The notes under the pieces are model-generated. The model was not told the DNA's origin. It did not search any database and saw nothing but the letters and a program-made list of their open reading frames with translations. The position numbers were made by a program, and so were the translations under genes. 50,219 bases of DNA from Phycisphaerae bacterium (GTDB lineage: Bacteria; Planctomycetota; Phycisphaerae; UBA1845): NCBI GenBank assembly GCA_028282665.1, contig JANQHN010000102.1:1-50219 (forward strand), read 5' to 3'. This document shows positions 1 to 50,219 of this stretch, one piece after another. The first letter of the stretch is position 1; each line of letters starts with the position of its first letter.

Positions 1-750
1 CGTTGTCGATGCGGTGCGAGACAGGTCGAAATCCTGATAGTACCCCACCGTCCGCCCCGCAAGTCCGGTCAGATGAATATCCTCGTAAGAGAGCGTAAGT
101 GAAACGTGGTCCAGCGGCGCAGCCAAGGCGTATCCGGTACCAAACTGCACAAGATCCCGCCCCGCGCTTACCTTGACGCCGACCGGAGAAGAATGGCCCG
201 CCGCACTTAACGCGCGATTCAAGTTGAATCGGTAATACCCTCTTTCGAGTCGCGGTCCTTCGATCTTATTGTCATCGCCGTCGTAAGCGTCTTCCGTATT
301 GAAATCGAGCACGCTGAACAAACCGCGTGCGTAAAATTCATGCCCCCCGTTCTCGAAGGACAGCCGCCCCCAAGTCCGAAAGTCGTGCCTTCGCAGGGTG
401 CGTGATTCGTTTCCACCATCGTCATAGCGGAAAAAATAGAACGTGTACCACCCACCGTAATCGTAATCAAACTTGCTCGATAGCCCCAAAAGACTGCCTT
501 GGCGTGCGCGAATTTCTTCCTGAACGATGCGTTGCTGATTGGTGAAAGAGGCGGGCTCTGTGTAAGGACTGACCGCGTAACTGCTGGGCAGTGCCATTGG
601 GAAAAGAGCCATAACAAGACAAAACGTCCAACGGCAACCGAGCGCCGGTATGAAGATTCGCTGATAGCAACGACGTTGGTCCACGGCGGCGTCCCAAAAG
701 GGCCATGCAAGGTACCCGCTCAAGCACCGGCCTTCCCCAGTGACCGGCAT
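1..750 (-). CDS. Outer-membrane beta-barrel-like protein, partial at window edge
   Basis: An open frame on the minus strand runs from about 750 to base 1 without a stop, so the 3' part lies outside the window. The N-terminus has a hydrophobic stretch ending in a signal-peptidase-like site (FCLVMALFPMALPSSYAV). The mature part has alternating aromatic and polar residues in strand-like blocks (DYDYGGWYTFYFFRYDD, HEFYARGLFSVLDF, RGYYRFNLNRAL), typical of outer-membrane barrels or export porins. I cannot name the family. The start is uncertain: ATG at 750 has a GGAACGAG-like ribosome site but gives a long n-region, while ATG at 612 lacks a clear site. The upstream methylase gene ends at 801 on the same strand, so the two could be cotranscribed. 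Confidence 0.6.
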   Translation of the reverse strand, partial: MPVTGEGRCLSGYLAWPFWDAAVDQRRCYQRIFIPALGCRWTFCLVMALFPMALPSSYAVSPYTEPASFTNQQRIVQEEIRARQGSLLGLSSKFDYDYGGWYTFYFFRYDDGGNESRTLRRHDFRTWGRLSFENGGHEFYARGLFSVLDFNTEDAYDGDDNKIEGPRLERGYYRFNLNRALSAAGHSSPVGVKVSAGRDLVQFGTGYALAAPLDHVSLTLSYEDIHLTGLAGRTVGYYQDFDLSRTASTT

Positions 751-800
751 TCTCGTTCCACTGGGTACGATGGTATGCTCACAGGCCTCCGACGCAAGCA

Positions 801-1940
801 CTATCGGCCTATCAACAAGACCTGCCGCGTAGAACGCTTCTTTGAAAGTACGTACTGATAACGCACGTTGTCCACCACCTGAACGGTCCGCTTGACTGAA
901 GTGAGCATTTCTCGCAGACGATCGATTGAGGGAATGCCGTCGCTACGGTAGGAAACGGCAAGAATCGAATTGGAAAAATGGCGAAACAGTTGCCCGAACA
1001 TCTGTTCGCAGGTCCTCGGGTCCGACCAGAGATCGGGTTCCCTTCTTAACCTTCTGTGTTTGGAATGGCAATCAATCATGGCCGGCCAATCGTCATACCG
1101 TACCAGACCTTCCAGAAAATGATAATAATCCCGGTAATCTACAGCCGAACGCGATTGACTGATGTATGGCGGATCGATGTAGACCAACTCGAAACCTGTC
1201 GGATCAATCGCCATGACGTCCGAGCGGATTGACCGGCATCTCCCCCCGGAATCAATGATTGCACGGTTAGCCTGCGCGGTGAAATTGCGGAAATGTTCTT
1301 CGAACGGTTTGTCCCACGTAACTTTGTTTCCGAACGAACGTTTCACATCCGCGGTACGCAAGTACAAGTTCTTTCGATGAAATAGATTGAAAGGCCTCTT
1401 CGCGATACACGCCTGGAACAGTGCAAACCAGGCGATGGCTTGAAAATATCTACCTTTGATAGCTCGAATGTTCGCGACAGCGCGGTCGATCCACTGATTT
1501 TCGCAATCGTGGAAGTAGATACCGGCGAAATTTTTATCGACGACATCATCGTAAAATACACCGCTATGCTCTGTACAAACGAAGTCAATCATCTCCTCAG
1601 AAAACAACTGCCGATCGTTTTCGATCAGCGCGAGACCGATTTGGTGGTTGAACGCAAGCAAATCGTTGTAGGTCACGGCCTTATCAAGACACTTGAAGGC
1701 ATAGGCCATTGCACCCGTGCCGCCGAATGCGTCCAGCGCGGTTTCATATTCAACGTCAGCAAGAAGCTCGATGATCGAACCTGCGAGCTTTCGTTTGCTG
1801 CCTTGGTAGCGCGTGGTCGGAAATCGCCTAAAATCGTGACGTGTAGTCCGAGAGGTTGATTGAACTGGAGATAATTGACCGTCTCTCGCTTGGGATCGCC
1901 CCTCCGCACATTCCCTACCTTTTCGCACACTTACCGGCAT
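801..1940 (-). CDS. D12-class DNA adenine-N6 methyltransferase (Dam-like, orphan)
   Basis: Transfers methyl from S-adenosylmethionine to N6 of adenine in DNA. Visible motifs in D12-family order are the RYQGSKRKL segment at residues 44-52, the SAM-binding DAFGGTGAMAY at 70-80 (motif I) and catalytic DPPY at 256-259 (motif IV). At 379 aa it is longer than classical Dam (about 280), partly because of a basic, low-complexity N-terminus of about 40 residues. The start could be further in, but ATG 1940 overlaps the 3' end of pyrG by 10 bp and gives tight coupling. No restriction endonuclease gene is next to it, so it is best viewed as a solitary methylase. The recognition sequence cannot be read from the protein by eye. 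Confidence 0.85.
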   Translation of the reverse strand: MPVSVRKGRECAEGRSQARDGQLSPVQSTSRTTRHDFRRFPTTRYQGSKRKLAGSIIELLADVEYETALDAFGGTGAMAYAFKCLDKAVTYNDLLAFNHQIGLALIENDRQLFSEEMIDFVCTEHSGVFYDDVVDKNFAGIYFHDCENQWIDRAVANIRAIKGRYFQAIAWFALFQACIAKRPFNLFHRKNLYLRTADVKRSFGNKVTWDKPFEEHFRNFTAQANRAIIDSGGRCRSIRSDVMAIDPTGFELVYIDPPYISQSRSAVDYRDYYHFLEGLVRYDDWPAMIDCHSKHRRLRREPDLWSDPRTCEQMFGQLFRHFSNSILAVSYRSDGIPSIDRLREMLTSVKRTVQVVDNVRYQYVLSKKRSTRQVLLIGR

Positions 1941-3775
1941 GAATCAGCACCGCATCCGGCTTCGCTAATGTGGCTGGAGTCATTGTTTGGAGAGTGGGAC
2001 GATTGACTGTGAGGTATATCCGGCATCGCTGGCCAGGGTTTGATTAGCTCGGCGGGCGCGTTGGCGAAACGCATCGCCGCATTGACCAAACCCATAAAAA
2101 AAGGTTGGGGGCAAAGTGGCCTGCTGGTAAGTTCCGGATGCGCCTGAGTCGCCAGGAAATAAGGGTGCACAGTCTCGGGAAGCTCCAATACTTGCATGAT
2201 CGGATGATCGGGTGCCTTCCCCGAAAAAATCAGCCCCGCGGCCTCAAGTTGTTCAACGTAAACAGGATCAACCTCATAACGATGACGGAAGCGCATTCGA
2301 ATCAATTCCGCGCTATCACAAAGCCGAGACGCCAAAGAGCCCTCCTTAAGCACCACATCGAATCCGCCAAGACGCATGTTCCCACCCAAACCCTCAATCT
2401 TCTTCTGCTCGGGAAGAATGTCGACCACAGGATGTGAGCTATCCGGATCGATCTCAGTGCTGCTCGCGTGCTCCAGACCACATAGATGACGCGCGTACTC
2501 AATCACCGCGATCTGCATCCCATAACAAATACCCAAATATGGTATCTTGTTCTCACGGACATATTTCACACAGGCGATCTTGCCATCCACGCCACGCAAA
2601 CCGAAACCACCTGGCACGATCACCCCGTGAATTCCCTCTAGCTTGGCCTTCTTGGTCGCCTCGCTGAGATCCGAGCTGTCTACCCACTTGAGTTGCACTT
2701 TCGCCCCTAGATGCGTACCAGCGTGTTCCAGGGCGTGAATGATGCTTGCGTAGCTATCCCGAACCGTCGTGTACTTGCCGATGATCCCAATCGTGATCGG
2801 AAACTTCGCATTGCGAAAACGCTTGATGTACTCGTTCCACGTGGCCCGCTCCCGCTCTTCAGAACGGCTATCCACGCGATCGACAACCCCCAGCAAGTCC
2901 ATGACAGCCGTATCAATGCCCGCACCGCGCAGCATCTCCGGAATAACGTACGTACTATCGCAATCGTGCATTGAAAAGACGCGATCCATAGGAACGTTAG
3001 CGAATAGCGCTACTTTTTCCCGAACCTTCTTGTTCACTGGCTGAGATGCACGACAAGCAATGATATGAGGATGAATACCCGCCGCGTTGAGCAGCCTGAG
3101 GTTTAGTTGAGCGGGTTTGGACTTCTGCTCTCCGAGAGTTGGCGGTTCCACAATGTAGGTCAACGCAACAAAACAGAAATTGCCCGCCCCTTCTTCATGG
3201 GCCATCTCACGGACCGCCTCGATAAGATAAGCGTTTTCAACATCCCCTGCGGTCCCACCCATCTCAACGAAAATGACATCGGCCTCGGAAGTCACCGCGA
3301 GATTTCGTAAACGCAGTTTCACTTCGCCGGTTACGTGCGGGATCATCTGTACGTCACGACCGAGATAAGCGCCTTTCCGTTCTCGCTCGAGTACTGCCGA
3401 GAGAATCCGGCCGCTGGTAACAAAATTCTGCCGCGTCAGGTCCGTATTGAGCATGCGCTCGTACGTACCCAGGTCCATGTCACACTCCATCCCGTCATCC
3501 AGGACAAACACCTCGCCGTGGCGATAAGGATTAAGCGTGCCGCTGTCGTGATTGAGGTAACCTTCGAGTTTGATAGGTGAAACCGTGAACCCCTTATCCT
3601 GCAATACCTTTGCAAGCGAACTGGAGAAAATCCCCTTGCCCAATCCACTCATCACCGTGCCGAAAACAATGACGTACTTGGTCTTGCCCGGCTTGTAACC
3701 CGACGGCATGGGCGTAAAAAATTCCGTCTCGTCGGAAATCTGACTTAAGGAAGCGAGAAGCTTTTCAGAACTCAT
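1931..3775 (-). CDS. pyrG: CTP synthase
   Basis: Converts UTP to CTP using ATP and glutamine-derived ammonia in the cytosol. The N-terminal synthetase domain begins around residue 33 with KYVIVFGTVMSGLGKG, matching the family's opening Rossmann and P-loop region. The C-terminal class I glutaminase has the nucleophile Cys417 in GICYGMQ (most family members have GICLGMQ) and the His546/Glu548 pair in QAHPE. The protein has 614 residues against the usual 535-550. The excess is about 32 residues before the conserved start and a Ser/Asn/His-rich tail of about 38 residues. It lies 85 bp downstream of kdsB and overlaps the methylase gene, so kdsB-pyrG-methylase looks like one transcription unit. Confidence 0.97.
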   Translation of the reverse strand: MSSEKLLASLSQISDETEFFTPMPSGYKPGKTKYVIVFGTVMSGLGKGIFSSSLAKVLQDKGFTVSPIKLEGYLNHDSGTLNPYRHGEVFVLDDGMECDMDLGTYERMLNTDLTRQNFVTSGRILSAVLERERKGAYLGRDVQMIPHVTGEVKLRLRNLAVTSEADVIFVEMGGTAGDVENAYLIEAVREMAHEEGAGNFCFVALTYIVEPPTLGEQKSKPAQLNLRLLNAAGIHPHIIACRASQPVNKKVREKVALFANVPMDRVFSMHDCDSTYVIPEMLRGAGIDTAVMDLLGVVDRVDSRSEERERATWNEYIKRFRNAKFPITIGIIGKYTTVRDSYASIIHALEHAGTHLGAKVQLKWVDSSDLSEATKKAKLEGIHGVIVPGGFGLRGVDGKIACVKYVRENKIPYLGICYGMQIAVIEYARHLCGLEHASSTEIDPDSSHPVVDILPEQKKIEGLGGNMRLGGFDVVLKEGSLASRLCDSAELIRMRFRHRYEVDPVYVEQLEAAGLIFSGKAPDHPIMQVLELPETVHPYFLATQAHPELTSRPLCPQPFFMGLVNAAMRFANAPAELIKPWPAMPDIPHSQSSHSPNNDSSHISEAGCGADSCR

Positions 3776-3860
3776 AATCGTTGTCTATCGCTCGTTTCAG
3801 GTTCCTGCTCGATTCAGTCTTCCGCTTTCTTGAATGCTTCCCTCGTGAAACGCCGGTAAC

Positions 3861-4649
3861 TTACGCACTCACTTTGGCAACGTAACGAGTCACGAACGCT
3901 TCATAGTCCTCCGGTGTGTCGATCCCCTTGCAGCGATGTTCGACAACCACTACCGCGATCGGCAAGCCATGCTCCAACCAGCGGAGTTGCTCCAAAGACT
4001 CCGCCTCCTCAAGCACACTTTTCGCCCCTCCGCTGCGAAACACCATATGCTCGAAAACTTCCAAACGAAAGGCATACACACCCAAGTGCAAAAGCCATTG
4101 CGACGGCCGCAACACTTCCCCCTCTGAAGACCTGGGGTAAGGCAACAGCGATCTCGAAAAAAACAACGCCCGGCCCGATGAATCCAACACCACTTTCACC
4201 GCATTGGGATCGGCTGGTGATCCGGGACCGGACTTCGGACCGTCTTCGTCAAACCGTACCGCGAGCGTCCCAATGGACGTTTTCTCGTTACTAGCTAACA
4301 TCCGATCGACCAACCGATCCAGGTCGCCAGGATCGATCTCCGGTTCATCACCCTGAACGTTCAGCACAATGTCCGAAGCAGCAAGATCGAGTCCCGCAAC
4401 GACCTCGCCAATCCGATCCGTACCGCTACGATGATCTTCACGCGTCATGCACGCCTCTCCACCAAAGGACTGCACCGCGTCGAAGATACGTTGATCGTCA
4501 GTTGCCACGATGATCCGATCAACACGCGCGGACGCTCTCGCCCGATCGTACACATGCTCGATCAAATACTTTCCTGTCTTATTGGCGAGGGGTTTCCCGT
4601 TGAATCGTGTGGAGGCGTAGCGGGCCGGTATGACCGCCACAGTGGTCAC
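3861..4649 (-). CDS. kdsB: 3-deoxy-manno-octulosonate cytidylyltransferase (CMP-Kdo synthetase)
   Basis: Activates Kdo with CTP to give CMP-Kdo for the lipid A-core of lipopolysaccharide. The 262-residue length matches the family. Diagnostic segments are the nucleotide-binding IPARYASTRFNGKPL near the N-terminus, EDHRSGTDRIGEV and the metal-binding NVQGDEPEI. The start is GTG at 4649, chosen because a near-perfect AAGGAGGTG ribosome site lies just upstream and the family motif starts at residue 7. It precedes pyrG, the supplier of its CTP substrate. Its presence implies a Kdo-containing outer membrane. Confidence 0.95.
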   Translation of the reverse strand: MTTVAVIPARYASTRFNGKPLANKTGKYLIEHVYDRARASARVDRIIVATDDQRIFDAVQSFGGEACMTREDHRSGTDRIGEVVAGLDLAASDIVLNVQGDEPEIDPGDLDRLVDRMLASNEKTSIGTLAVRFDEDGPKSGPGSPADPNAVKVVLDSSGRALFFSRSLLPYPRSSEGEVLRPSQWLLHLGVYAFRLEVFEHMVFRSGGAKSVLEEAESLEQLRWLEHGLPIAVVVVEHRCKGIDTPEDYEAFVTRYVAKVSA

Positions 4650-4911
4650 CGTCCCACCTCCTTCATCGGATTGTAAAAAATCTTGTGCTGCACGGGCCGA
4701 TGTTACAGACGACCCTCGCGTCTGTCAAACGAATAACAGCCAATCTGCCTCGTCTTGCACGGTTTCACTTCACTAACGGATGCTCGCTTTTGTATTTGCA
4801 TCCAATCTGGCAACGCCTACCATAAAGCCTTGGACGGAGAGTTTCTGTTAATCACGTATCACGTCCGAACGACCTGGCCAACGCACTGACGAAAAAACAG
4901 CGGAGTAAATC

Positions 4912-6255
4912 ATGAGTTCCAAATGGTTGCTCACTTGGTTGATCATGGGCGGACTGGTACTCGGACTCATCGTGGGGCAGTTGCTTCACGACCCGGACTT
5001 CACCATCACCCAGCCCGATCGGGAACACGCGCATAACCAGGTCATCTCCGCCTTCTATTTCGTCGGTGATACAATCTTCCTCGGTTTGCTTAAGATGTTG
5101 GTCATCCCGCTGATCGCTACTAGTGTCATCGTGGGAGTAACGAGCATCGGTGACTTCCGCGAATTGGGCAAAATCGGCTCAGTTACGCTGGTCTATTACG
5201 TAGTGACCATGCTCATTGCAGCAGGAATCGGCCTGGTGCTGGTCACCACGATGGAACCCGGAAAGCAGATTTCCTCTGAGGAAGTCGCAAAGGGACAGGA
5301 AACGTATGAACGCAGTACGGGCATTCAAACCAACATCAAGCATCGCCCGGAAGGCGTGCTGGGCGCCTTGCACAGCCTTGTTAAACAGATCATTCCACGA
5401 AACATCGTGAAAGCGGCAGCTCAAGGGCAGGCACTACCGATTATTTTCTTTTCCATCATCCTGGGAATCGCAATCACCACGATGGGAGAGCGAGGGAAAA
5501 TCCTTTCGCAGGGGTTTTCCGCCCTCTTTGAAGCGATCATGATTCTGGTTCATGTGGTCATTTGGCTCACGCCGATCGGCGTATTTGCTCTGCTTGCGTG
5601 GACTGTCGCGCGAATCGGCCTGGGAGTGTTCACTTCGGCGATAGGTACCTACATGGCTGCAGTCCTGATCGGGCTCGCAATCCACGCCTTCATTGTCCTA
5701 CCGCTCTTTTGTGTCGTGTTCGCTCGAACGAATCCTTTCACGTACATGCATCAGATGCGCCAGGCATTGATGACGGCCTTTGGAACGGACTCGTCCTCAG
5801 CAACGCTGCCGGTGACGATAGAATGCGCCACGGAAAACGCGGAAGTCAGTAAGAAAGCGGCGGGGTTCGTGTTGCCCCTCGGCTCAACGATCAACATGGA
5901 CGGTACTGCCCTTTATGAGGCCGTCGCAGTGGTATTTCTGGCCCAAGCTTATGGCCTGGAATTGCCGACTAGCACACTGGTCCTAGTCGCGATCACCGCC
6001 ACTATGGCCGCTATCGGCGCAGCCGGCATCCCAAGCGCGGGTTTGGTCACTATGGTCATCGTCGTCGACACGGTCAATAGCACTTTAAGCGGTATGGGAG
6101 AAACAAATCTCTTACCAATCGCGGCAGTCGGGCTTGTCGTGGGGGTGGACCGAATCCTCGACATGGTACGCACAACCGTAAATGTTTGGGGCGATGCAGT
6201 TGGGGCAAAAATTGTCGATCGTCTCGACAAAAAACAAACCGCCACAATCAAATAG
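4912..6255 (+). CDS. Dicarboxylate/amino acid:cation symporter (DAACS family)
   Basis: A sodium- or proton-coupled inner-membrane carrier for glutamate, aspartate or C4-dicarboxylates, 447 residues as usual for the family. It shows the characteristic hairpin and signature regions: a Ser-rich turn (FGTDSSSATLPVT), the LPLGSTINMDGTALYEA motif of TM7 and the AAGIPSAGLVTMVIV segment. An extra hydrophilic loop (about residues 115-150) sits between early membrane segments. The start ATG has a GGAG ribosome site 6 bp upstream. It is divergent from kdsB, with a 262-bp intergenic region holding both promoters. The exact substrate cannot be told from the sequence; given the D-glutamate operon at 39-45 kb, glutamate would be interesting, but this is inference. 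Confidence 0.93.
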   Translation: MSSKWLLTWLIMGGLVLGLIVGQLLHDPDFTITQPDREHAHNQVISAFYFVGDTIFLGLLKMLVIPLIATSVIVGVTSIGDFRELGKIGSVTLVYYVVTMLIAAGIGLVLVTTMEPGKQISSEEVAKGQETYERSTGIQTNIKHRPEGVLGALHSLVKQIIPRNIVKAAAQGQALPIIFFSIILGIAITTMGERGKILSQGFSALFEAIMILVHVVIWLTPIGVFALLAWTVARIGLGVFTSAIGTYMAAVLIGLAIHAFIVLPLFCVVFARTNPFTYMHQMRQALMTAFGTDSSSATLPVTIECATENAEVSKKAAGFVLPLGSTINMDGTALYEAVAVVFLAQAYGLELPTSTLVLVAITATMAAIGAAGIPSAGLVTMVIVVDTVNSTLSGMGETNLLPIAAVGLVVGVDRILDMVRTTVNVWGDAVGAKIVDRLDKKQTATIK

Positions 6256-6702
6256 GCAAGCCATGTACGGCTGTTGTCGTCCTGGATCAGGCTCGAAATC
6301 AACTCCAGATGAACAAGTGCTTTCCAACAGCTTCACACTTCAGCTGCGATAGCTTGCAAGCCGCCATCTCAATACGAAGCTCCGATTTAGTGGGTAATTT
6401 GAATAGCCTGACATAGGCAAATCAGGCCTGATTCACGCCGATTTTCAGTGTGACATAATAGCAGGATGCGGCTTAGCGCAGACCAATACAGACGAGCACG
6501 TACGAACACGCGGCAAAGTAAGAACATAGCGCTCTGATTTCGAACGAATTGGCGAGTTACTTACGAACTGAGGTAGACTACCCATACCGCGAATCTTAAA
6601 ATGCAGTAAAGTCAATTTGTTTTAAACTGAGTCACTGTAAACCTCTATCCCACTGAGCGGTCCTCATTGCGCACCATAGCGGCCAATTGAGGGCCCTCGA
6701 TC
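6256..6702. other. Non-coding gap between symporter gene and small ORF
   Basis: No convincing reading frame and no tRNA-like structure. It holds a 14-bp perfect palindrome at 6420-6433 followed by a possible promoter (TTCACG at 6432-6437, 16 bp, CATAAT at 6454-6459), and a 10-bp palindrome GAGGGCCCTC at 6689-6698 just before the next ORF. Confidence 0.5.
6420..6433. promoter_or_regulatory. 14-bp perfect palindrome, candidate operator
   Basis: AATCAGGCCTGATT is its own reverse complement and touches the -35-like element of a possible promoter (TTCACG, 16 bp, CATAAT). A symmetric site in this place suits a dimeric repressor. No regulator gene is adjacent, and no second copy was noticed in the window. 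Confidence 0.3.
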
Positions 6703-6942
6703 GTGTATCGGATGATGACATTAGTCAGAATCGAATTCAACAACGGCCTTCCCCCGCGTGAATTGTACCTCGACAAGGAGCAGTTAATTAGGCTCGATCA
6801 AACTCGACGCACAACCGAAAAGCTTAACGGTGGAGCGCCGGATACGGTATTCGATCTTCCTTACCATCCTTCCACCGACAGCAATACGGAATGGCACCTC
6901 CTTTTCTCCCTCGAAACCGTCGCCGCGGTCACACCGATTTAA
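6703..6942 (+). CDS. Small hypothetical protein, 79 aa
   Basis: I do not recognise this protein. It is acidic/polar with no membrane segment or signal peptide and has a mixed alpha/beta look (VRIEFNNGLPPRELYLDKEQ; a hydrophobic C-terminus WHLLFSLETVAAVTPI). Codon use resembles the neighbours, which supports real coding. The start is probably GTG 6703, behind GAGGG, although two in-frame ATGs follow at 6712 and 6715. It stands alone, 250 bp upstream of purE. Confidence 0.5.
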   Translation: MYRMMTLVRIEFNNGLPPRELYLDKEQLIRLDQTRRTTEKLNGGAPDTVFDLPYHPSTDSNTEWHLLFSLETVAAVTPI

Positions 6943-7196
6943 AGCCAAGACGGTCATTCAAGTCGATTCACATTTCGTACTCGATTTCTTTCGACAGTTA
7001 GGGCACCACACCCACGCACAACGTCTAACAGGGTGTGTTGAACAGCAGGCAATCCGCTTTTAGGCACTACACGCCGGATGAAACCGCTATAGTCAGATGC
7101 GTGCAAGTACCGTAACATCCATCAAGATCAATACCCGAAGCGTCCGGGTAAGTAGTCTGATGCAACGGTGGCCCCACTGTGATGGAGATGAAACAC

Positions 7197-7703
7197 ATGG
7201 CTAACTCGCGCGTTGCCGTGGTCTTTGGAAGTGATTCCGATTGGCCCGTTATGCAAAAATGCGTACAGCAACTCGAACAATTCGACATTTCAGTGCACGT
7301 CGAAGTGATGAGTGCTCACAGAACACCTGCCCGGGTCATGGAATACGCCGATACCGCCGCCAAAGAAGGCATTGAGGTCATTATTGCGGGAGCCGGCATG
7401 GCAGCGGCATTGCCGGGTGTGGTTGCCGCACACACCACGCTGCCAGTTATTGGTGTTCCTTTAGTCAGTGGAAGTTTGGGTGGCGTAGATGCTCTTTTAT
7501 CCATTGCTCAGATGCCGCCTGGCGTGCCGGTTGCCTGCGTTGGCGTCGATTCGGCAGGCGCCAAAAATGCCGCCTTGCTCGCGATCCAGTTTCTTGCGGT
7601 TAAAGATGAGAAACTGGCGAAAGCGTACGCGCATTTTCGTGCGAATCAGGCGGATGGCGTGCGAAAAAAGAACGAGAAACTGCAGCATCAGCTTGGTACG
7701 TAA
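7197..7703 (+). CDS. purE: N5-carboxyaminoimidazole ribonucleotide mutase
   Basis: Rearranges N5-CAIR to CAIR in de novo purine synthesis (class I PurE). The motifs are VVFGSDSDWPVM near the N-terminus, VMSAHRTPARV and the GAGMAAALPGVVAAHTTLPVIGVP segment that lines the active site. Length is 168 aa. ATG 7197 is preferred over the upstream in-frame GTG 7179 and ATGs 7182/7188 because a GGAG site lies 9 bp before it and family members start with this spacing. purK is not adjacent. mtnA follows after 27 bp on the same strand. Confidence 0.95.
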   Translation: MANSRVAVVFGSDSDWPVMQKCVQQLEQFDISVHVEVMSAHRTPARVMEYADTAAKEGIEVIIAGAGMAAALPGVVAAHTTLPVIGVPLVSGSLGGVDALLSIAQMPPGVPVACVGVDSAGAKNAALLAIQFLAVKDEKLAKAYAHFRANQADGVRKKNEKLQHQLGT

Positions 7704-7730
7704 CTTAGGCAAACTCGAGCGACTTTCACA

Positions 7731-8816
7731 ATGCAAGAGCCTACTCCAAAAAGCGTTGACTGGTACGGCGGGGTCGACGGGTACCTTGCGATGCTCGATC
7801 AAACCAAACTTCCCAACGAGCATATCGTCATCGAATGCCAGGATGTGGAAACGGTTTATGAAGGTATCAAAATGCTGCGCGTGCGCGGTGCTCCCGCCAT
7901 CGGAATCGCCGCAGCCATGGGACTGGTTCTAGGCGCCAGAGATTACGCCCGAGACACAACTGAACTCCTTGCACGGGTAGCTCACGTCGCGGATTACCTC
8001 GCAAGCTCACGCCCAACGGCGGTCAATCTGTTTTGGGCTCTCGATCGCATGCGTCAAAAGTCCAATGCCGTCTCAGATCACTCCCCAAAAAAAATTCTCG
8101 AAGCTCTGCTTGATGAGGCAAGGCGCATCCAAAGCGAGGATGCCGCAATGTGTCGAGGCATTGGCAAAACAGGCAGTTCGCTTATTAAACCGGGCATGGG
8201 CGTGATGACGATCTGTAACGCGGGAGGTCTCGCTACGGCAGAGTACGGTACCGCTACAGCGCCTATGTACACTGCTCACGAGCTTGGACGAAAATTCAAG
8301 GTGTATGCGTGCGAAACCAGGCCTTTGTTGCAAGGAGCGCGGCTTACCTCTTTTGAACTATCCCAAGCGGGAATCGATGCCACGGTCATTTGCGACAGTA
8401 TGGCTGGTACAATGATGAAACAGGGCAAAATAGGCATAGTAATCACGGGAGCGGATCGCATCGCTGCCAACGGCGATGTCGCCAACAAGATCGGAACATA
8501 CAGTCTGGCTGTCCTCGCCAAAGCGCACAACATCCCTTTTTACGTCGCAGCCCCGAGCAGCACATTCGACCCCGCTACTCCATACGGCGATGCGATCCCG
8601 ATCGAAGAGCGTGATCCCGACGAAATTCGCAGCGGATTTGGACAACAAACGGTTCCTGCGGGGGTTTCCTGCTACAACCCCGCTTTCGACGTAACTGAGG
8701 CGGATTTGATTGCAGGCCTCATTACTGAGAAGGGTCTCATTACGCCCGTTAACCGGCCCAGTATTGACAATACTTTACAACTATCGGCGGGTTGCCTAGA
8801 CACCTGCGATGGATGA
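7731..8816 (+). CDS. mtnA: S-methyl-5-thioribose-1-phosphate isomerase
   Basis: Isomerises methylthioribose-1-phosphate to methylthioribulose-1-phosphate in the methionine salvage pathway. The 361-residue protein has the family's RVRGAPAIGIAAAMG segment, the catalytic Cys162 in TICNAGGLAT and Asp242 in ITGADRIAANGD, and the ETRPLLQGARLT motif. It follows purE by 27 bp, and the pair is probably cotranscribed. Both touch adenine metabolism, one in synthesis and one in recycling the thioribose part of methylthioadenosine. No other mtn gene is in the window. Confidence 0.96.
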   Translation: MQEPTPKSVDWYGGVDGYLAMLDQTKLPNEHIVIECQDVETVYEGIKMLRVRGAPAIGIAAAMGLVLGARDYARDTTELLARVAHVADYLASSRPTAVNLFWALDRMRQKSNAVSDHSPKKILEALLDEARRIQSEDAAMCRGIGKTGSSLIKPGMGVMTICNAGGLATAEYGTATAPMYTAHELGRKFKVYACETRPLLQGARLTSFELSQAGIDATVICDSMAGTMMKQGKIGIVITGADRIAANGDVANKIGTYSLAVLAKAHNIPFYVAAPSSTFDPATPYGDAIPIEERDPDEIRSGFGQQTVPAGVSCYNPAFDVTEADLIAGLITEKGLITPVNRPSIDNTLQLSAGCLDTCDG

Positions 8817-8832
8817 GAATCAGGTTGAGTAA

Positions 8833-8896
8833 GCGGGGATTGTACAGCCCCGCCGGAATCGAGTCAGCCCGAGCCCATGTGCTCTGGGTTGGGGCT
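8833..8896. other. Pair of GC-rich hairpins after mtnA
   Basis: Two inverted repeats follow the mtnA stop. The first is GCGGGG/CCCCGC (8833-8838 with 8848-8853). The second is an 11-bp imperfect stem AGCCCGAGCCC/GGGTTGGGGCT (8866-8876 with 8886-8896). Neither is followed by a T run, so they may act as a transcript 3' end or a stabilising structure rather than a classical terminator. Confidence 0.35.
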
Positions 8897-9049
8897 TGCT
8901 ACCGCCGACTTGCCCCCCTATACTGCGTGTGCTTGAGGCATCGTAAGCTAAGTACGGCCCGGTGCCGATGATATACCCAGACCCGCCGTCGCTCGACCGT
9001 GGCGCGGTTGATCGACCAACGAGTTTCACCCCGCGTAGGAGTAATTAGA

Positions 9050-9307
9050 ATGCCTCGAAAATCTCGTCGAATGACAGCCGGCGCGATGATACTGGCCAGC
9101 GGCGCATTCCTGATGCAAAGCCCCAATTTTGGTTGCGAGTCCTTCATTGGCGAAACTGCGATGAGCGCCCTGGACTTCTGCTTCATCTTCGATTGCAACA
9201 GCGGTATCTTGGGCGGCACGGTTCAGCCTTGTCCCGAAGACGTGTCGAACGATGGAACGGCAACCGATAATTTCCTTTTCGTCGATTGTCCAGTGAACGA
9301 CGAGTAG
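9050..9307 (+). CDS. Small secreted Cys-containing protein, 85 aa
   Basis: No named family is recognised. It has a basic N-terminus (MPRKSRRM), a hydrophobic stretch (TAGAMILASGAFLMQ) then NFGCES, suggesting Sec export, possibly with a lipid anchor although the residues before Cys are not a canonical lipobox. The mature part has four further Cys in FCFIFDCNSGILGG, QPCPED and FVDCP, spaced for disulfides. A GGAG site 8 bp before ATG 9050 fixes the start. It is the first of three short secreted ORFs in a row, and the next one shares the IF..C..G pattern. Confidence 0.65.
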   Translation: MPRKSRRMTAGAMILASGAFLMQSPNFGCESFIGETAMSALDFCFIFDCNSGILGGTVQPCPEDVSNDGTATDNFLFVDCPVNDE

Positions 9308-9379
9308 ATGAGCGAAGGTCAAAGCGTACTTCGCTCCACCGAACGAGACGCCAGGAAACTTTGTTTCAGGAGATGGTTT

Positions 9380-9673
9380 ATGCGTTCCTCGAATACTGCT
9401 TCCCGCCGCAAGCACTACCTCGCCGCTGCGGTCATGATGACCGGTTGTTTGTTCTTCTCACTCGGCGGTGCATGTGAAATGGCCACGAACTATTTCGATC
9501 CCTGCGGAACGATTTTCGCCAATTGCGATCCCGGCTCATTTCAACTGCAGTTTGCCGACGTCCCCGACTGGAGCGTCGATCCGACATGCACGATCCCGGG
9601 CGGTTGCACTGACGGCGGCGAACCCTGGGAAGATCCCTACGATCAACTGGGTCCGGGCTTCGACGGCCCGTAA
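9380..9673 (+). CDS. Small secreted Cys-containing protein, 97 aa
   Basis: A basic start, a hydrophobic core (YLAAAVMMTGCLFFSLGGAC) and a short acidic mature part with Cys in FDPCGTIFANCDPG, PTCTIPGGCTDG and a Gly/Pro/Asp-rich tail. The IFANCDPG segment mirrors IFDCNSG in the preceding gene, suggesting distant tandem paralogs. AGGAG 9 bp before ATG 9380 sets the start. A strong terminator follows at 9704-9738. Function is unknown; envelope location is likely. Confidence 0.65.
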   Translation: MRSSNTASRRKHYLAAAVMMTGCLFFSLGGACEMATNYFDPCGTIFANCDPGSFQLQFADVPDWSVDPTCTIPGGCTDGGEPWEDPYDQLGPGFDGP

Positions 9674-9703
9674 TGCCGTTACCAGTATAGTCAACGATTT
9701 TCC

Positions 9704-9738
9704 AACCCGGATCGCTTAGAGTGCGATCCGGGTTTTTT
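9704..9738 (+). terminator. Rho-independent terminator
   Basis: A 12-bp perfect stem AACCCGGATCGC/GCGATCCGGGTT with a 7-nt loop (9716-9722), ending in TTTTTT at 9733-9738. It closes the unit holding the two small secreted-protein genes. Confidence 0.9.
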
Positions 9739-9957
9739 GGTGCCCGCCAGCGGTCTATCAGTTAAGGTCGAACGCACTTTGGACGAACGGCGCTATCCGG
9801 TATACGCGGCAGGTTTAGACTCGGTGTTCTCAGCCGAAGGAGAAATCACAGCAGCGCCAGCCGCAAATCCGCTATAAATCGCGACGGTAAATGCCGACTT
9901 AATGGGAGAAGAATCGCGTCTTCAAGATCGCGACAACCTTTAGGTAAGGACATGTTT

Positions 9958-10134
9958 ATGAAATCGAGTCGAGTCAATCAACGCCTAAAAAAGGCTATGA
10001 AAACAGTCGCACTTTGTGCCGGTGGCGCGATCATGTTGCAATTCGCAAGCTGCTTGACCAGTTTCTGGCCAAACGCTTTAACGTTCGGCGGATTGTTCGC
10101 TCTGCGTGAAGGCTTGGCACAACTCGGCGGATGA
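9958..10134 (+). CDS. Tiny secreted or lipoprotein-like peptide, 58 aa
   Basis: A basic N-terminus (MKSSRVNQRLKKAMK) followed by a hydrophobic run ending in LQFASC, which is close to a lipobox, then a short tail rich in Leu/Gly. ATG 9958 is chosen because an AAGGA site lies 7 bp upstream; the in-frame ATG 9952 is too near that site. Its stop overlaps the ATG of the next gene (ATGA at 10131-10134), so translation is probably coupled. Function is unknown; the size and layout resemble short planctomycete envelope peptides. Confidence 0.6.
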   Translation: MKSSRVNQRLKKAMKTVALCAGGAIMLQFASCLTSFWPNALTFGGLFALREGLAQLGG

Positions 10135-11477
10135 AACCCATGCCCGGTCAAATCGACTCAGGCTCAAAGCTACTCATGTTGTCGGTGATGTGTCTTACGT
10201 GTATGGCAATCGGTTCGGCTTCAGCGTTACAGCCTGATTCATCTTTGACCTGTCCAGCAAAACCCGGTGAAATCGCCGAGTTGGTACGAGACCTTGAGAG
10301 CGAAGTCTACGACACTCGCACTTTCGCCACGCGGCGGTTATGCGCCATCGGGATTTCTGCCCGCGACGCACTGCGTAAAGCGGCCGATAGCGACAGCTTC
10401 GAGCTCGCCATGCGAGCGGAAGCCGTTTTGGCGATCCTGGACCAAATTCTCTTCTCAGGCGTCGATGTAGAATTGCAATTCAGTGCAGATAAAACCGCCT
10501 GGGATAAACCAGTCGATCTGATCGTGACATTTGCAAATCGATCAAAATACCCCGCCAGACTACCTTTTGCCACCAAATCAATTTCCGAAGAAGGGCAATC
10601 TCGGGAAACGCGGCAGGTGCTGACCATGTTGAACTTTGCTGATTGGCTCGTGGTGCAGCGGATGGGTTCGCAAGCCCCCATGTCGGTGACGGTGGAAGAC
10701 ATAGGCCTGGACAGTACCATTCAAACAGCCGTGGAAAAATCGATCGAATCGACAGAATTCTCCATATTGAAACCAGGAGAGCAGGCGGAAATGCGAATAA
10801 GTCCGTTTAACCGCGGGTTCGCCCGTTACCGCATGCTTGACGAGGGTGTGTATCAGGCGCGTTTCGTTTATCTGCCGGAATGGAATGACCCGGTTTTGTT
10901 GGAAGCGCGCGCAGGTTCAGTGGAAAGCAATGCAGTCCAGATCCAGCTGACAGCCGCAGCACCGCAAACCGTCGCACGACACAATTCGACGGCGAAGCTA
11001 GTGCTCCAGGAAGAAGAACAACAGGTCGTCGCGCGGATCATCAATCGCCATGATTTGCCGATCGTAGTGAATCTCAACGCAGGACCGGCGGTTCCGTTCG
11101 CCCAGATGCGATGGGTCGTCACAACCCAAACAGGCCACGAACGCATGGTTCCAGCATGGGGCGGTACGACGGATACATTGCGTGATTTTAAAGCGAAGCT
11201 GCTCAAGACCGTCCCGCCGGGGGAAGCGGTTATCCTTTTCCAACTACCTAAAAAAGAACTGAGCGAAACAATCGTCAAAGAATTGGGCAAGGATGCAGGC
11301 AAGCCCGTTGCAATCCGACTGCGGTATTCCAACATACTCAGTCGACGTTGGCAACAACTCCGTATCAAAGAAATCAAATCCACGAATCCGGACAATGCGT
11401 TGAACAAGCCAGTCCCTCGTGAATTAATTACGTTGGATCTCATTAGTGATGCGATTACCCTGCGGCATGAACCATAG
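10131..11477 (+). CDS. Secreted HEAT-like repeat protein, 448 aa
   Basis: No functional family is recognised. A signal peptide (LLMLSVMCLTCMAIGSASA) is followed at about residues 45-105 by a HEAT-like helical unit of the kind seen in planctomycete proteins (ELVRDLESEVYDTRTFATRR ... ALRKAADS ... MRAEAVLAILD). The remaining roughly 340 residues look like beta-rich immunoglobulin-type domains (VDVELQFSADKTAWDKPVD; VVARIINRHDLPIVVNLNA). It is coupled by an ATGA overlap to the 58-aa peptide gene. A periplasmic or surface scaffold role is inference. Confidence 0.7.
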   Translation: MKPMPGQIDSGSKLLMLSVMCLTCMAIGSASALQPDSSLTCPAKPGEIAELVRDLESEVYDTRTFATRRLCAIGISARDALRKAADSDSFELAMRAEAVLAILDQILFSGVDVELQFSADKTAWDKPVDLIVTFANRSKYPARLPFATKSISEEGQSRETRQVLTMLNFADWLVVQRMGSQAPMSVTVEDIGLDSTIQTAVEKSIESTEFSILKPGEQAEMRISPFNRGFARYRMLDEGVYQARFVYLPEWNDPVLLEARAGSVESNAVQIQLTAAAPQTVARHNSTAKLVLQEEEQQVVARIINRHDLPIVVNLNAGPAVPFAQMRWVVTTQTGHERMVPAWGGTTDTLRDFKAKLLKTVPPGEAVILFQLPKKELSETIVKELGKDAGKPVAIRLRYSNILSRRWQQLRIKEIKSTNPDNALNKPVPRELITLDLISDAITLRHEP

Positions 11478-11549
11478 CAACGAAAGAATGGAATCTTTGC
11501 GAGTGTCTCGGCCCGAACCGAGCACTCACGCCTATTCGATGGATCAGCG

Positions 11550-12545
11550 TTGAGCAACCACCCTCACCAGTCCGACCCCGCACGTATGTCGTTTGGGGAG
11601 CACCTCGATGAATTGAGGCAAACCCTGATTTGGGCACTCGCAGGCGTCGTTGTCGGTACTGTGATATGCCTGGCCATCGGCAGGCATATTCTGGCCGTGC
11701 TGTTTCAACCGTTGCTGATTGTGCAAAGCTACAACGGACTCCCTATGGAGTTGCAGGCGCTCGCTCCCGCAGCCGCATTTCTCGCTTATCTCAAAATTGG
11801 GTTTATGTCAGGACTGCTGTTGTCGATGCCCTGGGTGCTCTATCAAGCGTGGCGTTTTATTGCCAGCGGCTTGTATCCGCAGGAGCGCCGATTTGTTCGT
11901 AATCTGGTTCCTGTTTCGTTACTCCTCTTTGTGTTAGGTGTGTTGTTTTTATACTTCATCGTGTTGCCCATCGTTTTGCACTTCTTCATTTCATTCAATA
12001 AACAGTTCGCTCCACCTGAAGTGAAAAACGACGGCTTCTACAGTTGGCTATTGCCCGAAAAAGAGGAGGTCGAAAGCGACGTTTTACCCACACCACTGGA
12101 AATACCGATTCTAGAGGAAGATCCAAAAGAACTGACGGTCGATGCCGTTTGGTTCAACGGGCAGCAGCGTAAGCTGAAAGTGGCGGCGGATGGCAAGGTC
12201 TGGTCCGTCGCCATGCGGAAAGACGATCAATATTCCTCCGTGCAAAGCATGTTCGCGATCGACTTCTACATCAGTTTCGTGCTGTCACTCGCGCTGGCGT
12301 TCGGTATCGCGTTCGAACTACCTGTTGTGGTGTACTTTCTTGCGCGGTCGGGAATCGTGCCGGTGTCGGTCATGGCACGAGGCAGGCGTTACGTGCTGTT
12401 CGGTATCGTGGTGATTGCCGCACTCATGACTCCGCCGGACGTGATTAGTCAACTTTTGCTCGCCGGACCTATGTACCTGCTTTTTGAACTGGGCCTGTTT
12501 ATCGGACGTGGAAAGAAACGGAAACAGCAACGACCAACAGCCTGA
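11550..12545 (+). CDS. tatC: Twin-arginine translocase subunit TatC with enlarged periplasmic loop
   Basis: The substrate-receptor subunit of the Tat export machine for folded proteins. The conserved N-terminal MSFGEHLDELRQTL and six membrane segments are visible, with SGLYPQERRFV and the ALMTPPDVISQ segment late in the protein. The loop after TM3 normally has about 25 residues; here about 95 residues (roughly 140-235) lie between TM3 and TM4, including the acidic LPEKEEVESDVLPTPLEIP and a small beta-like part. TTG 11550 is the longest start; ATG 11586 (MSFGEHLDE) is an alternative and neither has a good ribosome site. tatA/tatB are not adjacent. Confidence 0.92.
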   Translation: MSNHPHQSDPARMSFGEHLDELRQTLIWALAGVVVGTVICLAIGRHILAVLFQPLLIVQSYNGLPMELQALAPAAAFLAYLKIGFMSGLLLSMPWVLYQAWRFIASGLYPQERRFVRNLVPVSLLLFVLGVLFLYFIVLPIVLHFFISFNKQFAPPEVKNDGFYSWLLPEKEEVESDVLPTPLEIPILEEDPKELTVDAVWFNGQQRKLKVAADGKVWSVAMRKDDQYSSVQSMFAIDFYISFVLSLALAFGIAFELPVVVYFLARSGIVPVSVMARGRRYVLFGIVVIAALMTPPDVISQLLLAGPMYLLFELGLFIGRGKKRKQQRPTA

Positions 12546-12581
12546 TTATTCCATTTGTCAACCGGCCAACCGGCTGTCCGC

Positions 12582-13529
12582 CTATTCTAACGCGCCAGTG
12601 AGTTCACGAATGCTGTTTACCCGTTTTCGCTGGAGATAATCGGTAAGCCCTGCACAGATCCGGGTAGGCACGGTTGGATCAACGAAAAGCGACGTGCCCA
12701 CGGCCACTGCAGTCGCCCCAGCAAGCATGAACTCGACTGCATCCTGCCAGGTCGCAATCCCCCCCATTCCGATGATGGGTACGCCCGCGCTTTTGGCGAC
12801 GTTGTTGTAAATGCTGTTCACCATGAAGAGCGCCACCGGCTTGATTGCGGGACCGGAGAGCCCGCCGCAACGGTTGGCAATCATCGGCTTTCTGGTGTCG
12901 ACGTCGATCGCCATGGCCCGTAACGTATTGATGACGGAGAGCGCATCCGCACCTTGATCAACGGCAGCGGCGGCGATTTCATTCACGTCGGTCACGTTAG
13001 GCGACACTTTTACAATCAACTTGGCCCGCTTAACCTCCGATCTCACCTGAGCGACAAGTTCCCGCAACCGCTTCGCGTCGGTTCCGAATTCCAACCCGTC
13101 CGACACATTGGGGCAGGACACGTTCAACTCCAAACCCGCAATGCAATCGATTTTGTCCAATGCGACACATACGGTGAGGTAGTCGTCGACGCTATGGCCG
13201 GCCACGTTGACTATGACGGGTGCCTGCAACTTCGACAGGTACGGTACCTTTTCCGCAATAAAGCGTTCCATGCCTACATTCGCCAACCCGATCGCGTTGA
13301 TCATTCCTCCCGGCGTCTCCACAACTCGGGGCGGCTTATTACCTCTTCGCGGTAGCGGAGTCACTGCTTTGGTCACAAAAGCACCGAGTGAATCGATGCG
13401 AAGAACCGGTTCATACTCCGGACCATAGCCACTCGTTCCCGAGGCGGTCATAATCGGATTCTTCATCGCAAGTCCCGCCAGATCCACCGACAGGTCAGGT
13501 GATTTCGTGATTGGCTCGTTGGTTGTCAT
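12582..13529 (-). CDS. pyrD: Dihydroorotate dehydrogenase, class 1B catalytic subunit
   Basis: Oxidises dihydroorotate to orotate in pyrimidine synthesis. It shows the FMN-barrel signatures NPIMTASGTSGYGPEY, GMINAIGLANVG, ELNVSCPNV with the class 1 catalytic Cys, and IIGMGGIATWQDAVEFMLAGATAV near the C-terminus. I chose ATG 13529 (MTTNEPITK) because class 1B enzymes begin close to this point. In-frame starts at 13586 and 13637 would add 19 or 36 residues unlike the family, and none has a clear ribosome site. Class 1B enzymes usually pair with PyrK; pyrK is not in this window. It is divergent from coaD. Confidence 0.94.
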   Translation of the reverse strand: MTTNEPITKSPDLSVDLAGLAMKNPIMTASGTSGYGPEYEPVLRIDSLGAFVTKAVTPLPRRGNKPPRVVETPGGMINAIGLANVGMERFIAEKVPYLSKLQAPVIVNVAGHSVDDYLTVCVALDKIDCIAGLELNVSCPNVSDGLEFGTDAKRLRELVAQVRSEVKRAKLIVKVSPNVTDVNEIAAAAVDQGADALSVINTLRAMAIDVDTRKPMIANRCGGLSGPAIKPVALFMVNSIYNNVAKSAGVPIIGMGGIATWQDAVEFMLAGATAVAVGTSLFVDPTVPTRICAGLTDYLQRKRVNSIRELTGALE

Positions 13530-13654
13530 TGAGTGCAGGATGGACGTTTGCAGCCGCCGTGTCAACGACACTGGAAGAAGATGCATGGAACCCCAGTTGG
13601 CCTTGTGAGAACGTGGGCATACAATGAAGCCGATCACGAGTGAGAGGTTGTATC

Positions 13655-14173
13655 ATGACAGAGAAAGATTCACGAATCGCTCTATTCCCCGGAGCTTTCG
13701 ACCCAGTCACCCACGGTCATCTGGACATTATCGAGCGGGCGGCAAAGCTATACGACCGCTTGGTCGTTGCGATCGGCATCAACCCGCTCAAACAAACCAT
13801 CTTTACGCCCGAAGAGCGTGCCGAAATGCTGTCCGCCCATACGAGCCCGCTAAACAACGTCAAGGTTCGCACTTATGAAGACCTTACGGTTGAGTTTGCG
13901 AAGCAGGTCGGTGCGGGGGTCATTTTGCGTGGCATCCGCGACACCGTAGATCTCCACAATGAGCTGCAAATTGCCAATACCAACCTGATTATTGGCGGAA
14001 TCGAAACCATGTTCCTCATGACAAGCCACGAACATGTCTTGACTTCCAGTTCGCTGATCAAACAAATTGTGGAAATCGGAGGTTACGATTCAAATCGAAT
14101 TGCGAAACTTGTCCCTTTGGATGTAGCCACCAAGCTGGAAAAACGACTCCGCGCCGCGAAGTCGAACGACTAA
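13655..14173 (+). CDS. coaD: Phosphopantetheine adenylyltransferase
   Basis: Adenylates 4'-phosphopantetheine in coenzyme A synthesis. Motifs are FPGAFDPVTHGHLDII with the nucleotidyltransferase TxGH signature, RGIRDTVDLHNELQIAN, and the ATP-binding TSSSLIKQI. With ATG 13655 the protein has 172 residues, normal for the family. This start has GAGAGG about 8 bp upstream and is preferred over the longer in-frame start at 13640. A short GCGCC/GGCGC hairpin (14179-14194) follows the stop without a T run. Confidence 0.96.
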   Translation: MTEKDSRIALFPGAFDPVTHGHLDIIERAAKLYDRLVVAIGINPLKQTIFTPEERAEMLSAHTSPLNNVKVRTYEDLTVEFAKQVGAGVILRGIRDTVDLHNELQIANTNLIIGGIETMFLMTSHEHVLTSSSLIKQIVEIGGYDSNRIAKLVPLDVATKLEKRLRAAKSND

Positions 14174-14328
14174 GCAACGCGCCGTTTATGGCGCACATCC
14201 ATTCCAGCGCATCTCCAAGATGCATTCCAATCCCCCCACACCTCTAGAACACTCAACCGACAGCCGATAACCAAGATGGAGAATCCACGCACGGTGACGT
14301 ATCACTGCCGTCGCAGGAGGTCGGTAGA

Positions 14329-15231
14329 ATGCTTACAGGTAAATGCTTCGACAACCAGGGCGACAACAGCGTCTCAACGATGCAGCTACCGGATTCTAAT
14401 GTGAACCCTCGCACCTCACGGACGAACAACGTCCAGCCTGCAACGAAAACACTTGATCCGGCCAGCGACAGTTCGACTGAACCGACTTATTTCGATAAGG
14501 CTCGCGCAAAACTCGAAGCACATGCCCGCACGTGGGAGAACCGCCCGCTGGTCCGAGAGCTGTACGCCGGCTACCACCGTATGATCGAAGAGGCGCTAAG
14601 CGCCGTTGCGGGAGCGAACCTGGAGGTCGGTTCCGGCACGGGGCAGTTCGCCACCTATATGCCCAACACGCTGCTGTGCGACCTCGTGCCGTGTTCCTGG
14701 TTAGACCTCGCGGCTGATGCAACGCACCTGCCATTCAATAACGAAACGCTGGCTAATCTGATTCTGCTTGATGTCCTGCACCATATCGATGACGTACGCC
14801 GGTTTTTCGCAGAAACGCAACGCACACTCGCGCCAGGCGGACGAATCATCATGGTGGAGCCCTATTCGTCACCAATCAGTTGGCTGGCGTGGCGGTTCAT
14901 TCACGAAGAAGACATCGATCATAAGGCCAATCCTTTGGAAGGTCCCGCGTTGACTTGCCCCAACTCGGACGATCCCTGGACCGCGAACATCGCCATCCCC
15001 ACCCTTTTGTTTTGGCGCGACCTGACACGGTTCCATACTGAATACCCGGGTTTGCGCGTCGTGACTCGACACCGCTTCGACACAATCGTCATGCCGCTTA
15101 GCGGTGGATTCGAACAACGACCAATCCTCCCGCACTTCCTCGCACCATTCATGCGTGTTCTGGAACGTGCAATCTCGCCGCTGAATCCGATACTCGCGTA
15201 CCGCTGTTTCGTGGTTGTTGAGAAGAAGTAG
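14329..15231 (+). CDS. Class I SAM-dependent methyltransferase, 300 aa
   Basis: A Rossmann-type methyltransferase of the Methyl_11 type. Motif I is LEVGSGTGQF at residues 98-107; DATHLPF (130-136), LLDVLHHIDD (146-155) and LAPGGRIIMVEP (167-178) give the remaining core. The C-terminal half is longer than the minimal fold and may form the acceptor lid. ATG 14329 has a strong AGGAGG site 8 bp upstream, so the 50-residue Ser/Asn/Thr-rich N-terminus is probably translated. It converges on the GT-C glycosyltransferase gene with only 17 bp between stops. The acceptor is unknown; a sugar or lipid intermediate is a guess from context. Confidence 0.88.
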   Translation: MLTGKCFDNQGDNSVSTMQLPDSNVNPRTSRTNNVQPATKTLDPASDSSTEPTYFDKARAKLEAHARTWENRPLVRELYAGYHRMIEEALSAVAGANLEVGSGTGQFATYMPNTLLCDLVPCSWLDLAADATHLPFNNETLANLILLDVLHHIDDVRRFFAETQRTLAPGGRIIMVEPYSSPISWLAWRFIHEEDIDHKANPLEGPALTCPNSDDPWTANIAIPTLLFWRDLTRFHTEYPGLRVVTRHRFDTIVMPLSGGFEQRPILPHFLAPFMRVLERAISPLNPILAYRCFVVVEKK

Positions 15232-15248
15232 AGAATTCCCGGCTGCAC

Positions 15249-17147
15249 TTACGGCACCGTAAACGTCGAAGCAAGGGACTCACGTTCACTGGTTCGCAAG
15301 CCCTTGACACGAAAAACCGAAATGTCAATGTTCGACAATTCGTGGATTTCGAGCCTCTCCACCAACCATTCATCTCCCCAGACGCTCGTCGCTACGAAAT
15401 TGTTTCCATCAAGCGGCGTAAGCTTCGTACGAACTTCTCCGGATGTAATGTAGTAGGCGGGCGTAAGATCGGCTCCGCAAGCGTACCGAAGCGCCGGCGG
15501 TGTATCCGGAAGAGAGCGGTAGTTCTTTTCCGGCGTGTATTCACACCAGTCGCGAACCTGCATGAAGTAACCGGAATCCTCATTCTGGGCCCAGTAGTCG
15601 GTCATGATAAACTCGGAATCGCCCAAACGGGGCGTGTACCGTGCGGTGATGTCAGCCAATAGTTGGCACCGGGCATAATTGTACCATGCAGCCTGCAAGG
15701 CTGTGACAGTCGGAGTAGCGGCAACGACCACGACAACGAGGCTCGCGACGGCTTTCGGACCGACAAACGCGAATGAATCACGCTTAGATTGCTCGGCATG
15801 ACGTTCCGTAGGTCGCCGCAACACTTGCGAAAAGGCCATTAGCATAAGTGGGATGAGCAGTGCGACCGCGGAACCATAGTGATGCACCGACCCATGAACC
15901 GCTGCTCGCATTCCAGCCAGAGCAAACATCGTCGCTCCCGCAACTCCCCAGATAAGATACACATACCTGCGAGCCCGGAAACAACGGAACGCACCTACTG
16001 CCGCCAACAGGACAAGCGGCAATTGGAACAATAGACCAGGATTTTTCCATTGATTCCAAATGGCCGCGATTGCCTGAGCCGGGTCGAACCCGCTATTCAC
16101 CCCCCGCCCGGTCAAAGCATAGGAGATGAACCGGAGCATCATGACGATTTGATCCATCAGGAAGGCGTTAGGCAATACCATTCCGGCTAAGACCGCAAGC
16201 CAAACTACCGGCCACATGGGGTGAACGACAAATCGTATGACCGGGTGTTGCGGAGCGACTCGCGTAAACCACGCGACTCCAGGAATGCTGAAGACTATAG
16301 CAAACAAAACGACTGTTGCGCGGTGATCCCAACCAAGGGATGGGCGCCATCGATTCGTAACGATCACTACAACGCCATAAAAGACAATCGACAGCAATAC
16401 AAGCCGTCGCTTTGCAGTCCAAAATCTAACTGCGGCATCTTTCAACCGGCTTGTCCAATTTTCCGAGTACAAAAAGCCCACACCAAGCAGCAGCGCGGGT
16501 AACAAACCGACCGCATGGACTTTCGTCGTAATGGTCAGACCCGTAAGAAAGGCGGCACCGATCAAACGAACCACACACCTGCGATGCACCGCTTCTGTAA
16601 TGAGATAGACAACGAGAATGCTCAAACTCGCCAGGGGAAGATCGGGCCTGTACATGATCGCACGGCCCAGATGACCTATGCACGCCGCGTACAGCAGTGT
16701 CGCTAAGACGCCCCACTCCCAATGCCCGAAAATGCGGCGAGAAACCTCATGTACAGTAATGATTCCCAAGATGAAAAAGATCGCCGCCCACCCCCTAATC
16801 ATCCAGAGGTATTCACCCATGTTGGCCAGCAGGTTCTCCACATAGATCGTTCGCGAGATGGGGTGATACAAGCTCTGTACGGCGTGATCCGCAGCAATTG
16901 TAAAAGTCAGGAGAATTTGTAGGGGCATGCCCGGATGATCGAAATAGAGTGTAGGTCTGCCCGCGTAAAGATTGGCTGCACTTCCCAGATAAGAACCATC
17001 ACAATCAAGCGTAAGCCACCAAGGTGTAGCAGGCTGAATCAGAATCAAAATCACGGCAAACGAAACGCAAAACAGCAGCGAGAGCACGCGCGCTGTTCGG
17101 CCGCCCGATCGATCGCCATGCAGCCCGTGGGAGTCCAAATCACTCAT
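15249..17147 (-). CDS. GT-C fold membrane glycosyltransferase (PMT/ArnT-like), 632 aa
   Basis: An integral membrane protein with about 11-12 hydrophobic segments and a C-terminal soluble domain of about 150 residues. The first periplasmic loop has an acidic DCDGSYLGSAANLYAG segment and YFDHPGMPLQ, the place where GT-C enzymes carry their catalytic acid. These enzymes transfer sugars from polyprenyl-phosphate donors to lipid or protein acceptors on the outer face of the inner membrane. The start ATG has AAGAGG about 9 bp upstream. Donor and acceptor cannot be told from the sequence. A similarly built TMTC-like protein is encoded at 36.4 kb. Confidence 0.8.
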   Translation of the reverse strand: MSDLDSHGLHGDRSGGRTARVLSLLFCVSFAVILILIQPATPWWLTLDCDGSYLGSAANLYAGRPTLYFDHPGMPLQILLTFTIAADHAVQSLYHPISRTIYVENLLANMGEYLWMIRGWAAIFFILGIITVHEVSRRIFGHWEWGVLATLLYAACIGHLGRAIMYRPDLPLASLSILVVYLITEAVHRRCVVRLIGAAFLTGLTITTKVHAVGLLPALLLGVGFLYSENWTSRLKDAAVRFWTAKRRLVLLSIVFYGVVVIVTNRWRPSLGWDHRATVVLFAIVFSIPGVAWFTRVAPQHPVIRFVVHPMWPVVWLAVLAGMVLPNAFLMDQIVMMLRFISYALTGRGVNSGFDPAQAIAAIWNQWKNPGLLFQLPLVLLAAVGAFRCFRARRYVYLIWGVAGATMFALAGMRAAVHGSVHHYGSAVALLIPLMLMAFSQVLRRPTERHAEQSKRDSFAFVGPKAVASLVVVVVAATPTVTALQAAWYNYARCQLLADITARYTPRLGDSEFIMTDYWAQNEDSGYFMQVRDWCEYTPEKNYRSLPDTPPALRYACGADLTPAYYITSGEVRTKLTPLDGNNFVATSVWGDEWLVERLEIHELSNIDISVFRVKGLRTSERESLASTFTVP

Positions 17148-17309
17148 GTCAGATGCCTCTTCGATTCGCCGCGTGGATTGGTTCGCAGTGATCTACCTCG
17201 CACTTCTTATCGGACATCAATCGAATTCGATGAAGATTGGATCTTTGAGATGTTTAGGACACAAGGGCTGTATACGGTCGGCGATTATCCATACACAATG
17301 GATGGACCA

Positions 17310-20300
17310 CTAACCGCCCGCAAGCAAGTCGACGAAAAAGAGCAAATCGAGAAGGTCAATACTGATATCGCCATTGAAGTCGAACTGGTTACAACCAATA
17401 CCCATCACGGCATTCGGTCCGCTCAAACAGTCGTACATCAGTGCGAAGTCATCCAGATCCACATCGCCGTCGAAATCGCCATCGCCGTCGGATTTCACGA
17501 TTCGCACCACTCGGAAGCCGATTTCGTCGCTGGTAAATCCGGCCGGCGCGAATGTTCGAAATGACGCTTCACACCCAAGCCAGCCCGAACCGGGCCTGTT
17601 CCAACTTCCGCCGCGAATCGTTCGGTTCGCGATACTGTTGGGGTTGGTATTGAATCGCCCCTGCACCCACTCGTAGAGATTGCCGGACAGGTCGTAAAGA
17701 CCAAAGCTGTTTTCGTTGCCGGCGGTGGCGAATGTTCCGCCGTGGTCACTGCCGTCATAGTACGCGACCGGTGCCGGACCGTTGTCATACGGATCGCCGC
17801 TGTTGATATAGTTGGCATCTTCTGCGGAAATGGTATTGCGACCGAAGCCAAAAACAGTGTTCGCTCCCAAGTCCTCGCTCCAGGCCGCCGCCTTGTACCA
17901 TTCATTGTAATCATCTGCGCTGTCGGTATTCACGGAAATATTGTTGTAGCCCTCATCCATCGGTAAGCGATACCCGCGATAACCAGCGATAAGCGAAGCC
18001 CGCTCGATGTCATTCAAATCGCGCAAGGCCCAGTTAGCTTCGCTAATGGAACTCGGTCGCCAATCGGTCAGCGTCGTTTCCGTCGCTTCGTGGTAACAGC
18101 GCTCGCCCGGCAGCATGCCTTGATCCAACGTCAGCCAATTGCAGTATTTCACCGCTCCGTACCAACTCACACCGGCAACCGGCAAATCGGCGACCGAACC
18201 GTTAAGCAAAGCATACGCGCCATCCTGAAAATAAATGTGACCCGTTTCGTTCGGATCAAACATCACCGCGGTCAGCACATCCTCCCCGGACGCCCCTTCC
18301 CGCGTCGCCCCGACATACACGACTCCGGAGCTTGTGTTGAAATACATAAACTCCCCGCGCTCGTTGGCGGGATTCGCGAGAGCGTCGTTGAGAAACACAT
18401 GAAATTCCGCATTCGTGACCTCTGTCGGAACCATGACAAATGAATAGGCAGGACCAAGCGGCTGAACCTTACTGCGCGGGACCGCGTTTTCCTCCTGTAC
18501 GAACTGCGGTGTAACAACATGCAGCGTTACATCGCGCGTGCTGACATCGCCGTTTTCTCCATCCCAGCTCACTTCGACCGCGACTTGGTACTCTCCTTCC
18601 GCAAGTGCCGCAGCGGCTATAGGATCGATAGCTACCCAAAGCGTCGTCGACTCACCCGAATTTAAGTTCCCCCCTGCAACATTCGCACCATTTAGCATGA
18701 GCCAATTGACCGACGGATTCGTCTGCGCTGTCCAATTCAGCGCGGTGCCGCCTTCGCGATTGATTAGTTCATACGCTTTCGACGCGGGATAGAAAGGCCC
18801 CACACCGGCAGGTCCGGATGCTTCCAAGGATTCCGCGGGGAATACGGATATCGTTCCACTCGCACCAACGGTAAGTTCCACGGAACGCTCAATCGCCACA
18901 TTGGTCAACGTGTCTAGAAAGGTAATCGTACCCGTGTAGCTATCCGGATAGAGCGTGTCCGCGATCTCATTCACGGATACGTTCACATCCGTTTGTTCGT
19001 TCGCAAGAAGCAGTTCCTCGCTGCTGCCCAAGTCAAGCCAATCCACGTCCGTAGTGATCTGCACGGTAATCGCCACTGAGGCGTGCCGATTGGTGAGGGT
19101 GTAAATCTGCTGATCGCCCGGTGTGGCGGACCATGATCCATCCTCATCTTCCTCAGGAACCACTTCGACCGGTTCCTTGACCTCCAACGATAGAGGCGTA
19201 TCGATGGTACGACTCAAGTCGCCGTTCGCCGTATCCGTCCATTGGAAACTCAGATTGATGTCGTATTCGCCTACTGCGAAGCTGTCGGCCTCTCCTGCGA
19301 TACTGACATCGAACGGGCCGATCACTTCGGTCGATGCGATGCTGCCATTGATGGGATCATCGCCGTCGAGGTCCATCCATGTCGCAGTCAATGACACCTC
19401 GTAGTCGAGCGTCATGAAAGAGACGTTTGTATATTCGAACGCACGGCTTGCCGTTTGATCGAACGCATAAAACGGTCCGCCGAAGTAACCTGTGAACTTC
19501 TGCGGATCGGCATCGAGTTTGTTTACTTCGATGGGCTCGCCGATATCTGCGCGAAGTTCACGCGTCTGCGTCACCGAGTGGGTGCTATCTTCGATCGTAA
19601 CCGTTGAGGTGTATTCACCTGGAGCGAGTGTTTGTGCATCTGCGTTCGTTTGAACATCAAATTCCATCGACTCACCGCCGGCCAGAGTTCCTTCCAGGAA
19701 CTGTGAAGCCGGCTCCTGTGAACCCACCTCAATAAGATCGATCCAGATTTCCGCCACACTTACCGCAAAATCCACCGAATTCTCGGAGAGATTCTCCACC
19801 AAATATCGTTTGGCGGGTTCAGGATGCCCTATCATACCTTCTCCGTAAACGACACTTAGCGCAGGTAAATCGTTCTGCGGACCGGCAGCCAGCGCGGGGT
19901 GAAGGTCGAGAATCACGAACCGTTCATAAGTTTTTTTTGATTGAGCATCCGTAATCGTGATCTTCGCGATATGCCCTGTCCCGCGGACCGTACGGAAACC
20001 GGTGTGGTCATTTGAATCTTCGGGAAGTACAGGATCACGGGCATTGTTGCGTAACGAGTCACCGGCCGCGGGGTCAAGGAAGCTCCCACCACGTATCGTG
20101 AAAGGTGCGGCGATGTCGGGCGTGAACAACTCGCTCGTCCACTCCGCGACGTTGCCACACAGGTCATACAGGCCAAATACGTTGTCAGTGTCGAACGTCA
20201 GCGTTTGACCATCAGCGAGTGAGTTCTCGCCATCGAAGAAGGCGATCGAGGTCGTGCCGTCCTCTTCGGTATCGCCACTCGAGAGGAAATTCGCATCGGG

Positions 20301-23300
20301 AGCGGCCGGCTCGGCTTGATCCCGGCCGAAGCCGAAATCGCGATTGGTGAGTTCTTTGTAATCCCACGCGGCGGCTTTGTACCATTCGTTGTAGTCAGCG
20401 GCCGCGAGACTCAAGTCGTCCATAGGCAACCGATAGCCCATCGTCCCGCGTACCCAAGCTTGACGCTCGGCCGCGCTGAACAGGCCGCTCTCCCAACTCA
20501 TCGCGTCAACGGGCCTCCAACCCGGCAAATCGTTAACTGTGCTTTCCGCGTAGGCAAGCAACAATTCGGGAGTACCAATCGTCAGTGAAAGCCAATTGCA
20601 GTACTTCACCGCCCCATACCACGACACTCCAACCACCGGATGGTCCGCGTAGCCCGCCTCTACGCTGTACGCGCCGCTATCGAAGTCGATGCGTCCGACG
20701 GCAACGTCGAAAATGGGAATTGTCGGCGCAGGAGGAACTTCACCTGTACCGGGTGTTTTCGAATCGTTGACGAAAAAGCTTCCCGTTGCCGTGTCCACAT
20801 AGAGGTAAGCAGCGCGGGCATGGTCGCTACCCGCTTGAGCCAAGGACAGCACATCGGTCAAAAAACTGACAAACTCCGCATTGGTAATCTCTGTCTTGTT
20901 AATCCAAAAATCGTAAGTAGGTCCGCCGGGTTGCAAAAAATCGGAAAGCACCGGATGCACATCGCTCCCGTATCCGCGAACCAGTGCGTATCCACCCGGC
21001 GGAACAGACGATAAGCCAAGTGTGGAAACTTCCGCCGAAAACCGAAGCGTCACTTCAAGCGACTCGCCAGGTTCATGCGGCGGAATCTGCGTCGGTGATA
21101 CGCCGTCGATTTCCAGCCAGGGTACATCAATTGAGATGTCCAACTGATCCACCGCAACGTCGGAAGGGTTGTGGATCGTCAGTTGCAACGTTGTATCCTG
21201 CAAATCCTCGCCTAATAAAGCATCGACTCGCCAATGTCGTGCAGGCGTGATTTCCAATTCGACCGGCTCGAATGCTTGCGAAACGCGAAATCCCACGAAA
21301 TCGTATGCACCGGTTGCCGGCAGTGAGCTTCGGCGATCGGTACGGAGAAAGATCGAAGACTCAATGTTTTGAAAATGCCCGCCTCGAATACCTGCCTCAC
21401 CTGTCGGCATACTATGGTCGTGCGTCCATTCCGCGACATTCCCCGCCATGTCATACAGACCGTACCCGTTTCCCGTGTCCTCGGTGAATGCCTCCGGATC
21501 AGCGAGCGTGTTTAAGCCGTTGTAGTACCCAACCGGAGCGCATCCCGGCTCAAACGGATCGGCGCTATCCAGGTAGTTCGCGTCCGCGATGGATATGGTG
21601 TCCCTACCGAAACCGTAAACAACATTCGTACTCGACACATCAAGCCAGGCTGCCGCCTTGTACCACTCTCCCTGGGCAGACGCACCTTCCACCCCGTCAT
21701 CCATGGGCAACCGATACCCGCGTTTCTGTGCAACAACGTCTGCGTTGGAAAGCGTAACCTCCCAATCCGCCGCGACAGGCCCTTCGCCGTACACGCGTTG
21801 ATTGGACGACATCCCCTGCAACAACGTCAGCCAATTGCAGAATTTCGCCGCCCCGTACCAACTGACACCCACAACCGGGTAGTCCCAAAAACCAGGTTCA
21901 ACGGTATAGAATCCGTCTTCATACCGAATCGGACCCTCCCCCGCCGGATCGTACGAAAAAAGCGTCGTTCCATCTCCGGCTAGTTTCACACGGCCCGCAA
22001 CCGTGTCATGGGTTAAATTGTCATCAGGATTTATATCGTTAAGGAATCGCACAAACGCAGTGTTGGTAACTTCAAATTTGCCAATTCGATACAAGTAAGC
22101 AGGACCGTCGGGTTGTTCGTGATCAACAGGTATGTTGACCATATCGAGGGCAAAACCCTGTCCGCCGACCGTAAAAACCACCGATCGTGTCGCACGTGCC
22201 TGGGTCAGTACGTCCAGAAAAGTCAACGTGCCGGTGTAGGTGCCTGTCGGCAATGAATACGCTTCGGCCGTAAGGAAGATAGTTACATCAACCGAAGACT
22301 CCGGATCGAGCAGCGTCCCTTCGCTGGGATCGGCATCAATCCATACCACACCCGGCGGCTGATCGGTCGTATCCTCAAACATCACGCTCCAGAACATCTC
22401 AGGGCCGTGGTTTGTCAGCGTATAGACTTTCTCGACCGGACCGAACGGTCCTCCTTGTGGACCGGAAAAGGAAACATCGTCGGTTGGTGCAACGTCCAGT
22501 TCAGTCACGGTGAGTCGCACGACACGATCAATCTCGAACCCACTCGTTGGCTCGGCAAATCGAAGCGTTGCAACGTATTCCCCGACACCGAGCAAGTCCG
22601 CGGCGGACGTGAGGTTTATATCGACATTCACAAATTGGCTCGGCGCGATCACTTGGCCTGTACTCGACAAGTCAAGCCAATCCACCTCCGGTTCAATAAC
22701 GGACAATGCAAACTCAACGTCGGAATCCGCTTCATTGGTGATCGTATAAGTATGCGAGGCAGGTTCGAACGGGCCGCCGAAAGGCCCGGAAAATTCCTGT
22801 TCTTCCGCAGGTTCTACGCTGAAAGGTGAAATCACTTCGAGCGAAACCGTCCTGACGAATGCAGTACCCGTGCAGGAATCCGTAAAGGTCACGGCCGCCT
22901 GATACGTTCCCGCCGTCAAATTCGCGACCTCGGACGCATCGAAAGCGATCGCCACATCGAAAGTGCCACCAACCGGCACTTCACCATCCACCTGTTGTCC
23001 GCCATTGAGCGTAAGCCACAACAGACCGCTATCACCGGCGGTCTCCTCCCAGGTCGCAGTGAATGCGACGACCACATCCGACAGCGAGGTAAACGTATAT
23101 GTGCTGCTTTCGACGTCGGGCGTTCCACCGACCGGCATGGTTGCACTGAATCCGCCGGCGGGTGTGAGTTGAAGCGGCTCGCTTACGGTGAGGATGACGT
23201 CGCGCGTGGCGGCGAGGGTTTGACTCGTCAGGTTTTCAATCGTAATAATCGCGTTGTTCACTCCGACATGAAGCCCATCTTCGCAGAGTGGATCGATCGT

Positions 23301-24638
23301 CACCGTCAGCATTGCGCCTTCACCGGCTGGTATAACACCGTCAGGCCTGTCGTCCTCAAGCATCACCCAAGGTGCATCCGAAGACGTAGCGAATGAAATC
23401 GGCATTTCAGCAATGTTTGCAATTTCGTAGACTTTCACATCCGAATCAGGCACCGCATACGGTCCGCCCCACGGGCCGGACGCGGACAAGTCCTGGTATG
23501 GAGTGACGAGAAGTGCATCGATAACGCTCTGAACGATACGAAATCCGGTTGCATCGCTGGGTGAACCCGCCTCTCGATGAGCGGCAGTGTTGGCGCGTAG
23601 GGAGAATGTGCTGCTTCGCCACGACCCGCCGCGATTACGACGCCTTGCAGGATCGGTCGGTGATTGATCCTGCATCCACTCCCACACGTTGCCGGACATG
23701 TCATACAGGTTGTACCTGTTCTCCGTGTCACGTGTGACCGTGCTGCCATCGCCGAGCAGATTCACACCATCAAAGAAGCCGATCGGCGTAGTGCCCGCTT
23801 CGAATGGATCGTCGCTGCCAAAGAAGTTGGCGTCCGCGTTTTCGATGATGCTCCGACCAAATCCGTATAGCGTGTCTCCAACGCCATCGAACGCCGCAGC
23901 CTTGTACCACTCGTTGTACAACGATGCGCCGCTCGCTTGACCATCCATCGGCAATCGAAAACCAACGTATTCTAGCAGATTTTGGCGTTCCGTATCGTTT
24001 AAATCCCGCGTTGACCAGTCGGCAGCACTAATCGTCACCGGTCGCCAGCCTGACAAATTCGACGAAGGCGACTCCGCGTACGCACGATCATCGGGCGCGA
24101 GTCCAATGTCCAAAGTCAACCAGTTGCAAAACTTGATCGCACCGTACCACGTAACTCCCGCCACCGGATGATCGGCATATGCGGGATCGTCGAGAACAAA
24201 TTGATTGTCGCTGTAGATGATGTGACCGTTGGCAACTGTGTCAAACAACTTCGTGCCCGAGCCCTGGGTGCCGATTACGCCGTGGGTCGAGCTATGAATG
24301 TAAACGTCGCCCGAATCGACGTCGAAGTACATGTAATGACCCTTGGGGGCGGTAAGGTTCGATTTGGCGTCGTTGAGGAAAGCAACGAATTGCTCATTGG
24401 TAATTTCGTACGCGGTGATCCGAAAATCATGAACCGGACCAACCGGTTGATCGTCGACACCCGGTATGACTGAAAACGAAAGTGAATCAAGTTCGGTCGA
24501 TTCCACGTGTAAATAAGAAGTGCTCGCCTCATGAATGCCCTGCCGCATCGCCGGCCCGCCTGCTGATGCGGTCAGAATCAGACCAGCGCCGATCAAGCAC
24601 ACTACCAACGCTATCTTTCGCCTTCTTGCCATTTGCAT
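17310..24638 (-). CDS. Giant secreted protein: four FGE-sulfatase-like domains, BACON-like repeats, dockerin-like C-terminus (2442 aa)
   Basis: A signal peptide (RRRKIALVVCLIGAGLILTASA) is followed by four sulfatase-modifying-factor domains at about residues 45-350, 829-1122, 1213-1559 and 2049-2379. Each opens with an E[IV]TN..F..FL.D motif, has GVxWYGA[IV]KFCNWL and closes with LYD[ML].GN[VL].EW...RGG. Between them lie about nine Ig/BACON-like units (four, then one, then four), several with SGPxGGPF ... YTLTN ... W. The last 55 residues have two dockerin-like Ca-binding loops (DFDGDVDLDDFA and DFNGDISIDLLDL). The Cys pair needed by true formylglycine-generating enzymes is absent, so these are probably binding or structural domains. 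Start ATG 24638 has GGAGG 10 bp upstream; the longer frame to 24761 lacks support. Confidence 0.88.
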   Translation of the reverse strand: MQMARRRKIALVVCLIGAGLILTASAGGPAMRQGIHEASTSYLHVESTELDSLSFSVIPGVDDQPVGPVHDFRITAYEITNEQFVAFLNDAKSNLTAPKGHYMYFDVDSGDVYIHSSTHGVIGTQGSGTKLFDTVANGHIIYSDNQFVLDDPAYADHPVAGVTWYGAIKFCNWLTLDIGLAPDDRAYAESPSSNLSGWRPVTISAADWSTRDLNDTERQNLLEYVGFRLPMDGQASGASLYNEWYKAAAFDGVGDTLYGFGRSIIENADANFFGSDDPFEAGTTPIGFFDGVNLLGDGSTVTRDTENRYNLYDMSGNVWEWMQDQSPTDPARRRNRGGSWRSSTFSLRANTAAHREAGSPSDATGFRIVQSVIDALLVTPYQDLSASGPWGGPYAVPDSDVKVYEIANIAEMPISFATSSDAPWVMLEDDRPDGVIPAGEGAMLTVTIDPLCEDGLHVGVNNAIITIENLTSQTLAATRDVILTVSEPLQLTPAGGFSATMPVGGTPDVESSTYTFTSLSDVVVAFTATWEETAGDSGLLWLTLNGGQQVDGEVPVGGTFDVAIAFDASEVANLTAGTYQAAVTFTDSCTGTAFVRTVSLEVISPFSVEPAEEQEFSGPFGGPFEPASHTYTITNEADSDVEFALSVIEPEVDWLDLSSTGQVIAPSQFVNVDINLTSAADLLGVGEYVATLRFAEPTSGFEIDRVVRLTVTELDVAPTDDVSFSGPQGGPFGPVEKVYTLTNHGPEMFWSVMFEDTTDQPPGVVWIDADPSEGTLLDPESSVDVTIFLTAEAYSLPTGTYTGTLTFLDVLTQARATRSVVFTVGGQGFALDMVNIPVDHEQPDGPAYLYRIGKFEVTNTAFVRFLNDINPDDNLTHDTVAGRVKLAGDGTTLFSYDPAGEGPIRYEDGFYTVEPGFWDYPVVGVSWYGAAKFCNWLTLLQGMSSNQRVYGEGPVAADWEVTLSNADVVAQKRGYRLPMDDGVEGASAQGEWYKAAAWLDVSSTNVVYGFGRDTISIADANYLDSADPFEPGCAPVGYYNGLNTLADPEAFTEDTGNGYGLYDMAGNVAEWTHDHSMPTGEAGIRGGHFQNIESSIFLRTDRRSSLPATGAYDFVGFRVSQAFEPVELEITPARHWRVDALLGEDLQDTTLQLTIHNPSDVAVDQLDISIDVPWLEIDGVSPTQIPPHEPGESLEVTLRFSAEVSTLGLSSVPPGGYALVRGYGSDVHPVLSDFLQPGGPTYDFWINKTEITNAEFVSFLTDVLSLAQAGSDHARAAYLYVDTATGSFFVNDSKTPGTGEVPPAPTIPIFDVAVGRIDFDSGAYSVEAGYADHPVVGVSWYGAVKYCNWLSLTIGTPELLLAYAESTVNDLPGWRPVDAMSWESGLFSAAERQAWVRGTMGYRLPMDDLSLAAADYNEWYKAAAWDYKELTNRDFGFGRDQAEPAAPDANFLSSGDTEEDGTTSIAFFDGENSLADGQTLTFDTDNVFGLYDLCGNVAEWTSELFTPDIAAPFTIRGGSFLDPAAGDSLRNNARDPVLPEDSNDHTGFRTVRGTGHIAKITITDAQSKKTYERFVILDLHPALAAGPQNDLPALSVVYGEGMIGHPEPAKRYLVENLSENSVDFAVSVAEIWIDLIEVGSQEPASQFLEGTLAGGESMEFDVQTNADAQTLAPGEYTSTVTIEDSTHSVTQTRELRADIGEPIEVNKLDADPQKFTGYFGGPFYAFDQTASRAFEYTNVSFMTLDYEVSLTATWMDLDGDDPINGSIASTEVIGPFDVSIAGEADSFAVGEYDINLSFQWTDTANGDLSRTIDTPLSLEVKEPVEVVPEEDEDGSWSATPGDQQIYTLTNRHASVAITVQITTDVDWLDLGSSEELLLANEQTDVNVSVNEIADTLYPDSYTGTITFLDTLTNVAIERSVELTVGASGTISVFPAESLEASGPAGVGPFYPASKAYELINREGGTALNWTAQTNPSVNWLMLNGANVAGGNLNSGESTTLWVAIDPIAAAALAEGEYQVAVEVSWDGENGDVSTRDVTLHVVTPQFVQEENAVPRSKVQPLGPAYSFVMVPTEVTNAEFHVFLNDALANPANERGEFMYFNTSSGVVYVGATREGASGEDVLTAVMFDPNETGHIYFQDGAYALLNGSVADLPVAGVSWYGAVKYCNWLTLDQGMLPGERCYHEATETTLTDWRPSSISEANWALRDLNDIERASLIAGYRGYRLPMDEGYNNISVNTDSADDYNEWYKAAAWSEDLGANTVFGFGRNTISAEDANYINSGDPYDNGPAPVAYYDGSDHGGTFATAGNENSFGLYDLSGNLYEWVQGRFNTNPNSIANRTIRGGSWNRPGSGWLGCEASFRTFAPAGFTSDEIGFRVVRIVKSDGDGDFDGDVDLDDFALMYDCLSGPNAVMGIGCNQFDFNGDISIDLLDLLFFVDLLAGG

Positions 24639-24830
24639 CACGTTCGTGCCTCCATGCACCGTGAAGCCTCGTGCGAGTACACTCAGCTCAAAAGCTTCGG
24701 CGTACAAATATCCCGCTGCTCTCCATCTATGTTCTATCGGATGATGGCTAAACTCGAGCACACGATTTCAAGCGAGGGTGGTCGGCCGGTGTATGTCGCC
24801 GGCGCAACTGGCGCGTGGTGAAATTTGCGC

Positions 24831-24862
24831 AAGAAAACGGGCGCCGTTGAACATGGCGCCCG
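24831..24862 (-). terminator. Rho-independent terminator of rpmB
   Basis: On the minus strand an 8-bp stem CGGGCGCC/GGCGCCCG with a 9-nt loop is followed by TTTTCTTG. It begins 46 bp after the rpmB stop. Confidence 0.85.
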
Positions 24863-24908
24863 GAAACAATCGCCTGGTGAAAAACGTACGTGCTATCGAC
24901 TGAAGCCT

Positions 24909-25172
24909 TTAGCCCTCAGACTCTTCAGGCTTCCAGTCGCGTTTGGGCGGTTTAACCACCAATCCCATGCGAATCGCCTTGGCGGAAACCTTGATGCGAC
25001 ACACCTTGCCATCAACCACCGCACGTACGCGCTGAATATTCGGCTTGAACTTACGCTTCGTGATGCCCGTGGTCTTGCGGCCTACACCACCCAGATACTT
25101 GGCTTTACCCCTGCGGGCAATGGATCGGCCTGATCGGGTCTTCTTACCTGTGAAAAAACATACGCGGGGCAT
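24909..25172 (-). CDS. rpmB: 50S ribosomal protein bL28
   Basis: An 87-residue, strongly basic large-subunit ribosomal protein. It starts MPRVCFFTGKKTRSGR and continues with GKAKYLGGVGRKTTGITKR and a basic C-terminal helix region (RIKVSAKAIRMGLVVK). Only one Cys is present, so this looks like a zinc-free form. GAGGTGACCC before ATG supplies the ribosome site. It is monocistronic with its own terminator, and divergent from the ECF sigma gene. Confidence 0.95.
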   Translation of the reverse strand: MPRVCFFTGKKTRSGRSIARRGKAKYLGGVGRKTTGITKRKFKPNIQRVRAVVDGKVCRIKVSAKAIRMGLVVKPPKRDWKPEESEG

Positions 25173-25399
25173 GGGTCACCTCATGTCACGCCATCAGAAT
25201 CCAAAGTCGTCAAAGACAGGTCAGTATAGCGGTCGATTGGCTATTAGCAAGTACTCAAAACTCGACCAACTACTCCAAACGCAGGCGATCGGAACGGTCC
25301 GGTAACGATTTCTCGACGTCTGAAGACTACCTTTTCCGACATATCCCGCAACAATGGCCCCCCGGCAGCGTTTTTAAGGTAGAGAGGTCTGGAAAACGA

Positions 25400-25987
25400 A
25401 TGAGTGTGTTCACAAAACTGGACTCGCTGATCGAAAGAGCGCAGCGTAGGGATTCCACCGCTGTGGGCGAAATCGTAGACGTCTATGCAGTACGACTGTA
25501 TCGTTTTCTTTACCGTTTGACAGGCCAACGACAAGACGCCGAAGATCTCGTCCAGGAGGTATTCCTTCGCGTAGTGAGGACTATCGAAGCATACAAACAT
25601 GACGGGAAATTTGAAGCGTGGCTTTTCAGGATCGCCATGAACCTTGCGCGAGATCGGATACGAAAATTGGCACGAGTGCCAGGCATCCTATCCCTCGACG
25701 CCAAACCGGACAGTAATGATTGGATCGAATTGCCCACGCCTGTAGCAAGGATGCCCGAGCGCGAATCGGCAGTGAGCGATCTCGACAACGACGACATGAA
25801 TCGACTGCAGGCCGCTTTGATGACTCTACCTCAGCCGGAACGTGAGATCATCATTTTGCGACACTATTCGAATCTGACTTTCGCCGAGATTGCGGAAGCG
25901 TTCGAAGTTCCGCTGGGTACGGCTCTCGCCAGATCTCATCGAGGTTTGGCAAAGCTGAGGAAAGCGATGGGAGTGGATCAACCGTGA
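25400..25987 (+). CDS. ECF-type RNA polymerase sigma factor
   Basis: A 195-residue sigma-70 family protein with only regions 2 and 4. Region 2 (about residues 25-92) has RLYRFLYRLTGQRQDAEDLV then FLRVVR ... FEAWLFRIAMNLARD. Region 4 (about 130-190) has LPQPEREIIILRHYSNLTFA and EIAEAFEVPLGTALARSHRG, the promoter -35 recognition helix-turn-helix. The start has GGA 7 bp upstream. The next two genes, a single-pass membrane protein and a periplasmic coiled-coil protein, form the usual regulator and sensor set. I could not find a confident autoregulated promoter. Confidence 0.93.
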   Translation: MSVFTKLDSLIERAQRRDSTAVGEIVDVYAVRLYRFLYRLTGQRQDAEDLVQEVFLRVVRTIEAYKHDGKFEAWLFRIAMNLARDRIRKLARVPGILSLDAKPDSNDWIELPTPVARMPERESAVSDLDNDDMNRLQAALMTLPQPEREIIILRHYSNLTFAEIAEAFEVPLGTALARSHRGLAKLRKAMGVDQP

Positions 25988-26631
25988 TTTGGTGCATGAT
26001 GAGCGAACATTACGATAGACTAAAGCGCATCGAAGAAGATGAGCGTTGGCTCGCTGAGGTTCTTGGCGATGAAGGCGATACGCCAAACGTCGAGTCGATC
26101 AAATTGCGCACCCAGATTGAGATGAACGAGCATTGGTTCGCCGAACTGTGCAACCGAGACGAGATCAGCCCGCCGGAAAATCTAACTACTACGATCAAGA
26201 GTCGCCTCAATCGCGAGTTCGCTACCGAGGCAGATGCACAAGCAGCGCCGACGACATTTAGCCAACGCCGCACGTTCCGATTTGCCACGTCGGCATTATC
26301 ACTCGCCGCCGTCTTGGCGATGGCGGTTACGACTTCGCTCTATGTGCAATCGGAAAAACTCAAGCTGCCTTTCTCCGATGACTCATCCTCGCCCGATGCA
26401 ATCTATGGCTATGCAGAGGCATTTTTCGCCTACGAAGAGGACGATATGCTGATCAGGCTCGCCACGCTCGACGAGCGACTCGAGTCACTGGAAAAATCCT
26501 GCATCGAGCCTTTCCCCGACGATTGGGAAAACGATTACATTGAAGACATCCGGATACAACTCGACCGACTTGATAGCGAACCGGATTTTGAACTTCGTGA
26601 TGCTTGGTTCGAACCTGGGCAATCCGGATAA
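25984..26631 (+). CDS. Single-pass membrane protein, probable anti-sigma partner, 215 aa
   Basis: No family is recognised with certainty. The cytoplasmic N-terminal half (about 1-95) is acidic and helical (EEDERWLAEVLGDEG; NLTTTIKSRLNREF), one membrane segment lies at about 98-118 (TSALSLAAVLAMAVTTSLYV), and the outer half is acidic with a heptad-like stretch (LIRLATLDERLESLEKSC). The GTG at 25984 overlaps the sigma stop (GTGA), indicating coupled translation; ATG 25996 or 25999 are alternative starts. Position and topology suggest a membrane anti-sigma factor. No ZAS-type HxxxCxxC motif is seen, so the role is inferred from context only. Confidence 0.7.
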   Translation: MIWCMMSEHYDRLKRIEEDERWLAEVLGDEGDTPNVESIKLRTQIEMNEHWFAELCNRDEISPPENLTTTIKSRLNREFATEADAQAAPTTFSQRRTFRFATSALSLAAVLAMAVTTSLYVQSEKLKLPFSDDSSSPDAIYGYAEAFFAYEEDDMLIRLATLDERLESLEKSCIEPFPDDWENDYIEDIRIQLDRLDSEPDFELRDAWFEPGQSG

Positions 26632-26642
26632 GGAGATACACC

Positions 26643-27587
26643 ATGCGCGTTTCGTATCCTGCCCATTCAATCTACACGATGCCGCGCCTTGTTTTGTGTG
26701 CAATCGTAGGATCGTTGGTGTTACCGCCGGTTTGTCTCGCGCAAACATCGAATAAGCAAACCAAGCAGCAACAAAAGGTGAAAACACCCGGTGCTGAACA
26801 GGAACCGTCTACGTCGCCGTACATGCCTTCCCGTGTGGGGAATGCACAAAGGAAAGACCGACAGCGCGATCTGAATGAAGAAGGCCGAGGAAATCGAGCA
26901 AGCGGTCGGCGCTCAAGCCCCAAGTCCCTTTCGGAGGCGGAACGGGAGAAGCTTCAAGCCTTTATCGAAGAGCATTTCCCTTTCATGTATGAAGAACTGC
27001 GAGATTTCCATAATAAAAACCCGGAACGATTTGAACGCCGCCTGCGAAAACTCGCGCCGGAGATCTACCACCTGATGGAACTTATCGAGATCGATCCGCA
27101 GCGGGCTCGACTGATTATCCAGGAACGTCGGCTCGATATGCGTATCCGCTTCATGGTGCATCGCTACCGCCTGAGTCACGCTCCCGAAGACAGGAAACGC
27201 CTGCGAAAGAAAGTGCGCGAATTTCTTGAAAACGCGTTCGACATTCGACTTAAGCGACGCGAGTTGGAAATTCGCGATATGGAGGCTCGCATTGCTGAAC
27301 TACGCGATCGCCTCGAAACTCTCGAAACACTCCGTGAGGTGAAAATCGATCGACAACTGGCGGAATTGCTTTCCGACAAATCAACGCAAGACCGCCACGA
27401 ACGGCGAATGCAAACGAGTCCTCTCGATGTAAACGAACCTAACACGCGCGAGAAATCCCGAGGGCACCAAGATAACAAAACAAACAAAGCCAAAACATCC
27501 GAAAAGAAATCTAAGACCAACCGACAACGCAACACGCAACAACAACGCCGCGATAAACCGCCGCTCAAACCAACTACGAGACCATAA
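26643..27587 (+). CDS. Periplasmic Arg/Glu-rich coiled-coil protein, 314 aa
   Basis: A signal peptide (LVLCAIVGSLVLPPVCLAQ) is followed by a Lys/Gln-rich linker, a helical domain rich in Arg and Glu (about 85-250; EREKLQAFIEEHFPFMYEEL, RDMEARIAELRDRLETLETL) and a disordered basic tail. Charge-rich helices of this kind resemble Spy/CpxP-like periplasmic stress sensors, but the LTxxQ motif is not visible. AAGGAG overlapping the previous stop precedes ATG 26643, so it is translated with the sigma/anti-sigma pair. It may present envelope stress to the membrane partner (inference). Confidence 0.72.
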   Translation: MRVSYPAHSIYTMPRLVLCAIVGSLVLPPVCLAQTSNKQTKQQQKVKTPGAEQEPSTSPYMPSRVGNAQRKDRQRDLNEEGRGNRASGRRSSPKSLSEAEREKLQAFIEEHFPFMYEELRDFHNKNPERFERRLRKLAPEIYHLMELIEIDPQRARLIIQERRLDMRIRFMVHRYRLSHAPEDRKRLRKKVREFLENAFDIRLKRRELEIRDMEARIAELRDRLETLETLREVKIDRQLAELLSDKSTQDRHERRMQTSPLDVNEPNTREKSRGHQDNKTNKAKTSEKKSKTNRQRNTQQQRRDKPPLKPTTRP

Positions 27588-27755
27588 CGCGTCGAAACCA
27601 CGATAAAATGCGACTACAAAATCGCCCCCGCTAAAAAAAACCGGCACGGGCCAAGAAAACTGACCCAACGCCGGCTGATTCATGTAGTGAGTTCGGCTGA
27701 TCTGATTGTGTAATAGCCACCGGTAAAGAGTAAAATTGTGCACCCGGGAATTAAG

Positions 27756-28484
27756 TTAATCCTCTTTATTCCCGCCACCCCGACCTCCTTGTGCGAATAC
27801 GATGGTTTTCTTCCGCCAAGGCAGCCAAAGAAACATCACTGCCAGCAGTTCCAACCCTACGAGCAGTATTACCCGCCAAGGCCAGGGACCAAGCCAGCCG
27901 ACGACCTTGCTCTCGGGACCGACGTAACCGTAATCCCACTGGAATGCCATATTTAGAGGCAACATGATCAGGTCATACAACAGAATGGCCATACCGGCGA
28001 ACCAAGCGTCCGCGAGCTTCGGCCGGTATCCCATGGCAAACGGAAGGTACAACGCTGATCCGACGATTTGACTATGTCCAACCCAGTAAAGCCAAAACCG
28101 CATCGAGTTCAGTCCATCTTCAAATGGCGGAAAAACAAACGCCATCAAACTCATGCCTAGTCCCCAGAAGTACACGATTGCCTGTGGCCAACGATAGGGC
28201 ATGAACAATGCAAACGGCGCAATCCATACCGTCAAATCGCAGATGTGCAGCGGCAGGCTGTAATCCCACGTGAATTGGGGCGGCAAGAACCACCAATATT
28301 GCGAATAGCCGTTGAAGATCACCAGTGCAACCACCCAGACAATTCTGAGTCGGTATTCGCGTTTCGGGTTGTTGGCTTTCCAATAATGCCCCAGCCAGCC
28401 AACACCAATAACCGCGCCTAGAAATGCCCCGGCAACGATAAGGTGCTGAAGGGAAAACGCGGTAAAGGTGGTCCACCAACTCAT
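27756..28484 (-). CDS. YwaF-like integral membrane protein (TIGR02206 family)
   Basis: 242 residues with about six to seven membrane segments and the family's LPLHICDLTVWIAPFAL motif and tryptophan-rich loops (WWFLPPQFTWDYS, WLGPWPWRVILL). The family's biochemical role is unknown. The ATG overlaps the typA stop (ATGA, 28481-28484), so it is translated with typA. The C-terminal tail is Gly-rich and basic (QGGRGGGNKED). Confidence 0.85.
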   Translation of the reverse strand: MSWWTTFTAFSLQHLIVAGAFLGAVIGVGWLGHYWKANNPKREYRLRIVWVVALVIFNGYSQYWWFLPPQFTWDYSLPLHICDLTVWIAPFALFMPYRWPQAIVYFWGLGMSLMAFVFPPFEDGLNSMRFWLYWVGHSQIVGSALYLPFAMGYRPKLADAWFAGMAILLYDLIMLPLNMAFQWDYGYVGPESKVVGWLGPWPWRVILLVGLELLAVMFLWLPWRKKTIVFAQGGRGGGNKED

Positions 28485-30310
28485 GGGTAAACGCGGTACG
28501 ACTCACCACGCAACGCCCGTTTGCGGTCAGTCTCTTTGAGGAATCTTTTGCGTAATCGAATCTCCGCGGGAGTTACTTCCACGAGTTCATCATCAGCGAT
28601 GAACTCGAGGGCAATTTCCAGCGTAAGTTCGCGCGGAGGCCTGAGCACGACCGTTTTATCTGCCGCAGCCGCCCTGATATTGGTCATCTTTTTTGCTTTG
28701 CAGATGTTCACGGCCAAATCATTGTCACGGCAGTGTTCACCCACAATCTGCCCTTCGTATACTTGCACGCCAGGACCGACGAAGAACTCGCCACGGTCAG
28801 CCAGATTGTCCAACGCATACGCAGTCACTTGGCCCGGCTCGCTTGCGATCAGTACACCATTTTGCCGGCCGGGTATATCACCGCGAAAGAACTCATACTC
28901 ATAAAACACGTGGTGCATGATCCCCGTACCATTCGTCGCGGTTAGCATTCGATTGCGAAGCCCGACTAGCCCTCGCGCGGGAATAGTAAAATCCATCACA
29001 CTTGAATCGCCCCGCGACTCCATCGAATTACAAATGCCGCGACGCCCTCCCATCAACTCCATCACCGTTCCCACGTGCAAAGACGGTACCTCAACCATGC
29101 ATTGTTCGATGGGTTCGGTTTTTTTACCGTCCAACTCACGGTAAATCACCTTGGGCTTGCCAACAGCAAGCTCATAGCCTTCACGGCGCATGTTCTCAAT
29201 TAAGACGGATAAATGCAGCATACCCCGGCCTGATACGTGCAATTCTTCCGGCGTATGGCCTTGCTCTACGCGTAATGCGACGTTGTGTTGTGTTTCTGTT
29301 TCGAGGCGGTCGCGCAAGTGCCGGGAGGTCAGGTATTCGCCCGATCGACCGACAAAAGGCGAATCGTTAATGCGGAAGGTCATATGCAATGTCGGTTCGT
29401 CAACCCGGATGATCGCAAGAGGCTTGGGTTTTTCTAGGCAGGCAATGGTATTGCCGATATCCACAGTTTCCAGACCCACCACCGCGCAAACATCGCCGGC
29501 GTATACCGCGTCAACCTTTCTTCGCCCCAAACCCTCGAAAGCGAAAAGCTCACCGACTTTTTCCTTGCGCTGTGTACCGTCGCGATGCAGAACCATGACC
29601 TCCTCGCCCGCGCGGATTGTACCTGAAAATACCCGACCAATCCCGATAAGCCCAACGTACTCACTGTAGTCGAGCGTGGTGATGAGCATCTGAAGCGGAG
29701 CGTCTGGATCCACGTCAGGGGGAGGAACCTGCTGCAAGATGGTGTCGAAAAGAACCTGGATGCCGTCCGGGCGCTCGGTCGGGTTAAGTGATGCAAACCC
29801 CTGCACACCAGAAGCGTAAACAACCGGAAATTCGAGCGCCTCCTCGTCCGCATCCAATTCAATAAACAAATCGAATACCTCATCGAGTACCGCCTTGGGT
29901 CTTGCGTCAGGGCGATCGATTTTATTAATCACGACCACCGGTTTTAGGCCATGCTCAAACGCTTTGCGCAAAACAAACCGCGTTTGCGGCATGGGACCTT
30001 CAAAGGCATCCACCAACAGCAAACAGCCATCAGCCATTTTCAGCACTCGCTCGACCTCGCCACCGAAGTCTGCATGCCCCGGCGTATCGATCAGGTTGAT
30101 CTTCGTGTCTTTGTATTTGATCGCGATGTTCTTCGAGAGAATTGTAATGCCTCGCTCTCGCTCGAGATCGTGCGAGTCCAAGATGCGGTCACCCGATACT
30201 TGCGTATCGCGAAACTGACCACATTGACGAAGCATCTGGTCGACGAGCGTCGTCTTGCCATGATCGACATGGGCAATAATGGCAATATTGCGAATCGTGG
30301 CGTTCTTCAA
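28481..30310 (-). CDS. typA: Ribosome-associated GTPase TypA/BipA
   Basis: A translational GTPase that assists ribosome assembly and stress adaptation. The G domain shows [17 protein letters not shown] (G1), RERGITI (G2), DTPGHADF (G3) and NKIDRPDA (G4), then EF-G-like domains including the [20 protein letters not shown] segment and the BipA-specific C-terminal part ending in [14 protein letters not shown] chose TTG 30310 (ILKNATIRN): it has an AAGGG site 8 bp upstream and gives 609 residues, the normal length. The frame extends back to 30394 without family similarity. It is followed by the coupled YwaF-like gene. Confidence 0.96.
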
Positions 30311-30508
30311 AATCAGCCCTTTATTGTGATTCAAATTCTTGCGAAGCAAATCTCTGATGCACGACCAAGTTCGTAGCGTGCGGAAGTCTAGCATGATTTG
30401 TAAATAATGCGATATGCCGATCAGCGATCGAAAAGGAAGTGTCCGTGCGCGATATGCGTGCAGAAACAGTGAAGGCGGGTACCCAAAATTCGCACATCAT
30501 TTCCGGCA

Positions 30509-30859
30509 TCACAAAGAAGCGTTCACACGATCCAGAAACTCTTCAACCGGAAAGGGCTTTTCGATCAGGGCGAACGACTCACCCGCAGCCGCCTCAACTT
30601 CATCGGCCGCGTAGCCGGTCATGACAAGCACGGCAACGGCGTGACTGTATTCGCGCACTTTGCGGATGACATCCAATCCCGTCAACGCACCGGGAAGCTG
30701 CCAGTCAACTACGAGGACATCAGGCACGAATCGCTCAAGCAACCTCAATGCCTCCGATCCGTCGCAAGCTCGAAACACGCTGTATCCTTCAAGTTCAAGC
30801 GCTTTTCCTAAATGGATTCTGAAACTTTCTTCGTCATCAACCAGAAGTACGCTCGCCAT
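30509..30859 (-). CDS. Single-domain response regulator
   Basis: A 116-residue receiver domain without an output domain. Acidic pair Asp8/Asp9 (VDDEES), phosphoacceptor Asp52 (VLVVDWQLPG), Thr81 (VLVMTGYAAD) and Lys101 (IEKPF) are all present, so it should accept phosphate. ATG 30859 has AAGGAAG about 8 bp upstream. It starts 16 bp after the stop of the hybrid-less histidine kinase and is presumably its partner. With no DNA-binding part, it probably acts by protein contact or in a phosphorelay. Confidence 0.92.
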   Translation of the reverse strand: MASVLLVDDEESFRIHLGKALELEGYSVFRACDGSEALRLLERFVPDVLVVDWQLPGALTGLDVIRKVREYSHAVAVLVMTGYAADEVEAAAGESFALIEKPFPVEEFLDRVNASL

Positions 30860-30875
30860 CCGAGACTTCCTTGTG

Positions 30876-33800
30876 TTACGTTCCCCCAACTGCCGGCAGT
30901 TCAACACGAATCACGGTTCCACCCTCCAAGGATTGCAGCGCTTCGATCGAACCTCCATGATCCCTGACGATGCCGTGGGCAATACTAAGACCAAGCCCCA
31001 TCCCACCATCGGACAACCTTGTAGTGTAGAACGGGTCGAAAAGTTTGCCCACCTGTTCTTCCTTTAATCCACCACCATCGTCGAGCACGTCGCAGCGCAG
31101 CCGTGTCGCCAAGTAGGTTACATCAACGGTAACAGTCTGCGCCCCGGCGTCGAGCGAGTTGCTTATCAGGTTAAAGAAAACCTGCTCCATACCGGTTTCA
31201 TTGAGCATGCACGAATAACGCCCGACGCCTCGCAGTTGGATGCGGACACCCTGTGCGGCGGCCCTACGCTCAAGTCGATAAATCGCTCTACGAATGCAAC
31301 TAATCAGCTCCCCTTGCGTTTTGGGCGTTTCCTCCGAGCGGGCGAAACGACGAATATTTTGAATAATTTTCTTGCAGCGATTCGCATGATTAATGATCTC
31401 ACCAATGGTTTGGCGTAAGGAAGTAGATAGGTCTTTCTCGATGCAGACCATTTGCGCGGACAAAAGTATGCCACCGATCGGGTTGTTGATTTCGTGCGCT
31501 ATTCCCGATGCCAAGGTACCCAACGAAGCCAACCGCTCACTGCGACGCAACTGTTCCTGAGAACGCTCGAGTTCCTGTGTGCGCTGTTCGACCAGTTCCT
31601 CCAAGTGAAGACGGTGCTTAGCCAACTCGAATTCAACTTGCTTGCGTTCGGTGACATCTTGCGCCGCACCGATTATTCGAACCGGCTTATCTTCTTCATC
31701 CCATTCAACAGCCTCTCCGTGGGCAACGATATGACGAACGGCCTTGTCTGTCTGTCGAATTATTCGGTACTCAAGTACGTACGGATCCCGGCCTGAGAAC
31801 ACGTGATCAAAAGCCGCCTGAACTGCCGGCAAATCATCGGGGTGGACAATGGGGAATAACTCCTGCATGCTTAACCGACTCTTGGACAGGCCGTAAATCC
31901 TGCAGTGCTCATCCGTCAATTCGAACATCTGGGCTTTGATGTCGAAGTCCCATCCGCCGAGGTGCGCCATCCGGCCCGCCTCCGCGAGAATACGCCGCCC
32001 TTTCAACAAATTCGCTTGCGCTTCTTTTCTTTCTGTTATGTCCCGCGCTATCGACAAGACTGCCGTTTGTCCCTCGTAGTCAATGATGCGTGCGTTAACC
32101 TCACAGTGGATCATCTTTCCCGATCGGGTCAGTAGTTCGCGATCAAATATCTGAGCACTGTTTTCGATTAGGCTCTTGCGTTCCCGAATACACAATTCTC
32201 TTTGCGGTTCACTCATCAAATCGCCGAGCGACAGCTGCAGAAATTCTTCCCGCGAATAACCGAAGATCTCTTGCGTTTTCTTGTTGACCTGCACGAACCG
32301 GCCGTCATCGTATGGCGAGGGCAGGGTATGGACGAAGACAAAATCACCAGCCACGTCAAACAATAATCGATACAATCTCTCGCTTTCGATAGTGGCGATC
32401 TCGGCCTCGATGCGACGCGTCACATCGTTATAGATAGCGACTATTTCTCCGGAAGGAAGGCGGTATACGTCATTCTCCACCCAAGCGACGACATTCTCAT
32501 CTTCGTACTTTCGTGCAGGCAGGTGATACTGCCCCCCGCTACGATAAACGCTGCGCAGTGTGTCAAGTAGACCAATGGTTGTCACGCCGGGAAATACCTG
32601 CAAAACCGTTTGACCGATCAAGTCCTGCCTGGATCGGCGAGCAATTTTGCAGCCCGCATCATTCACTTGTTTGATCATAAAATCCCTACCATCATCAACG
32701 GGTTCGTAAACAACTACGCCGTTGCTGATGTTTTCGAAAAGCTCACGGTATCGCGCTTCGCTCTCCCGCAACGCCGCCTCTACTCGTGTCTGAGCCGAAA
32801 TATCCTCAGCATGCAAAATCACCGTGTCGGGTGGTACGTAGCCATAGGTCAAGACAAATATGCCCCGCCAGCCAACCATTAATGTAGTATGCTCAGTCGT
32901 CTTCCTCACGCTCTCGCCTGTTCTCAAACAGCGTACGGCATCTTCGAACATATCCGGGCAATCCTTCCAGAACTCCGTGGCGGGCATACCGATTAGCTTC
33001 TCGATCCTTTCGCCCACAGAATCCGCTGCCGCCTTGTTGTACGCCCGACAAACAAGCTGATCCCCTTCCGACCGAAGCGCAAATGTAGGAATCGGATCCT
33101 GTTCGAACATCCGCCTCGCACGCCTCTCACTCTCTTTCAACGCTTCCTGAGCGGCGTATCGCTCGCGCATATCACGGAAGATGCCGAAATGGACCGGGCG
33201 ACCTCCGGCCATCACCACACCACCGGAACTGATCTCGACTGGAATGTGAGTGCCGTCCTTGTGTTGAACGAGAACGTCGCAAAATCGAGTTCCTTGTACC
33301 CGCGTGGCGGTGTCAAAGCTCGAGCGAACGTGCTGTTCCTGTTCTTTGGGGTGTAATTGGGATTGGTGCATTAAGCAGATCTCCGATTTGGTATAACCGA
33401 GGAGTTCTTCCGCTTTGCGATTGGCGTCTAGCATCATCCCAGTCTTTGGGTCAGCAACAAAAATTGCATCCGACGCAGTCTCCACCAAGGTGCGATAACG
33501 ATTCTCGCTTTCGACCAAAAGTCGCTGAGCTCGTTTGCGTTCCGTGATATCCCGCACAACGCCGACCGTAAAGCGGGGCTTGCCGTTCTCATCGCGCACA
33601 AGTGAGACGTTCAGTTCCCCCCAAACAATATCTCCATCGCGCGTCATGTAGCGTTTTTCCATCTGATAAGAATTGACTTCACTTCGCAGGAGTTCCTCAA
33701 ACTGCGCATGATCGATGACGTAGTCCTCAGGATGAGAGATATCCGCGACGCGCATACCAAGCAAATCAGCAGGCTCATACCCCACCATGCGAGCCATCGC

Positions 33801-34289
33801 CGGGTTCGCTTCACGAATCACGCCGTCCAATCCGACGCAAGTTACACCCACTCCCGCATGAAGAAACATGGAACCGAGACGCTGCTCATGCTCTAAATTG
33901 GAACGTTCGAGTTGCTTGCGGTGAGTTATATCAACCCAGTATGAAACATAGACTGGCAAGCCATCCAATATAATCCGCGCGGAACTGAGTTGCACCCAAA
34001 AGACCTGCCCATCCTTGTGGAGAAAACAAAGTTCCTCGTTTCTCGCACCGTTCTTTAAAGCGTTTTGAAAAGCGATGCTATAAGTTTCTCGCTCTCGCTT
34101 AGGCCACCATGGAAAAGGCGGCTTTGTTCCCTGGAGGATTTCAGCGCCGTAACCTGTTAACTTCTCAAGTGCGCTGTTCACACGGAGAATCCGGCCTGAT
34201 GAATCAGTGACGATGATGGGCGTAGGCGCTTCCTCGAACAAGCCAGGATACTGATTTTCAGATGATGATGTTCGTTCAGTTCGTACCAT
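30876..34289 (-). CDS. Seven-PAS sensor histidine kinase, 1137 aa
   Basis: A soluble multi-sensor kinase with no membrane segment. Seven PAS-type domains in a row can be counted by their opening helices (for example LFEEAPTPIIVTDSSGRIL, LVETASDAIFVADPKTG, LFENISNGVVVYE), several followed by PAC segments such as VGVVRDITERKR. A coiled-coil linker leads to the dimerisation helix with His932 in GIAHEINNPIGG, then HATPase N (NLISNSLDAGA), G1 (DDGGGL) and G2 (GGMGLGLSIAHGIV) boxes. The downstream receiver protein is encoded 16 bp after the stop. Ligands are unknown; multiple PAS domains often mean redox, light or small-molecule input. Confidence 0.93.
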   Translation of the reverse strand: MVRTERTSSSENQYPGLFEEAPTPIIVTDSSGRILRVNSALEKLTGYGAEILQGTKPPFPWWPKRERETYSIAFQNALKNGARNEELCFLHKDGQVFWVQLSSARIILDGLPVYVSYWVDITHRKQLERSNLEHEQRLGSMFLHAGVGVTCVGLDGVIREANPAMARMVGYEPADLLGMRVADISHPEDYVIDHAQFEELLRSEVNSYQMEKRYMTRDGDIVWGELNVSLVRDENGKPRFTVGVVRDITERKRAQRLLVESENRYRTLVETASDAIFVADPKTGMMLDANRKAEELLGYTKSEICLMHQSQLHPKEQEQHVRSSFDTATRVQGTRFCDVLVQHKDGTHIPVEISSGGVVMAGGRPVHFGIFRDMRERYAAQEALKESERRARRMFEQDPIPTFALRSEGDQLVCRAYNKAAADSVGERIEKLIGMPATEFWKDCPDMFEDAVRCLRTGESVRKTTEHTTLMVGWRGIFVLTYGYVPPDTVILHAEDISAQTRVEAALRESEARYRELFENISNGVVVYEPVDDGRDFMIKQVNDAGCKIARRSRQDLIGQTVLQVFPGVTTIGLLDTLRSVYRSGGQYHLPARKYEDENVVAWVENDVYRLPSGEIVAIYNDVTRRIEAEIATIESERLYRLLFDVAGDFVFVHTLPSPYDDGRFVQVNKKTQEIFGYSREEFLQLSLGDLMSEPQRELCIRERKSLIENSAQIFDRELLTRSGKMIHCEVNARIIDYEGQTAVLSIARDITERKEAQANLLKGRRILAEAGRMAHLGGWDFDIKAQMFELTDEHCRIYGLSKSRLSMQELFPIVHPDDLPAVQAAFDHVFSGRDPYVLEYRIIRQTDKAVRHIVAHGEAVEWDEEDKPVRIIGAAQDVTERKQVEFELAKHRLHLEELVEQRTQELERSQEQLRRSERLASLGTLASGIAHEINNPIGGILLSAQMVCIEKDLSTSLRQTIGEIINHANRCKKIIQNIRRFARSEETPKTQGELISCIRRAIYRLERRAAAQGVRIQLRGVGRYSCMLNETGMEQVFFNLISNSLDAGAQTVTVDVTYLATRLRCDVLDDGGGLKEEQVGKLFDPFYTTRLSDGGMGLGLSIAHGIVRDHGGSIEALQSLEGGTVIRVELPAVGGT

Positions 34290-34809
34290 TGATGCTCTCG
34301 CCCTAGAGCCTGCGGATTGGATTTACCATAGACCGCCCGGATATGATTATTGTACGCCGACGACAAACAACGCAGGCGTTCAACCGCGATCCTCTATTTA
34401 CGTTATGCAAAAAGGATAGCGTCACCGAAACCATTGGCACACGCATCCGCACCTAGTTTCGCAGATTGGAAGGGTGACAGACCCCGGTCATGGGGCAGAG
34501 TAAAATACGATTCTACTTGGATAACGTTACATGGCCTTTGATGCCATCATCGCGTCACTGCAATTTACAGTCCTATTGCACCCTTCCAAAACACAACCCC
34601 GTTTTCAGATATCCGTCCAGCAAATAAAGCAACCCTTAGACGGTACTAACGTGGTGTGCGCTATTCTGTCGATGTGAGTATTTTAGGCATGCAAATAAGG
34701 CTAGCCTGCGCACTGTCTACACATTAGGATAGCTTGGCGTCTTTTGAATGTGCGTCCGATATTCGACTTGCCCGACCCAAAATCCGCCCGAGTGATTGGG
34801 AGTCTGAAA
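34290..34809. other. Intergenic region between kinase and MarR-type regulator
   Basis: No supported gene or RNA. It holds the start regions of two divergent units and, at 34687-34721, a bipartite element repeated upstream of the gene at 35440. A frame open from TTG 34744 joins the MarR gene, but the better start is GTG 34810. Confidence 0.5.
34687..34721 (+). promoter_or_regulatory. Bipartite element, copy 1 (upstream of MarR gene)
   Basis: GCATGC, then 15 bp, then GCGCACTGTCTACA, preceded by TATTTT. The same two blocks with the same 15-bp spacing recur at 35313-35347. The end of this copy is 88 bp from the GTG of the MarR gene, against 92 bp between copy 2 and its gene. The element is best read as a promoter or shared operator. 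Confidence 0.55.
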
Positions 34810-35280
34810 GTGACCGATGAATCGCGATTATTAGCCATGGCAGAGGAAATCTTCGATCTTAGCGTCCTAGCTTCGCTAAGGAGAAGTTCCACACGCTCTG
34901 CCAAAACACCCGACGTCTCCGAAACTGAATTTTTAACCTTGGACATCCTCGCGAAGCATGAGCCGATAACGATCGGCGAAATCCAGAAGAAGGTTGGAGT
35001 CGTACCTGCCCAGATGTCGCGCATCGTCAGGACTCTTGAGGACACCGGCGGAAAGGGTTTTGTGCACTGCTCCATCAATCCCGAAGATCGCCGCCGAGTC
35101 GATCTGACGCTAACAGACGACGGGAAAAAGATTTACGAGTCCTACAGAAGCGAACGACTCAAGTCGACCGTGGATGTTCTCAAAGCTCTCTCTGCCGATG
35201 ATCAGGAGCACTTTCTTCGTATCCTACGCAAGATTCGCGACCACGTGGCGAAGTCCATACGCCGTAAATCACCTAAATAA
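34810..35280 (+). CDS. MarR-family winged-helix regulator
   Basis: A DNA-binding regulator of 156 residues with the MarR layout: N-terminal dimer helices, then EFLTLDILAKHEPITIGEIQ, the recognition-helix region KVGVVPAQMSRIVRTLEDTG, the wing with NPEDRRRVDLTLTDDGK, and C-terminal dimer helices. GTG 34810 is preferred because GGGAG lies 7 bp upstream and the length then matches the family; the frame stays open to TTG 34744. The 35-bp element shared with the next gene's promoter suggests that it controls itself and that gene, or that both are controlled by a third factor. Confidence 0.85.
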   Translation: MTDESRLLAMAEEIFDLSVLASLRRSSTRSAKTPDVSETEFLTLDILAKHEPITIGEIQKKVGVVPAQMSRIVRTLEDTGGKGFVHCSINPEDRRRVDLTLTDDGKKIYESYRSERLKSTVDVLKALSADDQEHFLRILRKIRDHVAKSIRRKSPK

Positions 35281-35312
35281 AAAGCTTTACGTTTTTCGGA
35301 TTTTTATTTAGC

Positions 35313-35347
35313 GCATGCTAACCTTTCCACGGCGCGCACTGTCTACA
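35313..35347 (+). promoter_or_regulatory. Bipartite element, copy 2 (upstream of Tyr/Arg/His-rich secreted protein gene)
   Basis: GCATGC, 15 bp, GCGCACTGTCTACA, with TATTTA before it. The second block is identical over 14 bp to copy 1 while the 15-bp spacer is mostly different, so the blocks rather than the whole segment are conserved. TGTCTACA contains an imperfect inverted TGT/ACA pair. Confidence 0.55.
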
Positions 35348-35439
35348 TTTTCGTAACGAATGCAAACACGGCGACGGAACTCGCCGAATCAGGCGGTGGG
35401 TGCGTCTGTAAACGGCACTTCAAAAAAGGAGGTATAGAC

Positions 35440-36264
35440 ATGTTCGCACGAAAGCAACACGGGGTCACGCTCGCAGTCGGATTGGGCCTGTTGTTCACGA
35501 CTACGTTCGCGGAGCGAGCTTCCGGTCAATACCATTACGATGATCATCGCAGCTATCGGTCGTACTACGATGAAATCGACGCTCTTTCGACCGGCACCAG
35601 CTATATGCCGACGCAACGTATATCCTGCGACCGAGACCCGTATCATCCGAGCAAGGCGGTATACTACGATGAGTCGAGATACGCAAACCAAGTCTATGGC
35701 GAACCCGTTTACGTCAACAGCACTGCCTGCCAACCCGTAGTGAGAACTAACTATTGTTCGGAGCCGGTCCACCGCACTACGTATCGACGGCGCACTGTCA
35801 AACAGCATCGGGAGGTCCGACGAACGCGCGTTTACGCACCGCATCGCTCCTATGCAGTTACGCCGAGTGTTCACGTAACCTACAGAGGACCAAATGTGCG
35901 GATGATCAAGCCCCGTCGTGAAGTCAGAGTGGTTACTCCCAGGCGTTCTGCGCGACTTGTCGTTCCCAGCCATCGCAGAAGCCACTACAGGCCTTACGAA
36001 GAACTGGTTTTCTCGCCGAGGCATCGAGTGCCGGTCCGCGAGGTCAAGCATCGCCCGTACCGCTCCTTGCGACTCAAGACGCACGATCGGCCGCACTGGC
36101 GCAGCAATCAATATCGTGGGCACAAACATTGGCGTGTCGCCCCGTCCTACAAGGTACGCGTTAACCGTTACGAACCTCGACGAGGCGTCAGTGTGGGTGT
36201 GCACTACCACGATGGATCCGGACGTTACCGCAATGGAGGGATTTCGGTCCGCTACAGGCGATAG
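35440..36264 (+). CDS. Secreted Tyr/Arg/His-rich basic protein, 274 aa
   Basis: A signal peptide (VTLAVGLGLLFTTTFAERASGQ) is followed by a low-complexity, very basic chain dominated by Arg, Tyr, His, Val and Pro (for example RRTVKQHREVRRTRVYAPHR, RGVSVGVHYHDGSGRYRNGG). There is a possible disulfide set (SCDRD, TACQPV, NYCSEP). A near-perfect AAAGGAGG site precedes ATG 35440. No family is recognised. A surface, polysaccharide- or DNA-binding structural role is a guess based on charge. The upstream element at 35313-35347 links its control to the MarR gene. A long antisense frame exists but is composition-driven. Confidence 0.75.
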   Translation: MFARKQHGVTLAVGLGLLFTTTFAERASGQYHYDDHRSYRSYYDEIDALSTGTSYMPTQRISCDRDPYHPSKAVYYDESRYANQVYGEPVYVNSTACQPVVRTNYCSEPVHRTTYRRRTVKQHREVRRTRVYAPHRSYAVTPSVHVTYRGPNVRMIKPRREVRVVTPRRSARLVVPSHRRSHYRPYEELVFSPRHRVPVREVKHRPYRSLRLKTHDRPHWRSNQYRGHKHWRVAPSYKVRVNRYEPRRGVSVGVHYHDGSGRYRNGGISVRYRR

Positions 36265-36425
36265 TGGTTGTCGAACATCATCCGAGAAAATTCCAGGCTT
36301 TTTGCAAATTCTCGAACCGACTTCGGGGCGATGGAGAAGCCTATGGGGCATCCATCGCCCTCCTTGTTGGAGCGAATCTGATCTGAGGCGGTACGCAATT
36401 TCGAAAAAATCCCTAAAATGCGCGG

Positions 36426-38546
36426 ATGGAACAGCAAAACTCAAAAAAACCACTCAATGGGGAAGAAGTTGGCCGCCAGGATTTTTTACCTCCGCTGGGT
36501 AGTGGTACGGATTTAACGAACTATGAAGTGAATGTTTCGCCACGCCGCCTATCGGACCGCGGCCGGCCTACTTATTGGCGACATATCCTTCCATTCGCGA
36601 TATTTCTCCTTGTGCCCATTACGTTCATGGAGGCGATCGGCGGTGGCTTGGTGTACTGGGACGACAATGTTCTGATCCAAAATTTCCACCCCTACTACGA
36701 ATTGAGCGGTCAGAACATTGTCTGGATGTTCACGACATTCGAGATGGGCCACTATCAACCGCTGACTTGGCTCTCCTTCGCCTTAGATGACTATTTCTTT
36801 GACCGAGCAAACGAATATTACCACCTCACGAGCGTTCTTCTACATGGCTTGGCGGCGCTGGCGTTTTACTTTACGGCTCGATTGCTGCTGGTCGCAGGGT
36901 TCGCCCCTGACGAATTTTCCAGTCGCAGGAATGATCTTTTCGTCATGGGGGCGGGTGTGGCCGCGTTGGTCTTTGCGCTTCATCCGCTTCGGGTGGAATC
37001 TGTAGCGTGGCTGGCTGAGAGGCGGGATGTGCTGAGTGGCTTGTTTTTTCTGATTTCGCTTTGGGCATACTTGCGGTACGTCACGGCCCAGCGAATCAAC
37101 GCAATATTCTACATGACCGCCGTGCTTGCTTGTTTGTTATCACTGCTTTCCAAAGCAACCGCAGTAACCATGTTCGCAGTTCTGATCGTACTCGACGTTT
37201 ATCCGTTGAGGCGGTTTGCCCGGGAGAAGTCGGTCTTTCACCCGTTGATCGACAAGATTCCGTTTCTTCTCATGGCGATTGTGGGCGCTGTCCTTGCATT
37301 ACAAGCCCAGGCATACGCCGGAGCGCTTCATTCGCTTGAAGAATATGGAATGTTGTCCAGAATCGCCCAGGCGTGTTACGGGTTGACATTTTACATCGTC
37401 AAAACCGTCTGGCCAACGAACCTAAGCCCGATCTATGAGATTCCCGCACCATCCGTTCTCCTGGGCCGTATGCTATGGCTTAGCCTGCTGGGGTGCGTCA
37501 TTCTCATCGGAATAGGCATCAAATATCGAAAGAAATTCCCCGCGATTCCCGCCGCCCTGTTGATCTACGCCATCCTGCTATCACCGGTCTTGGGTTTCTT
37601 CCAGAGTGGACGACAACTCGTAGCCGATCGGTACAGCTATCTTTCTTGCGGCGGTTTGGCGATTCTCCTGGGGGCGGGACTCATCATGCTGCTAAAAACA
37701 CAGTGGTTTGGTGATCGCAAAAATCGCTTCGCGTTGCTTACGGTCAGTTCCGCGGTGATGATTGTGGCGCTCGCTCACGCTTCTTACGGGCAATCGCGCG
37801 TATGGGTATCGAGGCTCGATTTGTGGCAATACGCTGTCACCGTATCGCCGCAGAGTTCGATCGCGCACACCAATTACGCCGACGCACTGGCCGAAATGGC
37901 TTTCGGCATGCGAACTCTTGATTTGGAATTGTCCGCAGAAGCTTCACAAGTTGCCCACCAACACTATCTGGCTGCGTTGAATCTCAATCCGAACGATCCG
38001 ATCACTTGGCATCACCTCGGGAAATTGCTTTATACCGGGGGGGATCTACGTGCAGCGCGTTATGCCTATTTGCAGGCGTTGCGACGAGACCCGAACAGAC
38101 GGGGCGCTCATCTGGACTTCGCGCGAATTCTGATCCGCCTGGGAGAAACAGAGACAGGAATCAAAGTTTTGCGAGATGGTATGGAAAGAACACCGGGGGA
38201 ACTCGAACTGATAGGATTCGCCGCTGACGTTTTGGCGACGCACCCGGAAGAGATTTACCGCAAACCGGAGGAGGCGCTCGACCTCATCAGCCGTCTCAAT
38301 GAAGCGGTAGGAGGCATGAACGCCTGGATACTGATGATCAAGTCGAGTACAGAGGCTTCGGTCGGTCGATTTGAGAACGCAACCGCCACCGCGAACAAGG
38401 CACTCGCCATCGCCGAGAGTGCAAACAACCGTAGGCTCGCGACTCGTATCGAACGACGACTTTCGTATTATGTAAAAAACGAACCGTACATCATGCATAT
38501 TGAAATGATTGTACCCGCCGAGTTCGGCGAGGATGATAAACACTAA
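36426..38546 (+). CDS. TMTC-like membrane protein with C-terminal TPRs, 706 aa
   Basis: About ten membrane segments (residues 50-480) followed by a TPR region (about 490-640; HYLAALNLNPNDPITWHHLG, AYLQALRRDPNRRGAHLDFA). The membrane part has the family's early DDNVLIQN acidic loop, YQPLTWLSFALDD and the diagnostic HPLRVESVAWLAERRDVLSG, which matches HPxxxEAVAxxxxRxD of TMTC-type mannosyltransferases. It probably transfers a sugar from a lipid donor to protein in the periplasm; donor and target are unknown. The start ATG has only a weak ribosome site. The gene stands alone. Confidence 0.82.
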   Translation: MEQQNSKKPLNGEEVGRQDFLPPLGSGTDLTNYEVNVSPRRLSDRGRPTYWRHILPFAIFLLVPITFMEAIGGGLVYWDDNVLIQNFHPYYELSGQNIVWMFTTFEMGHYQPLTWLSFALDDYFFDRANEYYHLTSVLLHGLAALAFYFTARLLLVAGFAPDEFSSRRNDLFVMGAGVAALVFALHPLRVESVAWLAERRDVLSGLFFLISLWAYLRYVTAQRINAIFYMTAVLACLLSLLSKATAVTMFAVLIVLDVYPLRRFAREKSVFHPLIDKIPFLLMAIVGAVLALQAQAYAGALHSLEEYGMLSRIAQACYGLTFYIVKTVWPTNLSPIYEIPAPSVLLGRMLWLSLLGCVILIGIGIKYRKKFPAIPAALLIYAILLSPVLGFFQSGRQLVADRYSYLSCGGLAILLGAGLIMLLKTQWFGDRKNRFALLTVSSAVMIVALAHASYGQSRVWVSRLDLWQYAVTVSPQSSIAHTNYADALAEMAFGMRTLDLELSAEASQVAHQHYLAALNLNPNDPITWHHLGKLLYTGGDLRAARYAYLQALRRDPNRRGAHLDFARILIRLGETETGIKVLRDGMERTPGELELIGFAADVLATHPEEIYRKPEEALDLISRLNEAVGGMNAWILMIKSSTEASVGRFENATATANKALAIAESANNRRLATRIERRLSYYVKNEPYIMHIEMIVPAEFGEDDKH

Positions 38547-38695
38547 AAGCAAGCTCTAGCCAAGTGCAGCGTTGGACACCGTGTTTATACTGTATCAAAA
38601 AGTCGACTTTGAACGCTACGCTCAGATTGAAGCTGCCATAGTGCTGCTCGAACGGTAATACCTCTGTATGCCTGCGCATGCCGCCAAAATTGCAG

Positions 38696-39478
38696 TCACG
38701 GAATGTCTTCCAGATTGCTGTCGAGGGTGTCGGTGATGAGCATGTGTCCCGGCTCGTGAGTGATCGCGAAGTCCGGTTTTGCATTTACCAACGCGACCAT
38801 CGGCGTTACGCCACACGCCCAAAATACGCACACTTCATCCTGACGAATCTCTACCGGATCGCCGAAGTCCGGCCGATCGATGTCGCCGATACCGATTTCC
38901 GCAGGATCGCCAATGTGAATCGGCGCACCATGGGCAGCCTCGTAGCGGGCAGTGATTCGGCGGGCTACTTTAGCCTGATCCACAGTCATCGGACGCATCG
39001 ACACCACGAGCGGTCCGCCAAACCGCCCCCCCGCAGTCGTATCGATACCGGTCTTGTACATAGGAACGTTCTTGTGCTCTTCGACGTGACGAATCGGAAT
39101 CCCCTCGCGAAGTAAGGCTGATTCAAACGTAAAAGAACAACCAATCAGAAACGATACCAAATCTCCCCGCCACCATCGCTTTAAATCAGTGGGGCGATCG
39201 ACGCATTCGCCATCTTTCAACACACGGTAGCGAGGCAGGTCCGTTCGCAGATCAATGCCTGAGCCTAACTTCCGGAGTACGTAGGCCCCCGGTTCCGTTC
39301 GCTCGAGCAATGGGCATGGTTTTGAGTTTCGCTCGCAAAAGAGAGCAAAGTCGTTTGCGCAGGATTGCGGTAGAACAACGAGGTTCACCTGGACGAATCC
39401 AGGTGCCAACCCGGTGGTGTGACCTGTGTGCTGAGCATTGCGACAACTCAGCCGAAGCTCTGCGGCCGTCGCGGTCAT
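38696..39478 (-). CDS. DUF1445 protein (putative hydro-lyase; DGLUCY N-terminal-half homolog)
   Basis: 260 residues, the normal DUF1445/YcsI length, with family motifs SFLIGCSFTFESALL, HVEEHKNVPMYKT, GGPLVVSMRPM, GAPIHIGDPAEIGI and FWACGVTPMVALVNAKP. In vertebrate D-glutamate cyclase (DGLUCY) this domain is fused ahead of DUF4392; here the DUF4392 part is in the neighbouring upstream gene. ATG 39478 has a GGGAG site about 7 bp upstream and is preferred over ATG 39496. It is last in the operon, 34 bp after the fusion gene stop. It probably acts on D-glutamate/5-oxoproline-type substrates with its neighbours, though the activity of isolated bacterial DUF1445 is not settled. Confidence 0.9.
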   Translation of the reverse strand: MTATAAELRLSCRNAQHTGHTTGLAPGFVQVNLVVLPQSCANDFALFCERNSKPCPLLERTEPGAYVLRKLGSGIDLRTDLPRYRVLKDGECVDRPTDLKRWWRGDLVSFLIGCSFTFESALLREGIPIRHVEEHKNVPMYKTGIDTTAGGRFGGPLVVSMRPMTVDQAKVARRITARYEAAHGAPIHIGDPAEIGIGDIDRPDFGDPVEIRQDEVCVFWACGVTPMVALVNAKPDFAITHEPGHMLITDTLDSNLEDIP

Positions 39479-39512
39479 CGCTGCTCCCTTTCCCATGCAA
39501 AAACTAACATCA

Positions 39513-41276
39513 CTATACCCATTCGCCCCGCCGTTCTATCATCAAGCGATCCAGGTTGGTTGAGATAGCCTGCGCGTCAATACCGCATAGTCGTGCAATT
39601 AACACCGCCGCAAGGAGATTCTCCGGAAACGCAGGGTCTGCGCTGCCGATGTGCTCCACCGTTCCCTGCAAGTTCGTAAATATTTCACCCCGTTCGAGCC
39701 ATGCCCCACGGCGCATCGGCAGTTCCTCGGAAACGAACATGGTACGACCACGGTGCTTCTCCGCGAGCGCACGCACACGGTGATCGTCATGGGAGAGAAT
39801 CAGGATGTCGTCCGGATGGTGATTCATGAATACGCGACTCTTGATTCGGGCGTATTCCTCCAGCGTCCGGTGTCGATCGAGATGGTGATCGAAGAGATTC
39901 AAAATGACTGCGATGTGCGTGCGAAACTGCACCACTGTCTCCAATTGAAAGCTCGATACCGCCAGCGCAATCGGGTCGTCGCTCGATTCGCTCAACAATA
40001 ACTCCGCGAAGGGTTTTCCTTTGTTCCCGCCTATCGTTAATGGTTTTTTGGACAGTTGAAAAAGAGATTCGAGCGCAAGGCACGTCGACCGCTTCCCAAC
40101 CGAACCGGTAATCCCAATCAAAGGCCTATCGCACAATTGAAAAGCCACTTCAAGTGCGCTGACGACGGGAATACCCAATCGGTGTAACTCAAATCGAACG
40201 GACGCGTCAGCCGGTACACCGGGCGACGCAATAACCAAGCAGCAGCCGGCAAGTCTTCCGATCGTATGCCCACCGACTTCGATGTCGGCGAATCGATCTG
40301 CATCGTAAATTTCAACAACCGCACTGTCCGAAATGACCACGCGATGGCCGAGATGCAACATCAACTCCGCCGTCGCTTGACCGGTTTCTCCGTAACCGAG
40401 AATTCCGACTTCGATGGTTGACGAATCTCGATCGCCTTGTTGCAGGAGATTTGGCAAAGGCGCAATTTGCCTGCGAATGCTTTCGAGCATGCGGATGCTT
40501 TGATCCAGCGACAGCCCATCGACGGTCGGCATCGCTCGACCGGTCACACCATCCACAGCCCCGCCGTCGCGCACAATCGTTTCGATGTCACGAGCAGCTT
40601 GATCTGCCGTCGGTAGCAGATCGCGGCCGACCAGGACAGAAAGCGCTCCCGCCAAGCCATACGCCCCCCAGTTGGATACGCCCGCGATGATACAGAAGTC
40701 TGTCTCGACCGCGCAAGCAATCTCCAGGCCGTGATCGATTCGATCCATCGCGGCGGAAAACATCTTACCCATACCGATCTCGTTTCCGCCGTCGCCGATT
40801 CCGATGGTGATCACGCCCTCATGCTCCGCCTGGATAAACAGCGCATCGAGCGGGCAGGTATGGCTCGATATGTCATCGCCGCGCATGTTGCGATAATGCC
40901 CGTCAGCGGATCGGCCGGCGCGTTCGATGGCAACTAAGTGCGTGGGTTGGCGTTGGGCAATGTAGTTTTCAGGCTCGATCAGCGGATCCAATCCGAGTGA
41001 GCGAAAAAGCGGAGCATTTTCTTCGTCGGTGATGTAGTCGACTTCGATCCCCAAGGCAGTGAGCGCGTCGCCTACAACTTTCGCACCGGGCGGACCATCG
41101 GTTTCTCCACGTTTAGCGCTTGCAATGTAATAACCACTGACAATGCCGACCCGTTTCGCAAGCCGTAGTGAAAGGGCGGCAAGCCTCAGCTGGTCTGATC
41201 GCAATAGCGCAAAAATGTTCCGCCTGCCTGGATCGCGCGCGATAGTATTCTCAATGGAGGCGATGCGCGTGTTCAT
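39513..41276 (-). CDS. D-glutamate cyclase-like (DUF4392) domain fused to truncated MurD-like module, 587 aa
   Basis: Residues about 35-285 match the C-terminal cyclase half of DGLUCY (GIVSGYYIASAKRGETDGPP, GIEVDYITDEENA, AIERAGRSADGHYRNMRG, ITIGIGDGGNEIGMGK, GVSNWGAYGLAGAL). That family turns D-glutamate into 5-oxo-D-proline. Residues about 288-383 match MurD domain 1 (EVGILGYGETGQATAEL, ASPGVPADASVRFEL), and 386-587 match the ATPase domain (GITGSVGKRST, SSFQLETV, NLFDHHLDRH, YARIKSRVF). The chain ends at the point where MurD enters domain 3, so the DSKATN/D-Glu-binding part is absent. The P-loop Ser after Lys is Arg396, and the Mg-binding Glu (MurD Glu157) is Ala439. His465 and Lys479 are kept. 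The start ATG overlaps the oxoprolinase stop (ATGA). Confidence 0.88.
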   Translation of the reverse strand: MNTRIASIENTIARDPGRRNIFALLRSDQLRLAALSLRLAKRVGIVSGYYIASAKRGETDGPPGAKVVGDALTALGIEVDYITDEENAPLFRSLGLDPLIEPENYIAQRQPTHLVAIERAGRSADGHYRNMRGDDISSHTCPLDALFIQAEHEGVITIGIGDGGNEIGMGKMFSAAMDRIDHGLEIACAVETDFCIIAGVSNWGAYGLAGALSVLVGRDLLPTADQAARDIETIVRDGGAVDGVTGRAMPTVDGLSLDQSIRMLESIRRQIAPLPNLLQQGDRDSSTIEVGILGYGETGQATAELMLHLGHRVVISDSAVVEIYDADRFADIEVGGHTIGRLAGCCLVIASPGVPADASVRFELHRLGIPVVSALEVAFQLCDRPLIGITGSVGKRSTCLALESLFQLSKKPLTIGGNKGKPFAELLLSESSDDPIALAVSSFQLETVVQFRTHIAVILNLFDHHLDRHRTLEEYARIKSRVFMNHHPDDILILSHDDHRVRALAEKHRGRTMFVSEELPMRRGAWLERGEIFTNLQGTVEHIGSADPAFPENLLAAVLIARLCGIDAQAISTNLDRLMIERRGEWV

Positions 41277-44200
41277 GCGCGAGACTCCTCTCCATCGGAT
41301 AGTTTACCCCATCCTCCGCCGCCCGGCGTTTCAATTGTCAATACATCGCCGATTTGCACATCAACCGAGACGATCGGCGGAAGAATTTCGACTTTGCCCG
41401 TTAAATTGCGCACTAAAGTGTTTCTGCCAACTGATCCATCATTTCCACCGTGCAATCCGTACGGCCTCTTTAAACGGCGCTGACTCAAAATGGATACTTG
41501 CAGTGAACGCAGAAATTCGATCTCACGCACAACTCCATTTCCGCCACGAAAACGACCCGCGCCTCCCGAGCCTCGCCGAATCTCGAAACGCACAAGGCGA
41601 ACGGGATAGCGTGATTCGAACACTTCCGGATCAGTAAGACGCGTATTGGTCATGTGGGTATGGACAGCATCGGCGCCATCGAACCCGTCGCCCGCGCCCG
41701 CCCCGCCACAGATCGTCTCGTAGTACCCGAACTGCTCATCGCCCATCAGCAGGTTATTCATCGTCCCCTGACTTGCGGCGACAACACCCAGTGCACCGAA
41801 CACGGCGTCCACTATGCGTTGCGAGGTCTCCACGTTGCCACCCGCAACCGCAGGGCACTTTGCGGGATCGTTATCAGACAGCGGATTCAGGAAACAGGTT
41901 GGCAAAACGATTTCCACGGGAGCGAGTACGCCGCTGTTTAGCGGAATGTCCTCAGCAATCAGGCATCGCAGGCAATACAACACCGCGCTGGACACGATCG
42001 CGCGATTGGCGTTGAGGTTGCCGTGCAAGACTTCACCGGTTCCCGTGAAATCAACTCGCGCTTCGTCGTCGTGAATATCGACAGTCACACACAGCGGCGT
42101 GCCATCGTCGAGACGATCTTCAAACATCCGCACACCATCGGGCAAAATGCGCAGGGCGGCGCGCATCTTCGCCTCTGCCGCTCCGCGTATGTGACCCATG
42201 TATGCGAGAACCGCGTTCGATCCGTACCGCTCGACCATCCGCGTCAACTCACGAATACCCGTCTGATTCGCAGCGACTTGGGCAGCGATGTCGGCGATGT
42301 TCTCTTCGACCGACCGGGTTGGATGCGGCCCTGCCGTAAGCAAAGACCGCAACTCAGCCTCTCTCGGACGACCTTCGTGCAAATAGGGAAACGCACGAAT
42401 CACCACGCCTTCTTCGGCAAGCGATGTCGAATCAGGAGGCATGGAACCGGGCATCTTACCGCCGATCTCTGCGTGATGAGCGCGACTGGCGACAAAGAAC
42501 AACAACCTTCCGCCACCCTTCTCATACACGGGCGTCACGACAGTGACATCATTCAAGTGCGATCCGCCGCGGTAAGGGTCGTTCGTCACGTACACATCGC
42601 CGGGATGGAAGGACTCCACATCCTCAATGAGTGCTTTGACACAATCGCTCATGCTTCCCAAATGCACGGGAATGTGCGGCGCGTTGACCACCAGTTCGCC
42701 ATTGGGGGTAAAGATCGCGCAGGAAAAATCGAGGCGTTCTTTCACGTTGGTGGATAGGGCACTGCGGCGTAATGCGGAGCCCATTTGTTCGGCGATGGAA
42801 GCGAATTGATTGTTAAACAATTCCAACTGCACGGGATCAACCGACTCATCGATCCGCTCGCGATTCGCACTCGTAGACGTATCCTCCAATAGGAGATCGC
42901 CATTTTCCTGCACGGTCGCACACCAATCCGGTTCGATCACGACGGTTGAAGTGCCTTCGGTAATAACTGCGGGACCTGCAACTGTGTGATTCGCGTACAA
43001 TTCAGAACGGGCGTATATGGGCGTGGGAACCGCGTTTCCCGCAAACGTAACCTTCGCATGGTCTACAGGATGGGGTGGATTCTCGGATCGTGCGAGCACG
43101 AGAGTCGGCGCTTCATCCGCGGCGGCGACGAGTTCCACACGCAACATACGCACCTCTACCGCTCGTTTCTCGTGGATGTGGCCGAAGAACTGACGGTGTT
43201 TTGCTTCGAATTCCCGGCGGAGTTGTGAAACATCGCCCCAGTGCACCGCGATCAGCGACGATTGCCCTGCGTAACAAAGTTCCGCAAAGCGAACCGCGGG
43301 TTCGAGTCGCCCGTCCGACACACCCTGCTCAATCATCGATTGCGTAGCGTCCCGTTCGAGTTCGACAAAGATACCCTCAAGATCGGTCAATGACTCTACC
43401 GTTGGCTTATGCACCTTCGGTAATTCACATTGCACGCTACGCTCAACGACGCGTTTCACGGAGGCGGCACCAATCCCGAGGGCACTTAGAACGCCAGCGA
43501 ACGGGCTGAGCAGAACGCATTTTATGCCCAGCATACGCGCAATTGCGCAGGCGTGTTGCCCACCGGCTCCGCCGAAACTTGTCAGCACGTAATCACGAAG
43601 GTCATACCCTCTTGCAATGGAGATTTCCTTGATTGGTGCGGCCATGTTGGCATTGGCGATGCGCAAAAATCCTTTTGCAAGCTCCGTACGCGACAAAGCC
43701 TGGACACCTGCATCCTCCATTTCCGATCGAATCTCATCGAGCTTCCGGCCAATCACCATGGAATCAAGTGGAAAAGGAAACAACTTAGCCGGTACGCGGC
43801 CAAGAAATACGTTCATGTCCGTCACAGTCAACGGCCCGCCTCGCCCGTAGCAGGCGGGTCCGGGGTCCGCACCGGCACTTTCGGGACCCACTGCGAGCTT
43901 TTGGCCGTCGAATCGACACACGCTCCCACCACCCGCCGCAACAGTTTCGATTGCGAGCATCGGCGTCATGATTCGCACGCCCGCTTTCACCGTTTCATGT
44001 TGGTATTCAAATCCCCCACTGGAAGTTCCCTCAACTGACAGGTCGATGCGCGAGACGTCCGTGCTCGTTCCGCCCATGTCAAACCCGATCGCGCGATCGA
44101 AACCCGCTTCTTTCGTAACATGCGCACAGCCGACCACGCCGCCGGCCGGCCCGCTCAAGATCGTGTCCCTACCACACGCAACGCTTGCGTCGACAAGTCC

Positions 44201-45136
44201 GCCGTTGCTGGTCATCAAAAAGAACCGCGCTTCAGGCACCGATCGTCGGATCGATGCAACGTAAGATTGCAGCACGGGGCTCAAGTATGCGTCCGCCACC
44301 GTGGTATCACCGCGAGACACAATACGTTCCAACCGCAAGACTTGAGACGAGAGTGAGACCTGCGCGAAACTCACTTCTTTCGCAATCTGCCCCAATACTC
44401 GTTCGTGAGTCGGGTTCACATAACTGTGGAGTAATGCAATCGCGACGGCCTCGAAGCCCTCTTCACGCAAACGGGTTAATCCTTTGCGGGCTTCAGCTTC
44501 ATCCAATGCAACCAATACCGAACCGTCCGCCGCCAATCGCTCGTTGATCTCGAGCACGCCTGTCGCCAGTTCGTCTCGTTTCTTGATGTGCGAATCGAAC
44601 AGTCGCGGTCGATCTTGGTATCCAATGCGAAGCACGTCGGCAAAACCTCGCGTCGTGACAAACGCCGTTTTTGCACCTTTGCGTTCCAGCAGTGCGTTTG
44701 TCGCTCGCGTTGTCCCCAGTCGAATATCAACCTCGCCGATCGGATCCGTCAGTTTTAGTCCCATCAGATAGCGGATCGCGGTGATGGGGGCTTCCTCGCC
44801 ACTGACAAGTTCGTAACCCGAACCAGGTGTGATGGCGTGGGCAAACGGAGCTTCAAGTTCCAATACGCCCTCATCGGCATGGAACGCCGCCACACGTGCA
44901 AAGACCGAATCCGTACCAAGCAATCTGAAGGTATATCCTTGCCAGTGCCTAGCTGGATCGCCAACGCGCGTCGGATCGACAATACGCCGCTCACTCGATC
45001 CTTCCTCGACCACACCGCGAATCGCCCCGCTGCTAAGAAGTTTGTACGTCAATACCCGACCGCCAGGAGCCCGTGCGACCACGTCGGTAAACGTACCGCC
45101 CACGTCTATGAAGAATTGCCAGTTTGATTCACTCAT
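41273..45136 (-). CDS. ATP-dependent 5-oxoprolinase (HyuA-HyuB fusion)
   Basis: Hydrolyses 5-oxoproline to glutamate with ATP. The HyuA part opens with [19 protein letters not shown] and has the second phosphate motif [17 protein letters not shown]. The HyuB part begins near [20 protein letters not shown] and includes [33 protein letters not shown] and [20 protein letters not shown]. With ATG 45136 it has 1287 residues, almost the exact size of eukaryotic OPLAH; the frame extends to 45337 but that part is unlike the family. Family members also include hydantoinases and carboxylases, so the substrate is inferred from the coupled D-glutamate-cyclase genes. It is the first gene of the operon. 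Confidence 0.9.
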
Positions 45137-45256
45137 AGCCCATGAGGATAACCGCTCGCCGGGGTGGTGAACAATCGCCCGAACCAACAGCAACGTTGAC
45201 TCATTGATAAAGTACTTACACTCCGAATCCTGGCAATTCACCATTCGCGAGGTAAC

Positions 45257-46669
45257 ATGGATTGCATGAGTAACGGACCCACCAATCAGGATGGTGTTGT
45301 GACCGGAATGGACACGGCAGTTCCTTGCCCCGCGCATGGATTCACGGCGGCATTGACCGCGCTGCGCCTAGGGCGGTTCGCTCCAAGAAAGGCTGGAATG
45401 ATAGCGCAGCATGCGCCGCTTGGGATCTGGCTCACTATCTCGCTTAGTATTGCCTTGCTCTGCGGCGTCACGATTCTTATTACAGCCATGTTATGTACCG
45501 CGCTGACCAAAACTGCGAGTGGTTACACGACCTACCACACTTTAGTGATAAGCTGGAATCTTGCTACCATCTCCGATATCTGGGCCGATTGGCACGCTGG
45601 CGGTCCAGTCGGTCCGGCCGAGTTCATTCTTGGCGGAACGACGCTTGGTATTTTAGCCGTTGTGATATGCGCAGCCTTGCTTCACGTCAGCACGACGCGA
45701 TCTGGTGGTAGCTTCATGGGGGCGTACGTCGCGAGTTTGAAAGCCTGCTGTGCCTGCCTGAGCCTCGCGACCGCTTTCATCTTCATCCTGTGCTTCGGAC
45801 ATGGCTGGATCTGGGCAATCGAAAGCTATTCCCATGTCGACGAGTTGTTAGGCTTCCTATTCGTGACTTTGCATATGCTGCTAACGGCGCTGTTGCTAAA
45901 TCAGTTTGCGCGGGCATGTTTCGGAGCGCGTCGTACTGTGCCAAGAACAGAAAATCCACCCTGGTGCGAGCGATGCGGGTACGACCTGACTCACCACGTG
46001 CAAGGGGGGCGCTGTTCGGAATGCGGCGAATCGATCGACTGGTCTCTCACAGAAAACCACAAAAGAATGGATTCGCCCTGGAAGCAACAACAGGGCATTA
46101 TGGAACTTGAGAACACCTCGCGGTTTGCAGTTACAGGCTTAAGCAATTTCTACTCGCGACTGCGGGTCTACGGGAAAGATCACGACTATCGCGTTTTACA
46201 GTTCAGCCTGTGGACCTACATTGCGATCGGGATCGGCTCCGCCATTTGGACGTTCGCCTTCCTGGTGTTTGTGGATCCCGGAGATCCGCCTGGTTGGGTA
46301 CTTGTCTGCCTGCCTACTATGGCGTCCTTTGCCTGCCCGCTTGCGGGATGGTGCATGCACAGGGCAACCGTTCTGGCCGTCATGTTCTTCAACTATATGC
46401 ATCATCGACTGCCTAATCCGGCGGTCGCGTGGCCCGTCATCGCGTACGAAACTTCGTACCTGTGGATGTACTGCTTGTTCAACGGCAGTTACCTGCTAAG
46501 TGTTGTAATCTTCGACGACACGGCGGAGTACTTCCTTGGCAAAATAGTGCCCGGATTAGGCATGCCTTGGGGCGTGTTAATATTTTTCGCCGGCAACGCT
46601 GCCCTGTATGCGACCGGCTGCTGGAGACTAAACAAGGCACTCGGCGAAGTCCGATGGGCGAATTTCTGA
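45257..46669 (+). CDS. Multi-pass membrane protein with central zinc ribbon, 470 aa
   Basis: Four or so hydrophobic segments in the N-terminal half (about 57-80, 127-143, 163-187, 198-218), a cytoplasmic zinc ribbon at 237-257 (CERCGYDL ... CSECGESID, Cys237/240/253/256), and about four more membrane segments to the C-terminus. This ribbon style is common in planctomycete membrane proteins of unknown function. GAGG before ATG 45257 supports the start. It is divergent from the oxoprolinase operon with 120 bp between starts and converges on the TauE-like gene. Confidence 0.75.
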   Translation: MDCMSNGPTNQDGVVTGMDTAVPCPAHGFTAALTALRLGRFAPRKAGMIAQHAPLGIWLTISLSIALLCGVTILITAMLCTALTKTASGYTTYHTLVISWNLATISDIWADWHAGGPVGPAEFILGGTTLGILAVVICAALLHVSTTRSGGSFMGAYVASLKACCACLSLATAFIFILCFGHGWIWAIESYSHVDELLGFLFVTLHMLLTALLLNQFARACFGARRTVPRTENPPWCERCGYDLTHHVQGGRCSECGESIDWSLTENHKRMDSPWKQQQGIMELENTSRFAVTGLSNFYSRLRVYGKDHDYRVLQFSLWTYIAIGIGSAIWTFAFLVFVDPGDPPGWVLVCLPTMASFACPLAGWCMHRATVLAVMFFNYMHHRLPNPAVAWPVIAYETSYLWMYCLFNGSYLLSVVIFDDTAEYFLGKIVPGLGMPWGVLIFFAGNAALYATGCWRLNKALGEVRWANF

Positions 46670-46719
46670 CACCCCCCCGAACCGATCACACCCCGTCAAG
46701 CTGAATGCACGCCTTCGGA

Positions 46720-47463
46720 TCAACTTAATAAACTCATCGCAATCCGACCCGAAAGCACCAACATAATAATACCAACAATTATCGAGAAAGACCGTTCGCT
46801 GATGCGATCGTGCTGGCGATATCCAATGAAGAGCCCTATGACGACGGCCGGGGATGCCCATAGTGAAATCACCAACACTTGATTCGTCCACACACCCACC
46901 GTCCCATACGTTACCAGTCTAAACACACCGCCGATCAAGAAAAGCGCGACCAACAATCTGCGAAAATCGCCCTTGCCCGCTTTCGGTCGCAGTGCCATCA
47001 CAATGAACGGACCACTGATTCCCACAAGCCCGCTTGACAACCCACCAAGCAAACATCCACCAACGACAAGCTTCGAACCGCGCGCGACGATGTCGGTTGG
47101 TGCGGGTTCGTGAAAGAAGATCATCACCACGCCGAAAATCGCGACCACACAAGCCATGAGGATTAGCACGATTCGTTGCGGTACATACCCCGCAAGCACA
47201 GCACCGACAACCGTCCCTAACACAAGTGCGATCGCCATAGGCCCGACGATTTTCAGATCCACCCAGCGATATTTGAGCGTCACAATCATCAGACAGCCGA
47301 CCAGGAAATCCAAAAACGCCGAAGTCGATAACGCAATGTGCGGATCGAACAACACCGCAAGCCAAGGTACCATCACCAGCGCAGGACCAAACCCCGCGAC
47401 TCCTTTTACGAAATAGGCAATCACGCAGCACAGCGACAGCAACAGGATCGTTTCGGCGGTCAT
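46720..47463 (-). CDS. TauE/SafE-type membrane permease
   Basis: 247 residues with about eight membrane segments and the two-fold internal symmetry of the sulfite exporter TauE/SafE family: the first half has FVKGVAGFGPALVMVPWLAV and the second GGLSSGLVGISGPFIVMAL. The family exports sulfite, sulfoacetate or related organic anions; the substrate here is unknown. ATG 47463 overlaps the end of a decayed gene (ATGA) without its own clear ribosome site. Confidence 0.88.
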   Translation of the reverse strand: MTAETILLLSLCCVIAYFVKGVAGFGPALVMVPWLAVLFDPHIALSTSAFLDFLVGCLMIVTLKYRWVDLKIVGPMAIALVLGTVVGAVLAGYVPQRIVLILMACVVAIFGVVMIFFHEPAPTDIVARGSKLVVGGCLLGGLSSGLVGISGPFIVMALRPKAGKGDFRRLLVALFLIGGVFRLVTYGTVGVWTNQVLVISLWASPAVVIGLFIGYRQHDRISERSFSIIVGIIMLVLSGRIAMSLLS

Positions 47464-47881
47464 TTCGTGAAAGGTACACGCTCGCCCCGGCGATCCGCAA
47501 TGCGCCTTTTCAACTCAAGTAAGAATTTCACACCTCTTAACAGATTGATTCGATCGCCGGCCCGCAGATAGAAAAGCGAACCGTTGAAGTGCCTCCAAAC
47601 GCCATGTGCAATAATCGCAGCCAGGAAGACCGACATGCCGAAACCCGCAAAAGACAACGCGCCTATAACCCCCAGACAACCATTCTAAAATCAAAGGCGA
47701 ACCGCAATAGCACACAAAGCGCTATGAAGTCCATGACGGTCCGCTTGGTGATGCACGACAATCGACCCTTGAAGCGTGGGCCGACAGGGAACACCGTCTT
47801 GCCAGCGGTAGGGTTGAACACATACTTCGGGCAGGCGTGATCGACCGGGAGTTCTACCGTAAATAAATGCGGTTTGGACAC
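47460..47881 (-). pseudogene. Decayed third copy of zinc-ribbon membrane protein
   Basis: Two minus-strand pieces in different frames line up with the two intact paralogs upstream. Piece one (47663-47881) has ELPVDHACPKYVFNPTAGKTVFP, matching LPTDYACPECGF ... MVFP but lacking three of four ribbon Cys. Piece two (47460-47657 or slightly longer) has a hydrophobic stretch and ends GVKFLLELKRRIADRRGE, matching QVEFTREVKRRLAERK. The total is about 140 bp shorter than an intact copy, so an internal deletion plus a frameshift fits. Alternatively the second piece is a functional 65-aa peptide coupled to the permease start. Confidence 0.5.
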
Positions 47882-47904
47882 TCGGCTATCTGCACGACCG
47901 CGAT

Positions 47905-48468
47905 TCAGCTGCTAATCGTCGTTTTCCGCTCCGCCAAACGGCGCTTCACTTCGCGCGTAAACTCGACCTGCTGCTTGGAGTAGTCCCAAGTGTCCAGCTT
48001 TAGGAATGCGAGTTTATCCCCGTTGGATGCAGTCAAAACCAATACGTTCAGATCGTGCTTAGCTTGCGCGATTTTCTCCCAGGGAATTCGCTTGAGGAAG
48101 CGTGTACCACACATCAGTTGGATGCCCTCATCGGTCAATGTCGCGAAAGATCTGAAGTACAGCCCTTGCCGCAATCGGTACGTTACCAGACCAATAACAA
48201 ACAGGCTGCCCGCGACGTTCATCAATGCGCCAGTATGCCCCCGCAGCACCCCGGCGAACACAACGAACGCCAGATACAAAGCAACGATCACAAGCACAGT
48301 CACATTCAACCAGAATCGCACGGTGTATCGTCCATCCTGCTTGTACGAGGCGGAGAGCGGAAAAACCATCATCTCCGACGTGTAGTAAAAGCCGCACTCC
48401 GGGCAAGCGTAATCCGTTGGCAGCCCCTTGCAGGGATAGTCGCAAGCTGGGCAAACGGACAATGCCAA
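47905..48468 (-). CDS. Zinc-ribbon two-TM protein, paralog A, 187 aa
   Basis: An N-terminal zinc ribbon CPACDYPCKGL ... CPECGFYY (Cys pairs), then MVFPL, two membrane segments (about 50-72 and 84-104) and a soluble C-terminal domain (TDEGIQLMCGTRFLKRIPWE, VEFTREVKRRLAERK) that may be a bacterial PH-like fold. The start is TTG 48468, with GGAG 7 bp upstream. It is a close tandem paralog of the next gene (shared CPECGF, MMVFPL, LLTDEGI-like and REVKRRLAER segments). Function is unknown. Confidence 0.75.
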   Translation of the reverse strand: MALSVCPACDYPCKGLPTDYACPECGFYYTSEMMVFPLSASYKQDGRYTVRFWLNVTVLVIVALYLAFVVFAGVLRGHTGALMNVAGSLFVIGLVTYRLRQGLYFRSFATLTDEGIQLMCGTRFLKRIPWEKIAQAKHDLNVLVLTASNGDKLAFLKLDTWDYSKQQVEFTREVKRRLAERKTTISS

Positions 48469-48525
48469 AAACGCACTCCCGACATACGGTAAAATAACCA
48501 GCCCTTCAAGGAACTCCAGGCGTAC

Positions 48526-49101
48526 TCAGCGGTGCCGGCAACTCGACTTTATCCCTCTGTCCCTTTCCGCCAACCGCCGCTTGACTTCGCGCATGAACCC
48601 GACTTGCTCCTTGCAATAATTCCACGTATCTATCGGCAGAATGGCGAGTCGTCGGCCTTTACGCGACTTCACCACGAATTGCCCCAGAAACTGCCGAGTC
48701 TGCCCGATCGTTTCCCAAAGGATTTTCTTCCGGCAACGCTGCCCACGCATAAGCATGATTCCCTCGTCCGTAAGCAACGCGTACGGCTTGACATACGTAT
48801 ACAACCATAATTTGTACATCACCACACCAAGTGGTATTAACGGTAAGAACAAGATAGCAATTGTCCCTACGCTTCCCTGGGTAATCCATGTGATGGCCGG
48901 AGGTATGCAAAAAGCCACCGTCATCACAACGGCAACCAAAACCAACCAGAATCGTCTGGTAGGTTCGCCTCTCCGCTCATGCAGTTGGGCAAGTGGAAAA
49001 ACCATCATCTCCGCACTGTAAGCGAACCCGCACTCCGGACAAAAATGATTTTCCGGTAGTCCTTCGAAAGAATAGTCACAGACGGGGCATTGCGTTAGCA
49101 T
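48526..49101 (-). CDS. Zinc-ribbon two-TM protein, paralog B, 191 aa
   Basis: Same layout as paralog A: CPVCDYSFEGLPENHFCPECGF ribbon is split by a short loop, then MMVFPL, two membrane segments (about 51-72 and 78-98), and a C-terminal domain with ALLTDEGIMLMRGQRCRKKI and GFMREVKRRLAERDR. The gene is separated from paralog A by 57 bp on the same strand, so the pair is probably cotranscribed. The family is unnamed as far as I can tell; both copies are complete. Confidence 0.75.
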   Translation of the reverse strand: MLTQCPVCDYSFEGLPENHFCPECGFAYSAEMMVFPLAQLHERRGEPTRRFWLVLVAVVMTVAFCIPPAITWITQGSVGTIAILFLPLIPLGVVMYKLWLYTYVKPYALLTDEGIMLMRGQRCRKKILWETIGQTRQFLGQFVVKSRKGRRLAILPIDTWNYCKEQVGFMREVKRRLAERDRGIKSSCRHR

Positions 49102-49627
49102 GATAGCACAGTTGGCGAATGGCTGCGGGCGCCTTCAAAACCCTCACACCCTTGAAGCGATTTTCTCTAAAACTGCAATTTGTTCACAAAACCGATGCGG
49201 GACTTCTTCATCTTTCGCCTGCGGTCGAAGTGGTTGCCGAGAACGGTTAGCACCTCCTGATCCGCGTCATCTACCGGAATCAGTTTTGTCCAATTCTTTT
49301 GCATCGATGCACTTGTCTTGGTTGAATGTCACGCGATGGCTCCCAGAACCAAAAATCCTGAAAGTAGGCCGGTGTAACAACATGAAACACTTTCCCCAGC
49401 CAAGGGCTTCGACGGCAATTCAACCAACATGCCCTAAATACCGAACAGAAAAAACCATCGATCGAATTCGGCTTTGTGTGCCCGGCACACCTTATCGACA
49501 CGGACAGGTGGTCAGACTTGCACCAATCGTTGTGAACATCGCGTCTTTCACTTCATGACTCAACCGATAGGATACTGCTGAAGTTGGGAAACCCCAAAGT
49601 GCATCACCCGCAACGGGAACGGATATC
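49102..49627. other. Intergenic region with only a doubtful short ORF
   Basis: No strong gene. A minus-strand frame of 45 codons (49167-49304; MQKNWTKLIPVDDADQEVL ... RRRKMKKSRIGF) has a coding-like charge pattern but no recognised family and may be a gene remnant. The rest is unremarkable AT-richer spacer leading to the truncated yjbQ. Confidence 0.4.
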
Positions 49628-49768
49628 ATGAAATCATACCGTAAAGAATTGTGGTTCGAGACGGAAACGCGACGAGCGTTCATTAACATTACGCGCGACG
49701 TGCAGCAGGCCATTGCAAAAAGCGGTGTGCAAGAAGGACTTTGTTTGGTAAATACAACGCGGATTTAG
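49628..49768 (+). pseudogene. yjbQ: Truncated YjbQ-family (UPF0047) gene
   Basis: The first 42 codons match the N-terminus of YjbQ-type proteins closely ([34 protein letters not shown]). Intact members have about 130-140 residues, with the His/Asp active site after this point. Here the frame leaves homology after Asn42 (49751-49753) and stops at TAG 49766-49768, so the catalytic part is missing. The break coincides with the start of GC-rich DNA encoding a serine recombinase on the other strand, which suggests interruption by insertion rather than slow decay. Confidence 0.75.
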
Positions 49769-50219
49769 TTAACCCATCTTGCAGCAACGGCTCGCCGCCA
49801 TCGTAGTGCCCCGCGAGGTACTCCTTTTCCGCGTCAACCAGCGGGGCCTGGTACTCCTCGCTGATGAGGTGGCCGCGTATGTAGTAGTCGAACCTCTTCT
49901 GGCGTTTATCCTCCTCGCCCGCGACCCAGCCGATATAAACGCCCATGCGTCGCTCGGTCGGCACTGGCTTCTCCCCGCGTGCTTTGGCTTCCTCCGCCTC
50001 CTGCTGCGTCACCATCGGCATCGTTCCGCCAAACACCATCTCGACCAACTTCCGCTTCTCGTCGTACGTCATGCTCTCGTAACCCGCGTGCCCGGCCACC
50101 ACGGCGGCCATCGCCTCGGCCCGGCGGCGGGTGGTGTCGGAGTCCGGGGCATCACGCAAGGCGGCATCCAGCCGGTCCCGCTCGTTGGTTAGGTGCTCAA
50201 CCTTCCGCTTGGATTTAGC
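49689..50219 (-). CDS. Serine recombinase, C-terminal part, running off window edge
   Basis: The minus-strand frame is open from the right edge. It shows the C-terminal coiled-coil and tail of large serine recombinases: [61 protein letters not shown] and [11 protein letters not shown]. The catalytic Ser domain and zinc ribbon would lie to the right, outside the window. The frame continues through the yjbQ break into antisense yjbQ DNA and stops at 49689, so its last about 20 codons are probably not native. Base composition is clearly more GC-rich than the neighbours. Confidence 0.7.
49754..50219. mobile_element. Left edge of an integrated element carrying a serine recombinase
   Basis: From about 49754 homology to yjbQ ends and GC-rich recombinase DNA begins. 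A recombinase gene reading toward the junction, next to a cleanly cut target gene, is the usual arrangement for a serine-integrase element. GGATTTAG occurs near the junction (49761-49768) and again at the window end (50211-50218), but the second copy lies inside the recombinase frame, so it is not counted as an element end. Confidence 0.5.

Follow-up and report, generated by a model that had tools for sequence, protein, structure and literature searches.

The gap between a MarR-family regulator gene and a gene for a Tyr/Arg/His-rich secreted protein in a Phycisphaerae bacterium very probably contains a promoter for an ECF sigma factor. The promoter coincides with the second of two copies of a repeated element in the window, which is the whole 50,219-nucleotide stretch of DNA that was analyzed. 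We favor this assignment because relatives share the motif, because it also stands before ECF and secreted-protein genes, and because copy 2 ranks first when the window is scored with a matrix built from ECF-gene promoters only. The fuller reading, in which the secreted-protein gene is transcribed from copy 2 with the help of an RpoE/SigW-like ECF sigma factor and forms part of a small envelope regulon, is one that we hold with considerable though not complete confidence. The features of the locus are as follows.

34646 to 34672, plus strand: second promoter-like site before the MarR gene, CTAAC-N17-GTCGA, rank 2 with the ECF-trained matrix and rank 99 with the target-trained matrix
34687 to 34721, plus strand: copy 1, a diverged and weak version before the MarR gene that matches the original pattern exactly, with -35 TGCAAAT at 34690-34696, -10 GTCTA at 34715-34719, and the same 18-bp spacing as copy 2
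34810 to 35280, plus strand: MarR-family regulator gene with a GTG start (a TTG start at 34744 is possible), Pfam MarR E=1.6e-13
35313 to 35347, plus strand: copy 2 as first delimited, an exact match to the original pattern
35316 to 35345, plus strand: copy 2 re-parsed as a probable ECF-type promoter, rank 1 with both matrices and aligned with the motif in relatives
35440 to 36264, plus strand: gene for the Tyr/Arg/His-rich secreted protein, with a signal peptide recognized by eye and the ribosome-binding site AAAGGAGG

Two copies of the repeated element

The sequence-only reading had described a bipartite element that recurs before two successive genes at nearly equal distances and with differing spacers, and this recurrence is real. 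The pattern GCATGC-N15-GCGCACTGTCTACA has two exact copies (34687-34721 and 35313-35347) and no match in 100 shuffles. The copies lie 88 bp before the GTG at 34810 and 92 bp before the ATG at 35440, and their spacers are unrelated (4 of 15 positions identical). The sequence they have in common continues upstream by TATTT-N3 (34679-34683 and 35305-35309). Across the whole genome (4.46 Mb in 446 contigs), the 14-mer occurs exactly at these two copies only, with one additional site at one mismatch.

Although the repeat stands, the borders drawn around its blocks were slightly misplaced. Alignment with the GCTAAC/GTCTA motif of relatives re-parses copy 2 into a -35 element TGCTAAC at 35316-35322 (core CTAAC at 35318-35322), a 15-bp interval, and ACTGTCTA at 35338-35345, which includes the -10 element (T)GTCTA at 35340-35345. 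The distance from CTAAC to GTCTA is 18 bp. It follows from this alignment that GCATGC coincides only in part with the conserved block, the -35 element, and that GCGCAC is peculiar to the species of the window. Both hexamers are common to the two copies and yet fall outside the sigma consensus. Their sharing could reflect a recent common origin of the copies, or possibly a further factor. A separate 17-bp repeat (82%) is present upstream of the MarR gene as GCAAATAAAGCAACCCT and GCAAATAAGGCTAGCCT (34620-34636 and 34691-34707), and one of its members lies inside the copy 1 spacer.

The two copies were compared using two promoter matrices. Matrix A was built solely from promoters that precede ECF genes in other species and was applied to both strands of the 50-kb window, and matrix B was derived from the promoters between MarR and secreted-protein genes of relatives, excluding that of the window. 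No other position scores as high as copy 2 with matrix A (20.5 bits, followed by 15.0 and 14.8) or with matrix B (25.6, followed by 14.9). Copy 1 ranks tenth with matrix A and fourth with matrix B. The -35 of copy 2 contains the AAC expected of ECF promoters (CTAAC) and that of copy 1 has AAT instead, whereas the -10 sequence GTCTA is present in both, preceded by T rather than C. The spacing between CTAAC and GTCTA is 17 or 18 bp among the loci, a variation that promoters allow.

The MarR locus in related genomes

A MarR relative is present in 64 of 100 related genomes, and most are highly similar; identity to the protein of the window is 38-56% across nearly the full length. A search of genome contigs with the single protein gave no match, and an alignment-based search gave matches mostly in Phycisphaerae with some in Planctomycetia. 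At most family-level loci (Phycisphaerae/Planctomycetota) the gene after MarR runs in the same direction and encodes a protein with a signal peptide and a high content of Tyr, Arg, and His. These proteins resemble the secreted protein of the window in composition and in their place after MarR. The protein of the window matches nothing in Pfam or NCBIfam. Though these proteins differ greatly, their C-terminal tails are alike (GGISVRYRR, RFSVRFGR, and GISFSYHR; window 36220-36264 and loci L005, L006, L015, L019, and L021), and the shared tail is perhaps a sorting or outer-membrane signal.

The intergenic regions of relatives contain GCTAAC-N17/18-GTCTA roughly 70-130 bp before the start of the secreted-protein gene. 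With the matrix trained on ECF-gene promoters, 28 of 50 regions downstream of MarR score at least 14 bits, compared to 0.03 in shuffles. Only one of 50 upstream regions does so, and it is that of the window itself, which holds the site at 34646. The motif is absent where no secreted-protein gene follows MarR (for example L012, L016, L023, L028, L029, L032, L033, L059, L061, L064, L068, and L071), and among 36 further loci from the alignment search, mostly remoter, motif and secreted-protein gene occur together only in L220. In one subgroup (L018, L020, L022, L025, and L026), a sigma-70-like promoter with TTGACA replaces the ECF type before the secreted-protein gene, a change of promoter between orthologous genes.

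This subgroup, together with a well-placed TATACT in L005, L006, and L011, might point to a promoter of the sigma-70 kind that is assisted by an activator at a conserved site, but we consider this very improbable given that GTCTA with its GTC is conserved and TATACT is not, that no sigma-70-like promoter was found in positions 34290-36480 of the window, and that the bipartite motif also heads the ECF gene.

A candidate sigma factor and its other possible targets

ECF systems are marked by an AAC -35, a CGT -10, a cotranscribed anti-sigma gene, and positive autoregulation (review PMC8103513). ECF promoters have been derived from motifs that lie upstream of sigma genes (PMC3817407). The pattern GCTAACT-N14-16-TGTCTA was searched in 50 genomes without regard to genes. 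Five of its eight matches are at the MarR locus, two precede another secreted repeat protein, and one is at the 5' end of an ECF gene. In 39 of the 50 genomes there is a single close orthologue of this ECF, and CTAAC-N16-18-GTGTC[T/C] or a close variant lies directly before the gene in 26 of the 30 orthologues inspected, as would be expected of an autoregulated cognate sigma factor. The protein has regions 2 and 4 and is closest in sequence to the RpoE/SigW/SigH kind. In several genomes it is followed by a transmembrane anti-sigma-like gene, identified by eye. The start codon lies 6-8 bases past the -10 element in L087, L095, L103, L104, and L105, so the sigma mRNA is probably leaderless there.

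The genome of the window is an 88%-complete assembly in which no orthologue of this ECF was found; the best match by sequence has 35% identity, and the best by profile (105 bits) lacks the motif before its gene. None of 12 ECF-like genes in this genome is preceded by the motif. A SigW-like ECF gene within the window (25400-25987, plus strand) was considered as the cognate sigma factor and ruled out, since the CTAAC/GTCTA motif is missing before it. Promoters with a similar AAC/GTC pair could also be read by other ECFs, a point that weighs against assigning copy 2 to this particular sigma factor.

When the window's own genome was searched with CTAAC-N16-18-TGTCTA, four exact matches were found, namely copy 2, two sites before other secreted-protein genes, and one site inside a kinase gene. 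Many random hits in coding regions had been named as an outcome that would speak against the element; matches are few, and three of the four precede secreted-protein genes. The count is not raised over that of the reversed-pattern control (4 versus 7), nor is the count in the 50 genomes above its reversed control, and for such short patterns only the positions of the matches are therefore informative.

The two other secreted proteins have weak FlgT_N and LPP20 matches. An LPP20/FlgT-like secreted gene is kept in 33 of the 50 genomes, and the promoter before it scores at least 11 bits in 24 of 30 cases and at least 14 bits in 16 of 30. The ECF and the LPP20-like gene co-occur across genomes (Fisher p = 0.004), while co-occurrence of the ECF with the motif at the MarR locus is not significant (14/39 versus 2/11, p = 0.47). 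The LPP20/FlgT-like protein (G000:C153:6026-7285; L140, L143) contains three tandem diverged repeats. A second secreted protein with Ser/Ala/Gly-rich repeats (SATATS...NGG; L109-L126, for example L109 and L113) has the promoter in 9 of 17 genes inspected.

These observations are best explained by the following scheme. RNA polymerase carrying the RpoE/SigW-like ECF would read -35 (T)GC[T/A]AAC and -10 (T)GTCTA, 17-18 bp apart, at copy 2. The sigma factor would normally be held by a membrane anti-sigma factor encoded beside its gene. An envelope signal would free it to transcribe its own gene and those of a few secreted proteins, which include the Tyr/Arg/His-rich and LPP20/FlgT-like proteins and, in relatives, the Ser/Ala/Gly-rich repeat protein. 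Our confidence in GTCTA as an ECF -10 element, previously a mere resemblance, is now strong, since a -35 that matches it is present and relatives have an autoregulated ECF gene.

Copy 1 and the promoter of the MarR gene

The proposal that two equal elements unite both genes in one regulon is well supported for copy 2 only, because copy 1 is a weak match and has no counterpart in relatives. Copy 1 might be a chance occurrence or a decaying duplicate, in which case MarR would be expressed from an unrecognized promoter or from CTAAC-N17-GTCGA at 34646. We rate this explanation, which is compatible with copy 2 as an ECF promoter, as a serious one that falls somewhat short of even odds. It accounts for the -35 of copy 1, which reads AAT where AAC is otherwise invariant, and for a rank of only 4 to 10, and the 34646 site ranks second with the ECF-trained matrix. 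That site drops to rank 99 with the target-trained matrix, however, and copy 1 has kept the exact 18-bp spacing, GCATGC, and 14 bases of the -10 block though its spacer has wholly diverged, which suggests selection. If copy 1 does function as a weakened promoter, then MarR may belong to the regulon in this species.

A possible role for MarR

The repeated element in both copies could instead be a MarR operator, bound before the regulator's own gene and the secreted-protein gene to repress both. MarR proteins commonly regulate themselves and neighboring genes. This MarR gene adjoins both copies, and the GCATGC and GCGCAC that the copies have in common lie outside the sigma consensus. Against this, the core motif is also present ahead of ECF and LPP20-like genes, away from any MarR locus, and the element is lacking before the MarR genes of relatives, the window being the single exception among 50. 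A different hexamer, AACTAT/ATAGTT, is enriched there (19/50 versus 2.8 in shuffles), whereas GCATGC and GCGCAC are not enriched as family-wide MarR sites. The recognition-helix stretch PAQMSR is invariant, and the MarR site should consequently not have changed wholesale. An operator role for the element is accordingly unlikely, and binding by MarR is not supported, as the motif is also found where there is no MarR, and AACTAT, the likely half-site in relatives, is absent from the upstream and intergenic regions of the window.

Copy 2 as an ECF promoter leaves room for MarR as a local regulator. AACTAT/ATAGTT is found in 17 of 50 intergenic regions of relatives (3.4 in shuffles), six times as an inverted repeat that overlaps the -35 element (GCTAACTAT). 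The intergenic enrichment may in part be an extension of the -35 itself, which does not apply to the enrichment before MarR. This arrangement suggests a second layer of control in which the MarR of relatives would probably act at AACTAT half-sites that share bases with the -35. The earlier linkage of MarR and the secreted protein in one regulon is supported by their conserved tandem order, but the best explanation of their shared control is a sigma factor and not the binding of this element by MarR. A tentative extension, which we offer as rather less than an even bet, is a class-wide Phycisphaerae envelope regulon in which secreted proteins of odd composition are switched on by one ECF and the -35 is joined to a MarR repressor site (AACTAT) as in GCTAACTAT, so that the promoter would fire only with both an envelope signal and a MarR ligand.

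Comparison with known systems

The control element is of a known kind; the regulon itself is without a found description. A literature search of open-licence papers turned up no account of a Phycisphaerae ECF regulon, and nothing relevant to MarR/ECF overlap or Phycisphaerae ECFs appeared among titles and abstracts. An uncultured class would gain a concrete regulon with a promoter sequence, a candidate sigma factor, and secreted targets of unassigned function, and tying the Tyr/Arg/His-rich proteins to an envelope response would give a handle on their role.

Systems in which MarR controls an adjacent target are similar in having a MarR domain (the closest solved relatives here are generic MarR proteins), a conserved neighbor, and a hexamer enriched before the MarR gene of relatives. 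They differ in that the hexamer here, AACTAT, lies across a sigma-specific -35 in relatives and is missing from the window. The RpoE -35 is of the GGAAC type, and the one here is CTAAC. Compared with the RpoE/SigW type, the targets are secreted proteins known in this analysis only from Phycisphaerae, the sigma factor falls below all NCBIfam equivalog cut-offs among the matches listed, and its mRNA looks leaderless in several species. Like the autoregulated ECF promoters of E. coli RpoE and B. subtilis SigW, the motif combines an AAC -35 with a GTC -10 about 17 bp away, and it precedes both a sigma gene, which is followed by an anti-sigma-like gene, and a few envelope genes.
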